Shown: in pieces, positions 1 through 64,000 of the stretch
Position numbering within the stretch: position 1 is the stretch's first letter
Layout: every line of letters begins with the position of its first letter
Origin: Branchiostoma floridae
Lineage: Eukaryota; Chordata; Leptocardii; Amphioxiformes; Branchiostomatidae
Length of the DNA stretch: 64,000 nucleotides
NCBI RefSeq assembly: GCF_000003815.2
Contig: NC_049984.1
Span: forward strand, 23,839,805 to 23,903,804
Direction: 5' to 3'
Notes under the pieces: generated by a model
What the model was told of the DNA's origin: nothing
What the model saw: only the letters and a program-made list of their open reading frames with translations
Databases searched by the model: none
Program-made: the position numbers and the translations under genes

Positions 1-21
1 CGGTATACAGCACTGATTCTA

Positions 22-256
22 AGCCCCCCTTTCACTAGACGGCGATCGCTCTCACCGCGACCTAAATAGGATAAGTGTAACCTATTATTTCACACTAGGT
101 ATATCATACAACGTAAAAGTATGACTGAGAGAACAACAAAACACACAAGATTTAAACAAAAATCTTCTCTTTTCTATACAATTCGTTGAGCGATCTATCA
201 AATTTTAGGTCGCAGAGAGAGCGGGGTGAGAGCGCCATCCTAGTAAAAAGGGGTTA
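22..256. mobile_element. MITE-like inverted-repeat element
   Basis: The left arm (CCCCCTTTCACTAGACGGCG and onward, ending near GCGACCT) is matched in reverse complement by AGGTCGC...GAGAGCGCCATCC...AAAAAGGGG near 207-254. The interior resembles the interior of the TTAAGGTGGTATCTCACTGC-ended elements found later. No ORF of note. Confidence 0.55.
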
Positions 257-1097
257 GAAACGTAACAATGACAGTAGGAAGAAAGACCATATCGCTACAA
301 AAATGTACTAGTAAACCCAGTGAAATATATCTAGGGTAATACAGCACTGATCTAAAACACTGTGTGAGAGTTTCTTGCCGACATTGAACACGGGACAACA
401 ACATACTACCCCTGCACTATATAGTTGTCCCGCGCGCTTCAAGAGACGATTGAGAGTGAGAGAAAGAAGTCGTTATGGGGTGAAAAATTGCAGCTCCCAA
501 TAAAATCTGAAGGCTTGCACTCTCCTCTGGGACAAGTGCACAAGGTGTGGTAACTTGCACTTCCACCGCGCCGCGTCGGCGCCAACGGTTTTCTCGGGGC
601 TTATATTTCGCTGCTTTCGCGCCTTTCCACGATCGCGTTGCCCCTAGGCCGGATTCAAGAGACTACAGCAAAAGATATTCAACGCCAACATTTCGTCCCC
701 CCCGGGGGATCTACCCCGATGTAATAAATGCCCTATTTTTCAAACATAAGAAGAGACTAATTCTACACCCTTTCTAGAAATGACCGTCCCTGTTTAAAGT
801 GGGTGGGTTTTGGAGGATGAATGTGCCATTAATAAAAGGCGGCGGCACGAAAAGGTGGTAAGAACGAAGGCTATACTCCCCCTAAATGACGATTAAAGTC
901 GTCTGGGACACTTCCTACAGTAGCCGCAAGGCGCTAACGTGCCAATAACTCCTGGCTATAATATAAAACTTTTAGTCGCATATTTCCGACGCCATTGGAA
1001 CAGCCCTCATTTTGTCATGGGAAGTCTGGGAACAGGTAGAGTTGGGGAAACTTTTATCTACAGATTCGTGTAACAGTGAAGGCAGTGCAGTTGAACT
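257..1097. other. Gene-free stretch
   Basis: Short open frames occur but lack splice context, motifs or similarity I recognise. Nothing else seen. Confidence 0.5.
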
Positions 1098-1105
1098 GTC
1101 TGTAC

Positions 1106-1537
1106 TAGGGTTGGGTATCGGTACAGCGTACCGGTACAAAACCGTTTTTTCTTGTTGGACCGGTCCAGAAAAACCGGACCTGAAAAAATTACGTGGACCG
1201 GATGTTGGACCGATTAGAAAATTAACATGTTATTTTATCAGGCATTCACACGTTTTAGCGCTTGCAGGTGGAAGAAAATAACAAGAGTGAAGTAGAGTAG
1301 AGTTTATAGTCATTTCTACCAAGTTTTACAGTCAATCGTACATGTGCAGTTAGCGTTGTAGGATTTTAAGAGGCCAGCGTAAGTCTAATACTCCACCAAA
1401 CATATTTCTTTGTAGTGAAATGGACCATTGGTATGAGTCATACTGAATCAGGTCCAGGTTCAGGTACGGACCTGGACCTGATCCTCTGGACCTGAATCGG
1501 ACCTGGACCTGAATCTTCTGTACCGTACCCAGCCCTA
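1106..1537. mobile_element. hAT-like MITE, copy 1
   Basis: Begins TAGGGTTGGGTATCGGTAC and ends GTACCCAGCCCTA. It is flanked on both sides by the 8-bp duplication GTCTGTAC (1098-1105 and 1538-1545). TIRs of this kind with an 8-bp target duplication fit the hAT superfamily. The interior has no transposase, so the element is non-autonomous. Four relatives lie at 6937, 31164, 38168 and 56551. Confidence 0.85.
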
Positions 1538-1545
1538 GTCTGTAC

Positions 1546-2842
1546 TAAAAGGGTTTCTTTTGGTGTCCGGCATGCATATGATAAAAAAACACATTTGCTA
1601 ATGAATGGAATAAAATACAAACCGGGCGTTCCACTGCAGTACCGTAACAAGCTGCAAGGGGGTCAAAATAAAGACATACTCGCATACACAGTGTGACACA
1701 TACCAGATTTCAAAACAATCCATACAGGCTTTCTCGAGTCATATTGTCCACCCACACACACATCCACACATCCACATCCACACATACAAATGAAATTAAA
1801 TGAAACACACATCACAATACTTCACAAACATGTTAACAGGTGTCACGACTTCATTTTCTTTATTATCTGTTTCACCTGCTTTATCTTTTTCAAAGACTTG
1901 AAACAGAGAAAAATGTGCATTTTTTGTTCAAGATATGAATGTTGACTTTAGTTCATGTCTTAATTTTTTGTAACATCCAAAGTAAAAGAACAATTTACGT
2001 CAATTTGTTGTATCACGTTATTGGGGCGTGCTGGGACATTTTATCATCCTTGTATGTCCCTATCATCGTAGGTCATCGTACGATTTTGATGTCGTAGGAT
2101 GTTTAAGTTTGGTCACATACGTCGTGCGATCGCTATACGATCGCCATACGACAGCAAACTGGGCCTTGCTATTGTCTTGCAAAATTCAGTCCTTTTTTTT
2201 AAAATATGTAACTGAAATGACCGCCGACAAAGATCTAAAACACAGCCGAATCGTGCACGACATACGCACGATTATCTCAAGAATGTCCTCAATTTGTGAT
2301 CGTGCGACAATCGTACGGCGATCGTGATCGGGTCTTATCGCTCAAGCATGTTATGATATCATATATCCCGTGGAATACGAGTCCACAAATTCTTTATTCA
2401 TTCCTAACGCACCCTCTAGAGCCCAGTTCTTGAACTGCAGCTACTAACAGCAACGTTATATAAAGTGTCACTTATCATTTCTACATACTTCACAATAATA
2501 TATATCACTCGATTTAAAGAGCCTTTAGTTAATGCTAATAGACATTTCCAGTTTGATCTGTCTGCTGCGAATAGCGGGCTTATGTCTGGATGCAAGGCCT
2601 GGATTGTTCTGGAGGTCAGAGGTCACCACGCACCCGTCACTGCGTTAGGTTTGGGGCTCAACTCTAAAGACTTTCCGTCTCGTAAAAAGGGGAAGTGTCA
2701 CCTTGTAAGGATGCCCAGTGACACGTCTCCGAACCATCCCCCGGACAGGCTATACGTCTTGTATGTAGGACATGTGAAAGTACTTGTTGTAGCCGAATGT
2801 TTAAGTCGGGAAATCTTTGCCCATCACTCATAAGGGCGACCG
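1546..2842. other. Gene-free stretch with palindrome-rich segment
   Basis: Holds a short CA/CCACA-rich run (about 1745-1790). At about 2040-2335 many short self-complementary strings (GCGATCGC, CGATCG, CGTACG) suggest a decayed inverted-repeat element. No gene recognised. Confidence 0.45.
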
Positions 2843-3357
2843 TAAGGCCACATCAAGTAAATCTTATGGATGACATCAGCGCGTTCATTAATTTTGCCTG
2901 ATTTCAGAAAAAAAAGCAATAATTTTTTGTCTCTTCGGGGATGGTCAGATAGACCAAAATAGACAAACAGGGTGTTTTGTAGCCTAATAATCATACTTGT
3001 AGAAGTGGCACTAGGGAGCTGACTATAGTTGCAGAAGTGAAACTTGTTGGATAGTTGTAAAAGTAACACCAATATGGAAGCCATGAATGAGTTGAAAGCT
3101 TGGCAAGTGACACCTTTATACCACACTAGTATCACTTTTACTATATTTTGTACACTAGTTCACTTCTTGAATACATAAATAAATGCCTTGTTAGTTGTGA
3201 TGCCACGTTTTGTCACTTCAAATCTTGTTACAACGTTTATGGTGTCTGTTTTGAAAATTTAGCCATCTTGTTTTTTTTTTACCCGTCTTGTTTTTTTCTC
3301 CTCATTTTTGCACTCTACATAGGATGTCATCCATAAAATTTACTTGCTGTGGCCTAA
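2843..3357. mobile_element. MITE, GGCCACAGCAAGTAAATT family
   Basis: Left end AAGGCCACATCAAGTAAATC...ATGGATGACATC and right end GGATGTCATCCATAAAATTT...TTGCTGTGGCC are reverse complements. About 515 bp with no coding capacity. The best-populated family here: others near 6362, 9378, 13757, 31881 and 46133, plus single ends near 22896 and 28515. Confidence 0.75.
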
Positions 3358-3699
3358 AGTGAGACTTCTATCTGAAATGTAGAAAAAGGTGCAATACGTG
3401 AATCATAAATGCCATCTACTGTGCCAGAAACACGCATATATGGAAATACACGTGAGGATTGTTTTGCTACAGGAATTAGTTTTTTTTTTTGTCTGTGTGT
3501 GTTACTTCGGAACTGCGAAGTCAACAACTAAGAACGTGTTTTTTTTTAAATGTAAATACTCGCAAATTTAATTTCAACAACGAACGTCTTACCCCTAGCA
3601 AGCTGTATTTGTTTTTCCTGCATTGAGAACTTCTGATGAAGCATCATGAGAAAAGAGCAAATTACCCGCTGCGGATGTATCACAGGTTACCTGACGGAA
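3358..3699. other. Gene-free stretch
   Basis: AT-rich with T homopolymers. Nothing recognised. Confidence 0.4.
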
Positions 3700-4200
3700 A
3701 AAGGTACACTAGCGTTACAAAAAAAAAAAAACGTTAACGTTTTACTTCTTCTCTTTCCGCTAATAAAAGGACGTTGGCCGCTGCTGATATAGGTTACCCC
3801 ACGGATAAAGCGTTACACAACAAAACGTCAACGTTTTACAACTTCTCTCTCTGCTATGTAGGTACATGGGAAGGCAAAAAAAGATGGCTTCACCATACAG
3901 AATTGCCCGCCGCAGTGCCAGGGTACCCCACGGATAAAGGTGCACTAGCGTTACACAACAAAACGTCAGTATTTCACTACTCCCACTACTGTGTAAGTAA
4001 GAACTTGGGGAAGTCGTAGGAAGGCAAAAAAGATGGCCTCTCCATACGAAATTGCCCGCTCCGAATATAGGTTACCCCACGGACAAAGGTGCACAACAAA
4101 CGTCAAAGTTTTACAACTTCTCTCTCTGCTATATACGGACGTGGGAAGGCAAAAAAGATGGCCTCCCCATACAGAATTGCCCCGCTGCGGGCCACGATTG
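3700..4200. repeat. Imperfect tandem array, unit about 130 bp
   Basis: The string GATATAGGTTACCCCACGGA followed by TAAAG...TTACACAACAAAACGTC, a TTTTACAACTTCTCTCTCTG segment and GGAAGGCAAAAAAGATGGC recurs about three to four times (near 3785, 3840-3930, 3960-4065, 4100-4180). The core matches ends of the ACGGATATAGGTTACC elements elsewhere, so this is probably an amplified element end. Confidence 0.6.
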
Positions 4201-4570
4201 TATCGGAGTCGACTTGAGGCACGCCGGGTCCCATTACGGCCCGCTGACACGCCCAGAGGTTGTAATTAAGTGCAAGGGGGTCAGCATCATGTGTATGTAG
4301 TACATGCGCATGCCCGCCAGACAAGAACTACTATCGGGATGCCCTGTCCATAGTTTGCCGTCAATTTGCCATGTCAGGGTCCTCTGCAAACGACTTGTTT
4401 CGAGAGGCCATTCGGGGGTTGGTTGAAAGCGTTCTTACCGTACGAGTTACTGTTTCAAAGAGCTAGCTTTTAGACTAGATATATTCTATAGTTTTCTACA
4501 GTATTTGTTTGTTCCCTTTCATGTTCAGTTATCTGCAAGAATTTGCAATAAACTATTATAGTATGCCTTT

Positions 4571-4806
4571 ATACCCCCGTCACATTTGGCGAAAATCGAT
4601 CGGACGACGATTCTGCGGCAATCGCCCGAGACTCACTTGTAATAATAACTTTATTGCACAACAATTGTACAAGTTGCAAAGTATGGCTTAAATGTGAAAG
4701 GAACGGTTTTCAGGTAAAAAAAATACGGGCAACTCTCTGATGATCTTAAATTTGGCCGATCTTCCATCGATACGCCCGAAGATCGTGGATAATGTGACAG
4801 GGGTAT
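4571..4806. mobile_element. MITE, ATACCCCTGTCACATT family, copy 1
   Basis: Starts ATACCCCCGTCACATTTGGC with GAAAATCGATCGGACGACGA just inside, and ends GTGGATAATGTGACAGGGGT plus AT. The inner GGCCGATCTTCCATCGATAC segment is shared with copies at 37466, 46361 and 59709, some in the opposite orientation. Confidence 0.75.
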
Positions 4807-5664
4807 TAGAGATCCCCCAATACTTTTCTGAAACAAAAATTATGTAAAGGAATATTATAATTTGAATAGAATAGAGGACGCATGCCATTTTGTAATCGAA
4901 TGTAGATTGTATAGCGAAGAGAGAAATGATCTGTATATTAAAGCTTGTACAAAACCAATTTTCCTATCTCCTACACTTGGAAATAATGAATAGAAATTAA
5001 TATTTTAATGCAACTAGACAAACCTTCCATGCGTAAAACATACTTGCTCTCTTATGATCTCTTTACTACTTGATCCAAAAAGCGATGAAACTTTGAATCT
5101 ATCTAATTAATTATATGAACTTGCAAATAAACTTATTACTCATAAATTTATATGTTTTATTCTGTATCTGTTAACAGTTTGTGTTCAACACATTTTGTTG
5201 TGACTTGTACTTAGCCCAGTGTGGCAAAATGTGCAAAAAAATGTCTTTATTCGTTCATTCATTAATTCAGAAAAGGTGGGATCTTTCGTCTTCCACTGTC
5301 TTCGAAAAAGGAGTCGAATCCAATAAAAAAAACAGGATCTAGAGTTAGCTTTTACTAGTTTTAGACTAGAGTAGACACCTGTGATATTGTTTTTACACTG
5401 TTTGAATCTCTCCTGTTACCTGCAATTAGCCCACGGGCAAGAATTTGCAAGGAACTTTATTACGATAAAAGAGACAATAGCTTTATGTAAGTCATTTCTC
5501 GGTGGTATATTTCATGTTCATTTTTACTATGCTATCAAAGCTATGCTATGATGTACGTAATGTCATTCTCTATGTGTGTGTTTTTTTTTTTTCAATTTCG
5601 GCACAGTTGAATAGTGCCTACTGGGCCCACCTGTCTGAAAGGTTTGAGCGGGAAAGGGGAGTTA
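4807..5664. other. Gene-free stretch
   Basis: AT-rich unique-looking DNA. No exon, RNA gene or element recognised. Confidence 0.4.
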
Positions 5665-6240
5665 TGAGAGGCGTTCAATAAGTAATAACTCTGACCCACT
5701 TCCATGTTGTCTGATCTAAATGGAATTTTGCATGTGTAATGCTTCATATCTCTATAGTTTATGTTGCAAAAATGAGCTCTGAACTAATTGTGGTTTCTGA
5801 TTTACTGTTGTTTGAACTGAGTAAGGTGTGAAATGGACCAGGTGTGAAATGGAGCCAGTTGAGTGTCGCACAGTGATCCGGTTTTTGTATTTGAAAGGAC
5901 GCACACCAAAGGTGACTTTTGATGAAATGAAAGAAACTTATGGTGATGATGCCCCATATGACCTTGTAAAACGCTGGCATCCTGAATTCAAACATGGCCG
6001 GAAGTCTGTGGAAACAGCTCCCAGACCTGGTCGTCCCTCTTCTGCCATTGATCAGGCATCTGTTGGAGGACCAACCTGGGGTGTCCTACAAAAACGGAGT
6101 CCAGAGCTGCATCAAACGATGGGAGAAATGCATAACTCTGGGTGGTACCTGTGAAGAGAAAGACTAATAACTGTGCCAAGTTTCATTAATATCCTGCTAT
6201 GGAAAATGAGTCAGAGTTATTGCTTATTGAACGCCCCTCG
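5665..6240 (+). mobile_element. Mariner-type element, internally deleted
   Basis: 576 bp with terminal inverted repeats (TGAGAGGCGTTCAATAAGTA / TTGCTTATTGAACGCCCCTC) and TA on both sides (5663-5664 and 6241-6242), the mariner target site. Inside is a remnant frame (about 5849-6050, +). It has the N-terminal helix-turn-helix region of mariner/SETMAR transposases: a MEPVECRTVIRFLYLKG-type start, then DLVKRW and GRKSVETAPRPGRPSS. The catalytic DDD domain is absent, so the copy cannot be autonomous. Confidence 0.88.
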
Positions 6241-6361
6241 TACACTAAATGGATCAAGGCAGAAATGTTTGTGACAGAAACTTTTCGTTTTGTCTTCCCC
6301 ACGCCAATTCCCTTGCTAACATATCCAAGTGCTACATTTACGTACTATAAATTGTACAGTA

Positions 6362-6885
6362 TTAGGCCACAGCAAGTAATTTCTATGGACGACATCCTTC
6401 GTAGACGGCAAAAATAATGAGATAGGGCGAGAAAAAAAACAAGATGGGGAAAAAACAAAAAGATAGCTAAATTTTCAAAATAGACACCATAAACGTTGTA
6501 ACAAGAATTCAAGTGACAAAACATGGCAAAACAGACGACAAATAATTCATTCCTGTAGTGAAGTGAACTATAGTGTAGTTAAATTGACACTAGTGTGGTA
6601 GACTGGTATCACTTACCAAGTTGGCAACTACACTCATGACTTCCAAAGTAATACCACCTTTGCAACTTTCCAATCGCAACTAGTATCACTTCTACAACTG
6701 CAGTGATGGCCACCTTACTTTTATACGGAGTTATTAGGCTACAGCACAACATAACGTTTTGGTACTTTCTCGTCATGTTGACCATCTCCGAAGAAGAAAA
6801 AAATCTCTTTTTGTTATTCTGAAATCTGGCAAAAATTAATGAGTGAACGGATGTCATCCATAAAATTTACGTGCTGTGGCCTTAT
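6362..6885. mobile_element. MITE, GGCCACAGCAAGTAAATT family
   Basis: TAGGCCACAGCAAGTAATTT at the left and GGATGTCATCCATAAAATTT...GTGCTGTGGCCTTA at the right form the inverted ends. Interior is shared with the copy at 2843. Confidence 0.75.
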
Positions 6886-6936
6886 GGTGTGTTGAAGGCA
6901 ACTGTCATGGCGAAGATGCATGCAAATAGTTACAAG

Positions 6937-7370
6937 TAGGGCTGGGTATCGGTACAGCGTACCGGTACAAAACCGGTCTTTCTTATTGAACCGGTCCAGA
7001 AAAACCGGACCTGAAAAAATTAGGTGGACCGAATGTTGGACCGATTAGAAATTTAACAGATTATTTTATCAGACATTCACATGTTCTGGCGCTTGCAGGT
7101 GGAAGAAAATAACAAGAGTGAAGTAGAGTAGAGTTTTTAGTAATTTCTACCAAGTTTTACAGCCAATCGTACAGGTACAGTTAGCGTTGTAGGATTTTAT
7201 AACGCAAGCGTAAGTCTAATACTCCACCAAACAGATTTCTTTGTAGTGAAATTGACCATTGGTACGAGTCATAACTGCATCAGGTCCAGGTTCAGGTCCG
7301 GACCTGGACCTAATCCTTTGGACCTGAACCGGACCTGGACCTGAATTTTCTGTACCGGTACCCACCCCTA
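6937..7370. mobile_element. hAT-like MITE, copy 2
   Basis: TAGGGCTGGGTATCGGTACA to GTACCCACCCCTA, flanked by the exact 8-bp duplication GTTACAAG (6929-6936, 7371-7378). Highly similar to copy 1 throughout. Confidence 0.88.
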
Positions 7371-7575
7371 GTTACAAGGCAATACATGACAACACACAGA
7401 TCTGATCTTTTAACATTAGATGCATATTTGTCAAGAAGTGCTACTTGTACGTATCCGGACGGTAGATATGGTTAGATCAGGGACAGTTGATCACACCAGC
7501 ACTGCCGAAAGCGACTGTTCTGTCCGTCTGTATAGCACCATTGCCCAGTTGCTAGTAGCTATAGGTGGTTGTCCG

Positions 7576-7820
7576 TTAAGATGGTATATCTCACTGAACT
7601 TGGGGCACTGGTGCGGCACTGCGGGGTTCAAAAGATTACGCATTTCAGAGATGAAGAACGGATTTTCGTACGTCTTGTGTATTTTGTTGTCTTGTACATC
7701 TACATATTACGCAAGATCTTAATTATAAAAAAAATGGCGAAAATAACATAACATTGCCGCAGTGAATGAACCCCGCAGTGCCGCACCGGTGCCCCAAGCG
7801 CAGTGAGACGCCATATTTAA
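7576..7820. mobile_element. MITE, TTAAGGTGGTATCTCACTGC family
   Basis: TTAAGATGGTATATCTCACT...GTGCGGCACTGCGGGGTTC at the left is mirrored by CCCCGCAGTGCCGCACCGGT...CAGTGAGACGCC at the right. Relatives at 51420, 55082, 55378, 60609 and 60841. Confidence 0.7.
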
Positions 7821-8930
7821 GGCGCCAGATTTTCCATTAACTGTATAGTATGTGAACTATCGCGAACTCAAAACCACCGCATACACTTCTCCGTACCACG
7901 TAATTGAATCCCCGCGCACTTCTAAAAACACGTTTGCGGTAACCTATCACCTCTATAGCATAGTGCATGTCAGGTTTAATTTTGGGATGCGAGCTTAATA
8001 TTATATAATATAATAATATTGTCCTCTTGTTTTAGTCGCCATTCAACAACTAGAAAAGTATCTTTAGATATTCGTGTCTTGAGAAATCTTTGACATCATT
8101 GACTTAGTTCTCTCTACTCCTTATGCAAAACTAAAGGTAAAAGGTAAATGTAGTCCCGAAGCCTAACTGTTTTGGGGCTATAACTTATATAGGGGCAGTG
8201 GGCTGTTATGCACGGTGTATAGGGCACGGTATTGGAAGGCTTAGCCCGACCCTCTCTTTCCACCGCCTTTTACCTCCTCAACCGAAATCGGGTACCCATT
8301 TTTACACCTGGGTTAAGTGAGTAAAGTCGCGTCTATGCAGCTTGAGTCCGGTTAAATATCTGGTGAAAACTATGCTATTTTGACAAAGTTCTTCGTTTTC
8401 AGTGTCTTCGATTTTGAAGATTTTGAAGTGAAATATACGCACGCTCAGTCTTACTTGCAATGCTATTTAAAATCGCTACGTGGCGCTAATGAGAGATGCC
8501 TGCAGCTATGCGTCACATTCCTGCTCGTCCCAATAAAGATCACGTATCGTTCATCAGCCTGCAATGCAGAAACAAGCCCGGGGCAAAGTCACCATTCGGT
8601 ACGTCCATATCAACTGTATTATTCTGACTTTACTGTCTAAAGAACGCACTGGAACGGACGTCAATTTTTTACGAATGTTTTACTCGTTCTAGAGAGCAAA
8701 AAACAACTATAGGACTGACGCAACAAGGATAGTGTTATACATAAGCAACATTGGAGATGCTATATGCAAATAAGGCGTTGCCTGTATAAATGTTTATATT
8801 TGCATCTTGAACAAACCCTTTAGCTAGCTTAAGACTAACCCGAAATACTCGTAGTAGCTCCACAAAACCTAGACCTTGTATCGACTATTATTGATATCTT
8901 TGACGAAAGTATCATTTAATGCGCTGTCAG
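7821..8930. other. Gene-free stretch with SINE-like fragment
   Basis: About 8120-8345 resembles the body of the tRNA-derived SINE-like repeats elsewhere in the window (AAGGTAAATGTAGTCCCGAA...CACCTGGGTTAAGTGAGTAAA). The rest shows nothing recognisable. Confidence 0.4.
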
Positions 8931-9119
8931 TAGCAGGCTATCTGGGGGCTTTTTCGGCTCATAATACACTTAATTTTGCTGGCCGTTTCTTTTTGTACTG
9001 GATCGGTGATTGTCGGCCAATGAATCAGCGAAGGCCGGCAATCAGCGACCCAGTACAAAAAGAAATGGCCAGCAAAAGTGTATTATGAGCCGAAAAAAAG
9101 GCCCTCAGAAAGCCTGCTA
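8931..9119. repeat. Near-perfect 190-bp hairpin
   Basis: The left half (TAGCAGGCTATCTGGGGGCT, then TCGGCTCATAATACACTTAA and onward) pairs along its full length with the right half, ending CCTCAGAAAGCCTGCTA. Only a few bases around 9022-9030 stay unpaired. This is a MITE reduced to little more than its arms, or a fold-back element. Confidence 0.8.
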
Positions 9120-9377
9120 TGGAGGCTATAGTCAGTCATGGAATAGAAAAAATGAATAGATGGATTTCGATAGCTCAACATAAATCTTTAGATATTATAT
9201 TTTCATTTGCTTTATTTTTATTTCATGCTGTCATTCCCGTACCTCCGTGCAAAAATTTCAAGTATCTTTCAGATCGTTCAAACGAAATTGAGGCGATGTC
9301 GCTCTGATAATAGACAGTGTGTGTAAATAAGTGTTGCAATGAGCTAACAGCTCCGAAACTTACTATTTATAGAAGTT

Positions 9378-9900
9378 GGGCCACGGCAAGTAAAGTTTAT
9401 GGATGACATCCGCGCGCTCATTAATTTTCGTCCGATTTCAGAAAAAACAAGAATGTTTTCCTCTTCTTCAGGGATGGTCAGATAGACCAAAATTAGTAAA
9501 TAGGTTGTGTTGTAAGCTAATAATTGTACGTAGAAGTGACATGAGAGAAGTAGCATTGACTGCAGTTGTAGAAGTGAAACTTGCTGGACATAACGAAAGC
9601 TGTAAGAGTGGCACTAATATGGAAGCCACTAGTGTAGTTGCCAACTTGGTAGTTTATATCAGACTACCACACTAATGTCACTTTTATCATGATACAAAGT
9701 GCACTTCTTGGATAAAAGACTTGCTGGCTGTGATGCCACATTTTGTCAGTTCAATTCTTGTCACAATTCTTTTGTATGTTGTCTATTTTGAAAATTTACC
9801 AGCTTGTTTTTTTAATCCATCTTGTTTATTTTCGCGCTATCTCATTATTTTTGCATTTTGCAGTGAATGTCCTCCATATAATTTACTTGCTGTGGCCCTA
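9378..9900. mobile_element. MITE, GGCCACAGCAAGTAAATT family
   Basis: GGGCCACGGCAAGTAAAGTT...ATGACATCCGCGC at the left and GAATGTCCTCCATATAATTT...CTTGCTGTGGCCC at the right. Degenerate copy without coding capacity. Confidence 0.7.
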
Positions 9901-10009
9901 GGGATTATATTACAAGTGTATTGATGTTGGACAGTGTGTAAATAAGTGTTACCATGATCTAACACCCCAGAAACTCACTATTTATAGAAATTGGGAGTGA
10001 TGTTACAGT

Positions 10010-10640
10010 GCAGTGAAGACAGGTGCAGGCACATGTATTTACCTTTGCCAGAATGGCTAAGGTTATGTTTTCGGTTTGGTGGTGTGGTTCTCCCCGTTTG
10101 TGAGCAGCATAACTCGAGAGGACTTCGATGGATGCAGCTGATATTTGGTGGGTGGGTAGGGGTGTGGAAGACGAAGGTCGAGTTCGATAATGGGCCCCCT
10201 AGCGGCTTGCTAAGGTACTGCAGCAGGACCTGCATGCTTGATATCTCGCGTTCCGGACATGCTGCGGTCGTGATTTTTGAGCGTTAGGGAGCCCTTAAAG
10301 CAGGGAGTGATTGCTGCGAGTTTGGGCCCCCTAGTGGCTTTCATGGAAGTGCAGGCGCCGGTTTAATTGCAAACTTTTGTCTGCGGACAGCATAACTCGA
10401 GAAGACTTCGACGGATGCAGCTGGTATTTGGTGGGTGGGTAGGGGTCTGGGAAACGAAGGGGGAGTTCGATAATGGGCCCCCTAGCGGCTTCCCTTGGTA
10501 CTGCAGCGCAACTTCCGGGTGTGTTTTTCCATCTTCTGAACATGGTATGGCCACGAGTTTTGGGTGTTAGATAGCTGTTGTGCTCAGGAGTTAGTGACAT
10601 AAGTTCGGGCCCCCTAGCGGCTAGTGTAGGGATAGCAGGG
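10010..10640. repeat. Interspersed repeat, GGGCCCCCTAGCGGCTT units
   Basis: Two direct copies (about 10085-10215 and 10385-10500) share AGCATAACTCGAGA, GACTTCGA, ATTTGGTGGGTGGGTAGGGG and AATGGGCCCCCTAGCGGCTT. A third partial copy lies near 10605. The same unit recurs at 11808-12000 and in fragments near 29500 and 59650-60100 (reverse). Class unknown; possibly a non-LTR element tail. Confidence 0.6.
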
Positions 10641-10955
10641 GCATTCTTGTCGAAAACTTCTGAAGCAGTACAACCCCACTCCACCTTAGCAGCTGTCAGC
10701 ACAGTTGAGGGGTTCCTGGTCCATGAATTGGACTGGCCTATGATCAGTCAGTACTGTGAGCAACCTGATATTTCAGAGGTGTAAAGGTCAGACCTTGCAA
10801 ATGTGTTAGTTGACCCTTAGGCCATATGATCAACTTGGCAAGCCAAAATGATGGGCTTATGTACATAACAACAGTCTTAGTCTGTATTCTTCTCCTTCCT
10901 TTGAGTTTGAGAGGTAGGTACACTGTCATCTCTCTTTTCACTACATGGTCTCAAT

Positions 10956-11215
10956 TTGAGCTGTCCTTGCAGTAGTCTTTTAAAAGCCATTTTCAGTCTC
11001 AAAGCCTTCATGCATTCAAGTCTGTCTCCAAAGAGTCAGCTTGAACTATGTAGAACATGTATCTTACCTTTTATATCATATGGTTGTGAGATTTGGGGCA
11101 GAGCTAATTCAGAAGACAATTGCCCAGCAGAAATTACACGGAGGTGATTTTGTGGAAAATCTTTTGGGTGTACATAGAGATACAAGGAACATGAGGTAGT
11201 AGAGCAGAGCTTGGG
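10956..11215 (+). pseudogene. Non-LTR reverse transcriptase remnant
   Basis: A short frame reads SKSQ-type text followed by LELCRTCILPFISYGCEIWG. That is the conserved block near the end of LINE reverse transcriptases (vLP-l-YG-EiWg). About 30 nt later, after a frame change, another frame gives NLLGVHRDTRN, which fits the next block (..LGVhk.t.n). The frame break and short length show a dead fragment. LINE clade not assigned. Confidence 0.6.
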
Positions 11216-11807
11216 ACATTGTTCCCAATTGACTTACATATATTTAATGTACAGTCAAGTTGTGGCTACGCTTCAAACATTCGGACTTTTCAACACATCC
11301 CCTATTGTGAGTAGGCGTGTTATCACTCTGTCATCAAATTGAATATGAACTGATGAACAGCTGTAAGGAATTCAGGTTACAAGGCGTAAGGGAAATTTGA
11401 AACAATATCGGTTACTTTTTTCTATCGGTTACTGTCTGAATTCACAGTTAGACAATAAGTACATAATGTACATTGTTAAAAATGTGGTTGAAAGATATAT
11501 ATATCCAGACATGTTTTCATTGACTGTCTACAAAAAAGTAAAGAAGGGATTCTCCAGGGAATATTATATAAAATTTTCTAGATAAATATGTGGTATGGTG
11601 GGCTTTGTGCAGATTTAGAAGTAGTGCCTACCCCCTTGCAATTGTGACAGGGTGGTGGAAATGGTACTTGTTTCTCGATGCTTTAAGCTTGAGGGTGACT
11701 TCTGAACAGTTTCATACAACTAAAATGCACATTTGTGGAGTTATGGTTTTAGAGCTGAGGGGTTGCCGCACAAACCTGGATAATAGACTAAAACCACTGC
11801 GACAATT

Positions 11808-12560
11808 TTACCTTTGCCAGAATGGCTAAGGTTAGGTTTTGGATGTGTTTGTGTGTCTGTGTGTGTGTTAACAGCATAACTCGAGAAGCCTGGGATGGAT
11901 CCTGATGATATTTGGTAGGTGGGTAGGGATCGGGAAACGAAGGTCAAGTTTGATAATGGACCCCCTAGTGGCTTGCTAAGGTACTGAAGCAGAAACTCAA
12001 CTTTGGACGAAATAACTCTACAACATGTTGACGGATCGTCATGATTTTTGGTATGTAGATAGAATGAGTGATGACTTACATAATGAGATACTAATTATGC
12101 ACATCAACAGCTCATTTGCATAATTAATTAGGAAAGTTTATAAATCCACAGCATTCCATGATAGGACTTTCAAACTTGTCACATATGTAGCTGGGAAGGA
12201 GAGAAATGGCTATAGATATCAATTATGCAAATGATGACCTCATTTGCATTATTAATGAGAAAATATGAACATGTTGACGGATCATCATGTTTTTTGGTAT
12301 TTAGGTAGCGTACGTGAAGACCTACATAATGAGATACCAATTATGCAAATCAACAGCTAATTTGCATAATCAAATAGGAAAAGTACAAAAACCCACTGCA
12401 TTTCATTATAGTACTTTCATCAAAGTTGTCACATATGTAACTGAGAAAGAGGGAAGAGAGTAAGGGGTGTATTTTATTAAAGACTGAAAGAGAATAAGTC
12501 AAGAATGGATCAAAGGATCATCATGATTTTTGGTATGCTGATAGCTTAAGTAATACTTAA
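11808..12560. repeat. Interspersed repeat with tandem 3' units
   Basis: Begins TTTGCCAGAATGGCTAAGGT like 10037. Continues through the GGACCCCCTAGTGGCTTGCT block into units containing ATCATGATTTTTGGTAT...ATAATGAGATACCAATTATG...CAAATCAACAGCT, repeated near 12040, 12285 and 12520. No coding frame. Confidence 0.5.
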
Positions 12561-12576
12561 TACAATTTGATATCGA

Positions 12577-13244
12577 TTAAGGTTCCGGTTCGGAGTTTTT
12601 TTTAGGATTTAAGCCCGATTTGACTGTCTCTGAGAAAAGCACTAGCGCTTCTCAAAACATCGTTTTTCGGATAATTCAGTGTTTCCGATAGAAAAGTGTG
12701 TGTTGTCGCTGACCGACAGACTCATTTGACATTTTCTGTAGAAATGTTATTTTTGGTAAAAAACATAAAAAATATAAGCTTTTCATCCAAAAATTGCTAA
12801 TTTGGGGCCATTTTTTTACAGGCCGCTACACGGAAAAAATGAGTTTTCCTGGGATAATGACTGATATGGCAATGAAGGTCAAGACTTCTTCTGTATACTG
12901 AGGAAAAAGGAAAAAAAGTTATCCGATACGTTTACCGCGAGCTCCGATGGCGCTAAAACACCCAAAACGCACATAGAACGCACGATCTGGGTAATCAGGC
13001 GACGAAACGCTTTACCGCTATCGCGCGCACTAATACCAGGAAGTGTTCGCCGCACGATCAAATCTCCGACACCATAGAACGCTACGAACAACAAGCATTT
13101 GGAGAAGTATAAAAGATTATAGACTTCTAAAGCGATAGCCGAAAAATCTAGAGCCAAAACTATGGAGACATCCTCTGATTTGCGTCTTATTCTTAGGGAC
13201 TATTTGGTCATCTGGTCACTTGAAATTCCGAACCGGAACCTTAA
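12577..13244. mobile_element. MITE with TTAAGGTTCCGGTTCGGA ends
   Basis: TTAAGGTTCCGGTTCGGA at 12577-12594 is mirrored by TCCGAACCGGAACCTTAA at 13227-13244, enclosing about 668 bp. TTAA at both tips would suit a piggyBac-type target site. The interior frames carry no transposase motif I can see. Confidence 0.7.
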
Positions 13245-13479
13245 TGGTAACTTGGGATCTAATTTGCATAATCAATGTTGAAATTTTATAAACCAACTCC
13301 AAGCATATGATTATAAAGAAAATGAAATGAGTAATGCATTTGTCTACAGACATCATTCTACATAACAAACCTTGTTATTTGGCAAAGGTATGTGTTCGTG
13401 GAACTCTAGTTTTTTCTGTGGTCAGCACACTGAATACAAGAGGAGATTTGAACTCATTGTGGCTATAATGAACTCATTT

Positions 13480-13745
13480 TTTTTTCAATAATTATTAATG
13501 GGAGGGCCGACTACTCACTCTTCACAGCCAGGGGCTGAATTGCTAGGAGCGCTAGCTTACATAAGGCGGGGCTAAATCGCAAGGGTCTGGAGCAGCTGCC
13601 ATTCAGAGCTAACTCAAGTGACCTCAATACGACAGAAATTGCCCCATGTGCGGCCAAAGGACTGTAGGTTTTGATCCACTCACACCGGAAAAGGACTCTT
13701 TTGGATAAGTGTGGTGGGTTCTTTTTGACTAGAGATAAGGTTATT
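13480..13745. repeat. SINE-like fragment
   Basis: ATTATTAATGGGAGGGCCGA...CTACTCACTCTTCACAGCCA...GGGCTGAATTGC and GATCCACTCACACCGGAAAA match in part the reverse of SINE-like segments at 35690-35900 and 36070-36130. Confidence 0.5.
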
Positions 13746-13756
13746 AGGAACTAGGG

Positions 13757-14220
13757 ATAAGGCCACACCAAGTATATTCTGTGGATGACATCCTCAGCAG
13801 ACTGCAAAAATAGTAAGATAGGGCGAAAAAAATGGGTACAAAAAGCAAGATGGCTACATTTTGAAAATAGACATCATAAACGTTGTAACCAGAATCAAAG
13901 GGAAAAGACATGGTATCACAGCCAACAAGGCATTCATTCCTGTAATCAAGCACTGTTGTAGTAAAAGTGACACTAGTATGGTCACTGGTCTCACATACAA
14001 AGTTAATAATTACTCTCATGGCTTCCATATTGGTGCCACTTCTACAACTACAGTCATGGGCACCTCGCTAGTGTCACTTCAACAAGAGCCTACAACACAA
14101 CATATTTGCTCATTTTCGTTATTTTCGTCATGTTGACCATCTCCAAAGAAGAAAAAAATTATCGCTTTTTCTGAAATGAGTGCGCGGATGTCATCTATAA
14201 AATTTACGTGCAGTGGCATA
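13757..14220. mobile_element. MITE, GGCCACAGCAAGTAAATT family
   Basis: AAGGCCACACCAAGTATATT...GGATGACATCC at the left and GGATGTCATCTATAAAATTT...CGTGCAGTGGC at the right. It ends only about 45 bp before the splice-acceptor-like tract upstream of the BTB-Kelch coding start. Confidence 0.7.
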
Positions 14221-14445
14221 ATAGACTTGTACCATAATGATTTGGACCATTTTTTTTTCTTTTCAGAAAGACACTACAGGCAACAGTCAGCACCAGAGCC
14301 TTGGAGAACATTTCAGCACTTCTGGCGTAGCAGAATTATCCAAAAACACAAATCCAAAAGCTACTGCAAATCTTACTGAGTTTCATTGAAAATTACATAT
14401 TCTTACTCACTTTTGAGAGAAAAAAAGTTTTACATCGATATCGCT

Positions 14446-17391
14446 ATGGCGGCTAAGTCCAAACGGTATTTGCGCAGGCGCGGAAGCAACGAGATCACCT
14501 ACGAGCACGTTCACGGTGACCCTGACCTTGAAATCAAGGTCGAATCCCGGACCTTCAAGGTCCACAAGGTCGTCCTCATCCACACCTGTGGCTACTTCGA
14601 CGCCATGTTGGAATGCGGGATGAGAGAAAGCCTCGAAAACTACGTAGACCTACAAGGCTTTGACGCAGATGCTTTTGAAATCATCCTAGACTTTTTGTAT
14701 TCTCCCGAACCTGTGGTCATAGACGAGAATTTAGACTACATTTTAGAGTTGGCTAACTTCCTACAAGTCCATCCACTGTTACAGTACATGAAGGGAAAGG
14801 TGAACAAGGGAAACTGCATACATCTGTACATCCTCGCCGATGCCTATAATGCCATAGAACTCAAAGAAGTAGCAGGGGACATCATCAGTAGAAACTATTA
14901 CAAGTTCCTGCGCACTGAGGACTTCAAGCGGTTGTTGCCGGAACAGCAGGATGAGGTACTGCAAGGGAGGTTTAGAAACCGTCGGAAGTATCTTGGTGCA
15001 ATCAACAACGGATACGTGTTCTGGCCAGAGCCGGGACCTAGGGAACTTATGAAGTATGACGAAAAGAAGGTGAGGCTGTTTTTTTTTTTCATTATGTTTC
15101 TTTTCTTTTAAGCTTTATTGAAAAGTAACAACATTTACATACAGTGTGACATTTACATGTACAGCTTCATGACTACATTTCGACTACAAAAAATGACAGT
15201 GTTTTCTCATTGCGTTTACTATATAAAACCTACATGAATATAATAAGGGTTCACTTAATATCAAAGCATACTGTGTACATATCATGGTCCTTCTGTGTGT
15301 GGAAATATTTCTGGACAGAATATTTGTGTCTTACTGTTTTTACCTTACATGATGTTTCGTTTTTACTCCGTGAAGGAGGGGGTCACTTCCCGGCGGAGTA
15401 TTATAGTTGCCCGGCATATTCTGCTGTTCGCAGCTGTATCTCACGACAATTTTCTACATTCGTATGTAGTTTGGCATGTCGTCAGTCCGTATGTGCTAGT
15501 AGATGATGCACGTTGTTTTTGTACTGTAGCTGTTTGTATGGGTAATGTAATATTTTAGAAATCACAGCTATTTTTATGGAATTGTGGAACAGGCCGTCGA
15601 TGTCTTTGGCTTGCTTGAGTCAGCGCTCCAAAAATAGTAGACATGTTTAGAATCAAAAAGAAAAATCTTTGATCAAAACTCGATTTTTAATGGCAAAGTT
15701 CGTAGTAAGCGCAGAACGGCTGAAAAGGGCCTAAATCTTATGAGATATTGGGTTGTGTGTTGTTCTAGCACCCTTTGTCTAAAGGCCTGTCTGCTTTTAA
15801 TGTCAAGTGTGTGTGAATTTTCTTTTATGTCAAGCTTAAGTGTGTGTAGAAGTTTTCTTATTTCTCTTCCCTGTGATTCCTCTAGTCTTCTACCTAACGT
15901 TTCTGATTTTCAAAACGCGCTGTCACTAAATATGCAAAGTGACGATCACAATGATTTGAATTTTGGTGGACATTCATAAAAGGCTTTATACTAAGATAGC
16001 TATGCCTCGAAATTTCATTTATGCTCCTTAGTTTTCTGGATGAGGCCAGGAACTTATTGATCACCCCTCATCGTCATCTCAGGTCACCCGTCAAAAAATG
16101 TGAAAAATGAATTTAAAAATTTCACCAAAATCGAGCTCAAATGTCAAAAACAATATTTTCTACAGATAACAGGCATATATTGTGCAGTATTTAACCTTAG
16201 AGGGGTGAAATGCACTCCTGAAGATGGCATACGAATGTCTGCAATACAGCCTATATAGTGCAATGCCCAGCTGCCACCACCTGCAGTCTCGTTTTGGTGC
16301 CATGACCCCGGATGACCCCGGAAATCCAACATGGCCACCATAACTGGAATTAACTCTATTGTAAGAGGCGAGTAGAAACTGTCTCCTGGTTCCCGGGATT
16401 CGAAAGATCACAAATCCAACGCGCTAAACTGCCCCCCTTCCTTGACATGGTCAGTTTTGCACTTTAATACTTCACTTCATACACAGACTCGAGTACAGAA
16501 ATACGATGTTTGTAATGTTTTCTGTCTTTCTTTGTTTCGTATGTGTGAAATTTTGCTTGTGTACTTCTTTCCCGTGTATAGGATACCTGGACTACGTTTG
16601 CCTCCAAACCCGACGACACTCCAAGTCGCGGTTTCGCCGTAGCCGCTCTACACAACTACATCTACATCGCAGGCGGCCACGGCAAGCCTCGCTCCGGGCA
16701 CGCTTCGGGGCTGGGAGACCCTCAACTCACAGTGTACACCTACAACCCTCTCAACGCAGAATGGGCCGAGGTGTGCTCCTTGGGCGAGGCTAGGGCCTTC
16801 TTCGGCTTCGTCGAATATAAAGGACGCCTTTACGCAATCGGAGGCTTTCATTTTGACTACGGCGTACAAAGCGTTGAGAGGTACGACCCTATGCAGGACA
16901 AGTGGACATTTCTAGAACCGCTGCCAAATTTCGCTACGGACTACGGAATGGGTGTGGTCTGCAAAGACGACATCTACATAAGTTCTGAAGATTTCGACAC
17001 GTCCACGTTTTCTCTGTTGAAATACAGCCCGGTGTGGGACGAATGGGACGTGGTGTCCGAGTTACCCCGGGAACGAGACCGCCATTGCATGGCTTCTGTG
17101 AATGACGTCATCTACATCCTAGGTGGGCACGTTCCCGGGGTGGACTGTTACAACGTCAGTACCCAGCAATGGTTCGTCTTAGAAGAACATCCGGCTACAG
17201 AATCTATCTCTTACGACAAAGGTTGCGGTGTTAAAGACGGAGTTATCTACGTCTTGAATCACGAAGATACAGTAAGCTACCTAACGGATTCGGAGACATG
17301 GGTCCAGGGCCTAGCACCCTTCCCTGGGGGATTTTATCTGTCCATGGCATTCGAAGTTTACTTGCCAGAAAAAAACGACGCTTGTAAGTAA
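14446..17391 (+). CDS. BTB-Kelch protein, two coding exons
   Basis: Probable cullin-3 substrate adaptor, 477 aa. Exons are 14446-15069 and 16582-17391. The junction is phase 0: GAAAAGAAG|gtgagg to a T-rich tract, tatag|GATACCTGG. Exon 1 gives a BTB/POZ domain (residues about 25-130; FKVHKVVLIHTCGYFDAML is the signature) and a short BACK-like segment (CIHLYILADAYNAIELKEV). Exon 2 gives about five kelch blades (IYIAGG, LYAIGGFH, VIYILGG, each followed by Y-[DN]-P and W). The start was chosen at 14446 because GCTATGGCG is a good initiation context; an in-frame ATG also lies at 14386. A TTTTCTTTTCAG acceptor at about 14266 suggests a 5' UTR exon. The last codons (TGT AAG TAA) overlap a perfect GTAAGT donor, so an alternative C-terminus is possible. 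The BACK segment is short for KLHL proteins. Orthologue not assigned. Confidence 0.9.
15070..16581 (+). other. Intron of the BTB-Kelch gene
   Basis: GT-AG intron of about 1.5 kb, starting in a long T run. I see no element or nested gene in it. Confidence 0.75.
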
Positions 17392-17437
17392 GATAGTGAA
17401 AAGTTTATGTCATTGTAATAATGCATTGCTGTTCTTA

Positions 17438-17625
17438 ACACTAGTTCACCTTTATCCGTGGAACAACCTATGTCCGTTGTTTTAAAAGCAGGAAATTTAA
17501 GGATACCAAGTTAAACTGCTTCAGTTTGAAAATATTGCAGTTTGAAACCACCGTCCGTCGACTTGACATCCCGTGGCTTCCAAACATAACGGATATAGGT
17601 TACCCCGTGGATAAAGGTGAGCTAC
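17438..17625. mobile_element. MITE, ACGGATATAGGTTACC family
   Basis: ACACTAGTTCACCTTTATCC...ACCTATGTCCGTTGTTTT at the left is mirrored by AACGGATATAGGTTACCCCG...TGGATAAAGGTGAGCTA at the right. Lies just downstream of the BTB-Kelch stop, possibly in its 3' UTR. Relatives near 20777, 22310, 22515, 39550, 42253, 55960 and 57110. Confidence 0.65.
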
Positions 17626-18388
17626 GTTATTTCCTTTTGTATTGGACTTCTTCGTAAACCCATATGCAGATGAATGCAAATATTTCAATGAGGACATTTA
17701 CGTTACTACATTGACTTCTGATTTGTTAGGCCCCATTCACTCGTAAGCGTATATCCAAGTCCGTATGAGTTGCATATTTCTTTTACTTCGGTAAAGTTTG
17801 CGGAAGGTTTTTTTTTTTTTTTTTTTTTTTTCTTTTACTTAGATCAAACGTTGTGCGACCTGGTTATTGAACGGAAAAAAAAATTGCTTCGGAATCAAGC
17901 CAATCATACGCATACAACTCAGCCAGACTTTGATATACGCACAATTGTAAACAGGCCCTAGCAAAAGCATCGAAATACAATAGGCATAGGATCGCAACAT
18001 TACTGTGATCGCGTAAAAAATTTACAGAGCGCTCAAGGAATTTCATATTTTAGAAGAAAAAAAAGAGTCTTTCTGCGCTTCGTACACTTTGTTATATTTT
18101 CAGTCATACTTACACTTTGCATGATACTCTAATTACGAAATGGATATTAATGGTTACACAAACAAATCTAATTTGGGTCGCATTGCGATCGCCGTCTAGC
18201 GGAATATGGTGGTATTACAGAAAAGAATCGTTGCAACGCAAAGAAATCCGTTCATAGATTTAGTAAGCGGTTGCTTAAAACTGTTCATGTTTCAAGCACA
18301 ATGGCCTCAAAGCTTACATTTAAATAGATACTGTATAATTTAACTTTTCATTCGACATGCACATCCATGACCATTGTGTATGTAAGTA
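17626..18388. other. Gene-free stretch
   Basis: Contains a T homopolymer (about 17806-17831). Nothing else recognised. Confidence 0.45.
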
Positions 18389-18524
18389 ATTTCCAAGCAG
18401 ATCCTACGGTGCCATAAGATAGTATCAAAGCTGGCTAAGGAGTATAGCCGGCCAAAGGGAGTCAAACGGGGAACTACCGTGGGTTTGATACTATATTATG
18501 CCACCGTGGATCTGCTTGGAGATT
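18389..18524. mobile_element. Short MITE with TTCCAAGCAGATC ends
   Basis: TTCCAAGCAGATCCTACGGT...GATAGTATCAAAGC pairs with TTTGATACTATATTATGCCA...CCGTGGATCTGCTTGGAGA. Ends resemble those of the elements at 48014 and 53582. Confidence 0.65.
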
Positions 18525-19590
18525 ATGTAAGGGTTATTCCATTTAACAGCTGACTGTTGCATGTGAAGAGCTATAAAACAATTGATGGAAGAGCCATGTG
18601 ATATTTAAGAAAACTACAATAAAGCCTAAGGACAAAACTGTTGTTTCCAATTACTAATCCAAAAATTAGAGTAGATAGGAATTCTCTATACTTTTCTTTC
18701 TGTTCAATTCATTTTTTTTCGGCCAAAGTGATCCAAGAAAATGTAAAACTGGATTGCATCTGATTCAGGACACTGGTTTTAACATCATTTTGACATCAAA
18801 ATTATACAGATATACTTTGTACAAATGCAATTTTCTATTTCAACAGAAATGAGAGAGCTTAGAAAACAACATCAATTCTACAACATGTTCACCACTCAGA
18901 TGTCATATCAAAAATGTTTTTGTTTGTCAGGTGGCCGGAAAAAACGTGTACATTTTTTTTGGTATATGACCCAACTTTGCATAAATCTGTAAAATTGTAG
19001 ACACAACACACTGATACTGCATAAAACTTAATAAACATTTTGTATGGAAAATTTTGTGTTTGTATACCACTAGATCCAAATTGTTGCCTAATACATCTAA
19101 TGTTAAAAATTACCAATTTGCATTTGATACAAGTGAAATAGAAACCTTGATGTCATAAGAGTATTATATAATAAAGACACCAAATCTGTCATAAGAGATA
19201 CAATATGCTGTAGTGATTGAAATATTAATTCATGGCTTAAAATAGTCTTGGGTCAGGTTACTGGCTGTGTTCATCCAATCATATATATGTAACATCCACA
19301 CATAACAAATTCTGTAAAAAAATTGTCTATTATAAATTGTACAAAGTAGCAGCTGCAAAATGAGCAAATATATGCCATGGATTGCAAAAAAATTATTGGA
19401 AAACGAATACTAATGTTGTAGAATGACAACGTCAATTCTAAAGTTAAAAAAGTTGTAATAATCTATTGTTTGGTATACCATGCATTGTACATGCACATGC
19501 AAGTGTTAAGTCATTTGTTCATTCCGGACCACTTAGATTTTATAATGAAGGCAACTTTCTTTTGCCAGACTTTGATTTTTTTGCACACTC
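18525..19590. other. Gene-free stretch
   Basis: AT-rich. An AATAAA near 18619 could serve the BTB-Kelch transcript, but it is far from the stop. No gene recognised. Confidence 0.4.
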
Positions 19591-19952
19591 AGGCCACACC
19601 AATTTGATTTCTTGGTTCACGGATTCGCTCGCTCCTATTTTTTGGAAAACAAAATAAAAATAAAAATTACCACTCAGCAAATTTTCACCATTAATGAAAC
19701 CATTCACCAGCTTTCTGGTGTAGCAAATTGGCCTTTATATTATAAGCTCCTCAAAGTGTGGGTACAAGTGGTGTTACTGTACAATAATAGTATTTTTGTA
19801 CTTTTTTCAAGCTGAAAAATTTTTTCTTTATGTTTTGGATTAGCTGTTACCTTTACCCCAACCATTTTACAATTTTTATCTTTATTTCGCCCTCTCGCTC
19901 CATATTTTTTATGAAAAAATCCGTGAACCAAGAAATTAAATTGGTGTGGCCT
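19591..19952. mobile_element. MITE, AGGCCACACCAATTTGATTT family, copy 1
   Basis: AGGCCACACCAATTTGATTT...CTTGGTTCACGGATT at the left is mirrored by AATCCGTGAACCAAGAAATT...AAATTGGTGTGGCCT at the right, 362 bp. Near-identical interior in copies at 24352 (reverse, one end lost) and 26693. High similarity between copies suggests recent spread. Confidence 0.8.
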
Positions 19953-20400
19953 CACATAAGTTCTGAGGCTCCCAGAGAATACCATACAATCGAAAACACA
20001 ATATTATATCTTTAATACAATAAATATACATTTTCCATGTACATGTATCTAGAATTTTATAAGAAGACTTTCAATTAAAAACTCTTTTGTTTTGTCATAA
20101 AAGCAAGCTTTGACAGAAAAAACTATCAACATATTATCATCAATTTTTTGTTCTGAAGTGCAAGTTTACTTATTATCAAAAAATGTGTTCAAATGACACA
20201 TTTTTGCAATTTTGAAGCACTACGTAATGAATAATATTTGCTGGAGTAAAATAAGATTATCGTAATTAAAATTACAGAAGTTTCAAAACTGGCTCAATAA
20301 GACACTTGGCTATATATGAAGAACTGTTCTCTAACTCAGTGATTGCACAGAATTCCTTTATATATACACAATTGTCTGAAATAAGGCATTTCACAGTTTG

Positions 20401-20723
20401 GACTGCACATGCAAAAGGTCATAGGTGAAGGCCCCTAACGTGTAAACAGTTCTTGTCTACAGCCTCTGTTGCAGTCTTTGAACAGGGCTGCTTTTATTTG
20501 GGGGTTGTGGGGGTGTTGGTGGCGCGAAACTCCTTTCCACAGCAAACTCCCTTTCCCGGCACAAGGGAACCTAGCCAACGTTGAAAAACGCAAACCAAAC
20601 CCCCCTCACCCCCTAAAATTCAGACAGCCCCATTCGAAGATTGCAACGGAGGCTATCTTGCCTAAACATTTCTCAGGGGACTTCAACTTTGACATATTAC
20701 CCACAATGCATTACACTGCAGGA
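20401..20723. mobile_element. MITE, GGGGCCTTCAACTTTGACAT family
   Basis: AAGGTCATAGGTGAAGGCCC near 20416 and GGGGACTTCAACTTTGACAT...ATTACCCACAATGCATTACA near 20678-20720 are diverged inverted ends of the family at 42521 and 58251. Confidence 0.5.
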
Positions 20724-20776
20724 ATTGTCCCTGTGGCTCAACTGGCAGCAGCCGTACAGTTGCGCTCAGTTGGTAA

Positions 20777-20995
20777 TGCTAGTACACCTTTATCCAATGG
20801 GTAACCTATATCCGTTGTTTTCAAAAACTGGGTATCTGGGGATAGCAAGTTTAAAGACAGTTCAAAGAAAGCTTAAAGAAAGTTTAAATCATTATGATTT
20901 AAAAGACTGTCTATTGACTCATTGCCCTTACATACTCAGTTCTAAAAAACAATGGATATAGGTTATCCAACGGATAAAGGTGAACTAGTGTTAAC
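20777..20995. mobile_element. MITE, ACGGATATAGGTTACC family
   Basis: CTAGTACACCTTTATCCAAT...GGTAACCTATATCCGTTGTT at the left and ACAATGGATATAGGTTATCC...GGATAAAGGTGAACTAG at the right. Confidence 0.65.
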
Positions 20996-21052
20996 TGGGT
21001 GATGCTGGTTCAAGTAATGGGTTCAGGACATCTCAGTTGGGGCTTTCAGAAT

Positions 21053-21272
21053 GAAGGCATGAGCAGTGCAAACTGTGAAACAACTAATTGTGTCCTACTC
21101 AAACACAATAGTTGAGTACTCTGTAGGTTGGTCCATGTAGGAGGGTCCTGTCTGAATGAATTAATGAACGAAGGCATGAGCAGTGCAAACTGTGAAACAA
21201 CTTATTGTGTCCTACTCAAACACGATAGTTGAGTACTCTGTAGGTTGGTCCATGTAGGAGGGTCCAGTCTGA
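21053..21272 (-). repeat. 117-bp tandem duplication across the adaptor's last exon
   Basis: The segments starting GAAGGCATGAGCAGTGCAAA at 21053 and 21170 repeat for about 100 bp with three or four substitutions, period 117 bp. The upstream unit on the minus strand holds the stop and last codons of the SH2-PTB gene. The downstream unit keeps the same reading frame and stop. Confidence 0.9.
21095..21151 (-). CDS. Possible alternative last exon of the SH2-PTB adaptor
   Basis: The downstream copy of the 117-bp duplication is preceded on the minus strand by a T-rich acceptor (CGTTCATTAATTCATTCAG). From it a phase-0 exon runs TGPSYMDQPTEYSTIVFE and stops. Joined to exon 4 of the adaptor in phase 0, it would give a shorter tail that keeps YMDQ and the TEYSTI switch-type motif but lacks the VTYAEL motif. 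Whether it is used is not knowable from sequence alone. Confidence 0.4.
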   Translation of the reverse strand, partial: TGPSYMDQPTEYSTIVFE

Positions 21273-24200
21273 CTACGTGCCGCTCTCGGTTGTGAACCAA
21301 AGCTGGCCAACTCTGCATAGGTCACCCCGGGTACGTCCACATACTCGTTACTCTGTAATAAAACGATAGGAAATGAATTAGTTCTGTGTCATATGCCAAA
21401 AAGTAGTTACTCAAGCAACTGGATATGGTTTTTGGAAATATCGGATTCTAGAAATATTGGACAGCTAAAATTGTCTTCATTCTTATATAGATAGGGCAAA
21501 AAAGACCAGTTTCTCCCAGAGACTTCAGTGTCAATGACGAAAACTGGTAGATTCCAGTTGAAACGTCTGACCATTTCCAAAACCACATCCAGTTGCTTGA
21601 GTAACTACTTTTTGCCGTATCTTATTACCTGGATGTCTAACCAACATCAAAGTTCTGTGTCATGTTTTTCAAAAGCAAACAGCTATCGTAGCCATGTTTA
21701 GATCTCAAAGTACATGTATAGTTACATACATTGAAATTTCACCATTAATTATTTTCAACATAGTAGTCAATACACTATCACTTGCACTATTACCACCTTC
21801 CAATTCTGTACCTGTATCTGTATCTATATAGCCAGTATAACCGCCGTTTGGTGTAACACGCCAGCTTCGCAGGCACACGGCGCGGCAGCAGCTGGTTATA
21901 TTACACTGAAGGACCCGTCACACCTAACTTCTGCACATCTATCTGTATAAAGCGTTCTTATGTTAATTAGGATATTAAGTCTTATTCTATACACCTATTT
22001 TGTACTTTGCGTAACAGTCGTTGCCATACATTGCACCATGTACAAATGTCGAGCAATAAAGATCATCTTTAAAGCTACTAAAAATGCCCCTACTGTACTT
22101 CCAGTACTAAAATTTCACTCTACGATAGTTCTGGGAAAGTACAATTTTTTGAACACATCAATCCTAGGTTGGTGACTCTGGTACTTGTAGGCATGACTCA
22201 AATTGGTAGCATGGAAGATGCAAGCATTTCTAGCTTTCCTCAAATCTTTCTGTGGCTTTCATAGCCGACAAGAAGAATGCAGTTTGAGACCACCGTCAGT
22301 CGACTTGATATCCCAAAATACCCTGGTGTTAAATGCAACAGATAAAGGTTACCTCGAGAATAAAGGTGAACTAGCGTTACATCTTGTTTTTATTAAACAG
22401 GGTATTTAGGGATATCAGGTCAATGGACGTGGCAATATTTTGAAAATACTCTACATAATAAAGATAATATTGCAGTTTGAACCACCATCCGTCTATTTGA
22501 TATCCCTAAATGCCCATGGCGGATTTAGGTTACCCCACGGATAAAGGGGAATGTTTTACAATAAATGCAGCAGTGTCTGTCCAAGGTGCTGAAATTGTTA
22601 GCAACTGAGATGCCATCAGGTACTTTAAATGCAGAAACTTTCGCGGTGGTTTAATGTTCGCAGTTTTCACGGTGGCCGCTTCATCGCAAACCTAAAACCA
22701 CCATGGACATTTTTCTATGGCAGTAAGCGACTACAGTGCATGGTGCTACAGCGAACTTAAAACCACAGCGAAAAGTCCTTTTTCCAGCTGCCACGAAATT
22801 AAATTCCCTTCAAACATAAATGCTTTTACAGTACTCAGCAATATACTCAGATAGGTCAGTATTAAGTTAAGGGATTACGACATGGTCTTTCATAAGGCCA
22901 TTTTAATTTGCTTATATGGATGACATTTGCACATGTATAAATTCTTGGCCGTTTTCAAAAATAGCGTTCAACTATACTGTAAGGGGTTGACCCGCTGAAC
23001 AGAGCTGCATGGAAGCAAAGTGTGAAGTATAGCCAACTGCTGCCTACCCGTGTCAGGGACCCCACCAGCAGTATAATCAAACCATGAGTGAGTGAGTAAT
23101 ACAAAGCAGCTGCAAAATGAGCAAATACTGTAAATGCGGGGATTTAATTTCACGGTAACACCAAAGACTGTAGTCTAATACCATGATAGAAAAATGTTTG
23201 CGGTGGTTTTAAGTTCGCGGTGAAGTGGTCACCACAAAAACCGCAAACATTAATCCACCGCAAACATTTCTGCATTTACAGTACCTGCCATACATGTAAA
23301 TCTACTGATTGGCATACCATACTCTGTGTAAGATTTTAAAAAAAAAAAGTTATCAAATTAGTGTGGCCTCTTATGATTTTGATAGTTGTACTTGTAGTAT
23401 TCATTATTTGACTATACTGCTGCTGGGGTCCCTGACACGGGTAGGCAGCAGTCGGATAGTCTTCACACCTCGTTTCCATGCGGCTCTGTCCAGTGGGTCC
23501 ACCCCTGTTAGACCGCACACCTTGATGTCCCTCCTAACACACTCCAATCAAGTTTTTCTTGGTCTACCACAATCCCCGTTGCCTGACAATCGATTTTTCA
23601 CAGTTGAAGTTCGAATACTTACCGTGGCTTGTGGCTGCCTGGGCACGGCCTCGTTGCCCTTCGCTCGCAACATGTGAGCTCTCACGCGGTCCACGTGTTG
23701 GAAGATCTGCTGCGGTACGCTGGATTTGAAGGTGAACGTGCCCTCGCCTGACGCACACCTACTGCCTGCTTCTAGGGTGAAGTCTGTCTTACTCCGGCCG
23801 TACCGACGGATCATTTTGTACGGCCAATCGTACACAAGCTGTTCTGTTGTACTGTTCAGGAGGACGATGCCCTCCGAGCATACTTGAAGCATGTAGTCGC
23901 CCTTGAGCTTACAGCGCTTTGATGCGTCCGTAGGAATGACGGTGACTTTTGTCCGCATTAGAAACACTTTCTTCCGCAGGTTATCCGCCGCAAGGAATAC
24001 ATCGTTGGGGCAGGGCGTACGGAAGGCAAAGTCTCCCTCCCCTGATGCGCACTTTCTCCCGCACTCAAACAGAAACGCGGTCGTGTTTCGTCCGTACCTG
24101 CGAATGTGTCGGAACGGCCACAGGTACAGCACGTGGTCAGTCTGCGGATCGAGCAATGACAGACCGATGGCGGAGACTTTGAGAACAAATCGGCCTTCGA

Positions 24201-27200
24201 GACCGCAATGTTCAGAGCCTTGGGTCGGAATGATGATGATTGGGAAGTACATGGTAGAATCGTCATCACCTGCATAAAATGCACAAAATGCGGGATGAGG
24301 AAGGGAATTTTAGACTACGTAACAATTGACTCCTATGTGCAGAATCGGGAAATATGGAGCGAGAGGGCGAAATAAAAATAAAAATGAAAATTGTAAAATG
24401 GTTGGGGTAAAGGTAACGACTAATCCAAAACATAAAGAAAAAAAGTTTTCAGCTTGAAAAAAGTACAAAAACACTATTATTGTACAGTAACAGCACCTGT
24501 ACCCACACTTTAAGGAGCTTATAATATAAAGGCCAATTTGCTACACCAGAAAGTTGGTGAATGGCTTCATTAATGGTGAAAATTTGCTGAGTAGTAATTT
24601 TCATTTTTATTTTTTTTTCCAAAAAATAGGAGTGAGCGAATCCGTGAACCAAGAAATTAAATTGATGTGGCCTTAGATAGGACAGGCAGCGTTTTTACTT
24701 CAACTGGAAGCTATGTGACTCAACTGTGTACACTAAAACACACCAAGTAACTTTCTAGCGAGGAAAGGTCAACGCCAATTACTACGGTGTGAATAGCCCG
24801 AAGGAGTGGCGGGCCATTCTCACCCTGTCTATGATGTAAATGTCATAAACACGCACCAAGCAGGTACTGTGCGGGAGGATAACCAAGGACGTTACTACTA
24901 ACGTCCTTGATATAACCTCCTTGTTCTATTTATAACGGTTTAAAAAGTTTACTTGATGACCAAAAGGTGAAGAGAGTTCTTGAAATGATGGACCTGCAAC
25001 AATTTTTGTCTCGTATTATCACGCGCTCTATCACTTCAGTTGTATTAGCACGCCTATACACATAGTAATGTATCTTGGCGTAGTGGATTAACGAGTAGTC
25101 TTTTTAACTTATGGTCTCAGGTTCGAATCCACGTTGGTGTGCTTTCTTTTTTTTCGATAATATTTCACTATTTATCACTTATACAATCGTTCATATTGAA
25201 ATTTTGCTTTCATAAGGGTTTGCTTCTTGTGTTCATTTCATAATAACCTTCTTGATACTATCCATTTGCGCTATTACAGTGTGTGTTTATTGAAATATAT
25301 TGGAGTGATACTGGTAGTTTATTGGTGAAACATTACAGATCTGGCGGTGTGGTTTACAAACATGTATTCGCAACTCGTCTGTGAAAAGGAAACAAATGAA
25401 AGAGAGACCTTTCAGACAATCCGAGTTAAATGGGCACAATATACAGTCTTCAGATTTCTAGCGAGGACACGATCCCTTCACATGCGAAGTACCCAAAATG
25501 TCGAAAATTGAACGTAAAAGAATCATGGTACGCAGTTCTAACTCAGTACAAGTAAGAATGTGGCTTTATTGCATTAGGAAATATAACGCTCGACTCCAAA
25601 TAACTAGCAAACTATTGAAAGAAAAAGGTCGACGAAAAATCGTTAATTAATAGACTAGGTATAGAATAGAATAGGTATGAACTATTCATCCCTGTCCCTT
25701 GCGTGCCACTAGACCAGTACGTGGTAATTGGGTACTTTGCATGTGAAGGGATCGTGTCCTCGCTAGAAATCTACTGGTCGTGTTTTAGAAGCGCCCCCCC
25801 CCCCCCAAAAAAAATGGCTAGTGTTGGCAGGTTTTTCTAGAGTACGGGAAACAGGAGCCCAAAGAAACTTTAATACATATACTGTCCTATGTGTCGCTAG
25901 GCACAACAAGGATACGAACAAACCTGACAAACACCCATACAGCCCCATAAAGGCTACGAGACTAAACCTAACCTCTTCTGATGTTTGGTGGCTGCTGGAT
26001 GACTGGTTTGGGTGACCTGCTCTGGGGTCTGTTCACCACTGTGTTCTCCTTCAGAACTGGATAGAGCAGGGGACAGGCCAAACCTTGGGGGTCCGTTCTG
26101 TAAGACTCCATCAGATCAGCGAGAGTTGGGTACAGTCTGTTCACATGACCCTGGAAAAGTGGTATTAAAAATGAAATTTATAATATTAGTCTGACTTTAA
26201 ACAGTGCTGGTGGTGAAACCTGTTCAAAATCTGTTGGGACCACGGGGTGCCTAGCCTCCATTGCAGGCTCTCTATGGCCTTTTTTGGCACTTTTGCTGGC
26301 CATTTGAAAATTTCAAAATTCCTTGCATGAATGATGTAGTCTTCAAAAATCAATTTATATTGCTTCAGTAAATTTTACATACTATTAGACTTTAAAGGTT
26401 ACCGCAAAAACCATGTCTGACCATAAAACCACTACAAAAATTCATGCATTTACAGTACCTGAAATAATTAATGGCATATTTATAGTCAGATTGACATGAT
26501 AAAAAAGCCCATAACAATTATGGCCTAACTTATTTACCAAGAACACAAAACCACCGCAAAAATTCATGCATTATTTACAGTACCTGAAATAATCCATGGC
26601 ATATTTATTGTCTGATTGACATGATAAAAAAGCCAATAATGATTATGGCCCAATTGTTTACAACCCAAACATGGATACAGTTTTAGTAGATAAGGCCACA
26701 ACAATTTAATTTCTTGGTTCACGGATTCGCTCGCTCCTATTTTTTGGAAATAAAAATAAAAATTACCACTCAGCAAATTTTCACCATTAACGAGACCGTT
26801 CACCAACTTTCTGGGGTAGCAAATTGGCCTTTATATCATAAGCTCCTTAAAGTGTGGGTACAGGTGCTGTTACTGTACAATAATAGTGTTTTTGTACTTT
26901 TTTCAAGCTGAAAACTTTTTTTCTTTATGTTTTGGATTAGTCGTTACCTTTACCCCAACCATTTTACAATTTTTATTTTCATTTTTATTTCGCCCTTTCG
27001 CTCCATATTTTTTATGAAAAAATCCGTGAACCAAGAAATTAAATTGGTGTGGCCTAAGTATCCGCATTTCTAACCTGGATCTGTAGATAACCGTTGCCCG
27101 TTGGCAGGATACGATACTGCCTCACGCGACCTTCGTCCCTGGAAAGCATACAAAGGTCATCACATGATGAACAAATGTTGGGCCATGTTAATTCGATCAT

Positions 27201-30200
27201 ATGGGTGACATGTATCAAGTTTCGACTGTTTCCAAAAAGAGAGAGGTTATGACCACACAATTACACAAGTGTGCAAAATGAGCAAAAATATAATGCCGTA
27301 GATTGCAGAAAAATATTGGAAAATGGATACTTATTTCATACAAGGACAAAGTCAATTTCCTGAAGTAGAAGATGAAGATGTGAAATAACAAAAATGATTC
27401 TGAATTCAGCGCTTATCGGGGACAATGCAGACCCTTGATAATACACACGCACGCACACACACACACACACACTCACACACACGCCCACGTACACTAATAC
27501 ACATCCGCATAATTGCACACACAGTTCTAATTACAATTTGATCTTATAATGATAATGTACAAATGTTGACGTTATAACCGTCTACCCACCCACAGAATGG
27601 TACCAATAAAGTGTCTGACTAGATGCATGATATGAACAATGTGACTACGTGACTAAAATTCATGGAACGTCTGGAATAGGATTTTTTGCCAGTCAGCATA
27701 CATTTTATGGATGAGTCATACTCTGGAGATGCCAAAACTAAGAAAAATCCAGCAAAAAAATGCTGCTAAATTTAAACCTCCAGTCCATTCTTCCACAAGG
27801 CTTGGTTTGTCTTACATGTATGTGCACCTCTACTAAGACCATGCGTCAGGACTTACGGCAGTTTAAGGCCTGTGACACCCGCAGATTCTCCTCAGTCGAG
27901 CAGTTATGTGGCCGTAAGTTTTGATGTAACTATCAGTTTTCAACAAAATTTGGCCAGTTGACGTAATTCACCCATATTCAATATATGATGACAAGAAAAT
28001 TCTGGATCCTGAATATTTTGGGTTAGAAAATCATTTTTTTGTAAAAAAAACGCGTGTTCGAACGTCCGGACGGTACCATAAGCGGCTTTTGCGGGGGTCC
28101 CTTTTTGTTAGCCGCATCTGGTTATGTCAATATTTGATAAATACTAGATCAATATCTTTAACATTCAACATTAATAAGTCTTAAGAAAAGTAATTAGGAA
28201 CTTGTTTTCGCAATGTAACATTAGATACTGACATTGGACCGCTCTAAACTGAACGTCCAGTCCGGCGGGGTCACATGCGGTCACACAAGTTCGAATTTCA
28301 TGTTCGACCAAAATTGACAGGCCTTAAACTGCCTGAGGACACTCGTTCCCATTTCAATAATGTTTATTCTAAGACTTGTCTATAGAGGGGAACAAGGGCG
28401 CTGTGGCCTTGAGAGCAGATCCTCTAGCTTAGCAAGCATAACATTCTGATTTACCAGGGAAACTTTTGGGTCACATGTGGCCATAATTATTATTTTTTTT
28501 AAAGAAGCAAAAATCAATGAGCGCGTGGATGTCATCCATAAGATCAAGTCAGTGTGACCTTACTATAAAATGAAAGTTGTTAAATATTTATACATTTCTT
28601 GGAATTGTAGCAATGCAAATCAATGGTCTAAAAGGGAAACATTGCCAATATCAGACGCCATCAGCTCAACAAATACATTACAAAAGCACTTTAGATAAAT
28701 GTTCATGATGTTGGGATTCTACATTGGTCAGTCCTTCACAAATTTTATTTTCGTATTGTTACTTTAGCCATTGAACTTGAAAAATTATATGTTTAGTGTG
28801 GTTTGTCATTGAGTGTGTTAATGTACGTGGACAGCATATATCAAGAAGGGGTGTGCCTAAACACCAAAAACGACCACAAACGACCCAGAAACACCACAAA
28901 CGACCACAAATGACTCTAATATGCAGTGTATATGGGTCAAAGACCCTGTGTGGCGCTCTGGGGACATTGTTTATACATTTATGAATTTAAAAAACGCAGC
29001 AAGTCCTACGTATTCACCAGTTATTTCGAGTTAGTCCGGTTTCAAGATTAAAGCAATTCTTGGCCACCATGTTGGATCGTGCTTGCTTGCATTTGAGGCT
29101 GAAAAACACTTAATATACAAGTTTTATAAGTTGAAAATGATACAATTGCGGTATGCTATAATCTATGAACCAACGGCTTCCATAGGTTTATCGCCATGTC
29201 GACTATGGAACCGAGGAAGGTATCGAGAACTTCTCCATGCAGACCCCTAGCACAGGCGATCCAACATGGCGACCAAGAATTGCTTTGATCTTGAAACCAG
29301 CGGACTAACTTGAATTAACTGGTGAATACGTAGGACTTGTTGCGTTTTTTAAATTCATAAATGTATATTAAACAATGTCTCCAGAGTGCCACACAAGGTC
29401 TTTGACCCATATACACTGCATATTAGAGTCGTTTGTGGTCGTTTGTGGTGTTTCTGTGTCGTTTGTGGTCGTTTGTGGTGTTTAGGTAGACCTATCAAGA
29501 AGCTGTAGATGGATCTTCATGATATTTTCTAGATGTGTAGGTATCAGATTAGCAAAGGTCAAGTTCAATAATGGGCCTCCTAGTGGCTCTCTACAGTACT
29601 GCAGCAGAATGTCAGGCATTGCACTATCTTTGACTTTGACTTTGACTTTGACTATCTCCTGTTCTGGACCATGATCTTTTTTAGCTGTTGTGGTTATGTG
29701 TTTTGGCCTACTAGCAGCCTTGTTGGAACTGCAGGATCTGACTTAATTTCTGACTTTTAAAGAGAATGAGCCAAGATGGGGTTTAAAGAACATTGATGAA
29801 CAGTGATTTTTTTTAATTATTTGTACATAGCTTAATTCATGTCTTACATATTTTTTGCTCATCGTTTAAATCACATACAAATTTTCATTATTTCTGTGAA
29901 TTTAACAAATCCACTGCATGCCATGACAGAAAAATCTAAGCAAACTAACGAGATAGAAAGGCGGAACATTGATAGATATAGATTATGCAAATGATATCTA
30001 GCATTTGAACAATACCTGACCTGTGCTATAATTTCAAGGTGGTAAATGATGTGAATTCCATACTAGTGACATTTAAAGGTAAAAGGTCTTCCTTAAATAG
30101 ATAACATTAGACATAGAGAATGCAAATGAGGACCTAATTTTCATAATTGATGAGGGCATGCTTGCATAGCCTTTCCTGCTATTTGGGTATAGAAAACGAT

Positions 30201-30652
30201 CAGATGATATCATATGTTAAGAAAATAAGTGCATTAATGATTTACAATGGAATATCAGTCGTAAAGATTAATGTTGACATCATCTGGCGAAGGTATGGGG
30301 TCGTGGAACTCTTTCGAGTCCATATCATGCAACCCGGAAGTGATCGGGATTCACGCCCAACTTGTGAACGCTGTCGTTGCTGCAGCTAAATCACGCAACT
30401 GGTAACGTACAGTGGGGTTAATAAACAATATCAACATGCCCACGAATTAATAAATATGTTGTGTAGGAGTATATAAGGTCGATAAGTTTGCCTGCATACA
30501 GAAATAGTGACGTACCAAATGCACAGTGCGTAGGCCCCCTCCCTTTTCTCGCTGTCTCTCACCAGGAAGCTTCCCGTCTGCATGCCCGCTGCCACGAGCA
30601 GTCCCTCCGCCTGGTCTTTGGTGATCCCCGGGTGGTGCCACGGGGCAGCCAT
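21212..30652 (-). CDS. SH2 - PTB - PTB adaptor with ITIM/ITSM-like tail, five exons
   Basis: Predicted cytoplasmic phosphotyrosine adaptor, 388 aa. Exons (minus) are 30652-30516, 27138-27075, 26150-25973, 24269-23623 and 21352-21212; junction phases 2, 0, 1, 0 all fit. Residues about 5-101 form one SH2 domain split over exons 1-3, with GSFLVRDSE and the pocket Arg32, then HVNRLYPTLADLMESY. Exon 4 holds two IRS/DOK-type PTB domains (about 133-228 and 234-330). Both have the RRYG signature (183-186, 281-284) and G[RS][KR]CASGEG. The tail carries YVDV (Tyr346), VTYAEL (Tyr354, ITIM pattern), YMDQ (Tyr375) and TEYSTI (Tyr382, ITSM pattern). DOK proteins have PH plus one PTB and no SH2; tensins have SH2 plus a different PTB class. 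The start ATG has G at +4, and the promoter-like segment lies just upstream. An acceptor-like CAG precedes the ATG, so another 5' exon cannot be excluded. Confidence 0.85.
21391..21620. mobile_element. MITE with AAAAAGTAGTTACTCAAGCA ends
   Basis: ATGCCAAAAAGTAGTTACTC...AAGCAACTGGATATGG at the left pairs with CCACATCCAGTTGCTTGAGT...AACTACTTTTTGCC at the right. It begins about 40 bp into the intron before the adaptor's last exon. A diverged end occurs near 52339. Confidence 0.7.
21621..23622 (-). other. Intron 4 of the adaptor: decayed MITEs
   Basis: Contains ACGGATATAGGTTACC-type ends near 22310-22380 and 22500-22550. Also two elements with ends reading GTAAATGCAGAAACTTTCGC / CATAAATGC...TTTACAGTAC (about 22618-22835 and 23121-23282), rich in GCGGTGGTTTTAAGTTCGC. 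A solo ATATGGATGACATTTGC end lies near 22905. No additional exon recognised. Confidence 0.5.
24352..24673. mobile_element. MITE, AGGCCACACCAATTTGATTT family, copy 2 (reverse, truncated)
   Basis: Reverse-oriented relative of the copy at 19591, in adaptor intron 3. It ends AAATTGATGTGGCCTTA but lacks the other terminal repeat, stopping at ATATGGAGCGAGAGGGCG. Confidence 0.75.
25077..25142 (+). repeat. tRNA-like SINE head or tRNA pseudogene
   Basis: CTTGGCGTAGTGGATTAACG resembles an A box and GGTTCGAATCC is a perfect B box of an RNA polymerase III internal promoter. The ends do not pair into an acceptor stem, so I do not call a functional tRNA. Confidence 0.45.
25452..25772. mobile_element. MITE with AGATTTCTAGCGAGGACACG ends
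   Basis: AGATTTCTAGCGAGGACACG...ATCCCTTCACATGCGAAGTA at the left is mirrored by TACTTTGCATGTGAAGGGAT...CGTGTCCTCGCTAGAAATCT at the right, 320 bp, in adaptor intron 3. A partial end also occurs near 24750. Confidence 0.8.
26456..26652. repeat. Two-copy tandem duplication, period about 124 bp
   Basis: ACCTGAAATAATTAATGGCA...TATTTATAGTCAGATTGACA...TGATAAAAAAGCCCATAAC recurs at about 26580 with small changes, within adaptor intron 2. Confidence 0.7.
26693..27055. mobile_element. MITE, AGGCCACACCAATTTGATTT family, copy 3
   Basis: AGGCCACAACAATTTAATTT...GGTTCACGGATTCGC to TCCGTGAACCAAGAAATTAA...ATTGGTGTGGCCT, 363 bp. It ends 19 bp from the 5' splice site of adaptor exon 2 (27075), inside intron 2. 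Confidence 0.82.
27444..27500. repeat. CA-rich microsatellite
   Basis: An interrupted (AC)n run between ACACGCACGCACACACACAC and CACACGCCCACG, in adaptor intron 1. Confidence 0.8.
28855..29490. repeat. Long palindromic fold-back element
   Basis: Arms of about 220 bp (28855-29080 and 29258-29490) are reverse complements. Outer ends read GTGTGCCTAAACACCAAAAA / GTGGTGTTTAGGTAGACC and inner ends TTGGCCACCATGTTGGATCG / CGATCCAACATGGCGACCAA. A spacer of about 180 bp lies between. Each outer arm carries short ACGACCACAA direct repeats. Lies in adaptor intron 1. No transposase. Confidence 0.85.
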
Positions 30653-30818
30653 GACACCCTGCTTCCGATCAAAACCAACTCCAACAGAATAGATAACGTT
30701 ACAAGCTGTGTTGTCTTAAAACCCTTCTTCTATCACCACCAAGACTCAAATGGGCACTGTGCTCTCAAAGTCTGAGTCAATCACGGTCCGTCAATCACCG
30801 TGTGAACTTCAAGAATGT

Positions 30819-30958
30819 CTCTCATTGGTTGTTTGGCTGTTAGTGGGCGGAGCCAAATGGACGACGTGATAAGAAGCGACCTTCGTGTTCCTGGAAGCAA
30901 GGACGCTCACATTTTAGCGCTCTCCCATTGGTTGTTTACAGGGAAGTGGGCGGAGCCA
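30819..30958 (-). promoter_or_regulatory. Duplicated CCAAT/GC-box promoter of the adaptor gene
   Basis: Two near-copies, 103 bp apart, each hold inverted CCAAT (ATTGG at 30824-30828 and 30927-30931) and GGGCGG (30845-30850 and 30948-30953) in the shared frame CATTGGTTGTTT...GTGGGCGGAGCCA. They sit 170-300 bp upstream of the adaptor's first ATG on the minus strand. No TATA box seen. Promoter role is inferred from motif content and position. Confidence 0.5.
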
Positions 30959-31163
30959 TCTCAGAGTGTATTGCCGATCGCACGTTCACGTTTATGACAC
31001 GGGTGCACCGTTCGGGTTAATGGTCTAGACAGTGACGCTGCACCCTTCCCCGCCACATACACGCGAAATAAAAGAATCAAGGGAAATGTCTCAGCCAAGG
31101 TGGTCGAGGCTTATATTTACAGTGCCGCTTGCAATTGTGTGCGAGATTGTGTATGGACAGTAG

Positions 31164-31465
31164 TAAGGGATGGGTACCGGTACGGTGTTGGACCGGTCCA
31201 GAAAAAAAACGGGCCTGAAAAAAATCAGTGGACCGGACTTTGGACGGATTAGAAAATGGACAGATTATACCGGCAGGCGTCCTGTGTTTTGGGCCTTACC
31301 GGTCCAATACAATAACATATCAAGTGCGAAGAAAAGGAGAGTTGATAGTCATTTTTAGTTTTCAGGGCTCAATTAGATCCAGTTTCAGGTTCGGATCTGG
31401 ACCTGATCCTCTGGACCTGGACCGTACCTGGACATGATTTTTTTCTGTACCGGTGCCCACCCCTA
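31164..31465. mobile_element. hAT-like MITE, copy 5 (short)
   Basis: TAAGGGATGGGTACCGGTAC to GTACCGGTGCCCACCCCTA. The flanking 8-mers ATGGACAG and GTGGACAG are likely a diverged target duplication. Internally deleted relative to the 430-bp copies. Confidence 0.7.
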
Positions 31466-31880
31466 GTGGACAGCATAGTTATGTAACTGGATATGTACAA
31501 GATCATGTAACGCACGCTATAAAAAAACATCAATGCAAATACTATGAATACAACTTCTGAATATAAATATTACTAAGAACTTTCCCTGCATATTCAATAA
31601 GAAAATGCTGTAATCTAAAAAGTGAGGGAAAGCTTTCTGGAAAAAAATGAAAACAACTACTGCTGCTTATTAATTAGTACAAATTTATTGTTTTTATAGA
31701 GTTCGATTGAGGTATATTTGTACATACGCATACATGTCTACTAAGTAAAGTACATTGCTGCGCATTTCGTATTATTTCACAATACGGTTAGGTAATGTTG
31801 ACTGAAACAGATGTCCATTCTTTGGCCTTGATAATTTTTTTATTTATTTTTTATTCACATATATCACATTGATCATTTCC

Positions 31881-32475
31881 AAGGCCACAGCAAGTAAATT
31901 TTATGGATGACATCCTCTGCAGACTGCAAAAATCATGAGATGGGCAAAAAAACCAAGATGGGTAAAAAAACAGGGTAAGAAATAAGATGGCAATTTTTCA
32001 AAATAGATTATACCATATAAACGTAGCATGGGTGTAAGGAGCCCCGGTAGAAATAGTATAGTACCTATTTTTAGGGCAGCGAGTGTAAGAAGCCCCGGTA
32101 GAAGTAGGGTGGTGCCCAGGCTACCAGAAACGAACGTTCTAACAAAGAAATGAAGTGACAAAATATGGTATTACAGCAAACAAGGCATTCATTCATGTAT
32201 CTAAGAATTGTACTAGTAAAGTGACACTAGTGTGCACGTGGTAGACTGGTATCACTAACCATGCATGTTGGCAACTACGCCCATGGCTTCCATATTGGTG
32301 CCACTCATACAGCTAGTACTTAATCCAGCAAGTTCACTTCTGCAACATATTAACAGTCAATACTACCTCTCTTCAATTCTACAATCATACAATTTATTAG
32401 GTTACAGCATATATCTGACCATCCCTGAAGAAGAATTTTTTTTCTGAAATCAGGCGAAAATTATGAGCACGTGGG
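31881..32475. mobile_element. MITE, GGCCACAGCAAGTAAATT family (one end eroded)
   Basis: AAGGCCACAGCAAGTAAATT...TTATGGATGACATCC is intact at the left. The right end decays after GAGCACGTGGGTGTCTTC. The interior includes a short direct repeat GTAAG[GA]AGCCCCGGTAGAA (about 32034 and 32087). Confidence 0.65.
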
Positions 32476-32768
32476 TGTCTTCGCATCACCAAGGACGATC
32501 ACCAAGGACGATATATACATCAAACCTCCTCGATATCATGAATACATGTAATACCTAGAACAGAAAATGACAATTTGCAAGGTCTGCGCATGTCAAGTTA
32601 TGAGTATGCAGTACTATGTAGTTATAGTATAGAATTGAGTAAAATGTTAATGTGTCACACTAATACAAGAGTTCACAGACCTCAAATCCCCGTTACTCTT
32701 GGGTAATTTTCTTGCCTCATCTTGCCTGATTAATCAATTCGGACAAAATAATTTCCTGCCACCTATGA

Positions 32769-32830
32769 TCCACTGCTCACTGAGTAACGTGTTCTATCTG
32801 CATAACGTGACGTCACGGCAGCAGTGGATT
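32769..32830. mobile_element. Short palindromic element (TCCACTGCTCACTGAGT...AGCAGTGGA)
   Basis: TCCACTGCTCACTGAGTAAC and ATAACGTGACGTCACGGCAG followed by CAGTGGA. Related units at 37968-38025 and, as a divergent pair, at 45345-45545. All contain ACGTGACGTCAC, which includes a perfect TGACGTCA (CRE-like) palindrome. Confidence 0.6.
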
Positions 32831-33370
32831 GTTCATTCCTTGACAAAGACTGATACTGTGTAGTTGAAAATTTGGGCGAGTCCAATTTTTGTGTTGGAAA
32901 TTACAGTTCAACTAGTTCAAGAATTCCTTGACACATTTGACCTATGACTTTCGGAACTGCGGACACACACCACTACTCACAAACAGACAAACAAACTGAC
33001 TCAAAATCTCTGAAAGGTCGTTCCAAGATAAAACAATCATCCTTGACTTCAACGATGACAAAATCATGTTCAGGTGCGCCTCCTAGACTCCACTATCAAA
33101 ACTGCAGTATGTGACACAGCTTAGACCTTTTTGCTTATTTCCTCATCACCTAACACTTAGCAGGTTTCCATTCCAATGCAACTAAATAAAGCATTCTAAA
33201 ACATAAATCTTTTAGATGTACTACTAGGTTGGAGAATCTTTTTCTTCTGGAATGATAGTGAACAGAAATGAAGCTATTTTCGCAATCAATTTTGACATAT
33301 TCTACACCAACACAAACATGCAAAGTTTTACTGAGAAGTCATTGCTAATAATACACATCTGTTCGGTGCA

Positions 33371-36300
33371 CTAGGCCTTTTGAACCGGTAGTTCTTTACT
33401 CTGCTGGACCATCATCTCCCCCATAGACCTCAGCTGTACCGAGACGGCTTTCAGAGTGGCCTCCATGTCCTCCAACCTCCGGCGTAAGTCCTCTTGCTCT
33501 TCCGAAGGGCTGTAGGAAGATGCCACAACATCAAAGTGATAGTACAATGCTAAACTTTCTTCGAACACAAAGTCATGCGTGGATCAAATTTACAACGACC
33601 ATTGTTGCCTTTTTCATTTAATAATTACCAATCACGCGATAGTTACTGACATGTGATCTTATTCACACGTGACACGGATACGTGACGTCAGCAATTGATC
33701 AAACGTGCCAGGAAGTCCACCGTCTCTGTTATTAAAGCGGTGCCATTCTCCTGCACAGAACCTCGTCCGCGGCCCTATACTATACGATTGGGTGGCTCTG
33801 CTAAACCGGGCTGAGGTTTCTACTTTTGTGGGCGTGGCCTCTTACTCAGCCAATTGGACTGTCAGCTTTAACTAAAGAAAGCACTTAGGCAATTCTATAA
33901 TTGACTGAAAACCAAAAGGAGGGCAAGCCCAAAAAATTAAAGACCCCTCCCCAGTTTAGCAGAGCCTTCCCAGATATGTTTATTGTGTAGGCTGTGGTTT
34001 AGTCTTTGTATACAAGAATGGGTGATAATATAATATTGACAGTGAAAATAAACAATTTTGCATTGCTCACGGATATATACATCATATACATGTATTTATA
34101 AGTTCTGCTTATTCGCTAAAAATTAATATCAAATTAAGAGTGTTTGTAAATGATTCTTAATATATTTTGAGCATTACCTTTTCTCAGTTCTTCCCATCTC
34201 CCCTTCATCCTCGGTTATGTCCAAAAACTGTCTTGTCTGAGGAAAGACAAAATGTTACATATTATTTTACACTATAGATACAAGCAGCTTTATGCATATC
34301 CTTTACGGCTTGGTACTACCGTGTTCCGTATTGGTAAAGCTCCCTCATACATGGGGAAATTTCCCTAGCTCTTAACGTCAAGTCCTAAGCTGCAAATTTT
34401 CAAATAGCGTGCATGTCGGATGAGCGACACAAGCGGAATCGAATCCAGCTGCAGAGACAGGGTCGCTGCTGGCTAACCACTGGACTACGCACTCTACGCA
34501 GAACACTACTCACTCATCGAAGGCTAGCCACATAATTCCAAAAGCACCCCTACACCTCCTCTGCACTAAAATGCTTTGTCCCAGTCCTTACCTTGTCCAT
34601 ACAGGAGGGTTGGTTAGTGTCCATCCAGGTCAGCACTCGGGCGCGGTCAGCAAAGGCTGACCAGAAACCGGACGCCTTGTCCAACATGTGTTCTGCCTGG
34701 AGGTAGAAATGCCTCGTGTCATGTGGTAAGTGATTAAAAATTCGTGGAAAGAAGTCGTTTTCTTGTGTTCTAGTCTTCTACAGATATGCTCTGGTATACT
34801 CCTAGGTTACAGGTTACAGTCTCCTTTCAGTTCAAAACTAAGTCCTCCCACTTATAAAGTTAGTGTGGTGTTGACCTTATTTTAGGGGTAAACATTTATC
34901 TAACTTATCAAAATCTGTCATCCCTTTGCATAAACGCCTTTCCAAAACCCATTGGCTACTCTTGAACAATTCCAATTTGACCAGAGCCATCTATTGTAAA
35001 ATGCCTATGTAAAAAATCAGGACGACGTCAGAATATGCGTTCAGGACATTGTATAGCACTTATTATTATTGGCACATAGAGCAGCAAGTTTCCTTGCTGT
35101 TTCAGTAGCAGGGTATATTGTGGATAGGGTTTGCTAGCCCTTTAACGTGCTATAGGTGACCAGGTTTGAATTACCCTAGTCTCTAATTTAACATTGCCAA
35201 ATAACTAAAACCAGGAGCTCAACTGTGCTGTTGCTACCAGTTGAGCCACAGGGACATCCCTCATGAAAATATTACCTGGTGGATTCTCCGGTTGAACGCA
35301 GCTTTAGCTCTGACGTCACGGATGTCTACAGCGTCCAAGGTCAAGGCGATCTAAATGATAGCGAACGTCAGAGCAATAGATTATTAGTCGTACAATATAT
35401 AAGTTCCCATCACGGTGGAACCGCGTGGCACAGTGGTATTGTGTTCGCCTCGTGACCGAGAGGTTGCGGGATCGAATCCGCCTGCCGTGCTGCCGATCTT
35501 GTGCCCTTGGGAAAGGCACTTTCACAAATAACACGACTTTCCTCACTTTACTCAAGTGAAAATGAGTCGTCCCTCGGATAGGACGTTAAATGGAGGTCCC
35601 GTGTCTGGGGAGAGCCATACCCCGGGCACGTTAAAGAACCCGCCACATGTGCGACGGTGCGGTGTGAGCGGTTCAAAACCTACAGTACCTTGGCCGCACC
35701 TGGGGCAATTACTGTCGTATTGAGGTCACCTGAGTGGCGCCGAATGGCAGCTCGCTCCAGACACTTGCGACAGTCGTATTGCGGTCACCTGAGTGGCGCC
35801 GAATGGCGGCTCGCTCCAGACCCTTGCGATTTAGCCCCGCCTATTGTAAGCTCCTCGCAATTCAGCCCCTGGCTGCAAAGAGTGAGTAGTCGGCCCACCC
35901 AATAACAATAACAACAAAATCCCTTTTCAACAACTGGCAATATGCTATTGAACTAAGACATACAAGTATGTACAACCACAACCTACGTTTTATCTATTCA
36001 GTTTTACCACTTGTGTGGAAGGATTGATATTACAGGTGACTATCACCTTTGCAAGATGCCATAACGGAGACCGGACTGTAAGGTTTGATCCACTCACACC
36101 GGAAAGGACCCCTAGTCTTTTCGATAGGTGTGGTGAGTTCTTTAACGTGCTCGAGATATGGCTCTCTCCGAACACGGGACCTCCATTTAACGTCCTATCC
36201 GAGGAATGGCCCTAGCCGAAGCTAGGTACTCATTTTCACCTAAGTGAAGAGACTAATGTCGTATAAAGTGCCTTTCCCAAGGGCACAACGTCGGGACAAA

Positions 36301-39300
36301 TCAGCGGTTTCGAACCTGTTACCTGTTTGGGTCAAACGCCTTACCGATTGCGCCACACGACGCCACAATAATAGTTATGTACAGAGAATTCTGTTATTCG
36401 AAGTGTCTTTAATTATTTTTTACATACCAAGAGATTGATGATGACGATGTTCATGAGGAAGATGAAGAAGACCAGGAGGACCAGGGTGACACCAGAGTGC
36501 TTCTGCCTGTCCAGGAAGAACTGGATGTTGAGTTCCCCCATCACCATCCCCAGGGTGGTGAAGAACGAAGACGAGAAGGAGTGGAATCCAGAAAAGTCCT
36601 ACATCAAAGAGATTCGTAAATAACTTCATCAAGTTGGCAATTATTCATATAGTAAGGTTCTTTATGTACAACCAAGGAGTACTTACTTCCAATTCAGACG
36701 CCATCGTCGGGGTAGAATAACTGGAAACTACTTCTTGCTGCTACTTATAGCCGATCCAATAACAAGTAGAGAACAAATCAGCGGTCACCGACCACATCAA
36801 CAGAAACAATTGTGTAATAGACTGGGAGGGGGCTGGAGTCATCCACAGAGAGGAAAACAGAAGAACACGCTGGATAAAGGATGCTGTCTGGATCAGAAAA
36901 TCAGCTCCAGTCATGAACAGAGACGAGGGGGGATACAAGCTGAGCCACGTTTGGGACGGCATTCTTGCTGCTGCAGCGCCACCTACATCGGCTATAAGTA
37001 GCAACAAGAGGCAGTTTCCAGTCATTCTACCATGATGATGGTGCCTGATAGACATCGAAACGTTGGAAGTAATACTCCTTGGTTGTGCCTAAAGAACCTT
37101 ACTATATCAAAGAGATTGATTGTCATTTGCAATTGCTCGAATTATTATCTCAAATACCTCGTACTTTGTGACTTTGATAAGACCTCCAATATCATTAAGA
37201 TTGAAATTAGTGCCCACCGTCAAGAAAACGAAAAAAAGGGCGAAATATAAAGCTATTTGTGTCGGAGAGGATTTGTAAATATTGCCCCTCTAAAGCAGTG
37301 GAAGACTGCCCATCTAGCTGTTCATTTTTTTTTTATAAGAGACTTTTCTAACTCCACACAGATTTACAAAGGGCATCTGATTTTGGAAGTGGAGGTAAAA
37401 GTTGATGGGCTCCACCTTCCAATAATGTACCCTAGATACGGCGGAGAACAATCCATATGGCCCTCATACCCCTGTCACATTATTCACGATCTTCGGGCGT
37501 ATCGATGGAAGATCGGCCATATTTTAGATCGAGAGAGGGTTGCGCGTATTTTTCACCTAAAAAACTATCCCTGTCACATTAAAGCCATACTTTGTAGCTA
37601 GTACAATTGTTGTGCAATAAAGTTGTTATTATAAGCGAGGCTCGGGCGATTGCTGCAGAATCGTCGTCAAATGTGACAGGGGTATAACGACATTAAATAC
37701 ATGTAGTCTATGGAACTACCTTTACCTTCTGTCTGTCCTTTGTATATGGCACTGTTAATATGTTACTTACCAAGTTGAGTGCAGTGCCACATTGTCCTTG
37801 TCTTGTCTTGAAGCAAAAAAAAAGGATTATCAAGAAAAATACATACTTGAACTAGTTTAACTAATATCTAACACAAAAGTTGGACGCAATGGATTCAAAC
37901 ATTGGACTTTTAATATCTCAACAGAGACGGTGGGCGCCATAGACTTCCTGCAACTTATGATCCACTGCTCACTGAGTCACGTGTTCTAGCTGCATAACGT
38001 GACGTCACGACAGCAGTGGATTGTTTATTCCTTGAAAAAGCCTGGTGTTTGTCAGTCGAAAATTTGTCTCCAAGTTTTGTGTTGGATATTACAGTTCAAA
38101 CTAGTTTAAGGATGACTTCTACCAACACATGTGATGAACTTTCAAGTTAAGAAATAAATACAAATACTAGGCCTGGGTATCGGTACAGCGTACCGGTACA
38201 AAACCGGTTTTTCTTATTGGACCGGTCCAGAAAAAACGGACCTGAAAAAATTGGGTGGACCGAATGTTGGACCGATTGGAAATTTAACAGATTATTTTAT
38301 AAGGCATTCAAACGTTTTGGCGCTTGCAGGTGGAAAAAAATAACAAGAGTGAAGTAGAGTAGAGTTTATAATAATTTCTACCAAGTTTTACAGCCAATCG
38401 TACAGGTGCAGCTAGCGTTGTAGGATTTTAAAACGCCAGTGTAAGTCTAATACACCACCAAACAGATTTCTTTCTAGTGAAATGGACCATTGGCATGAGT
38501 CATACTGAAACAGGTCCAGGTTCAGGTCCGGACCTGGACCTGATCCTTTGGACCTGAACCGGACCTGGACCTGAATTTTCTGTACCGGTACCCAGCCCTA
38601 ACAAATACATACTGTTGAGTCTGGCAAGTCAGCCTTCGATGCGATGTAGTAGAAACACGTGGTGAAGGCCAGTGTGTAGAGAAGGAACACCAGAATCACC
38701 CTCCTCAGGGACTTAAAGATCCTCCCAATCAGCAAGATGTAGATGTAGACATCAGTCTCAAACACCGGCACCCTTGGTGGAACAGTTTAGTTTGTATAAA
38801 TGTTATAATTTGTATAAATGTTATAATTTGTATAAATGTTATAATTTGTATAAATATTATAATTTGTATAAATGTTATAATTTGTATAAATGTTATAATT
38901 TGTATAAATGTTATAATTTGTATAAATGTTATAATTTGTATAAATGTTATAATTTGTATAAATGTTATAATTTGTATAAATGTTATAATTTGTATAAATG
39001 TTATAATTTGTATAAATGTTATAATTTGTATAAATGTTATAATTTGTATAAATGTTATAATTTGTATAAATGTTATAATTTGTATAAATGTTATAATTTG
39101 TATAAATGTTATAATTTGCTTAAATTGTATAATTTGTATAAATCGTATAAAAATTGTTTTAAAAAATTACCCTCGTTATGATATCTAATTTGATTTGATT
39201 TGATTTATTAGAATTGCAACAGTACAATACTCGTGGATCACAGGCAGCAGTAGGCTGGTTTTGTGATCCTCACATCAATACGTATACATACAATACATGT

Positions 39301-42300
39301 AGCATTGATACACTAAAAATATGGAGCAATGGGTAAAAAACTATTAACGTTAAATACAATAAATCTACATTCAAGATGTGATATATATAAGTTACGTAGT
39401 CAGGAAGGTTCAACGATGACATAACACACAGAATATGGTAAACCGTGTACCAAACAAATTTTTACTCTTTATTCTTTGACATCTTCTTTTGAAAATGATT
39501 TGAAAATTTCAAACTACAGTCCGTCGACTTGACATCTCTAAATACCGTTATTAAAAGTAACGGATATAGGTTATTTCGCGGATAAAGGTGAAATAGCATT
39601 ACCGGTAATGCTAAACAAGCAAACATGCAATCAACAAAACGGTAGTGCAGAAATAACTAGAGTTCCGCGAACCCTTACCTTGATCATTTTATCCCTTGAG
39701 TTATTCTCCGTCAAAGTCTGACGCTAAACCGGCTCCTGCATATCCAAAAAAAGCCGCTAGGGGGTCTAAACATACATCACTTACTCTCTGCCGCAAGAGC
39801 TATCTATCACTAAAAAAAATCGCGACCGTTGTATGTCCAGAACTCAATATGTCAAACCCGGAGGTTCCACTGCAGTTATACAGTCAAACCTGTATTAGCG
39901 GCCACCTTTGCATAACGGCCACCTGCCCATAGTGGCCACTTTTTGTCGGTCCCTTGGATTCGTAATGATTAAGAAATAGGCTTAGCGGCCACCTGTCCAA
40001 CGCGGCCACGGCCACACGATTTCCGGTCCCGCAGGTACAAAAACACTGCCGATTACGGCCACGCGGACCGCTGATCTATGTTTCGGCACGCGTTCGGCCA
40101 TATACAGCTGCCGTATCGTCACCCTACGCCGGATTTAAAACCTCTTTGATTTATTTTCAAAACAAAACTTCGTAAACTGGCGCTACCCATACCCGCCGAC
40201 AAGCGAGGTCATATAAGGTCAATTGACGACACCAATATTACAGAGGTAAATTGCGTTAAAGTTACGTTCTAATACACTATCGCTTAGGTTAATTTTTATC
40301 ACAAAAACTTTCTAAATGAATTGTTACAAAGACAAAATGATATGAACTTCAGACTATGGTGGACTTTATTCTTACATTTATTAAGAGATAAGTCTAAAAT
40401 GACGAGACTTTTCTTGTGAGTACCACATTAGCATAATGGGCGAACCTGACGTGTGAACGTGGGAGGGAACACACGGACGGCGAAGTATCAAAGGATACAA
40501 GACGAAAGATCAAAGAAATATGACGATACCGGTCTCTTCAGACAATATCAACTGTAGAACATTTAAAACTTTTTATAGTTTTTGTTTTCTTAATACATAT
40601 AGTGTAAAATCATTGCAGTACATGTACAGTACTGTATTATGTGAATAAAGATCAGTGGGTACTAAAACCATGTGTAACTTATTGCTTGTGGTCAATTAAT
40701 TAGCATATTCCCTATAGTGGCCACCTCTCTATAGTGGCCAATTTTGACCAGTCCCTTGAGTGGCCGCTATAGACAGGTTTGACTGTATTATATTCGGCCT
40801 CCAACTGGCCGTGTCGGCCGCTAGGAGCGCGATTTAGCCAGGCTACATTATAGCAAGCTGCTAAGAAGCCCCAAATCTAATCATTGCAAGGTCTGATCAA
40901 GACCTACCCACATACCATATATCAAGATAACCCATCCAGGCGTTCTCCAGTTATGCTGGTCTTCTACACACGCACACAAACATACAAACACTACCCAAAA
41001 CATAACCTTCTTGGCAAAGGTAACTACCTTTGCAGATACATGGCAAAGTTGAGCCAGCCGAACATGGTGGCGACTGTTGCCGCCTCAGTCTTCCAGCTGT
41101 CCAGCGGAGTGGAGACGGGGAGGCTGTACAGGAAGGCGCTCAAATACAGCACCCACTGGAGCAGGTTCCTCCAGCCGAGGTAGTGAAGTCTCTGAGGGAA
41201 GGCAAACATTGCAAAGGCACCTGTTAGGTCCTTTGTCGCAAAGTCAACGAACTACGGTCGTATTTGTTAAACCAGATGGTCACAGAGTCATAAAATCTAT
41301 AGCTAGAGGCTAGCTTATTTTTGCCTTAAAGTTTACATTGACACCTCGGCTGGAGGAACCTGTTTTGCCTCTGTGTGTGTATGCTGCACTGTACATTGCC
41401 TTGCGTGGTACATTCTGTACAAAAGGCTGTGAAAATTTACAAAAATATATAATCTATAGGCCTAGGGTTTTAATCTTTGCAACAATATACGTCAGATTGG
41501 TGAGATAAGAATGTCCAACCTTTTGGTAGATCTGGTAGACTTCCTTGACCATGTAGCCCATACTCATCAGGAAAACAGCAATCGTGTTGAAACAAACGAT
41601 CTGTAGGATAAAATGGCAAGATAGCCTTATGTCTTATGTCTATGAGTTAGCCATGTCCAATTTTTTGGAAGACATTGTCAAATTGTTTGATAATGATTCC
41701 CTTTCGTATCTCAAGTAGAAAGAAGTGGGTGTCTGACTTTCCGAACAGAGCAAGTTGACCCGCACACCTCAGGTCGCAGCTCAATCGTCCATGTTTTTTC
41801 CTTATCTCATACCTTTCGTTACTGGGTGCCGCCTGCAAAATAATCATCATAATAAGTTGAATTTTGGTACACATACATTAAAGACCTAATACTTGACATC
41901 TATGCTTCGACATCTGAGTTGTGATTCTTTTATTTCTGGATGAGACCGAGAACATACTGATCTCCCCTCGTACGTCTTCATATCCTTATTATTAGATCTT
42001 ATTATTAGATTAACTTGATGACCATCACCATACAAGAGTGGAGCTACTTACATGACACGTTCCGTCGAAAGAGACCGTCAGCGAAGGATGAGTCTCGAAG
42101 TACGTCGTGTCCGAGGCATCAATGGCCACAGTAGCGGTGAGAATCGCCATGAAGATTACATACACTAGTAGATAGGCCATGAAGGTGTAGACTCCGAACC
42201 TTTGCCTGAAAGAAGTGTGTGGGGAGGGGGGTGGTTAGGGATCTGGCATTCAACGCTAGTTCACCTTTATCCGCAAGACAACTAACCTATATCCGTTGAT

Positions 42301-45300
42301 TGTGAAAAAAAGTGTACATGTACTGAAAGATGTCGAACCGACGGTTCCAAGGTGCTTTCAAATTGCAATATTTTGAAAATACTGAAATTTGAAACCAACG
42401 GCCATGGACTTGATTGACATCCCAAAATAATCTGTTTTCAAAATCAACGGATATAGGTTAACCCGCCGATAAAGATGGAGTAGTGCAGTCACATCAATAA
42501 GCCATTTCATAGATCAACTGTGCTTGCGCAGTAAGATTCATTATGGGTGTACTGTCATATCAAAGATGAAGGCCCCTAACTAGTAAACATTTCTTGTCAA
42601 ACCATGCTTGTGTAAGGGGGCCGATGTTGTGGCCCCCAGGTTCTTTTAGAATGCTGCACGAGGAACGTTTAGAGGAACGAGGAACGTTTAGACTACAGGA
42701 TCAGAAAGCGCACACAGGACACAGTCATGCCGTTGACACGCACGGGAGCTGTGAGTTGGACACTCTCTCTGCTGCCTTCTCTGTCTGTCACCTCACTCAG
42801 ACTGTCTTCCAACTCAACAACTCACTGCTCTTTATTTCAAAATCCCAGACACAAGTCCAGACATTGTCTACAACTGAACGAGCTATGCATGGCAATAATT
42901 GTGACAGGTACATGTCACCGCCTTGTAGTTTGTTTGATGCTCATTACTTCAAAGGATAGAACAAAAGGTGACACCTCGTTGGCACTAATCACACAACAAT
43001 AGCAGACGCTCTCCTCAGACAAAATACATTTTAGCCTTGTTATGAAGTACGACAGGGCACCTTGCGATAATTTGAGTGTAGGTACAACAAACAAGAGAGA
43101 TGCAAAAGAATTACAATGCATATTGTGGCCCCACGATTCTACAATAAGTACATGTTTCTGTTTCTCACCATTCCTACACTTGATAAAATTGGCGTGTTTT
43201 TTTATGTCTCAGGGGCCTTCAACTTTGACATATCATCCACAATACATCTCGCTGCGCAGACGCAGTCAAATCCGTGACCCATCTTATTATGAATAGTTTA
43301 TGCATATCCTTATGCAAATTTTAAGCCCATGTATGTAAATCAGTAAAGTATGCTATGCTTACCAGTTACACTTGAGAAACTTCACCACCACATGGTGCTC
43401 CAGACACTGCCATCGTTTGTACCAGATCATTGCCTGTAAAAGAACAAGGCACTGCATCATCTAATCTACATGTAATATATAGAGTACATTCTAAACCGTT
43501 TTAGCAACGCTTCAGGGGCGGAGCCTTTTATGTCTCGTAGTAGAATATTGGAAAATAGACTTCTAATTTTTAATTGTATGCAAAAGGTATAATAGATACC
43601 AATGATCTTTTTAAACATGAAAATGAAGAGCTTATGTTTCATAACGTGGATATCTCACCTCTAATGGAGAATCCCGCGGGTCTCGTGTATACAGGTACAT
43701 AAAGTCATACTTCCAAACCTGCAAAGTAACAAGTACCCATTCTTAATTCGTTACTTGTAGTACATTGATACTATATGCAATGTAATTTTCTTCTTTTATT
43801 TTTATTCATGTACTTCCTTGGCATGGCCTGTGTTTCGAACAAATTCCAGAGATTTCACGACCAAAATAAATTCTAATGCAAACTTTCTTCATTTCAACTT
43901 GCCAATCGTTGAAGAGATTCATTAGTCACGTATGTTCACAGTTAATAGGATTTTTTCATCAATCAGTGACTGTATTAAAGGTAAACACACGTACCTCCAA
44001 ATTTTCGATGGCTATCGGTCCATCTTGATCACGGAGTGACCTAGTTCTCGCGAGAGTTTGGAGAACTAGGTCAAGACTTGGGTGGATCTTCCGCCCCTCA
44101 CCCCGCCTCCTTGCCAATGTAGGAAGAACCCATTCGTTGTAGAATAGCCTTTGTGTTGAGTGTTTAGGGTCGTCCAATTCACTAGATAATCCTGACAACG
44201 TTTTTTTCATTTGTCCAAAACGTAAAATATCCAACTTACCCTTCCTCCGTCACTATTGTCTTCAGAATCCTCCTTATGTTCGACCACCATACGATCAATG
44301 AAGGCCTGAAATGTAATGTCAAGCAAGGTCATGTAAGATCCGTAAATAGTTTCATCAAGTTGGTAAATACTCATATAGTAAAGTTCTTCCAGCATAACCA
44401 AAATAGTACTCATTTCCAACGTTTTGGTGTCGTTGGATTTACTTCTCAGTGCTACTTATAGCCGATGTACGTGGTGCTGCAGCAGCAAGAATGCCGTATG
44501 GATCAGGAATTCAGCTCCAGTTATGAACAGAGATGAGGGGGGATACAAACTGAGTCCCGTTTAGGATGGCATTCTCACTGCTGCAGCGCCACCTACACCG
44601 GCTATATATATATAAGTAGCAGTGAGAAGTAGATCCAGTCATTCTAACCTGATGATGGTGTAAGATAAACGTTGGAAGTGAGTTCTATTTTGGTTGTGTT
44701 GGAAGACCTTTACTATATAAGTTCATGTAAGGTTATTTGTTAACCAAACATCCATCTGGCGTACACATATTCTATACTAGTAGCTTGATATTCATTCATT
44801 GCCTTGGTGTTTGCAGGCTTTCTTTTAGGTGTGTCTGGGCGTTTGTGTTCTCGTGCTTTCGTCTGGATACTTTTGTTCTTGTGGTTGTTAGTTGGATAAA
44901 CTCTTAGTAAGGTGGCAGAAAGTGATTGGAAAGTTAGCGGCACCACAAAGGATAACCTTGCAGCAGTTACAGGAAGTAGAGCCCAGAGGTGGTAAAACTA
45001 TAGTGATTTACCAGGCATGACAGACATTCCGGGTCATGAGGTCAATGGAAAATGCCATCTGTTCACGGAGAGAGTGTTTGGTATGTTTCTCGGTGTTTTT
45101 CACATTTATATATTTTCCATATGCAAGACCCGTTCCCTTTAAAGTGATAGGAAGTGATCCATTGATGGTAATCAAAACCATATTTGCATGATTAAGGAAC
45201 TGATTAAACAAACATACGAGAAATATTACACGGAGCATAAGATCATAGCTGCGAACTCTTGACATTGATACTATGGAAACAACAAAAGACCAAACGTTCT

Positions 45301-48300
45301 GACTTAAAGTTAAATTAAGTGTAGTCTTGACAGATCAACTCCTGTCTTTATCAAGGAGTGAGCATTCTACTGCTTCTGTGACGTCACGTTATTCAGATAG
45401 AACACATGACTCAATGAGCAGTGGATCATAAGTTGAGCTGGGGACGCTACAGACTGTCTGAATCTTACGATTCACTGCTCATCGAGTCACGTGATCTATC
45501 TGCATAACGTGGCGTCACAGAAGCAACAGATTGCTCATTCCTTGACACAGACTGGAGTTGGACTGTCAAAAATTTGAATGACTTAATTTTGTTGTCAGTT
45601 TTAGTTCAAACTTTGATTCATGATCAGATTGATTTCCACCAAAAGAGATCTATGAATGTTCAAATAAAGACCAAACGTTATCGGTAGAAAACTTCTCACC
45701 ATCGCTGCTTCAGGCATGTCTTTGATCATCCGGTACATCTGAGGCTTCTGGTCTTTTCCTCGTTTCGTTTGCGGGTAAGTCAGGAACGTGTCCCACCTAT
45801 ATATATATATACACACAACAGCAGTGTATGGAGGACAAGTCAACGTTAAGCCCCTATCAAACTTTCAGGACTTTCCAAAGACTTTGCTCCCGACCATTCC
45901 CAACCAAGGATCGACACTGGGTTGGGAGTAGCTGGACGCTTTATTCTAGTTCTAGTTCGATCCTCTGAACGCATGGAATTAGAATATGTCTTTCCATCTT
46001 TGATTTTTTTTAAAGCATGGTCGGATAGCCTAGACGAGCTTTACAGACAAGTGCGGAGTCAAGGAACGTCTTTTTTCATTGGATAATGATAATGATGGTT
46101 GCTTGTAACCAGTAGCTGTATTTTTAGTTTTAAGGCCACAGAAAGTAATTCTTATGGGTGACATCAGTGCGCTAATCAAATTTTGCCTAATTTTCATTAA
46201 AAACAACAACAATTTTCCCTCTTCAAAGATAGAGAATATGACGAGAAAATACCAAAATGTGACACTATGTCGTGTGGTTTTATTTAAGTCTGCAGAGGAT
46301 GTCGTCCATAAGATAAACGTGCAGTGACATAAGTAATTTAACGAAGACACTAGTCTATTAATACCCCTGTCAAATTATCCATGATCTTCGGGCGTATCGA
46401 TGGAAGATCGGCCATATTTAAGATCAACAGAGGATTGCACGTATTTTTCACCTGAAAACCGCCCCTGTCACATATAAGCCATACTTTGTACCTTGTACTA
46501 TTGCTGTGCAATAAAGTTGTTATTATAAGCGAGGCTCGGGCGATTGCCGCAGACTCGTCGTCCGATCGATTTTCGCGCAATGTGACAGGAGTATTATCAA
46601 TACCATCATTGAACAGTGCTTACAGTTCGTGCTTCCCCATCGCCGCCGCCGCGTCCTTTGCCCGTTCGTCGATGGCGACGTCCAAGGCGTTCAGCCCCTG
46701 CCTGTTCTCCTTACTGGCCAGACCTTCCTTTTCTTTAAGGAGGAGGGGGATGAGATGGGCGTGGTTCCTCCTGGCAGCCGCATGTAGGGGCGTGTCCTGT
46801 CACAAGTAGACCAGTAAACATGTAATAATAAATCTTTAAATATATCACCCTTACCGAAGCTGATATTATCAACATCATTAAGGTGACCTGCCTACATAAA
46901 GGCATGGACCAAATACATGGTCCATGGAAAGATTAGTCGAGAAGAGGACCGCTCGAGGCATGGAGCAAGAGTCTATCTACGTGAAATTTTGGGGCATGTT
47001 AGAGGTAGGAAGACCACCTACGCCTTGCTTGTCTGTCCAGGCCAGGGAGTGCCTGTGAGCGAAAATCAGAGTTTCGACGGTCTCTGCACTGCCACTTTCT
47101 GCCGCCAGGTGCAGCGGGCTTCGGCCGTCTCTGGTCCTTCGTTTTCCAGTGATAAATACATGTAAACAACATCATAAAACCGACAATAGCGAAACCCATA
47201 CAGTCCTACATTTTCACTATTACCAAGAAGCGAGAAGAAGCCGAACTTTTGTGTTAGACTAGATTTGTGACACTTTTATATGTATATATCCTGACTTGTT
47301 GTGACCTGTACTTAGCTCGTTGGGCAAATTGTGCAATAAAGGTCTTCATTCATTCATAAATCGTTAGCCTTCCTTTATAAACAAACTACAGATTACAAAG
47401 AAGGCATGGGGTGAAAGTTCATCAATGGGGAGTACAGTTCCTTTTGGGACCCCAGACGTGACAATAAAGCCACGTGACTGTAGCACCTGGTTATAACGTA
47501 CCAGATAACCTGCGTCGTCCCCCGTCAGTCATCCAAAAATGTGGGTACGTCTTCTAAGTGTTGTTCGCGTAAATCTAAATGTTCATTCATAAAATAGACA
47601 TATACTGACGGGACTACGCTACAGGATTAATAAATGAATAAATATGAATAGACCTACTTATTGATAGAGGTGTTCTTCTCCAGCAAGAGCCGGACAATTT
47701 TCTCCTGGCCCTTCTCCGCTGCCATGTGGAGGGGTTTCCTACCCTGCCTATCCAGGGAGTTGACGAGACGCCTTGTGACGTCATCGGTGTCCCGGATCTC
47801 GTCCACCAATCCGGCGTCACCGTCCGCCATGTTTCCAGACGATAGAATGGTTTCCACAACGTTGTAATGTCCCCTCCTGATATGGGAAAACCCGAAATTG
47901 TAATTAAGCCAATACGACTATCTGGCAAACTTCACAAAACCTTAGCTATTTCCTAAATGGCAAAAGCCGTGACAAACTTCAAGTCGACAGAAATTTACGT
48001 ACATTGCAAGCACCCTCCGAGCAGAGGTTAGGCTCTCGCTATTTTGGACGTCGTATTTTTTATGCGTTTTTGTCTGGATTTTTATTTTGTCAGGTTTTCT
48101 TTCTATATCCCTCTGCTAACCGACTTGGAAAAAGAAAGCCTGGAAATAAAGAGAGTTCCACAAAAAGTTTTTAAAAGACGTTCAAAACAGGTAGGAGCCT
48201 AACCTCTGCTTGGAGATTATATCGCAAGTATAAGACCCTGCATAATGCCAGCAAATGTATAAGACCTAGACTTCCTACTAAATATGTTTACTAGAGCCAT

Positions 48301-50378
48301 GATATTGAATTCATACACACAACACTGTCCTACCCAGCTGTCTTGTGCAGCGCTGTTTGTCCATCCTTGTCAGCAGCCTCGCGATTGGCTCCGGCCATCA
48401 GGAGGCTCGAAACACTCTTCAATTTTGGAAAAAAAAACAGTGTACGCTTGAAAATGTTAATTATCGTGAAAATGTTAGAATTGAAGCATACTAAGCTTCG
48501 AGTGCTTTTTTTTGCTGTATAGCAGGCTATGGTCTCTTCTTACATCGAGGGTTTGCTATAGCCCTCCCCCCCCTCTTAAATGGATGACTTTATTGCTCAA
48601 CAATCGCACAAGGTACAGTGTATGGCAACCATTAACAACTACTATCTACATGGACAATGGTACTACGAGGCTACATACAGAACAACAAAATATCATTGAT
48701 AACAGTACAGTCAAGTATGAGTGATCTGGTCTCGTATTTGGAATAAATTATATTACATATAGATTGACCTAGGTAGGCGAATATATGAGTTGAACATAAT
48801 AGCAGCACATGAAAAAAACATAATTCTGTGTACCAGTAAGAGAGATGTGTGTCTAATGGCGGGCTTGAGGTACGTTCCCCAACACGGAACCCCCATTTTA
48901 CAACCCTTCCGCGAAAGAGGTGCACAACGCCAACAGAGATGCCTCACCCAGGACCTGCTTCTCCCGGTTACCAACGAATTGGAACCAGAAGCTCAACTGT
49001 GATGCTGCTACCAGTTGAGCCACAGGGACATCCCTGAAGTATATTCACTAACATGAAACACTAAAATGGCAATGTAAACGGGATAGTATCAACTATCATC
49101 AGTTTAAATTGCTGTATACTGAGGAACCCTGGACGTACTTCGGTATAGCCTCCTTCAGCGGCAAGATGGAGAGCGGTGCAGCCATCTTCGTCTGCTGCCT
49201 CAAGTAGGTCTGTTGTTCGCCCGCTCTGTGGTAACAAATTCCTGTTACAAAACTACCGTCACAATAAATGCAGCAAAGAACTAGTGGTCTACATTGCTCG
49301 TATATGTGTTTTACCAGCGAGTTGCCTTCGTGCAAAGTGCGTCTGGATGTTTTTGTTCTTCGATGTTCGTAGTTGTTTGAATACTATAGCTAGTACATTG
49401 TAAGGAGAGTGGCAGGCAGTGAGTGAGAAGATGGTGTCACCAAAAGGTCAGAAGTCGAGTTCAGAGGTTTTGAAATCAGACATTCCAGGTCACGGGGTCA
49501 ATAGAAGAGATTATGAATTAACAGGGAAATGTTGGATTTGGTCTGTTAGTGCGTTCAGAGGTGGTAGAACTAGTATCCTAGCTCAATTATAGCTATTTCC
49601 GTTCGGACAAGCTAACGTCATGTTCACCTCCAGTAGAAACTGTAGCGCCTCCTGATTGGCCACCGCGTGGTGCAGTATCGTCCTACCCCGGGAATCCCAC
49701 TGAGTCATGCTGACGTCACCGCTGATTGACAGGAGACTTCTGAGCTTCTCCGCCGCCTGGCTGCCGCCGCTCTTAGCCACCTCCATCAGCGCCCAGCCGC
49801 AGTCTGCCGCTGGGACTGCCTTACTGGGCGATGTCGCCCCCTGGTTGGAATCGCTGGAACGGATAGATAAAAAGATATCGTCATTGATTATGCAAATTAG
49901 CTCCTAATTTGCACGATTAGTATTCATTCATGTCAACTACAGTAGAAGCCGCTTAATGCACACCGTTTAATTGCCAGCGTATTTCGTGCAATTATCCGCA
50001 TGGTGCAATAATGAGAAGTTATCTAGCTGAAACGCCCTTTTTGGGATTCCGTGCAGTTAACAGAATCACTGTGCAGTTAACTGACTTCTACTGTATTATT
50101 TAGTGCAGTTAACTGACTTCTACTGTATTATTTACGCCATTTACATACAAATATTATGACGATCCGTCAATCCTTTCTGGGTTACTGTCTTCCAAAATGT
50201 GAAATAAAATATCAATCTGCAGTTAGAAAAAAGCCGCTAGGGGCCAAAACCTAGACCACTTGCTCACTGTCCCAAGAGATATCTACCTTTAAAAGTCATG
50301 ACCATAGTATGTACCGAACACGAGACGGAAATTTCTGTTGTGGAAACCGCGCTAGTGTGTGTGTCTGTGTGTGTGTGT

Positions 50379-50449
<71 letters not shown>

Positions 50450-53400
50450 TATGTGAAAGCATTTTAACGATACAAGTATACGAGTGTGATATATAGTAAA
50501 TATGAGAATCATGGAACTTACACAACGTCACCCTGAAGGTCGGCTGCGGCCTTCAGGATCACTTGTAGGATTTGCAGAGAGCACTGCGCTGCCTGTGCCA
50601 GCCGCCAGGGGGACACGTGATCTGCATCTTCCGCGTAGATGTCCGCATCCCTCTCCAACTGCGGACAGTGTCACAAAAAAATTAAGCGTTAGGACAGTAA
50701 TTTTTGACTCAATAAACTAGTAGTAAGAAACACAACCAAAATAGTACTCACTTCCAACGTTTCGGTGTCTATCAGACGCCATCATCATGGTAGAATTGCT
50801 GGATCTACTTCTCACTGCTACATATAGCCGATGTAGGTGGCGCTGCAGCAGTAAGAATGCCGTCCCAAACGTGACTCAGTTTGTATCCCCTCTCATCTCT
50901 CTTCAAAACCGAAAGTGAGTACTACTTTGGTTGTGGTTCAAGAACCTTATATATTGAGTATTTAACAACCTGATGAAACTATTTACAGAAGTGATTTTTT
51001 GTTGTCTTAGAATCCAAAGGTTCTGGGTACAAATCCCTAGCAGGCTCCAATGTTGTGCCCTTTAGTAAAGGCACTTAAACCTATATTTACTCACTCGAAG
51101 TCGGATAAGGCGAAAATGAGTGCCCGGCTTTGGCTAGGGACGTCCCTCGGATAGCACGTTAAATGGAGGTCCCATGTTTGCGGAGGGACACACCTCGGGC
51201 ATGTAAAAGAACCCACCACACTTATCGAAAAGAGTACGGTTTTTGTCCTGGTATGAGCGGATCAAATAAATCTGTCCGGATATACAGCGTGTACTGTTCA
51301 GTACAAATCTGGTGTGTCACGCCATGAAGCGGTTTACCTTGTATATGCAATACAAACAAACAAGGTTATCAAAAGATCTAAATTGAGATATCGTACTACT
51401 TATAGTACTAGTGCTACCGTTAAGGTGGTATCTCACTGCACTTTGGGCACCGGCGCGGCAATGCTGGGTTCTTTCACTACGGCACTGTTGTGTCATTTCC
51501 GCCGATTTTTATAATTTAGATATTGCGTAATACGTAAAAGTATGACTTAGAAGACAACAAAATACACAAAACGTAAGAAAATTCTGTTCTTTATCTCTGA
51601 AATTCGTTGAGTATAATCATTCGAACCCCGCAGTGTACCCTGGGAGCCAGACAAAACCGGGTAGCTAGCGAGTTTTGTTCGGGGAGCCAAGGCAGTCAGC
51701 TCGCCGATCTCACATTAGCGCTCCGGGGAGTTTAAGCCCGAAAAGGGCAGGTGGACCTAATCGGGCTTGAACTCTCCGGGGCGCTAATAGGAGATTGGCG
51801 GGCCTGACTGTCTTGGCCCACCGAATAAACTGTCCTAGCTGCCCGATTCCGGCTGACCCCCAGGGTACCCGCAGTGCCGCACCGGTGCCCAAGTGTAGTG
51901 AGATACCACCTTTATCAATCTGCACGCCTACCAGAAGTTTGACTACGGAGATGTCGTTGTTGATAACTGCCAGGTGTAAGGGTGTGGAGTTCCCATCTCC
52001 ACGTGCGTTCACATCCACTCCCGGCTCATTCAACAGCGTCTACATAAACACATCAACAACTAGAAAGGCAACATTTGTTTTTTTTTTAATTCAGAATATT
52101 TTCCCTCTAACTTTGTGGAAAGCTACTCGCATGCAATAATAAAGCATCAGGCTCAACTAAATGTAGTGTGTGCGAGTGAAAAAAGAATTGGGGCCATGAA
52201 TCGGGGTATCTGAGTAGCCTGACGTGAAAGCCAGCTCAGGTAGCCAGCTCAGGTAGCCAGGCCTGGTGTACAGTCCTGCCTTTTCCGTAAACTTTTTCTG
52301 TAGCAAAAACAATATGTTTTCTACTTCGGGAAAGCATAAATATAACAGTTACTCAAGCAACTTGACAAATTTGGAAACGGTCAGACGTTTCAGACAGCAT
52401 TGACAACCTTTAAACAGGTATATTTAACCCAAATTTTTGGATTGAGACGTCAGACGGTCTTCCGGTGACGGCAACTTTAAGGTAGTTCAATAGAAGACGG
52501 AGTCAGATCAAGGTTGCATGCTAGTCTTGCGTATCTCACTACTAAGAGCTTATCGTATTTTCTAATGCCTAAACATCTCTTTTGAACAACTAAAATGTCA
52601 ACGTCTAGATGTGACCAATTGCTGACGACACGTATCCGCAAGATCGAGTAAAGCTAGGGGCACAACCGGCCGTACTTGCAAGTGCGTGCTGTCTACGTGC
52701 CAAAACGTGGGCAATCTTTTGGTATCCGTAAGTGGAAAGTACCGTCTCCGTACGAACACGTGGCGAATCACACGGATTTGGGAGCACGCAGACGCGCCGT
52801 AGAAATTTAAGTGCATGCAGAACTTTCTCTGCGTTCGGGCTGCGGGTTTGAGGCAGCCGCTAGGACGTCTGGAGGCAGCCGCTAGGACCTTGAAAGGTCG
52901 TCCTATATGAACATCTCCGAAAAACTTACGTTCATCGCACTTGCACGCACTTACACCATGCGAGTGAGTGAGGAAACCGTACGTAAGCAGCACGTGTAAG
53001 TAGGGCCTGCATACGTTAACGTGGCACTCGCACAGAGACCGTACGTTGTACGCACGTGCAACTCACCTACCACTTGCGCAACGAACGATGAACGCAACCG
53101 CTCTCCGCCAGGCGTGGCGTGCAGACCACGTACTTACACCTTGCGCAACCGTGCGAGTGACGTACTCCCTCCCTGCTCTTGCCAGTCGTTCCCCACGTTT
53201 TCAGGAATACGTGGCGGACGTGGCCTCCACAAAAAACGTACGGACAAATTGCACGTACGGCGGGTTGTGCCCCAGGCTTAACTCTCGCGAGTTTACGTTC
53301 TGAAATATTGGTCATCAGTATTGATCCTGAATAAGGTGACATTGGTCGTTGAAAATGTGATCCGTGTATACCTTTGTGTTGGAAGAAAGTTTAGCATAAT

Positions 53401-54889
53401 GATTGTATTAGATATGAAAATGTTAGGATTGACAGAGATGAGCATTTTGTGACGTACCCTGACATGATCTACGTCCCCAGAGTTGACAGCAGTGTGCAGT
53501 TCTGTGTCGTCGCTAGGGGGCGCGAAGCCACTGTTGTCGGTACCGGACGTCTGCTTAGAATGTAAACATTCATAAGAGCTAATCTCCAAGCAGATGTGGA
53601 CAGAAAAAAATCGTAACGTTTCTCAAGCGACAGCTTGAGCGAGCAGAAGACACAGAGTAAGTAAAAAAGCCAAACAAGTGACCATAGGTAACGTACTCTG
53701 TCACGTATTTGAGATATCCGCCGCATCAGTTGCAACAATATAAATATTCTATTATGCCGATGATATGGACAGTACCAGACAAATACTAGTATTAACGACG
53801 AACAGGAAAGAAAACGAAGCCCTTATATCTGCATTTCGCAACATCTGCTTGGCAATATCTAATTACCGCAAGGCCAAACGCGCGGAGGTAACGCAGACCT
53901 GGACCAATATACCGACGGACGCAGGGGTGATTTCTGAACTCTATTACGTTGATTATAAAAACAGCTACCGCGAAAAAAAATGTGCCTTACTGCGCAGCTG
54001 CGTGTAGAGGACTACATACAAATGCGGTAAACGGAACATAGAGATACAGATGCGAACACTCATTACATTCGCCAACAACAATACTCTGTCGACGAAAGTT
54101 ACCCTCCGGTCACAGAGTAATAAGTAAATACGATTAATTTTGCATTTTCTACATCTGCTTGGGGATTACATAAAAGAGGCAATGTACTATTAGAATCGTC
54201 GACGTCTGTTGTAAACACACTTGAGTATGATATAAGGATATGTCCATTTAAAGGGGCATTCCACTCCAGAAGGGAGTATTGTTTTCCAATAGATAATGTG
54301 TCAATGAATACATAATCAGCCGAATTTCTTGGAATTCACCTTGGGATGAATTACGTGATGTGTGTTTTATAAAACAATAATGACACTCACTAAACCCATG
54401 CAGACCCTACCCATGCATTCCCTGTACGCACAGAAACGCATATTTTCGGAATAAATGAGGTACGCTAAGCACACCGAGAAGGCAAATAGTTCATAAGATA
54501 GCAAAGAATACAAGAACAAGACGAGATTTCTTAGCGAACCTGAAATTAGTTTTGTAACCTTACCTAAAAGTTTTGCATTGTATTCAGCCATAGGATTAAT
54601 TCAATTAGAGGGCGCTTGGGGAGTTTAGTAGAAAATTGAATGCTTTTGAGGCATGTGGAGCAACTGGGTACTTTATCGTATAATGTGAAGTATTATGCAG
54701 TTATCACTTCCTAAAATTTATATCTACCGGAAAATAACACTCCCGTGTGGAGTGGAATGCCCCTTTAATGCCTAATGTAACATAACAGTCAATAGAAATA
54801 AAAAGTCTAAGGAACACTATATAAATTTCTAAATTTTGATGCAACTTTACCTTTGGCGCAGAGCCCTCCTCGGCCGATCCAGCGCTCAT
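33371..54889 (-). CDS. TRPA1-like: TRPA-type ankyrin cation channel, about 25 exons
   Basis: Predicted plasma-membrane Ca2+-permeable sensory channel, 934 aa. Minus-strand exons: 54889-54851, 53550-53458, 52039-51932, 50658-50522, 49853-49628, 49225-49139, 48416-48334, 47876-47658, 47130-47022, 46796-46624, 45796-45700, 44305-44240, 44087-43995 (uncertain), 43718-43659, 43433-43363, 42205-42052, 41600-41520, 41191-41028, 38772-38613, 37806-37771, 36598-36428, 35350-35276, 34696-34592, 34236-34178, 33509-33371. All junctions keep phase. About 11 ankyrin repeats (residues about 35-425) precede six membrane segments, a pore with MVMGELN, an LMNIVIINLL S6 and a TRP-like helix, then a coiled-coil tail ending PVQKA. 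The pre-S1 MPEAAM/FIDR and WKYDFMYLY blocks match TRPA1 in pattern. It is shorter than vertebrate TRPA1 (about 1,100 aa), with fewer ankyrins. The start exon encodes only 13 residues. Confidence 0.88.
34300..34510 (-). repeat. tRNA-derived SINE-like copy
   Basis: On the minus strand CGTAGTCCAGTGGTTAGCCA reads like an A box and GGATTCGATTCC like a B box, followed by a SINE-type body. Lies in an intron of the channel gene. Confidence 0.5.
35411..35700 (+). repeat. tRNA-derived SINE
   Basis: CGTGGCACAGTGGTATTGTG (A box region) and GGTTGCGGGATCGAATCCGC (B box region) head a body running through TGCCCTTGGGAAAGGCACTT, GAGTCGTCCCTCGGATAGGA and CGTTAAAGAACCCGCC. The same body occurs at 36050-36370 (reverse), 51020-51260 and, in part, 62380-62600 (reverse). 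Lies in the channel gene between exons 24 and 23. Confidence 0.75.
35716..35890. repeat. 64-bp tandem duplication
   Basis: GTCACCTGAGTGGCGCCGAA...TGGCAGCTCGCTCCAGAC occurs at about 35725 and 35789. It is followed by CTCCTCGCAATTCAGCCCCT, which matches in reverse the fragment near 13540. Confidence 0.7.
36050..36370 (-). repeat. tRNA-derived SINE copy (reverse)
   Basis: Reverse complement of the 35411 type: a GCACGTTAAAGAACTCACCA-like body and, at the head end, GGTTCGAAACC and TCGTGTGGCGCAATCGGTAA. Confidence 0.65.
36647..37107. mobile_element. MITE with AGTAAGGTTCTTTATGTACA ends
   Basis: The left arm (TAAGGTTCTTTATGTACAAC...CAAGGAGTACTTACTTCCAA...TTGCTGCTACTTATAGCCGA) is mirrored by the right arm (GGCTATAAGTAGCAACAAGA...TTGGAAGTAATACTCCTTGG...TAAAGAACCTTACTATAT), arms about 100 bp. 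Relatives at 44345-44715 and 50730-50995. All three are in introns of the channel gene. Confidence 0.75.
37466..37686. mobile_element. MITE, ATACCCCTGTCACATT family, copy 2
   Basis: ATACCCCTGTCACATTATTC to CAAATGTGACAGGGGTAT, with the CGATCTTCGGGCGTATCGAT interior typical of the family. Confidence 0.75.
37966..38040. mobile_element. Short palindromic element with ACGTGACGTCACG core
   Basis: GATCCACTGCTCACTGAGTC...GCATAACGTGACGTCACGAC...AGCAGTGGATTGTTTATTCC. Same unit as at 32769. Confidence 0.6.
38168..38600. mobile_element. hAT-like MITE, copy 3, next to a splice donor
   Basis: TAGGCCTGGGTATCGGTACA to GTACCCAGCCCTA with the exact 8-bp duplication ACAAATAC (38160-38167, 38601-38608). Its right edge is 12 nt from the 3' end of channel exon 38772-38613. 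The target duplication therefore overlaps the donor's +5/+6 bases. Confidence 0.9.
38791..39118. repeat. 18-bp minisatellite, about 18 copies
   Basis: The unit TTTGTATAAATGTTATAA is repeated head to tail almost without change for about 330 bp, then decays (TTGCTTAAATTGTATAAT). It lies directly upstream (minus strand) of the acceptor of channel exon 38772-38613. Being 18 bp, it is open in frame on the plus strand, but that frame is not a gene. Confidence 0.95.
39119..39880 (-). other. Intron segment without gene signal
   Basis: Contains an ACGGATATAGGTTATTTCGC-type half element near 39550 and a GCCGCTAGGGGGTC repeat fragment near 39750. Nothing else seen. Confidence 0.4.
39881..40785. mobile_element. 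pogo/Tc1-like non-autonomous element
   Basis: CAGTCAAACCTGTATTAGCG at the left and GTGGCCGCTATAGACAGGTT plus TGACTG at the right are inverted. TA is on both sides (39879-39880, 40786-40787). GCGGCCACCT-like subterminal repeats recur inside both ends. 905 bp, no transposase motif seen. Confidence 0.8.
42253..42487. mobile_element. MITE, ACGGATATAGGTTACC family
   Basis: ACGCTAGTTCACCTTTATCC...ACCTATATCCGTTGATTG at the left and AATCAACGGATATAGGTTAA...CCGATAAAGATGGAGTAG at the right. Confidence 0.65.
42521..43265. mobile_element. MITE, GGGGCCTTCAACTTTGACAT family
   Basis: TGCTTGCGCAGTAAGATTCA...ATATCAAAGATGAAGGCCCC at the left and GGGGCCTTCAACTTTGACAT...CCACAATACATCTCGCTGCG at the right are inverted ends. 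The interior has no recognisable protein. Confidence 0.55.
43995..44087 (-). CDS. Uncertain pre-S1 exon of the TRPA-type channel
   Basis: Ends in a good donor (AATTTGGAG|gtacgt) and reads SLRDQDGPIAIENLE into the next exon's VWKYDF in frame. The 3' splice site is weak: the best phase-0 choice is GGGCGGAAG|ATC at 44087. Including it adds 31 residues; skipping it also keeps frame because both neighbours are phase 0. It may be a cassette exon. Confidence 0.45.
44345..44715. mobile_element. MITE, AGTAAGGTTCTT family copy
   Basis: GTAAATAGTTTCATCAAGTT...AGTAAAGTTCTTCCAGCATA...TGCTACTTATAGCCGATGTA at the left, and CGGCTATATATATATAAGTA...GACCTTTACTATATAAG at the right. Contains GCTGCAGCGCCACCTACACC as in the copies at 36647 and 50730. 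Confidence 0.65.
44716..45340 (-). other. Intron segment without gene signal
   Basis: Open frames exist, including one with a hydrophobic start (45265-45008, minus), but they lack splice or homology support. Confidence 0.4.
45345..45545. mobile_element. Pair of palindromic elements with GACGTCAC core
   Basis: Two inverted units (about 45345-45435 and 45470-45545) share TGACGTCACGTTATTCAGAT / ATCTGCATAACGTGGCGTCA and ACTGCTCAT[TC]GAGTCA. They resemble the single units at 32769 and 37966 and probably show the full element structure. Confidence 0.6.
46133..46336. mobile_element. MITE, GGCCACAGCAAGTAAATT family (deleted)
   Basis: AAGGCCACAGAAAGTAATTC...TATGGGTGACATCAG at the left and GAGGATGTCGTCCATAAGAT...ACGTGCAGTGACAT at the right. 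Internal deletion leaves about 200 bp. Confidence 0.65.
46361..46596. mobile_element. MITE, ATACCCCTGTCACATT family, copy 3
   Basis: ATACCCCTGTCAAATTATCC to CAATGTGACAGGAGTAT. It ends 28 bp from the donor of channel exon 46796-46624. Confidence 0.75.
48014..48216. mobile_element. MITE with CCGAGCAGAGGTTAGGCTC ends
   Basis: CCGAGCAGAGGTTAGGCTC near 48017 is mirrored by GAGCCTAACCTCTGCTTGGA near 48196. Ends resemble the TTCCAAGCAGATC elements. Confidence 0.65.
48840..49040. repeat. SINE-like fragment
   Basis: GAAGCTCAACTGTGATGCTG...CTACCAGTTGAGCCACAGGG followed by ACATCCCTGAA also occurs at 35215-35262, in the same orientation, inside another intron. Confidence 0.5.
49940..50093. mobile_element. 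Short TA-flanked MITE
   Basis: CAGTAGAAGCCGCTTAATGC at the left and GTTAACTGACTTCTACTG at the right, TA on both sides (49938-49939, 50094-50095). The right end, GTGCAGTTAACTGACTTCTA, is repeated once more at about 50103-50125. Confidence 0.7.
50352..50446. repeat. (GT)n microsatellite
   Basis: About 95 bp of near-pure GT with few interruptions, in the channel intron upstream of exon 49853-49628. Confidence 0.95.
50730..50995. mobile_element. MITE, AGTAAGGTTCTT family copy
   Basis: CAACCAAAATAGTACTCACT...CTGCTACATATAGCCGATGT at the left and TGAGTACTACTTTGGTTGTG...GGTTCAAGAACCTTATATAT at the right, with TGGCGCTGCAGCAGTAAGAA inside. Confidence 0.65.
51020..51260 (+). repeat. SINE-like copy
   Basis: GGTTCTGGGTACAAATCCC, then TGCCCTTTAGTAAAGGCACT, GGACGTCCCTCGGATAGCAC, GTTAAATGGAGGTCCCATGT and AAAGAACCCACCACACTTAT match the 35411 SINE body. 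Confidence 0.65.
51420..51911. mobile_element. MITE, TTAAGGTGGTATCTCACTGC family, with nested insertion
   Basis: TTAAGGTGGTATCTCACTGC...GCACCGGCGCGGCAATG at the left and GTGCCGCACCGGTGCCCAAG...TGTAGTGAGATACCACC at the right. It is split by the element at 51636-51867. The right end is about 15 bp from the donor of channel exon 52039-51932. Confidence 0.8.
51636..51867. mobile_element. Second MITE nested inside the first
   Basis: TACCCTGGGAGCCAGACAAA...CCGGGTAGCTAGC at the left and AGCTGCCCGATTCCGGCTGA...CCCCCAGGGTA at the right. Flanked by CCCGCAGTG on both sides (51627-51635, 51868-51876), an 8-9 bp target duplication. Removing it restores the host element. Confidence 0.82.
52651..53283. mobile_element. 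Long MITE-like element rich in CGTACG and ACGTGC
   Basis: AAGCTAGGGGCACAACCGGC...CGTACTTGCAAGTGCG at the left pairs with TTGCACGTACGGCGGGTTGT...GCCCCAGGCTTAAC at the right. The interior is unusually CpG- and palindrome-rich. Open frames inside are a consequence of GC content; I see no domain. Confidence 0.6.
53582..54166. mobile_element. Element with CTCCAAGCAGATGT ends
   Basis: ATCTCCAAGCAGATGT at 53582 is mirrored by ACATCTGCTTGGGGAT at 54151. The left end is about 30 bp upstream (minus strand) of the acceptor of channel exon 53550-53458. Confidence 0.6.
54248..54768. mobile_element. MITE with TTAAAGGGGCATTCCACTCC ends
   Basis: TTAAAGGGGCATTCCACTCC at 54248 and its exact reverse complement at 54749-54768, 521 bp, in intron 1 of the channel gene. 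TTAA at both tips suits a piggyBac-like target. Confidence 0.8.
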
Positions 54890-55081
54890 TGTGTTCTTGT
54901 CTTAACCGGTGGGCTTCACCACAATCTATCTGTATATTCCAAATAATTCAAGTTGAAAACTATGAAGATTGTGAAATGTAATTTTTTCTGCTTTGAAAGC
55001 ACTTGGTATTTACTTTAGATATGGTGTGTGCAAGGGATTAAAACAATCTGCAATCTGCATCATTATTGCTCACGAATCCCA

Positions 55082-55341
55082 TAAGATGGTATACGTATCT
55101 CACTGCACTAGGGGTACTGGTGCGACACTGGGGGTTGGAAAGATAACTCAATTATCAACGAGATAAAGAGCGAATTTTCTTACGTTTTCTGTATTAGGTT
55201 GTCTTTTAAGTCATAGTTTTGCGTATTACGCAATATCTAAATTATATAAAAGAAATCGTCGAAAATAATACAGCAGTGTCGCAGTGGACGAACACCTCAG
55301 TGCCGCACCTGTGCCCCAAGTGCAGTGAAATACCACTTTAG
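55082..55341. mobile_element. MITE, TTAAGGTGGTATCTCACTGC family
   Basis: TAAGATGGTATACGTATCTC...ACTGCACTAGGGGTAC to GCCGCACCTGTGCCCCAAGT...GCAGTGAAATACCACTTTA. Confidence 0.7.
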
Positions 55342-55377
55342 GGCTCTAATTATCAACTAAAGTTCGGTTAAGGTGAT

Positions 55378-55605
55378 ATTACACTGCACTTGCGGCACCG
55401 GTGCGGCACTACAGGGTTCGAAAAATACTCAGCGAAATTTAGAGATAAAGGACGCTTTGTGTATTTTGTTGTCTTCTTAGTCATACTTTTACGTATTACG
55501 CAATATCTTATTCTAAAAAATCGTTGAAAATAACACAACTAGTGCCACAGTGAACGAACCCCACAGTGCCTCAACGGTGCCCCAAGCGCAGTAAGATACC
55601 ACTTT
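55378..55605. mobile_element. MITE, TTAAGGTGGTATCTCACTGC family
   Basis: GTTAAGGTGATATTACACTG...CACTTGCGGCACCGG to CGGTGCCCCAAGCGCAGTAA...GATACCACTTTA; immediately follows the previous copy. Confidence 0.72.
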
Positions 55606-56550
55606 AGATTATCGATTAGACATAGGTTTGCCCCGTGCAAACCTGTGTGTACATGCAGGGTTATGTTTGATATGTACATTTGCCCAATAGTGAGGACAGA
55701 AACCTTTGGACCCGTGATCAAACTACCAAACACAACACAAGCAACACAATAGCACTACTACATTTTACCGTTAAAACTGTTATATTACAAAACATAAACG
55801 TGATAACTAATATAATAGATAACTTCAGGAGCATGGGTAACTAATATTCGTTGCGATTACCAACTGGACGGTGGTTTTATAATATGTTCAAATATTGTAG
55901 CTTGAAACTACCGTCCGTCGACTTGATATCCCTGAATAACCATTTCTGAAAGAAACGGATATAGGTTACCCCGCAGATAAAGGTGAACTAGCGTTACATG
56001 TACATGTATATGCGACATAAGAGACAGTTGCCCCTTTTATGCCCCTTTAATGCTTTTGTTATTATTGTTGTTGTTGTTGTTGTTGTTGTTATGCACACAT
56101 TTCGAACTTCCATCTACCGTTTAGTCACATGATATGCCATGTTGTTTTATCACGATCAATCTGGGATTTCTGACAAGATATATAAACATAGCTGTCCTAA
56201 AATACTACGTTAAAGCCTTAATTTTCTCATACATCAATGGAAATTTCTTCAGGAGATGTCACTATATAATGTTCTACTATACAGCGTAGGACAATGGAAT
56301 AAAAGCACACACACATAAACATACATACAGTACGTACCTACGTGTGGAACGGTCACAATTTGTTGTCGAACTTGAACAGCATTCAACAAAAATATCCACG
56401 TTTTTCTACACTAGAGTACAGAAGGAACCAGATGTATGTCTGTTACGAGTTTGGATGGACTTCAGTCTATGTATCTCAATCAAAGTCCACTGAGGGCGCG
56501 AGTCGGTCATTCCCTATGAACACATTTCCAACCCGTGTATTTAGAGGTAC

Positions 56551-56988
56551 TAGGGGTGGGTACCGGTACAGAAAATTCAGGTCCAGGTCCGGTTCAGGTC
56601 CAGAAGATCAGGTTCAGGTTTGGACCTGAACCTGAACCTAATTCAGTAAGTGAGAACTTGTGGATAGACGATACTCAAAACAATGGTACATTTCGCAACA
56701 AAGAAATCTGCTTTGTGGAGTATTCAACTCCCACTGGCGTTTTAAAATCCTACAAGGCTAACTGCCTCTGCACTATTGACTGTAACTTGGTAGAGATGCC
56801 TATAGACTCCACTCTACTTCGAATTCTCTTGTTATTTTCCTCGACCGATAAGCCCCGAAACGTTTGAATGCCTGATTATATAGTCTGTACATTTTCCAAT
56901 AGGTCCAACATCCGGTCCGTTTTTTTCGGACCGGTCCAATGAGAAAAAACGGTTTTGTACCGGTACACCGTACCGGTACCCAACCCTA
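56551..56988. mobile_element. hAT-like MITE, copy 4 (reverse)
   Basis: TAGGGGTGGGTACCGGTACA to GTACCGGTACCCAACCCTA, opposite orientation to copies 1-3. Flanks AGAGGTAC and AGATTTAC may be a decayed 8-bp duplication. Confidence 0.8.
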
Positions 56989-58250
56989 AGATTTACCGTG
57001 TCAAGTCGGTCAACGGACGGCGTTTTGAAATTGTAATATTTTTTAAATAAACCACCGTCTATCGAATAAATATCCCTTAATAACGGTACCCTGCTTTTAA
57101 AAAACAACGGATATAGGTTACCCCAAGGATAAAGATGAACTAACGTTTTATTTCTGGTACAACAACAACGACTGATAGCAACAAGATGTATTCCAGGCAT
57201 TTTTAGAAAAAAGACAAATTTTATTTCTTCTATTGCTGTTATAAAACCAAGCTTAGCATAATTATTTATTCACATAAAGAGACCGTTATAGTATTGTAAT
57301 ACCGGCTATATAGATACAGATACAGATGTATGATAAGCATTTTCAAAAAAAAAAAGATAGTTCTATTGTTCTTGTTACAAAACACTAGCTTAGTAGTGCA
57401 ATTATCTATTCATATACATTTGTATATGTATAGAGAGGGTGAGACTGTAATAGTATTGTAAACTCTTAAATAATATGAAGAAACGAAATGTTTCCCTAAA
57501 TGTGATTGTAATATATTAAAATATGCTTCTAGTTATCGCTAACTTTTCTAAACTTATACTTACACCTGTCGCAAATTACATGAAAAAAATATATAATGAA
57601 TGCAGGAATTGATTAACCTCATTGCTCGACATGATGTACATGGTACAATGTATGGCAACAATGAAATAGCAATCAACATAATGATACTCGTCTATTCTAC
57701 CTTTCGAAATAGGGTTCTTAAACTTCTATTGTTACTTTAATCATCCCTTAAAGAGACATACCGTTCATGTTTAGGACTAGCAAATTGTAAGATGTTGCGT
57801 TTCTGGTGGCAGTCCTAAAAATTATATATAGTCGAAGGTATGAATTCTCTTATTGTTAAAGTCTTGTTCCTTTTTTAAATTTCTTCTTCGAAGTCTGCGA
57901 AGGAGGCTACAGTTTACAAATTTAAAACTGAAATGCATCAAGCAATACTATTTTAGATATATATAAATACAAATATAAATTGCACAAGAACGGGTATGTA
58001 TATAAAGTGAACAAAAAGGTACAATGTTTACTAAACATTCCTACATTAACTGTTCAACGCCTTAATCTGCTATGTGAAATACAGGACGTCCGTTTTGAAT
58101 TTCGTCATTTAAATCAGATGAAAATTTTTATGTCCCCTACCAGCGGTCGACAGGCTAGGGTTGACAGGTTTTTGCTTGGTTCCGTTGGTTAACAGGAAAA
58201 CAACAGTTTTGGCGACGCCTCAAGGGCTAGATCAAGTGAGTATGAACCTT

Positions 58251-58459
58251 TCACACTTCCGAGTGCGCATGCGCAGAGACAGGAATTGTGGGTAATATGT
58301 CAAGGGTCAAGGCCCATAAGACATAAACGCGTCTGGACATTGTTATGCAAATTTATGCGATGGTCGGGACGGGCACACTGAGTTTTCAACTTAGGGGCCT
58401 TCAACTTTGACATATTACCCACAATTCCTTTCGCTGCACATGCGTACTCGGAAGTGTGA
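58251..58459. mobile_element. Palindromic MITE at the 3' end of the cytokine-like gene
   Basis: TCACACTTCCGAGTGCGCAT...AGGAATTGTGGGTAATATGT at the left pairs over about 65 bp with ACATATTACCCACAATTCCT...CATGCGTACTCGGAAGTGTGA at the right. It starts 15 bp past the stop codon of the cytokine-like gene, so it would form most of the proximal 3' UTR. Confidence 0.82.
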
Positions 58460-58473
58460 ACGACCTGCAGTCC

Positions 58474-59308
58474 CTAACACTCCGCCAACCTGGCCTCGAG
58501 TTGAGCTTTCAGCTGTTGCAGAGTTCCAAGCAGATGTTGGAAGAAGGCGAAGTCTCGAACATGGTGCCAGTAAAGGCTACCCCCCACGTCCGGGAGGGGA
58601 ATAGGCTCGCCTGTCCAGTCCTGATCCCCGAACTCCCCAGCCGCCCTCAACTAGCAAAACGGAGAGAAACGAAATATTTCGATCAACGAAAAATAGCATG
58701 TTCATGATTAAAGATTGGAAGTTCTGTTGCAGTACCAAGGAAGCAGCCAGGGGGGGGGGACCTTATCAGGCTAGCATCACGTGGTTTCTTACCGTAATGC
58801 TTAGCTTGATCAGCAACTTGTTCAGTTCGCTACCGGTGTCGTGCATCGACTGCCGCAAGGTGTCGCTGTAGTCGTCCAGATCTTGTGCTTCCAGGATGAC
58901 GTTTGGGATAGTCTGCTCGAAACTGCTGAGGTTACGGAACAGTGCAACCAGACCCCTGTCCTCCTGGATAATGTATGATATTTCATTTTAAACATTTCAT
59001 ACATCAGTGTATGTGTATTTGTGCGTTGTGTGTACTTGACTTGTGGTTTGACTGGTTCACGCTATAAAACGCAGCAACCACAGAATTTCCCTCAGGAAGT
59101 TGACAGACTGTTACCGAAACGTCTGTGAAAATAAAGCTGCGGTTGTGTATTAAAAAAGAGTCATTCAGTGACATGTCAAACTGAGGAAACTATTCACGGA
59201 TGTGTATGTGTGTGTGTGTGTGTGTGTGTTTGTATCTGTTTATGTGTGTATGCATGTGTGCCCGTGAGTGTGTGCAATGCACACGCGTGTGTGAATTGAA
59301 TGGGAGGA

Positions 59309-59359
<51 letters not shown>

Positions 59360-61139
59360 AAGAGAGAGAGAGAGAGAGAAAGGAGAAAGAGAGAGAAAAA
59401 AAATAGCAACAAAAATCTTTTCACTTATAAATGCATGGTAAAGTCACTCACCTCGAAATCAGAGCGTAGAGACCAATTTTTAGACATGAAAACCTCCTGT
59501 TTCTGTAAAAAAATGCAAGAAGTGTTGTGGCAAACAATGTTACTATGAAATAACATCTTCTGGCAAAGATCACTGCATACATGTACCAAATATCATGGAA
59601 ATCCGTCGTTCCTTTGTTCCGTTATTCTCCTTGGATGATTTTGACAAAATAGCCCTGCAGCTTTAGAGCAAACTGCTAGGGGACCCAAACACGCATCACG
59701 TCTTCCTTATACCCCTGTCACATTATCCACGATCTTCGGGCGTATCGATGGAAGATCGGCCATATTTAAGATCGACAGATGGTTGCACGTATTTTTGCCT
59801 GAAAACCGTCCCTGTCACATATAAACCATACTTTCTACCTTGTACAATTGGCTCGGGCGATTGCCGCAGAATCGTCGTCCGATCGATTTTCGCCAAATGT
59901 GACAGGGGTATTACAACACAAGCTATTTGTCATTAAAAAGACCATGGCATGTCCAGGTCAAAAGATACAGAAAACGGACGTTCTGCTGCAGTACCAAGGT
60001 CAAATACTAGGGGGGTTCAAAATCGACCTTGACTTTCATCTTTCCAACACCTGCCCACCTACCGAATATCATCGTAATTTGTCAAGAAGTTCTGGAGTTA
60101 CGTTGACTACAAAATTCTGGAAAGACAGAAAGACACACCCAAAACAATATCTCCATCTTTCACTTGGGCCTAATCTTACTACAACCTGTCAATTGTGTCA
60201 AGAAACAAACCCACAACATTCAAGCTACCTACCATGTACCGTGGATGTTACGCTATGTTGTAACAGATGCTTACCATCATTGTCAGAGTGTCGTTGGTCC
60301 GTTGGATGGTTTTTGCCGTCAGCTGAAGGTCTTTCCTGAACCCCCTTCTCTCACAAGGACTGTAGGGGTTCATGTGAGCGTAGTGCACGAAGCGAGGCTG
60401 TCGGTCCATCGGTCGAGAGTCCCCGACCGGAAATGCGGAGACAGCCCGGACAACCGCCACCACGAGCAGCGTCCATGATAGTAGTAGAGGTACTGTCGAC
60501 CAATGAAACGGAGAGTCAATGTCATGCAGTTATGTAGCTTATAGTTTTGCTCAGTTCAAGACCATGTTAACCGCTTACTAGCGCTCACTGTAGCAGCGTC
60601 TCTTCTCCCTAAAGTGGTGTCTCACTGGTGCGGCACTGCGCGGGGTTCGAAAGATTACTCAACGGATTTCAGAGATAAAGAACGAATTCTCTTACGTTGT
60701 GTGTATTTTGTTGTCTTCCAAATCTTACTTTTACGCATTACGCAATATCTGAATTATGAAAAAATCTGCGAAAATGACACAACAGTCCCGCAGTGAACGA
60801 ACCCCGCAGTGCCGCACCGGTGCAGTGAGATACCACCTTAAATGTGGTGTCTCACTGGACTTGGGCCACCGATGCGGCACTACGCGGGGTTCGAAAGATC
60901 ACTCATCGGATTTCAGAGATAAAGAACGAATTGTCGTACGTTTTGTGTATTTTGTTGTCTGCTAAGTCTTACTTTTACGTAAATCTTACTTTTACGTAAA
61001 TCTGCAAAAATAACACAACAGTACCGCAACGAACGAACCCCTCACCGGTGCCCCAAGTGCAGTGAGATATAACCTTAAGTCAGAAACATTTCATTGGCAA
61101 AATGGACAACATATTCTCACCTGTGTGTTGAGAAGACAT
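58474..61139 (-). CDS. Secreted four-helix cytokine candidate, IL-6-like gene plan
   Basis: Predicted secreted ligand, 211 aa. Minus-strand exons: 61139-61121, 60492-60275, 59502-59452, 58963-58793, 58650-58474, lengths 19/218/51/171/177 nt, intron phases 1-0-0-0; all donors and acceptors are canonical. The signal peptide (PLLLSWTLLVVAVVRAVSA, likely cut after Ala26) spans exons 1-2. Amphipathic helices are predicted at about 57-95 (A), 99-125 (B), 126-155 (C) and 178-209 (D, VRDFAFFQHLLGTLQQLKAQ), with a long C-D loop holding DWTGEPIPLPDVGG. There are three N-glycosylation sequons (Asn73, 88, 107) and only two mature cysteines (53, 211). Size, helix layout, 19-nt first coding exon and phases agree with IL-6/G-CSF genes as I recall them. 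Sequence identity is too low to assign a subfamily by eye. Alternative: another secreted helical protein. Gene structure is more certain than family. Confidence 0.75.
59195..59402. repeat. (GT)n and (GA)n microsatellites
   Basis: TGTGTGTATGTGTGTGTGTG at about 59200-59280 is followed by AGAGAGAGAGAGAGAGAG to about 59398. It lies in the cytokine-like gene's intron 3, about 50 bp below the donor of exon 59502-59452. Confidence 0.92.
59709..59912. mobile_element. MITE, ATACCCCTGTCACATT family, copy 4
   Basis: ATACCCCTGTCACATTATCC to AAATGTGACAGGGGTAT, in intron 2 of the cytokine-like gene. Confidence 0.78.
59913..60274 (-). other. Intron 2 remainder of the cytokine-like gene
   Basis: Contains a reverse-oriented, decayed copy of the GGCCCCCTAGCGGCTT-type repeat (CTGCTGCAGTACCAAGGTCA, AAATACTAGGGGGGTTCAAA, CCACCTACCGAATATCATCG). 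No exon signal. Confidence 0.5.
60609..60840. mobile_element. MITE, TTAAGGTGGTATCTCACTGC family (intron 1, first)
   Basis: CTAAAGTGGTGTCTCACTGG...TGCGGCACTGCGCGGGGTTC to CGCAGTGCCGCACCGGTGCA...GTGAGATACCACCTTA. Confidence 0.75.
60841..61078. mobile_element. MITE, TTAAGGTGGTATCTCACTGC family (intron 1, second)
   Basis: AATGTGGTGTCTCACTGGAC...GATGCGGCACTACGCGGGGT to CACCGGTGCCCCAAGTGCAG...TGAGATATAACCTTAA. It abuts the previous copy head to tail. Together they fill about three quarters of intron 1 of the cytokine-like gene. Confidence 0.75.
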
Positions 61140-61254
61140 ATCGGAGCTGGTGCACCAAGTAACGCTGCTGTAGAGCAGTAGGTTTCGGTCCAGTAGAAGC
61201 GCCTTTGGGATGATCTTGGGCTCTTGTTGTCAGCACATAGACGTCCATGTCAAA

Positions 61255-61260
61255 TTTATA
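61255..61260 (-). promoter_or_regulatory. TATA box of the cytokine-like gene
   Basis: TATAAA on the minus strand in the context CTTCTATAAATTTGAC, 115 nt upstream of the ATG. That implies a transcript start near 61228 and a 5' UTR of about 90 nt. An AP-1-like TGACTAA lies about 30 nt further upstream (minus strand, about 61286-61292), and TGACGTC lies near 61380. No direct evidence of use. Confidence 0.5.
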
Positions 61261-61399
61261 GAAGCCCTTGTTTTGTTTTAAACTTAGTCATCATAATCAC
61301 TTTTGTTTTAAAGTGCATGGTAAAACGACTTTCCTGCTTTTTGTTATTTCTCGAGTAACCATTGTCCTTCCCTCGATAAAGACGTCATAAACTTTTTTC

Positions 61400-62610
61400 A
61401 TTGTAGAAGTCCTTTTAAAGGAATAAAGAACTGTAGAAAAAAAGGACATTTTTCTAGGATTTTATCCAGTCATTTTCCTGTTGTTTTTTTTGTTTGTTTG
61501 TTTTTATTACCGGAGTACCGCACCTTGTCCCTTTCCTGCTTTGTTTTTAGTCATCATGATCTTTGGAGTTGTTGAAATCTTAAAAGGACACTTTTTCGCC
61601 GAAATTCTACCGGGTTTCCTTGCTTTGGGGATTAGTCACACTGTCACATACCCCCCCCCCCCCATGACCTTTAAGATGATAACCACACTTTGACTTTGAC
61701 TTGGAAAGGAAAGGATTCTTTCACTGCGTCTGAATGCGACATGACGTCACTTGGATCACCTAGCCTAACCCAGGGCCTTTAAAAAATGATGCAATTCCGG
61801 TTCCGGTCCTGGACGTCCTTCGCAACTCCTTACGCTCAACGCGTTAAAAAAGTGGTATCGTCGCCTTAAAAAACTGAAACCTTGTGTATCTTTAATAGAA
61901 AATGTCTGTAAGCTAGCTTAGTCTGTCAGTAAAATATTGCCCTAAATATGTAGTAAATAACGCTTCAGAGGGTGAAGATTGCGAGGCCGAATTATAAAAT
62001 AAGATTGGTGAGAATTTACTAAGAAACGTTCTGAAATTGAGTTAACTTTTGAACAGAAGCAGCCATCCCTTCACCCGGAAATGACGTCACTGATTCCTAG
62101 GTAAAACCCCTGTCACTTATTCAGGACCTTCCGGTCCGATGACTTCCGACCACTCCCCTCTTCTCAAAAACTTCGGCGCTTGTTTGGAAGTGGTTTAAAT
62201 CCATCCTATTCTCCATGTACATAGACAACGGAGGGTATGGCAAAACAGGTGACAGAAGACGCCTTTTCAAAGCCACCATACCGATTTTTTTTTTTTTTTT
62301 GCTTTGTTGTTCGGAGTATCCGTCTCCTAGGACTTCCGACTAAGGATGTAAAGGGTTCCTCCTACCCCTGACTCGTGTGTCATGGCGGATGCGTCATGCC
62401 CGAACATGTCCCTAAGGCCTGTCACTGCCACTAGCTGCTGCTAGATACTCATTTACACCTGAGTCAAGTGTGAGGAAAGTCGTGTAAAGTGCTTTTCCCA
62501 AGGAAAGTCCCAAGGGCACAGGATCGGTGGCACAGCCGGATTCGAACTCAGGACCTCCTGGGCCTGAGCCGAATGCGCTGCCAATTACGCCACGTGGCCC
62601 CGCTGGCCCC
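61400..62610. other. Gene-free stretch with SINE-like fragment
   Basis: Homopolymers of C (61651-61662) and T (62286-62300). A reverse SINE-like piece at about 62380-62600 includes GGATTCGAACTCAGGACCTC (reverse B box GGTTCGAATCC-like) and GCCAATTACGCCACGTGGCC. No gene recognised. Confidence 0.5.
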
Positions 62611-62615
62611 GTGTT

Positions 62616-62911
62616 CCAGAAATTCTCACTGCATTCCAGATATTGTGCCCGTTCTTTTGGCTGGCCCGAAAGTTTTTGACATGTTAAAAACTGTCGAGGT
62701 GCATTCGAAGTGGAGAAATATCGAACGGCATTCGAAGTGTATTCTAAGTGTATTTTAAATATTCTAACTGCAGTATGACCGCATTCTACGGCATTCCAAC
62801 ATTATTCGAGACATTCATATCTCATTCCATGGAGAACCTAAACGGCAAGCCACTTCGAATCTTGTCAGAATGTGGCCAAAAGAATATCTGGAATGCAGTG
62901 AGAATTTCTGC
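62616..62911. mobile_element. MITE with AGAAATTCTCACTGCATTCC ends
   Basis: CAGAAATTCTCACTGCATTC...CAGATATT at the left is mirrored by AATATCTGGAATGCAGTGAG...AATTTCTG at the right. The interior repeats GGCATTC / ATTCGAAGTG / ATTCTAA motifs. Confidence 0.72.
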
Positions 62912-63612
62912 GAATATTCCCTGGAATAGAAAAGAATTTTCATTCCGACGGCATTCCGGATCATTCCTTCTCGTGTGAAGGGGATATAAGGTCCGTTTAG
63001 AATTCCCACCCAAATGGTCCCGAATGTGGCACGAATTTTGCAAATACAAATACCGGCTGGTTTTGCTTGATTCCTGCTAATACGTTTTCAGTGTGAAGGC
63101 CCTATTACGATAGACGTTGCCAAACCCAGTGTCTGACACTGGGACTTGAACAAGAGTCTCCCAACGTTAACTAATTGATCCTCCGTGGCACGGACCATGA
63201 CTCAGAGTTTAATGGAAGCGCAAGTCCCTAACTCAGGTCCCGAAGTCAGAGTTTAACTGGAAACGCATGGACGTACCCAACAGAAACAAAACCCCACTGT
63301 AAGTCCGCCGGAAGTCCGGTGTGTACCTGGGTCCTATGAGACAGACATAGAAAAAAAGGTGACAAGACCTATATAAAGAGTACGTTTAGTCATCTGACCT
63401 GCTAGCATCACGGTTTTGATCCACTAACAATAGTGCCATGAACCAGAAATAAACTCATGAATAGCCGTACCTTAATATGTTTGCCTTTAACATGCTTACC
63501 TTAACATGTGTAGCTTTAACATGCTTCAGTGCAGCTTCACCGTCCGTCGTGCGTGATATGTCTACGTATACACTGGATCAACCTTGACCCCATAATATGG
63601 TTTAATATTCCA
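62912..63612. other. Gene-free stretch
   Basis: Short repeated phrases (TTAACATGCTTACCTTAACA near 63490; ACTCAGAGTTTAA[TC]TGGAA near 63200 and 63246). Nothing else recognised. Confidence 0.4.
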
Positions 63613-63850
63613 GTCAAAAGCCTAATACAATGTATTTGGGCCTAATACAATGTATTCCAGGGCCTAATACAATGTATTCCTCAAATATAATGTGTTACAT
63701 CCACTGTATTACTCAAATACAATGTATTACAGGTTCAAATACAATGTATTTCACGGATACAATGTATTCCAGGGGCAAAATACATTGTAGTGAGCCCAAT
63801 ACAATGTAGTGCGTGTAGTGAGCCCAGTACAATGTAGTGAGCCCAATAAA
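63613..63850. repeat. Array of AATACAATGTATT motifs
   Basis: The near-palindromic 13-mer AATACAATGTATT or a close variant occurs about a dozen times in 240 bp at irregular 12-30 bp spacing. Near the right end it becomes AATACATTGTAGTG (inverted) and then CCCAATACAATGTAGTGAGC, partly tandem. Confidence 0.85.
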
Positions 63851-63922
63851 CTCGCACTTTAAACGTTTGTCAGTTTAAAACCTTTATCTATAAACAATTT
63901 CGCTTTAGCTAAATGCAAATAC

Positions 63923-64000
63923 CTTAGTCATGGCCCCCGCTATCCCTGTCTTCTGCTGACTCGTCTTCGGATCGGTACCTGCAGCTTGAACTCCATTCTT
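63923..64000 (-). CDS. Possible exon of a further gene, cut by window edge
   Basis: On the minus strand a frame open to the window edge reads AAGTDPKTSQQKTGIAGAMT-K and stops at a donor (ACTAAG|gatttgc-type; exact bases gtattt at 63922-63917). An internal CAG before GTACCGATCC could be the acceptor. Low-complexity polar sequence, no domain recognised. Weak call. Confidence 0.25.

Follow-up and report, generated by a model that had tools for sequence, protein, structure and literature searches.

Introduction

The question raised by this lancelet locus is whether a small gene of five exons encodes a secreted helical cytokine and, if so, to which group of cytokines it belongs. Class I cytokine receptors, JAK, and STAT have been reported outside vertebrates, whereas most of the ligands have not. 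In amphioxus, class I cytokine receptor-like genes have been reported (PMC9010856; PMC13203501), and IL-6 was detected only in vertebrates in a 2026 survey (PMC13203501). The gene, referred to as C6a, is located in a window of 64,000 nucleotides of Branchiostoma floridae DNA (C6:23839805-23903804), the window being the whole stretch that was analyzed. A sequence-only reading had proposed that C6a is a lancelet member of the long-chain class I cytokines and, more specifically, of the IL-6 type.

Gene Model of C6a

C6a comprises five minus-strand exons between 58474 and 61139, which join into 636 nt encoding 211 residues with no internal stop. All four introns are bounded by GT..AG, and their phases are 1-0-0-0; the initial model, five exons joined without phase conflict, is thus borne out. 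The coding exons are as follows:

61121..61139, minus strand: coding exon 1, 19 nt, carrying the start codon; intron 1 is in phase 1, and the exon is 19 nt in all seven family models
60275..60492, minus strand: coding exon 2, with the signal peptide, Cys53, helix A, and the conserved N73 sequon
59452..59502, minus strand: coding exon 3, the AB segment, 17 residues in C6a and 17-27 across the family
58793..58963, minus strand: coding exon 4, which covers helices B and C and has a length of 171 nt in every model of the family
58474..58650, minus strand: coding exon 5, with the CD loop, helix D, the terminal Cys211, and the stop codon TAG

The signal peptide noticed earlier is recognizable, as judged by eye, as a hydrophobic N-terminal stretch in all seven members, and the two cysteines of the C6a protein are indeed present, at positions 53 and 211. 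The three sequons previously listed are also present (residues 73, 88, and 107), although only N73 is kept in all seven members; N88 and N107 are not conserved across them, N88 occurring in one of the seven.

Parts of intron 1 (60621-61071) and intron 2 (59701-59921) match many places in the genome, as dispersed repeats do. Elsewhere in the window, two plus-strand stretches (14380-15108 and 16582-17388) encode BTB/BACK domains and Kelch repeats and together resemble a Kelch-like (KLHL-type) gene. An IRS-type PTB domain is encoded by two stretches of one open frame at 23551-24309 on the minus strand (Pfam E 9e-45), and a coding stretch with ankyrin repeats is found at 51713-52039 on the same strand. 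An open frame at 5825-6151 (plus strand) has a weak match, just below the Pfam cut-off, to the helix-turn-helix of a Mos1-type transposase, and an 18-bp tandem array of 19.6 copies with 97% matches, in which several frames are open, occupies 38791-39143.

A Family of Seven Genes

A protein search of the genome (513 Mb in 431 contigs) identified at least six genes besides C6a, at 43-88% identity; the identities of the six to the C6a protein are 88, 51, 50, 56, 43, and 44%. The second copy on the same contig, C6b, is located approximately 5 kb beyond the 5′ end of C6a in the opposite, divergent orientation. Contigs C4 and C15 each carry two further members (C4a and C4b; C15a and C15b), and C12 carries one. 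Three queries from separate branches (C6a, a C15 member, and the C12 member) retrieved the identical seven genes. Weak matches on C11 and C14, for which all frames were read, and on C13, for which the matched stretch was read, were rejected as members by eye.

All seven models comprise five coding exons with intron phases 1-0-0-0, a first coding exon of 19 nt, and a fourth of 171 nt. The length of exon 3 ranges between 51 and 81 nt, and the proteins are 208-223 residues in length. Exon 1 of C6b and of the C12 gene was placed by alignment because the donor-score scan did not list it there. The donor of intron 1 in C6b (L010 1298) is weak-looking, GTAAAAAA, and this first intron may therefore splice poorly. 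The C15 pair (L036 and L037) has three cysteines in addition to those of C6a, two of them just before the first conserved cysteine and one in helix D.

The C6a model is more than a chance finding, because a divergent copy adjoins it and five more members on three other large contigs have kept the intron phases, as all seven do. That these loci constitute a real gene family for secreted proteins is considered virtually certain. Among the matches listed in a literature search, in which subscription journals were mostly outside the scope, no title or start of an abstract describes the seven-gene family.

Coding Constraint, Conserved Residues, and Promoter Elements

The family is under coding constraint. 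Pairwise dN/dS ranges from 0.33 to 0.57 by the Nei-Gojobori method over the 21 pairs of the seven members. The excess of synonymous change is strong both between C6a and the C12 gene (p 5e-10) and between C4a and C4b (p 0.002), whereas it is marginal for C6a and C6b (p 0.04) and not significant for C15a and C15b (p 0.07). Within the C6 pair, the exons are 84-100% alike, compared with 62-83% and many gaps for the introns; within the pairs on C15 and on C4, several introns are alike to the same degree as the exons.

Three positions are invariant in the seven proteins, namely, Cys53, which precedes helix A, Cys211, and the N73 sequon. The equivalent of Cys211 is the last residue in five members and lies three residues from the C-terminus in C4a and C4b.

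Upstream of the start codon, TATAAA is found in all seven genes at -107 to -121, and in four of the seven TGACTAA is found beside it at -138 to -151. The elements of C6a are as follows:

61255..61260, minus strand: TATAAA element, 121 bases upstream of the start codon
61284..61290, minus strand: TGACTAA, a putative AP-1-like element by its sequence, adjoining the TATA element

No NF-kB-like sites were found upstream of the seven genes, and STAT-like sites were found in only three of them and are not conserved.

Helices and Fold

Predictions from single exons and family-averaged amphipathicity provide the evidence on helical structure. Exon 4 alone is predicted by AlphaFold2 to form two helices (residues 2-25 and 29-56) with a three-residue turn between them, at a mean pLDDT of 74.7. 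Exon 5 alone (58 residues) is predicted as a loop followed by one 36-residue helix (22-57), with block pLDDT values of 98, 99, and 96 over residues 31-58. Amphipathicity at 100 degrees, compared with shuffles, gives p values of 0.005 for helix A, 0.012 for B, 0.054 for C, and 0.27 for D; by this measure, helix C is therefore borderline and helix D is not significant. Four amphipathic helices had been proposed from the sequence: A and B hold by amphipathicity, C does so marginally, and D does not, although helices B, C, and D are also given by the single-exon predictions. Helix A is supported by its amphipathicity. Together, the exon predictions and the amphipathicity yield the order of helix A in exon 2, the AB segment in exon 3, helices B and C joined by a short turn in exon 4, and the CD loop with helix D in exon 5.

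Searches Against Known Cytokines

The search of the C6a protein against all of Pfam gave no match, and the seven members gave only weak matches, to three unrelated families; in the Pfam and PDB searches combined, there was no convincing match to the family. In semi-global scoring of 14 cytokines and five decoys, one decoy scored above all 14 cytokines. The highest Z values among the cytokines were those of OSM (2.39) and LIF (2.37); Z was 0.69 for TPO, -0.15 for EPO, -0.37 for GH, and -1.00 for CNTF. No local profile alignment to a cytokine was significant against 100 shuffles each, the number of shuffles reaching the observed score being 2 for LIF, 7 for G-CSF, 36 for EPO, 45 for GH, 74 for IL-6, and 76 for CNTF.

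Searches of the same type among known cytokines indicate how such negative results are to be read. GH retrieves prolactin (E 8e-17), whereas TPO comes up with EPO as the query at no better than E 0.49, and IL-6 with G-CSF as the query at no better than E 0.33; CNTF and LIF each miss the other, and a search with IL-6 retrieves neither. The homology search is therefore of low power, because several known cytokines miss one another too.

Probable Assignment to the Long-Chain Class I Cytokines

Genes for cytokines of the long-chain class I type partition helix A, the AB segment, helices B and C, and helix D by exon. The intron phases of the vertebrate genes are 1-0-0-0, and the first coding exon of human IL6 is 19 nt. 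The order of exons and helices and the phases in the lancelet family match this layout, which leads to the cytokine class reading: the family probably represents early-chordate, secreted long-chain class I helical cytokines, with C6a as one of seven or more paralogs. A structure of five exons and four introns has likewise been described for IL-6 (PMC5165036), G-CSF (PMC6389648), and prolactin (PMC12347873). The original proposal holds in part: it is well supported that the protein is secreted and helical and that its gene is laid out like those of the long-chain class, but not that it is of the IL-6 type.

Two narrower forms of this reading would place the family within a particular subfamily. 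A cytokine of the IL-6/gp130 group, acting as the ligand of a gp130-like receptor, is a rather unlikely reading, in favor of which is the 19-nt phase-1 first coding exon, as in human IL6. In CNTF, LIF, OSM, and CLCF1, helix D opens with an FxxK motif, which is also visible in their sequences; placed by eye, the position of its F is aromatic in all seven lancelet proteins, but the motif lysine is present in none. The best local alignments fall on equivalent helices for IL-6 and LIF (helix B), G-CSF (helix C), and CNTF (helix A), with helix limits as commonly assigned, which is not the case for EPO and GH; these alignments are nevertheless not significant, 2 to 76 of 100 shuffles reaching the score. 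OSM and LIF rank highest in Z, but CNTF ranks far lower. Furthermore, the four IL-6 cysteines (44, 50, 73, and 83 of 184) have no counterpart in the family, and the Pfam IL6 profile (PF00489) has no match over the cut-off in the genome. A hormone of the EPO/TPO, GH, or leptin kind, possibly related to the published amphioxus GH-like hormone (GHl), is in turn an unlikely reading. A cysteine before helix A and another at or near the C-terminus recall EPO (7 and 161 of 166), although the semi-global scores of EPO and GH are at chance and the Pfam Hormone_1 profile has no match over the cut-off. GHl, a protein of 208 residues, has been classed as a divergent type-I helical cytokine (PMC9010856); its length is comparable with the 208-223 residues of the family, and one frame of the GHl primer P19 reads RRGF, a string found in five of the seven members. 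The GHl primer sites, however, have no close match within the window (best, 8 mismatches), are absent from the genome when as many as 3 mismatches are allowed, and differ from the seven coding sequences by at least 8 of 25 and at least 9 of 23 positions. As the primer sites are missing, C6a is not the GHl gene as primed, although the primers are from another species, B. japonicum. A primer for nka, based on B. floridae, matched nowhere in the genome with up to 2 mismatches; it may cross a splice junction.

Outside the class, it is quite improbable that the secreted helical protein is peculiar to lancelets and has no kinship with cytokines, its gene layout having become similar by convergence. 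The lack of a sequence match to any cytokine and the single decoy of five above all 14 cytokines favor this reading, whereas the phases, the tiny first exon, and the partition of helices by exon agree jointly in seven of seven genes, and known cytokines often fail to find their own kin by such a search. A class II helical cytokine of the IL-10/interferon type would also be a secreted helical protein of matching size; however, the introns of class II genes are in phase 0, whereas intron 1 of the family is in phase 1 after 19 nt in all seven models. Moreover, helices B and C share one exon with a short turn, helix D is a single long helix, and no Pfam cytokine profile matches. Fish type I interferon genes do comprise five exons separated by four introns (PMC5127012), yet the class II alternative is considered very improbable indeed.

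Under the long-chain class I reading, removal of the signal peptide would leave a mature protein of approximately 184 residues, which is expected to fold as a bundle of four helices in up-up-down-down order, the AB and CD segments being long and the BC turn short. A Cys53-Cys211 disulfide would pin the bundle, and N73 would be glycosylated. The ligand may bind a class I cytokine receptor, either gp130/Domeless-like or GHR-like, and binding would then lead to signaling via JAK/STAT. The receptor profile PF09240 had no match over the cut-off in the genome in an exon-by-exon search, which is a weak one. An inducible immune or hormonal signal is suggested, because of the TATA element and the fast evolution of the protein.

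Regarding the subfamily, the origin of the family may be earlier than the division into IL-6, EPO/TPO, GH, and leptin. It is an evenly balanced proposition that the seven genes descend from a time when the IL-6, EPO, GH, and leptin groups had yet to separate, that they encode ligands for the lancelet gp130/GHR-like receptors, and that the long-chain cytokine gene of five exons is older than vertebrates. A seven-gene family with conserved structure provides concrete candidate ligands to test against receptors and a foothold for dating the rise of the long-chain cytokine gene.

Comparison With Known Systems

With the long-chain class I cytokines (IL-6, G-CSF, prolactin, GH, and EPO), the lancelet family shares secretion, a predicted mature length of approximately 184 residues, five coding exons, and a short B-C turn. 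It differs from them in belonging to an invertebrate chordate and in lacking detectable sequence similarity, and the comparison is one of gene layout and single-exon helices rather than of the whole fold. Within the class, the IL-6/LIF/CNTF/OSM/CLCF1 group is similar in the length of the IL6 first coding exon and in the aromatic residue at the F of FxxK, and different in the motif lysine, in the cysteines of IL-6, and in the Pfam IL6 result. The cysteine layout of the family, with one cysteine ahead of helix A and the other beyond helix D, is nearer to EPO than to IL-6, and a sequon located within helix A or at its end has a parallel in N24 of EPO, which is glycosylated. EPO, by contrast, has two more cysteines (29 and 33), and the Z values of EPO and TPO are those given above. 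Amphioxus GHl is a lancelet protein of similar length and, in its published description, a divergent type-I helical cytokine (PMC9010856); it is set apart by its published qPCR primer sites, which have no counterpart in the window, the genome, or the seven coding sequences. Among invertebrates, the Drosophila Unpaired ligands are likewise secreted, the likeness being one of description, and their receptor is described as gp130-like (PMC7378365).
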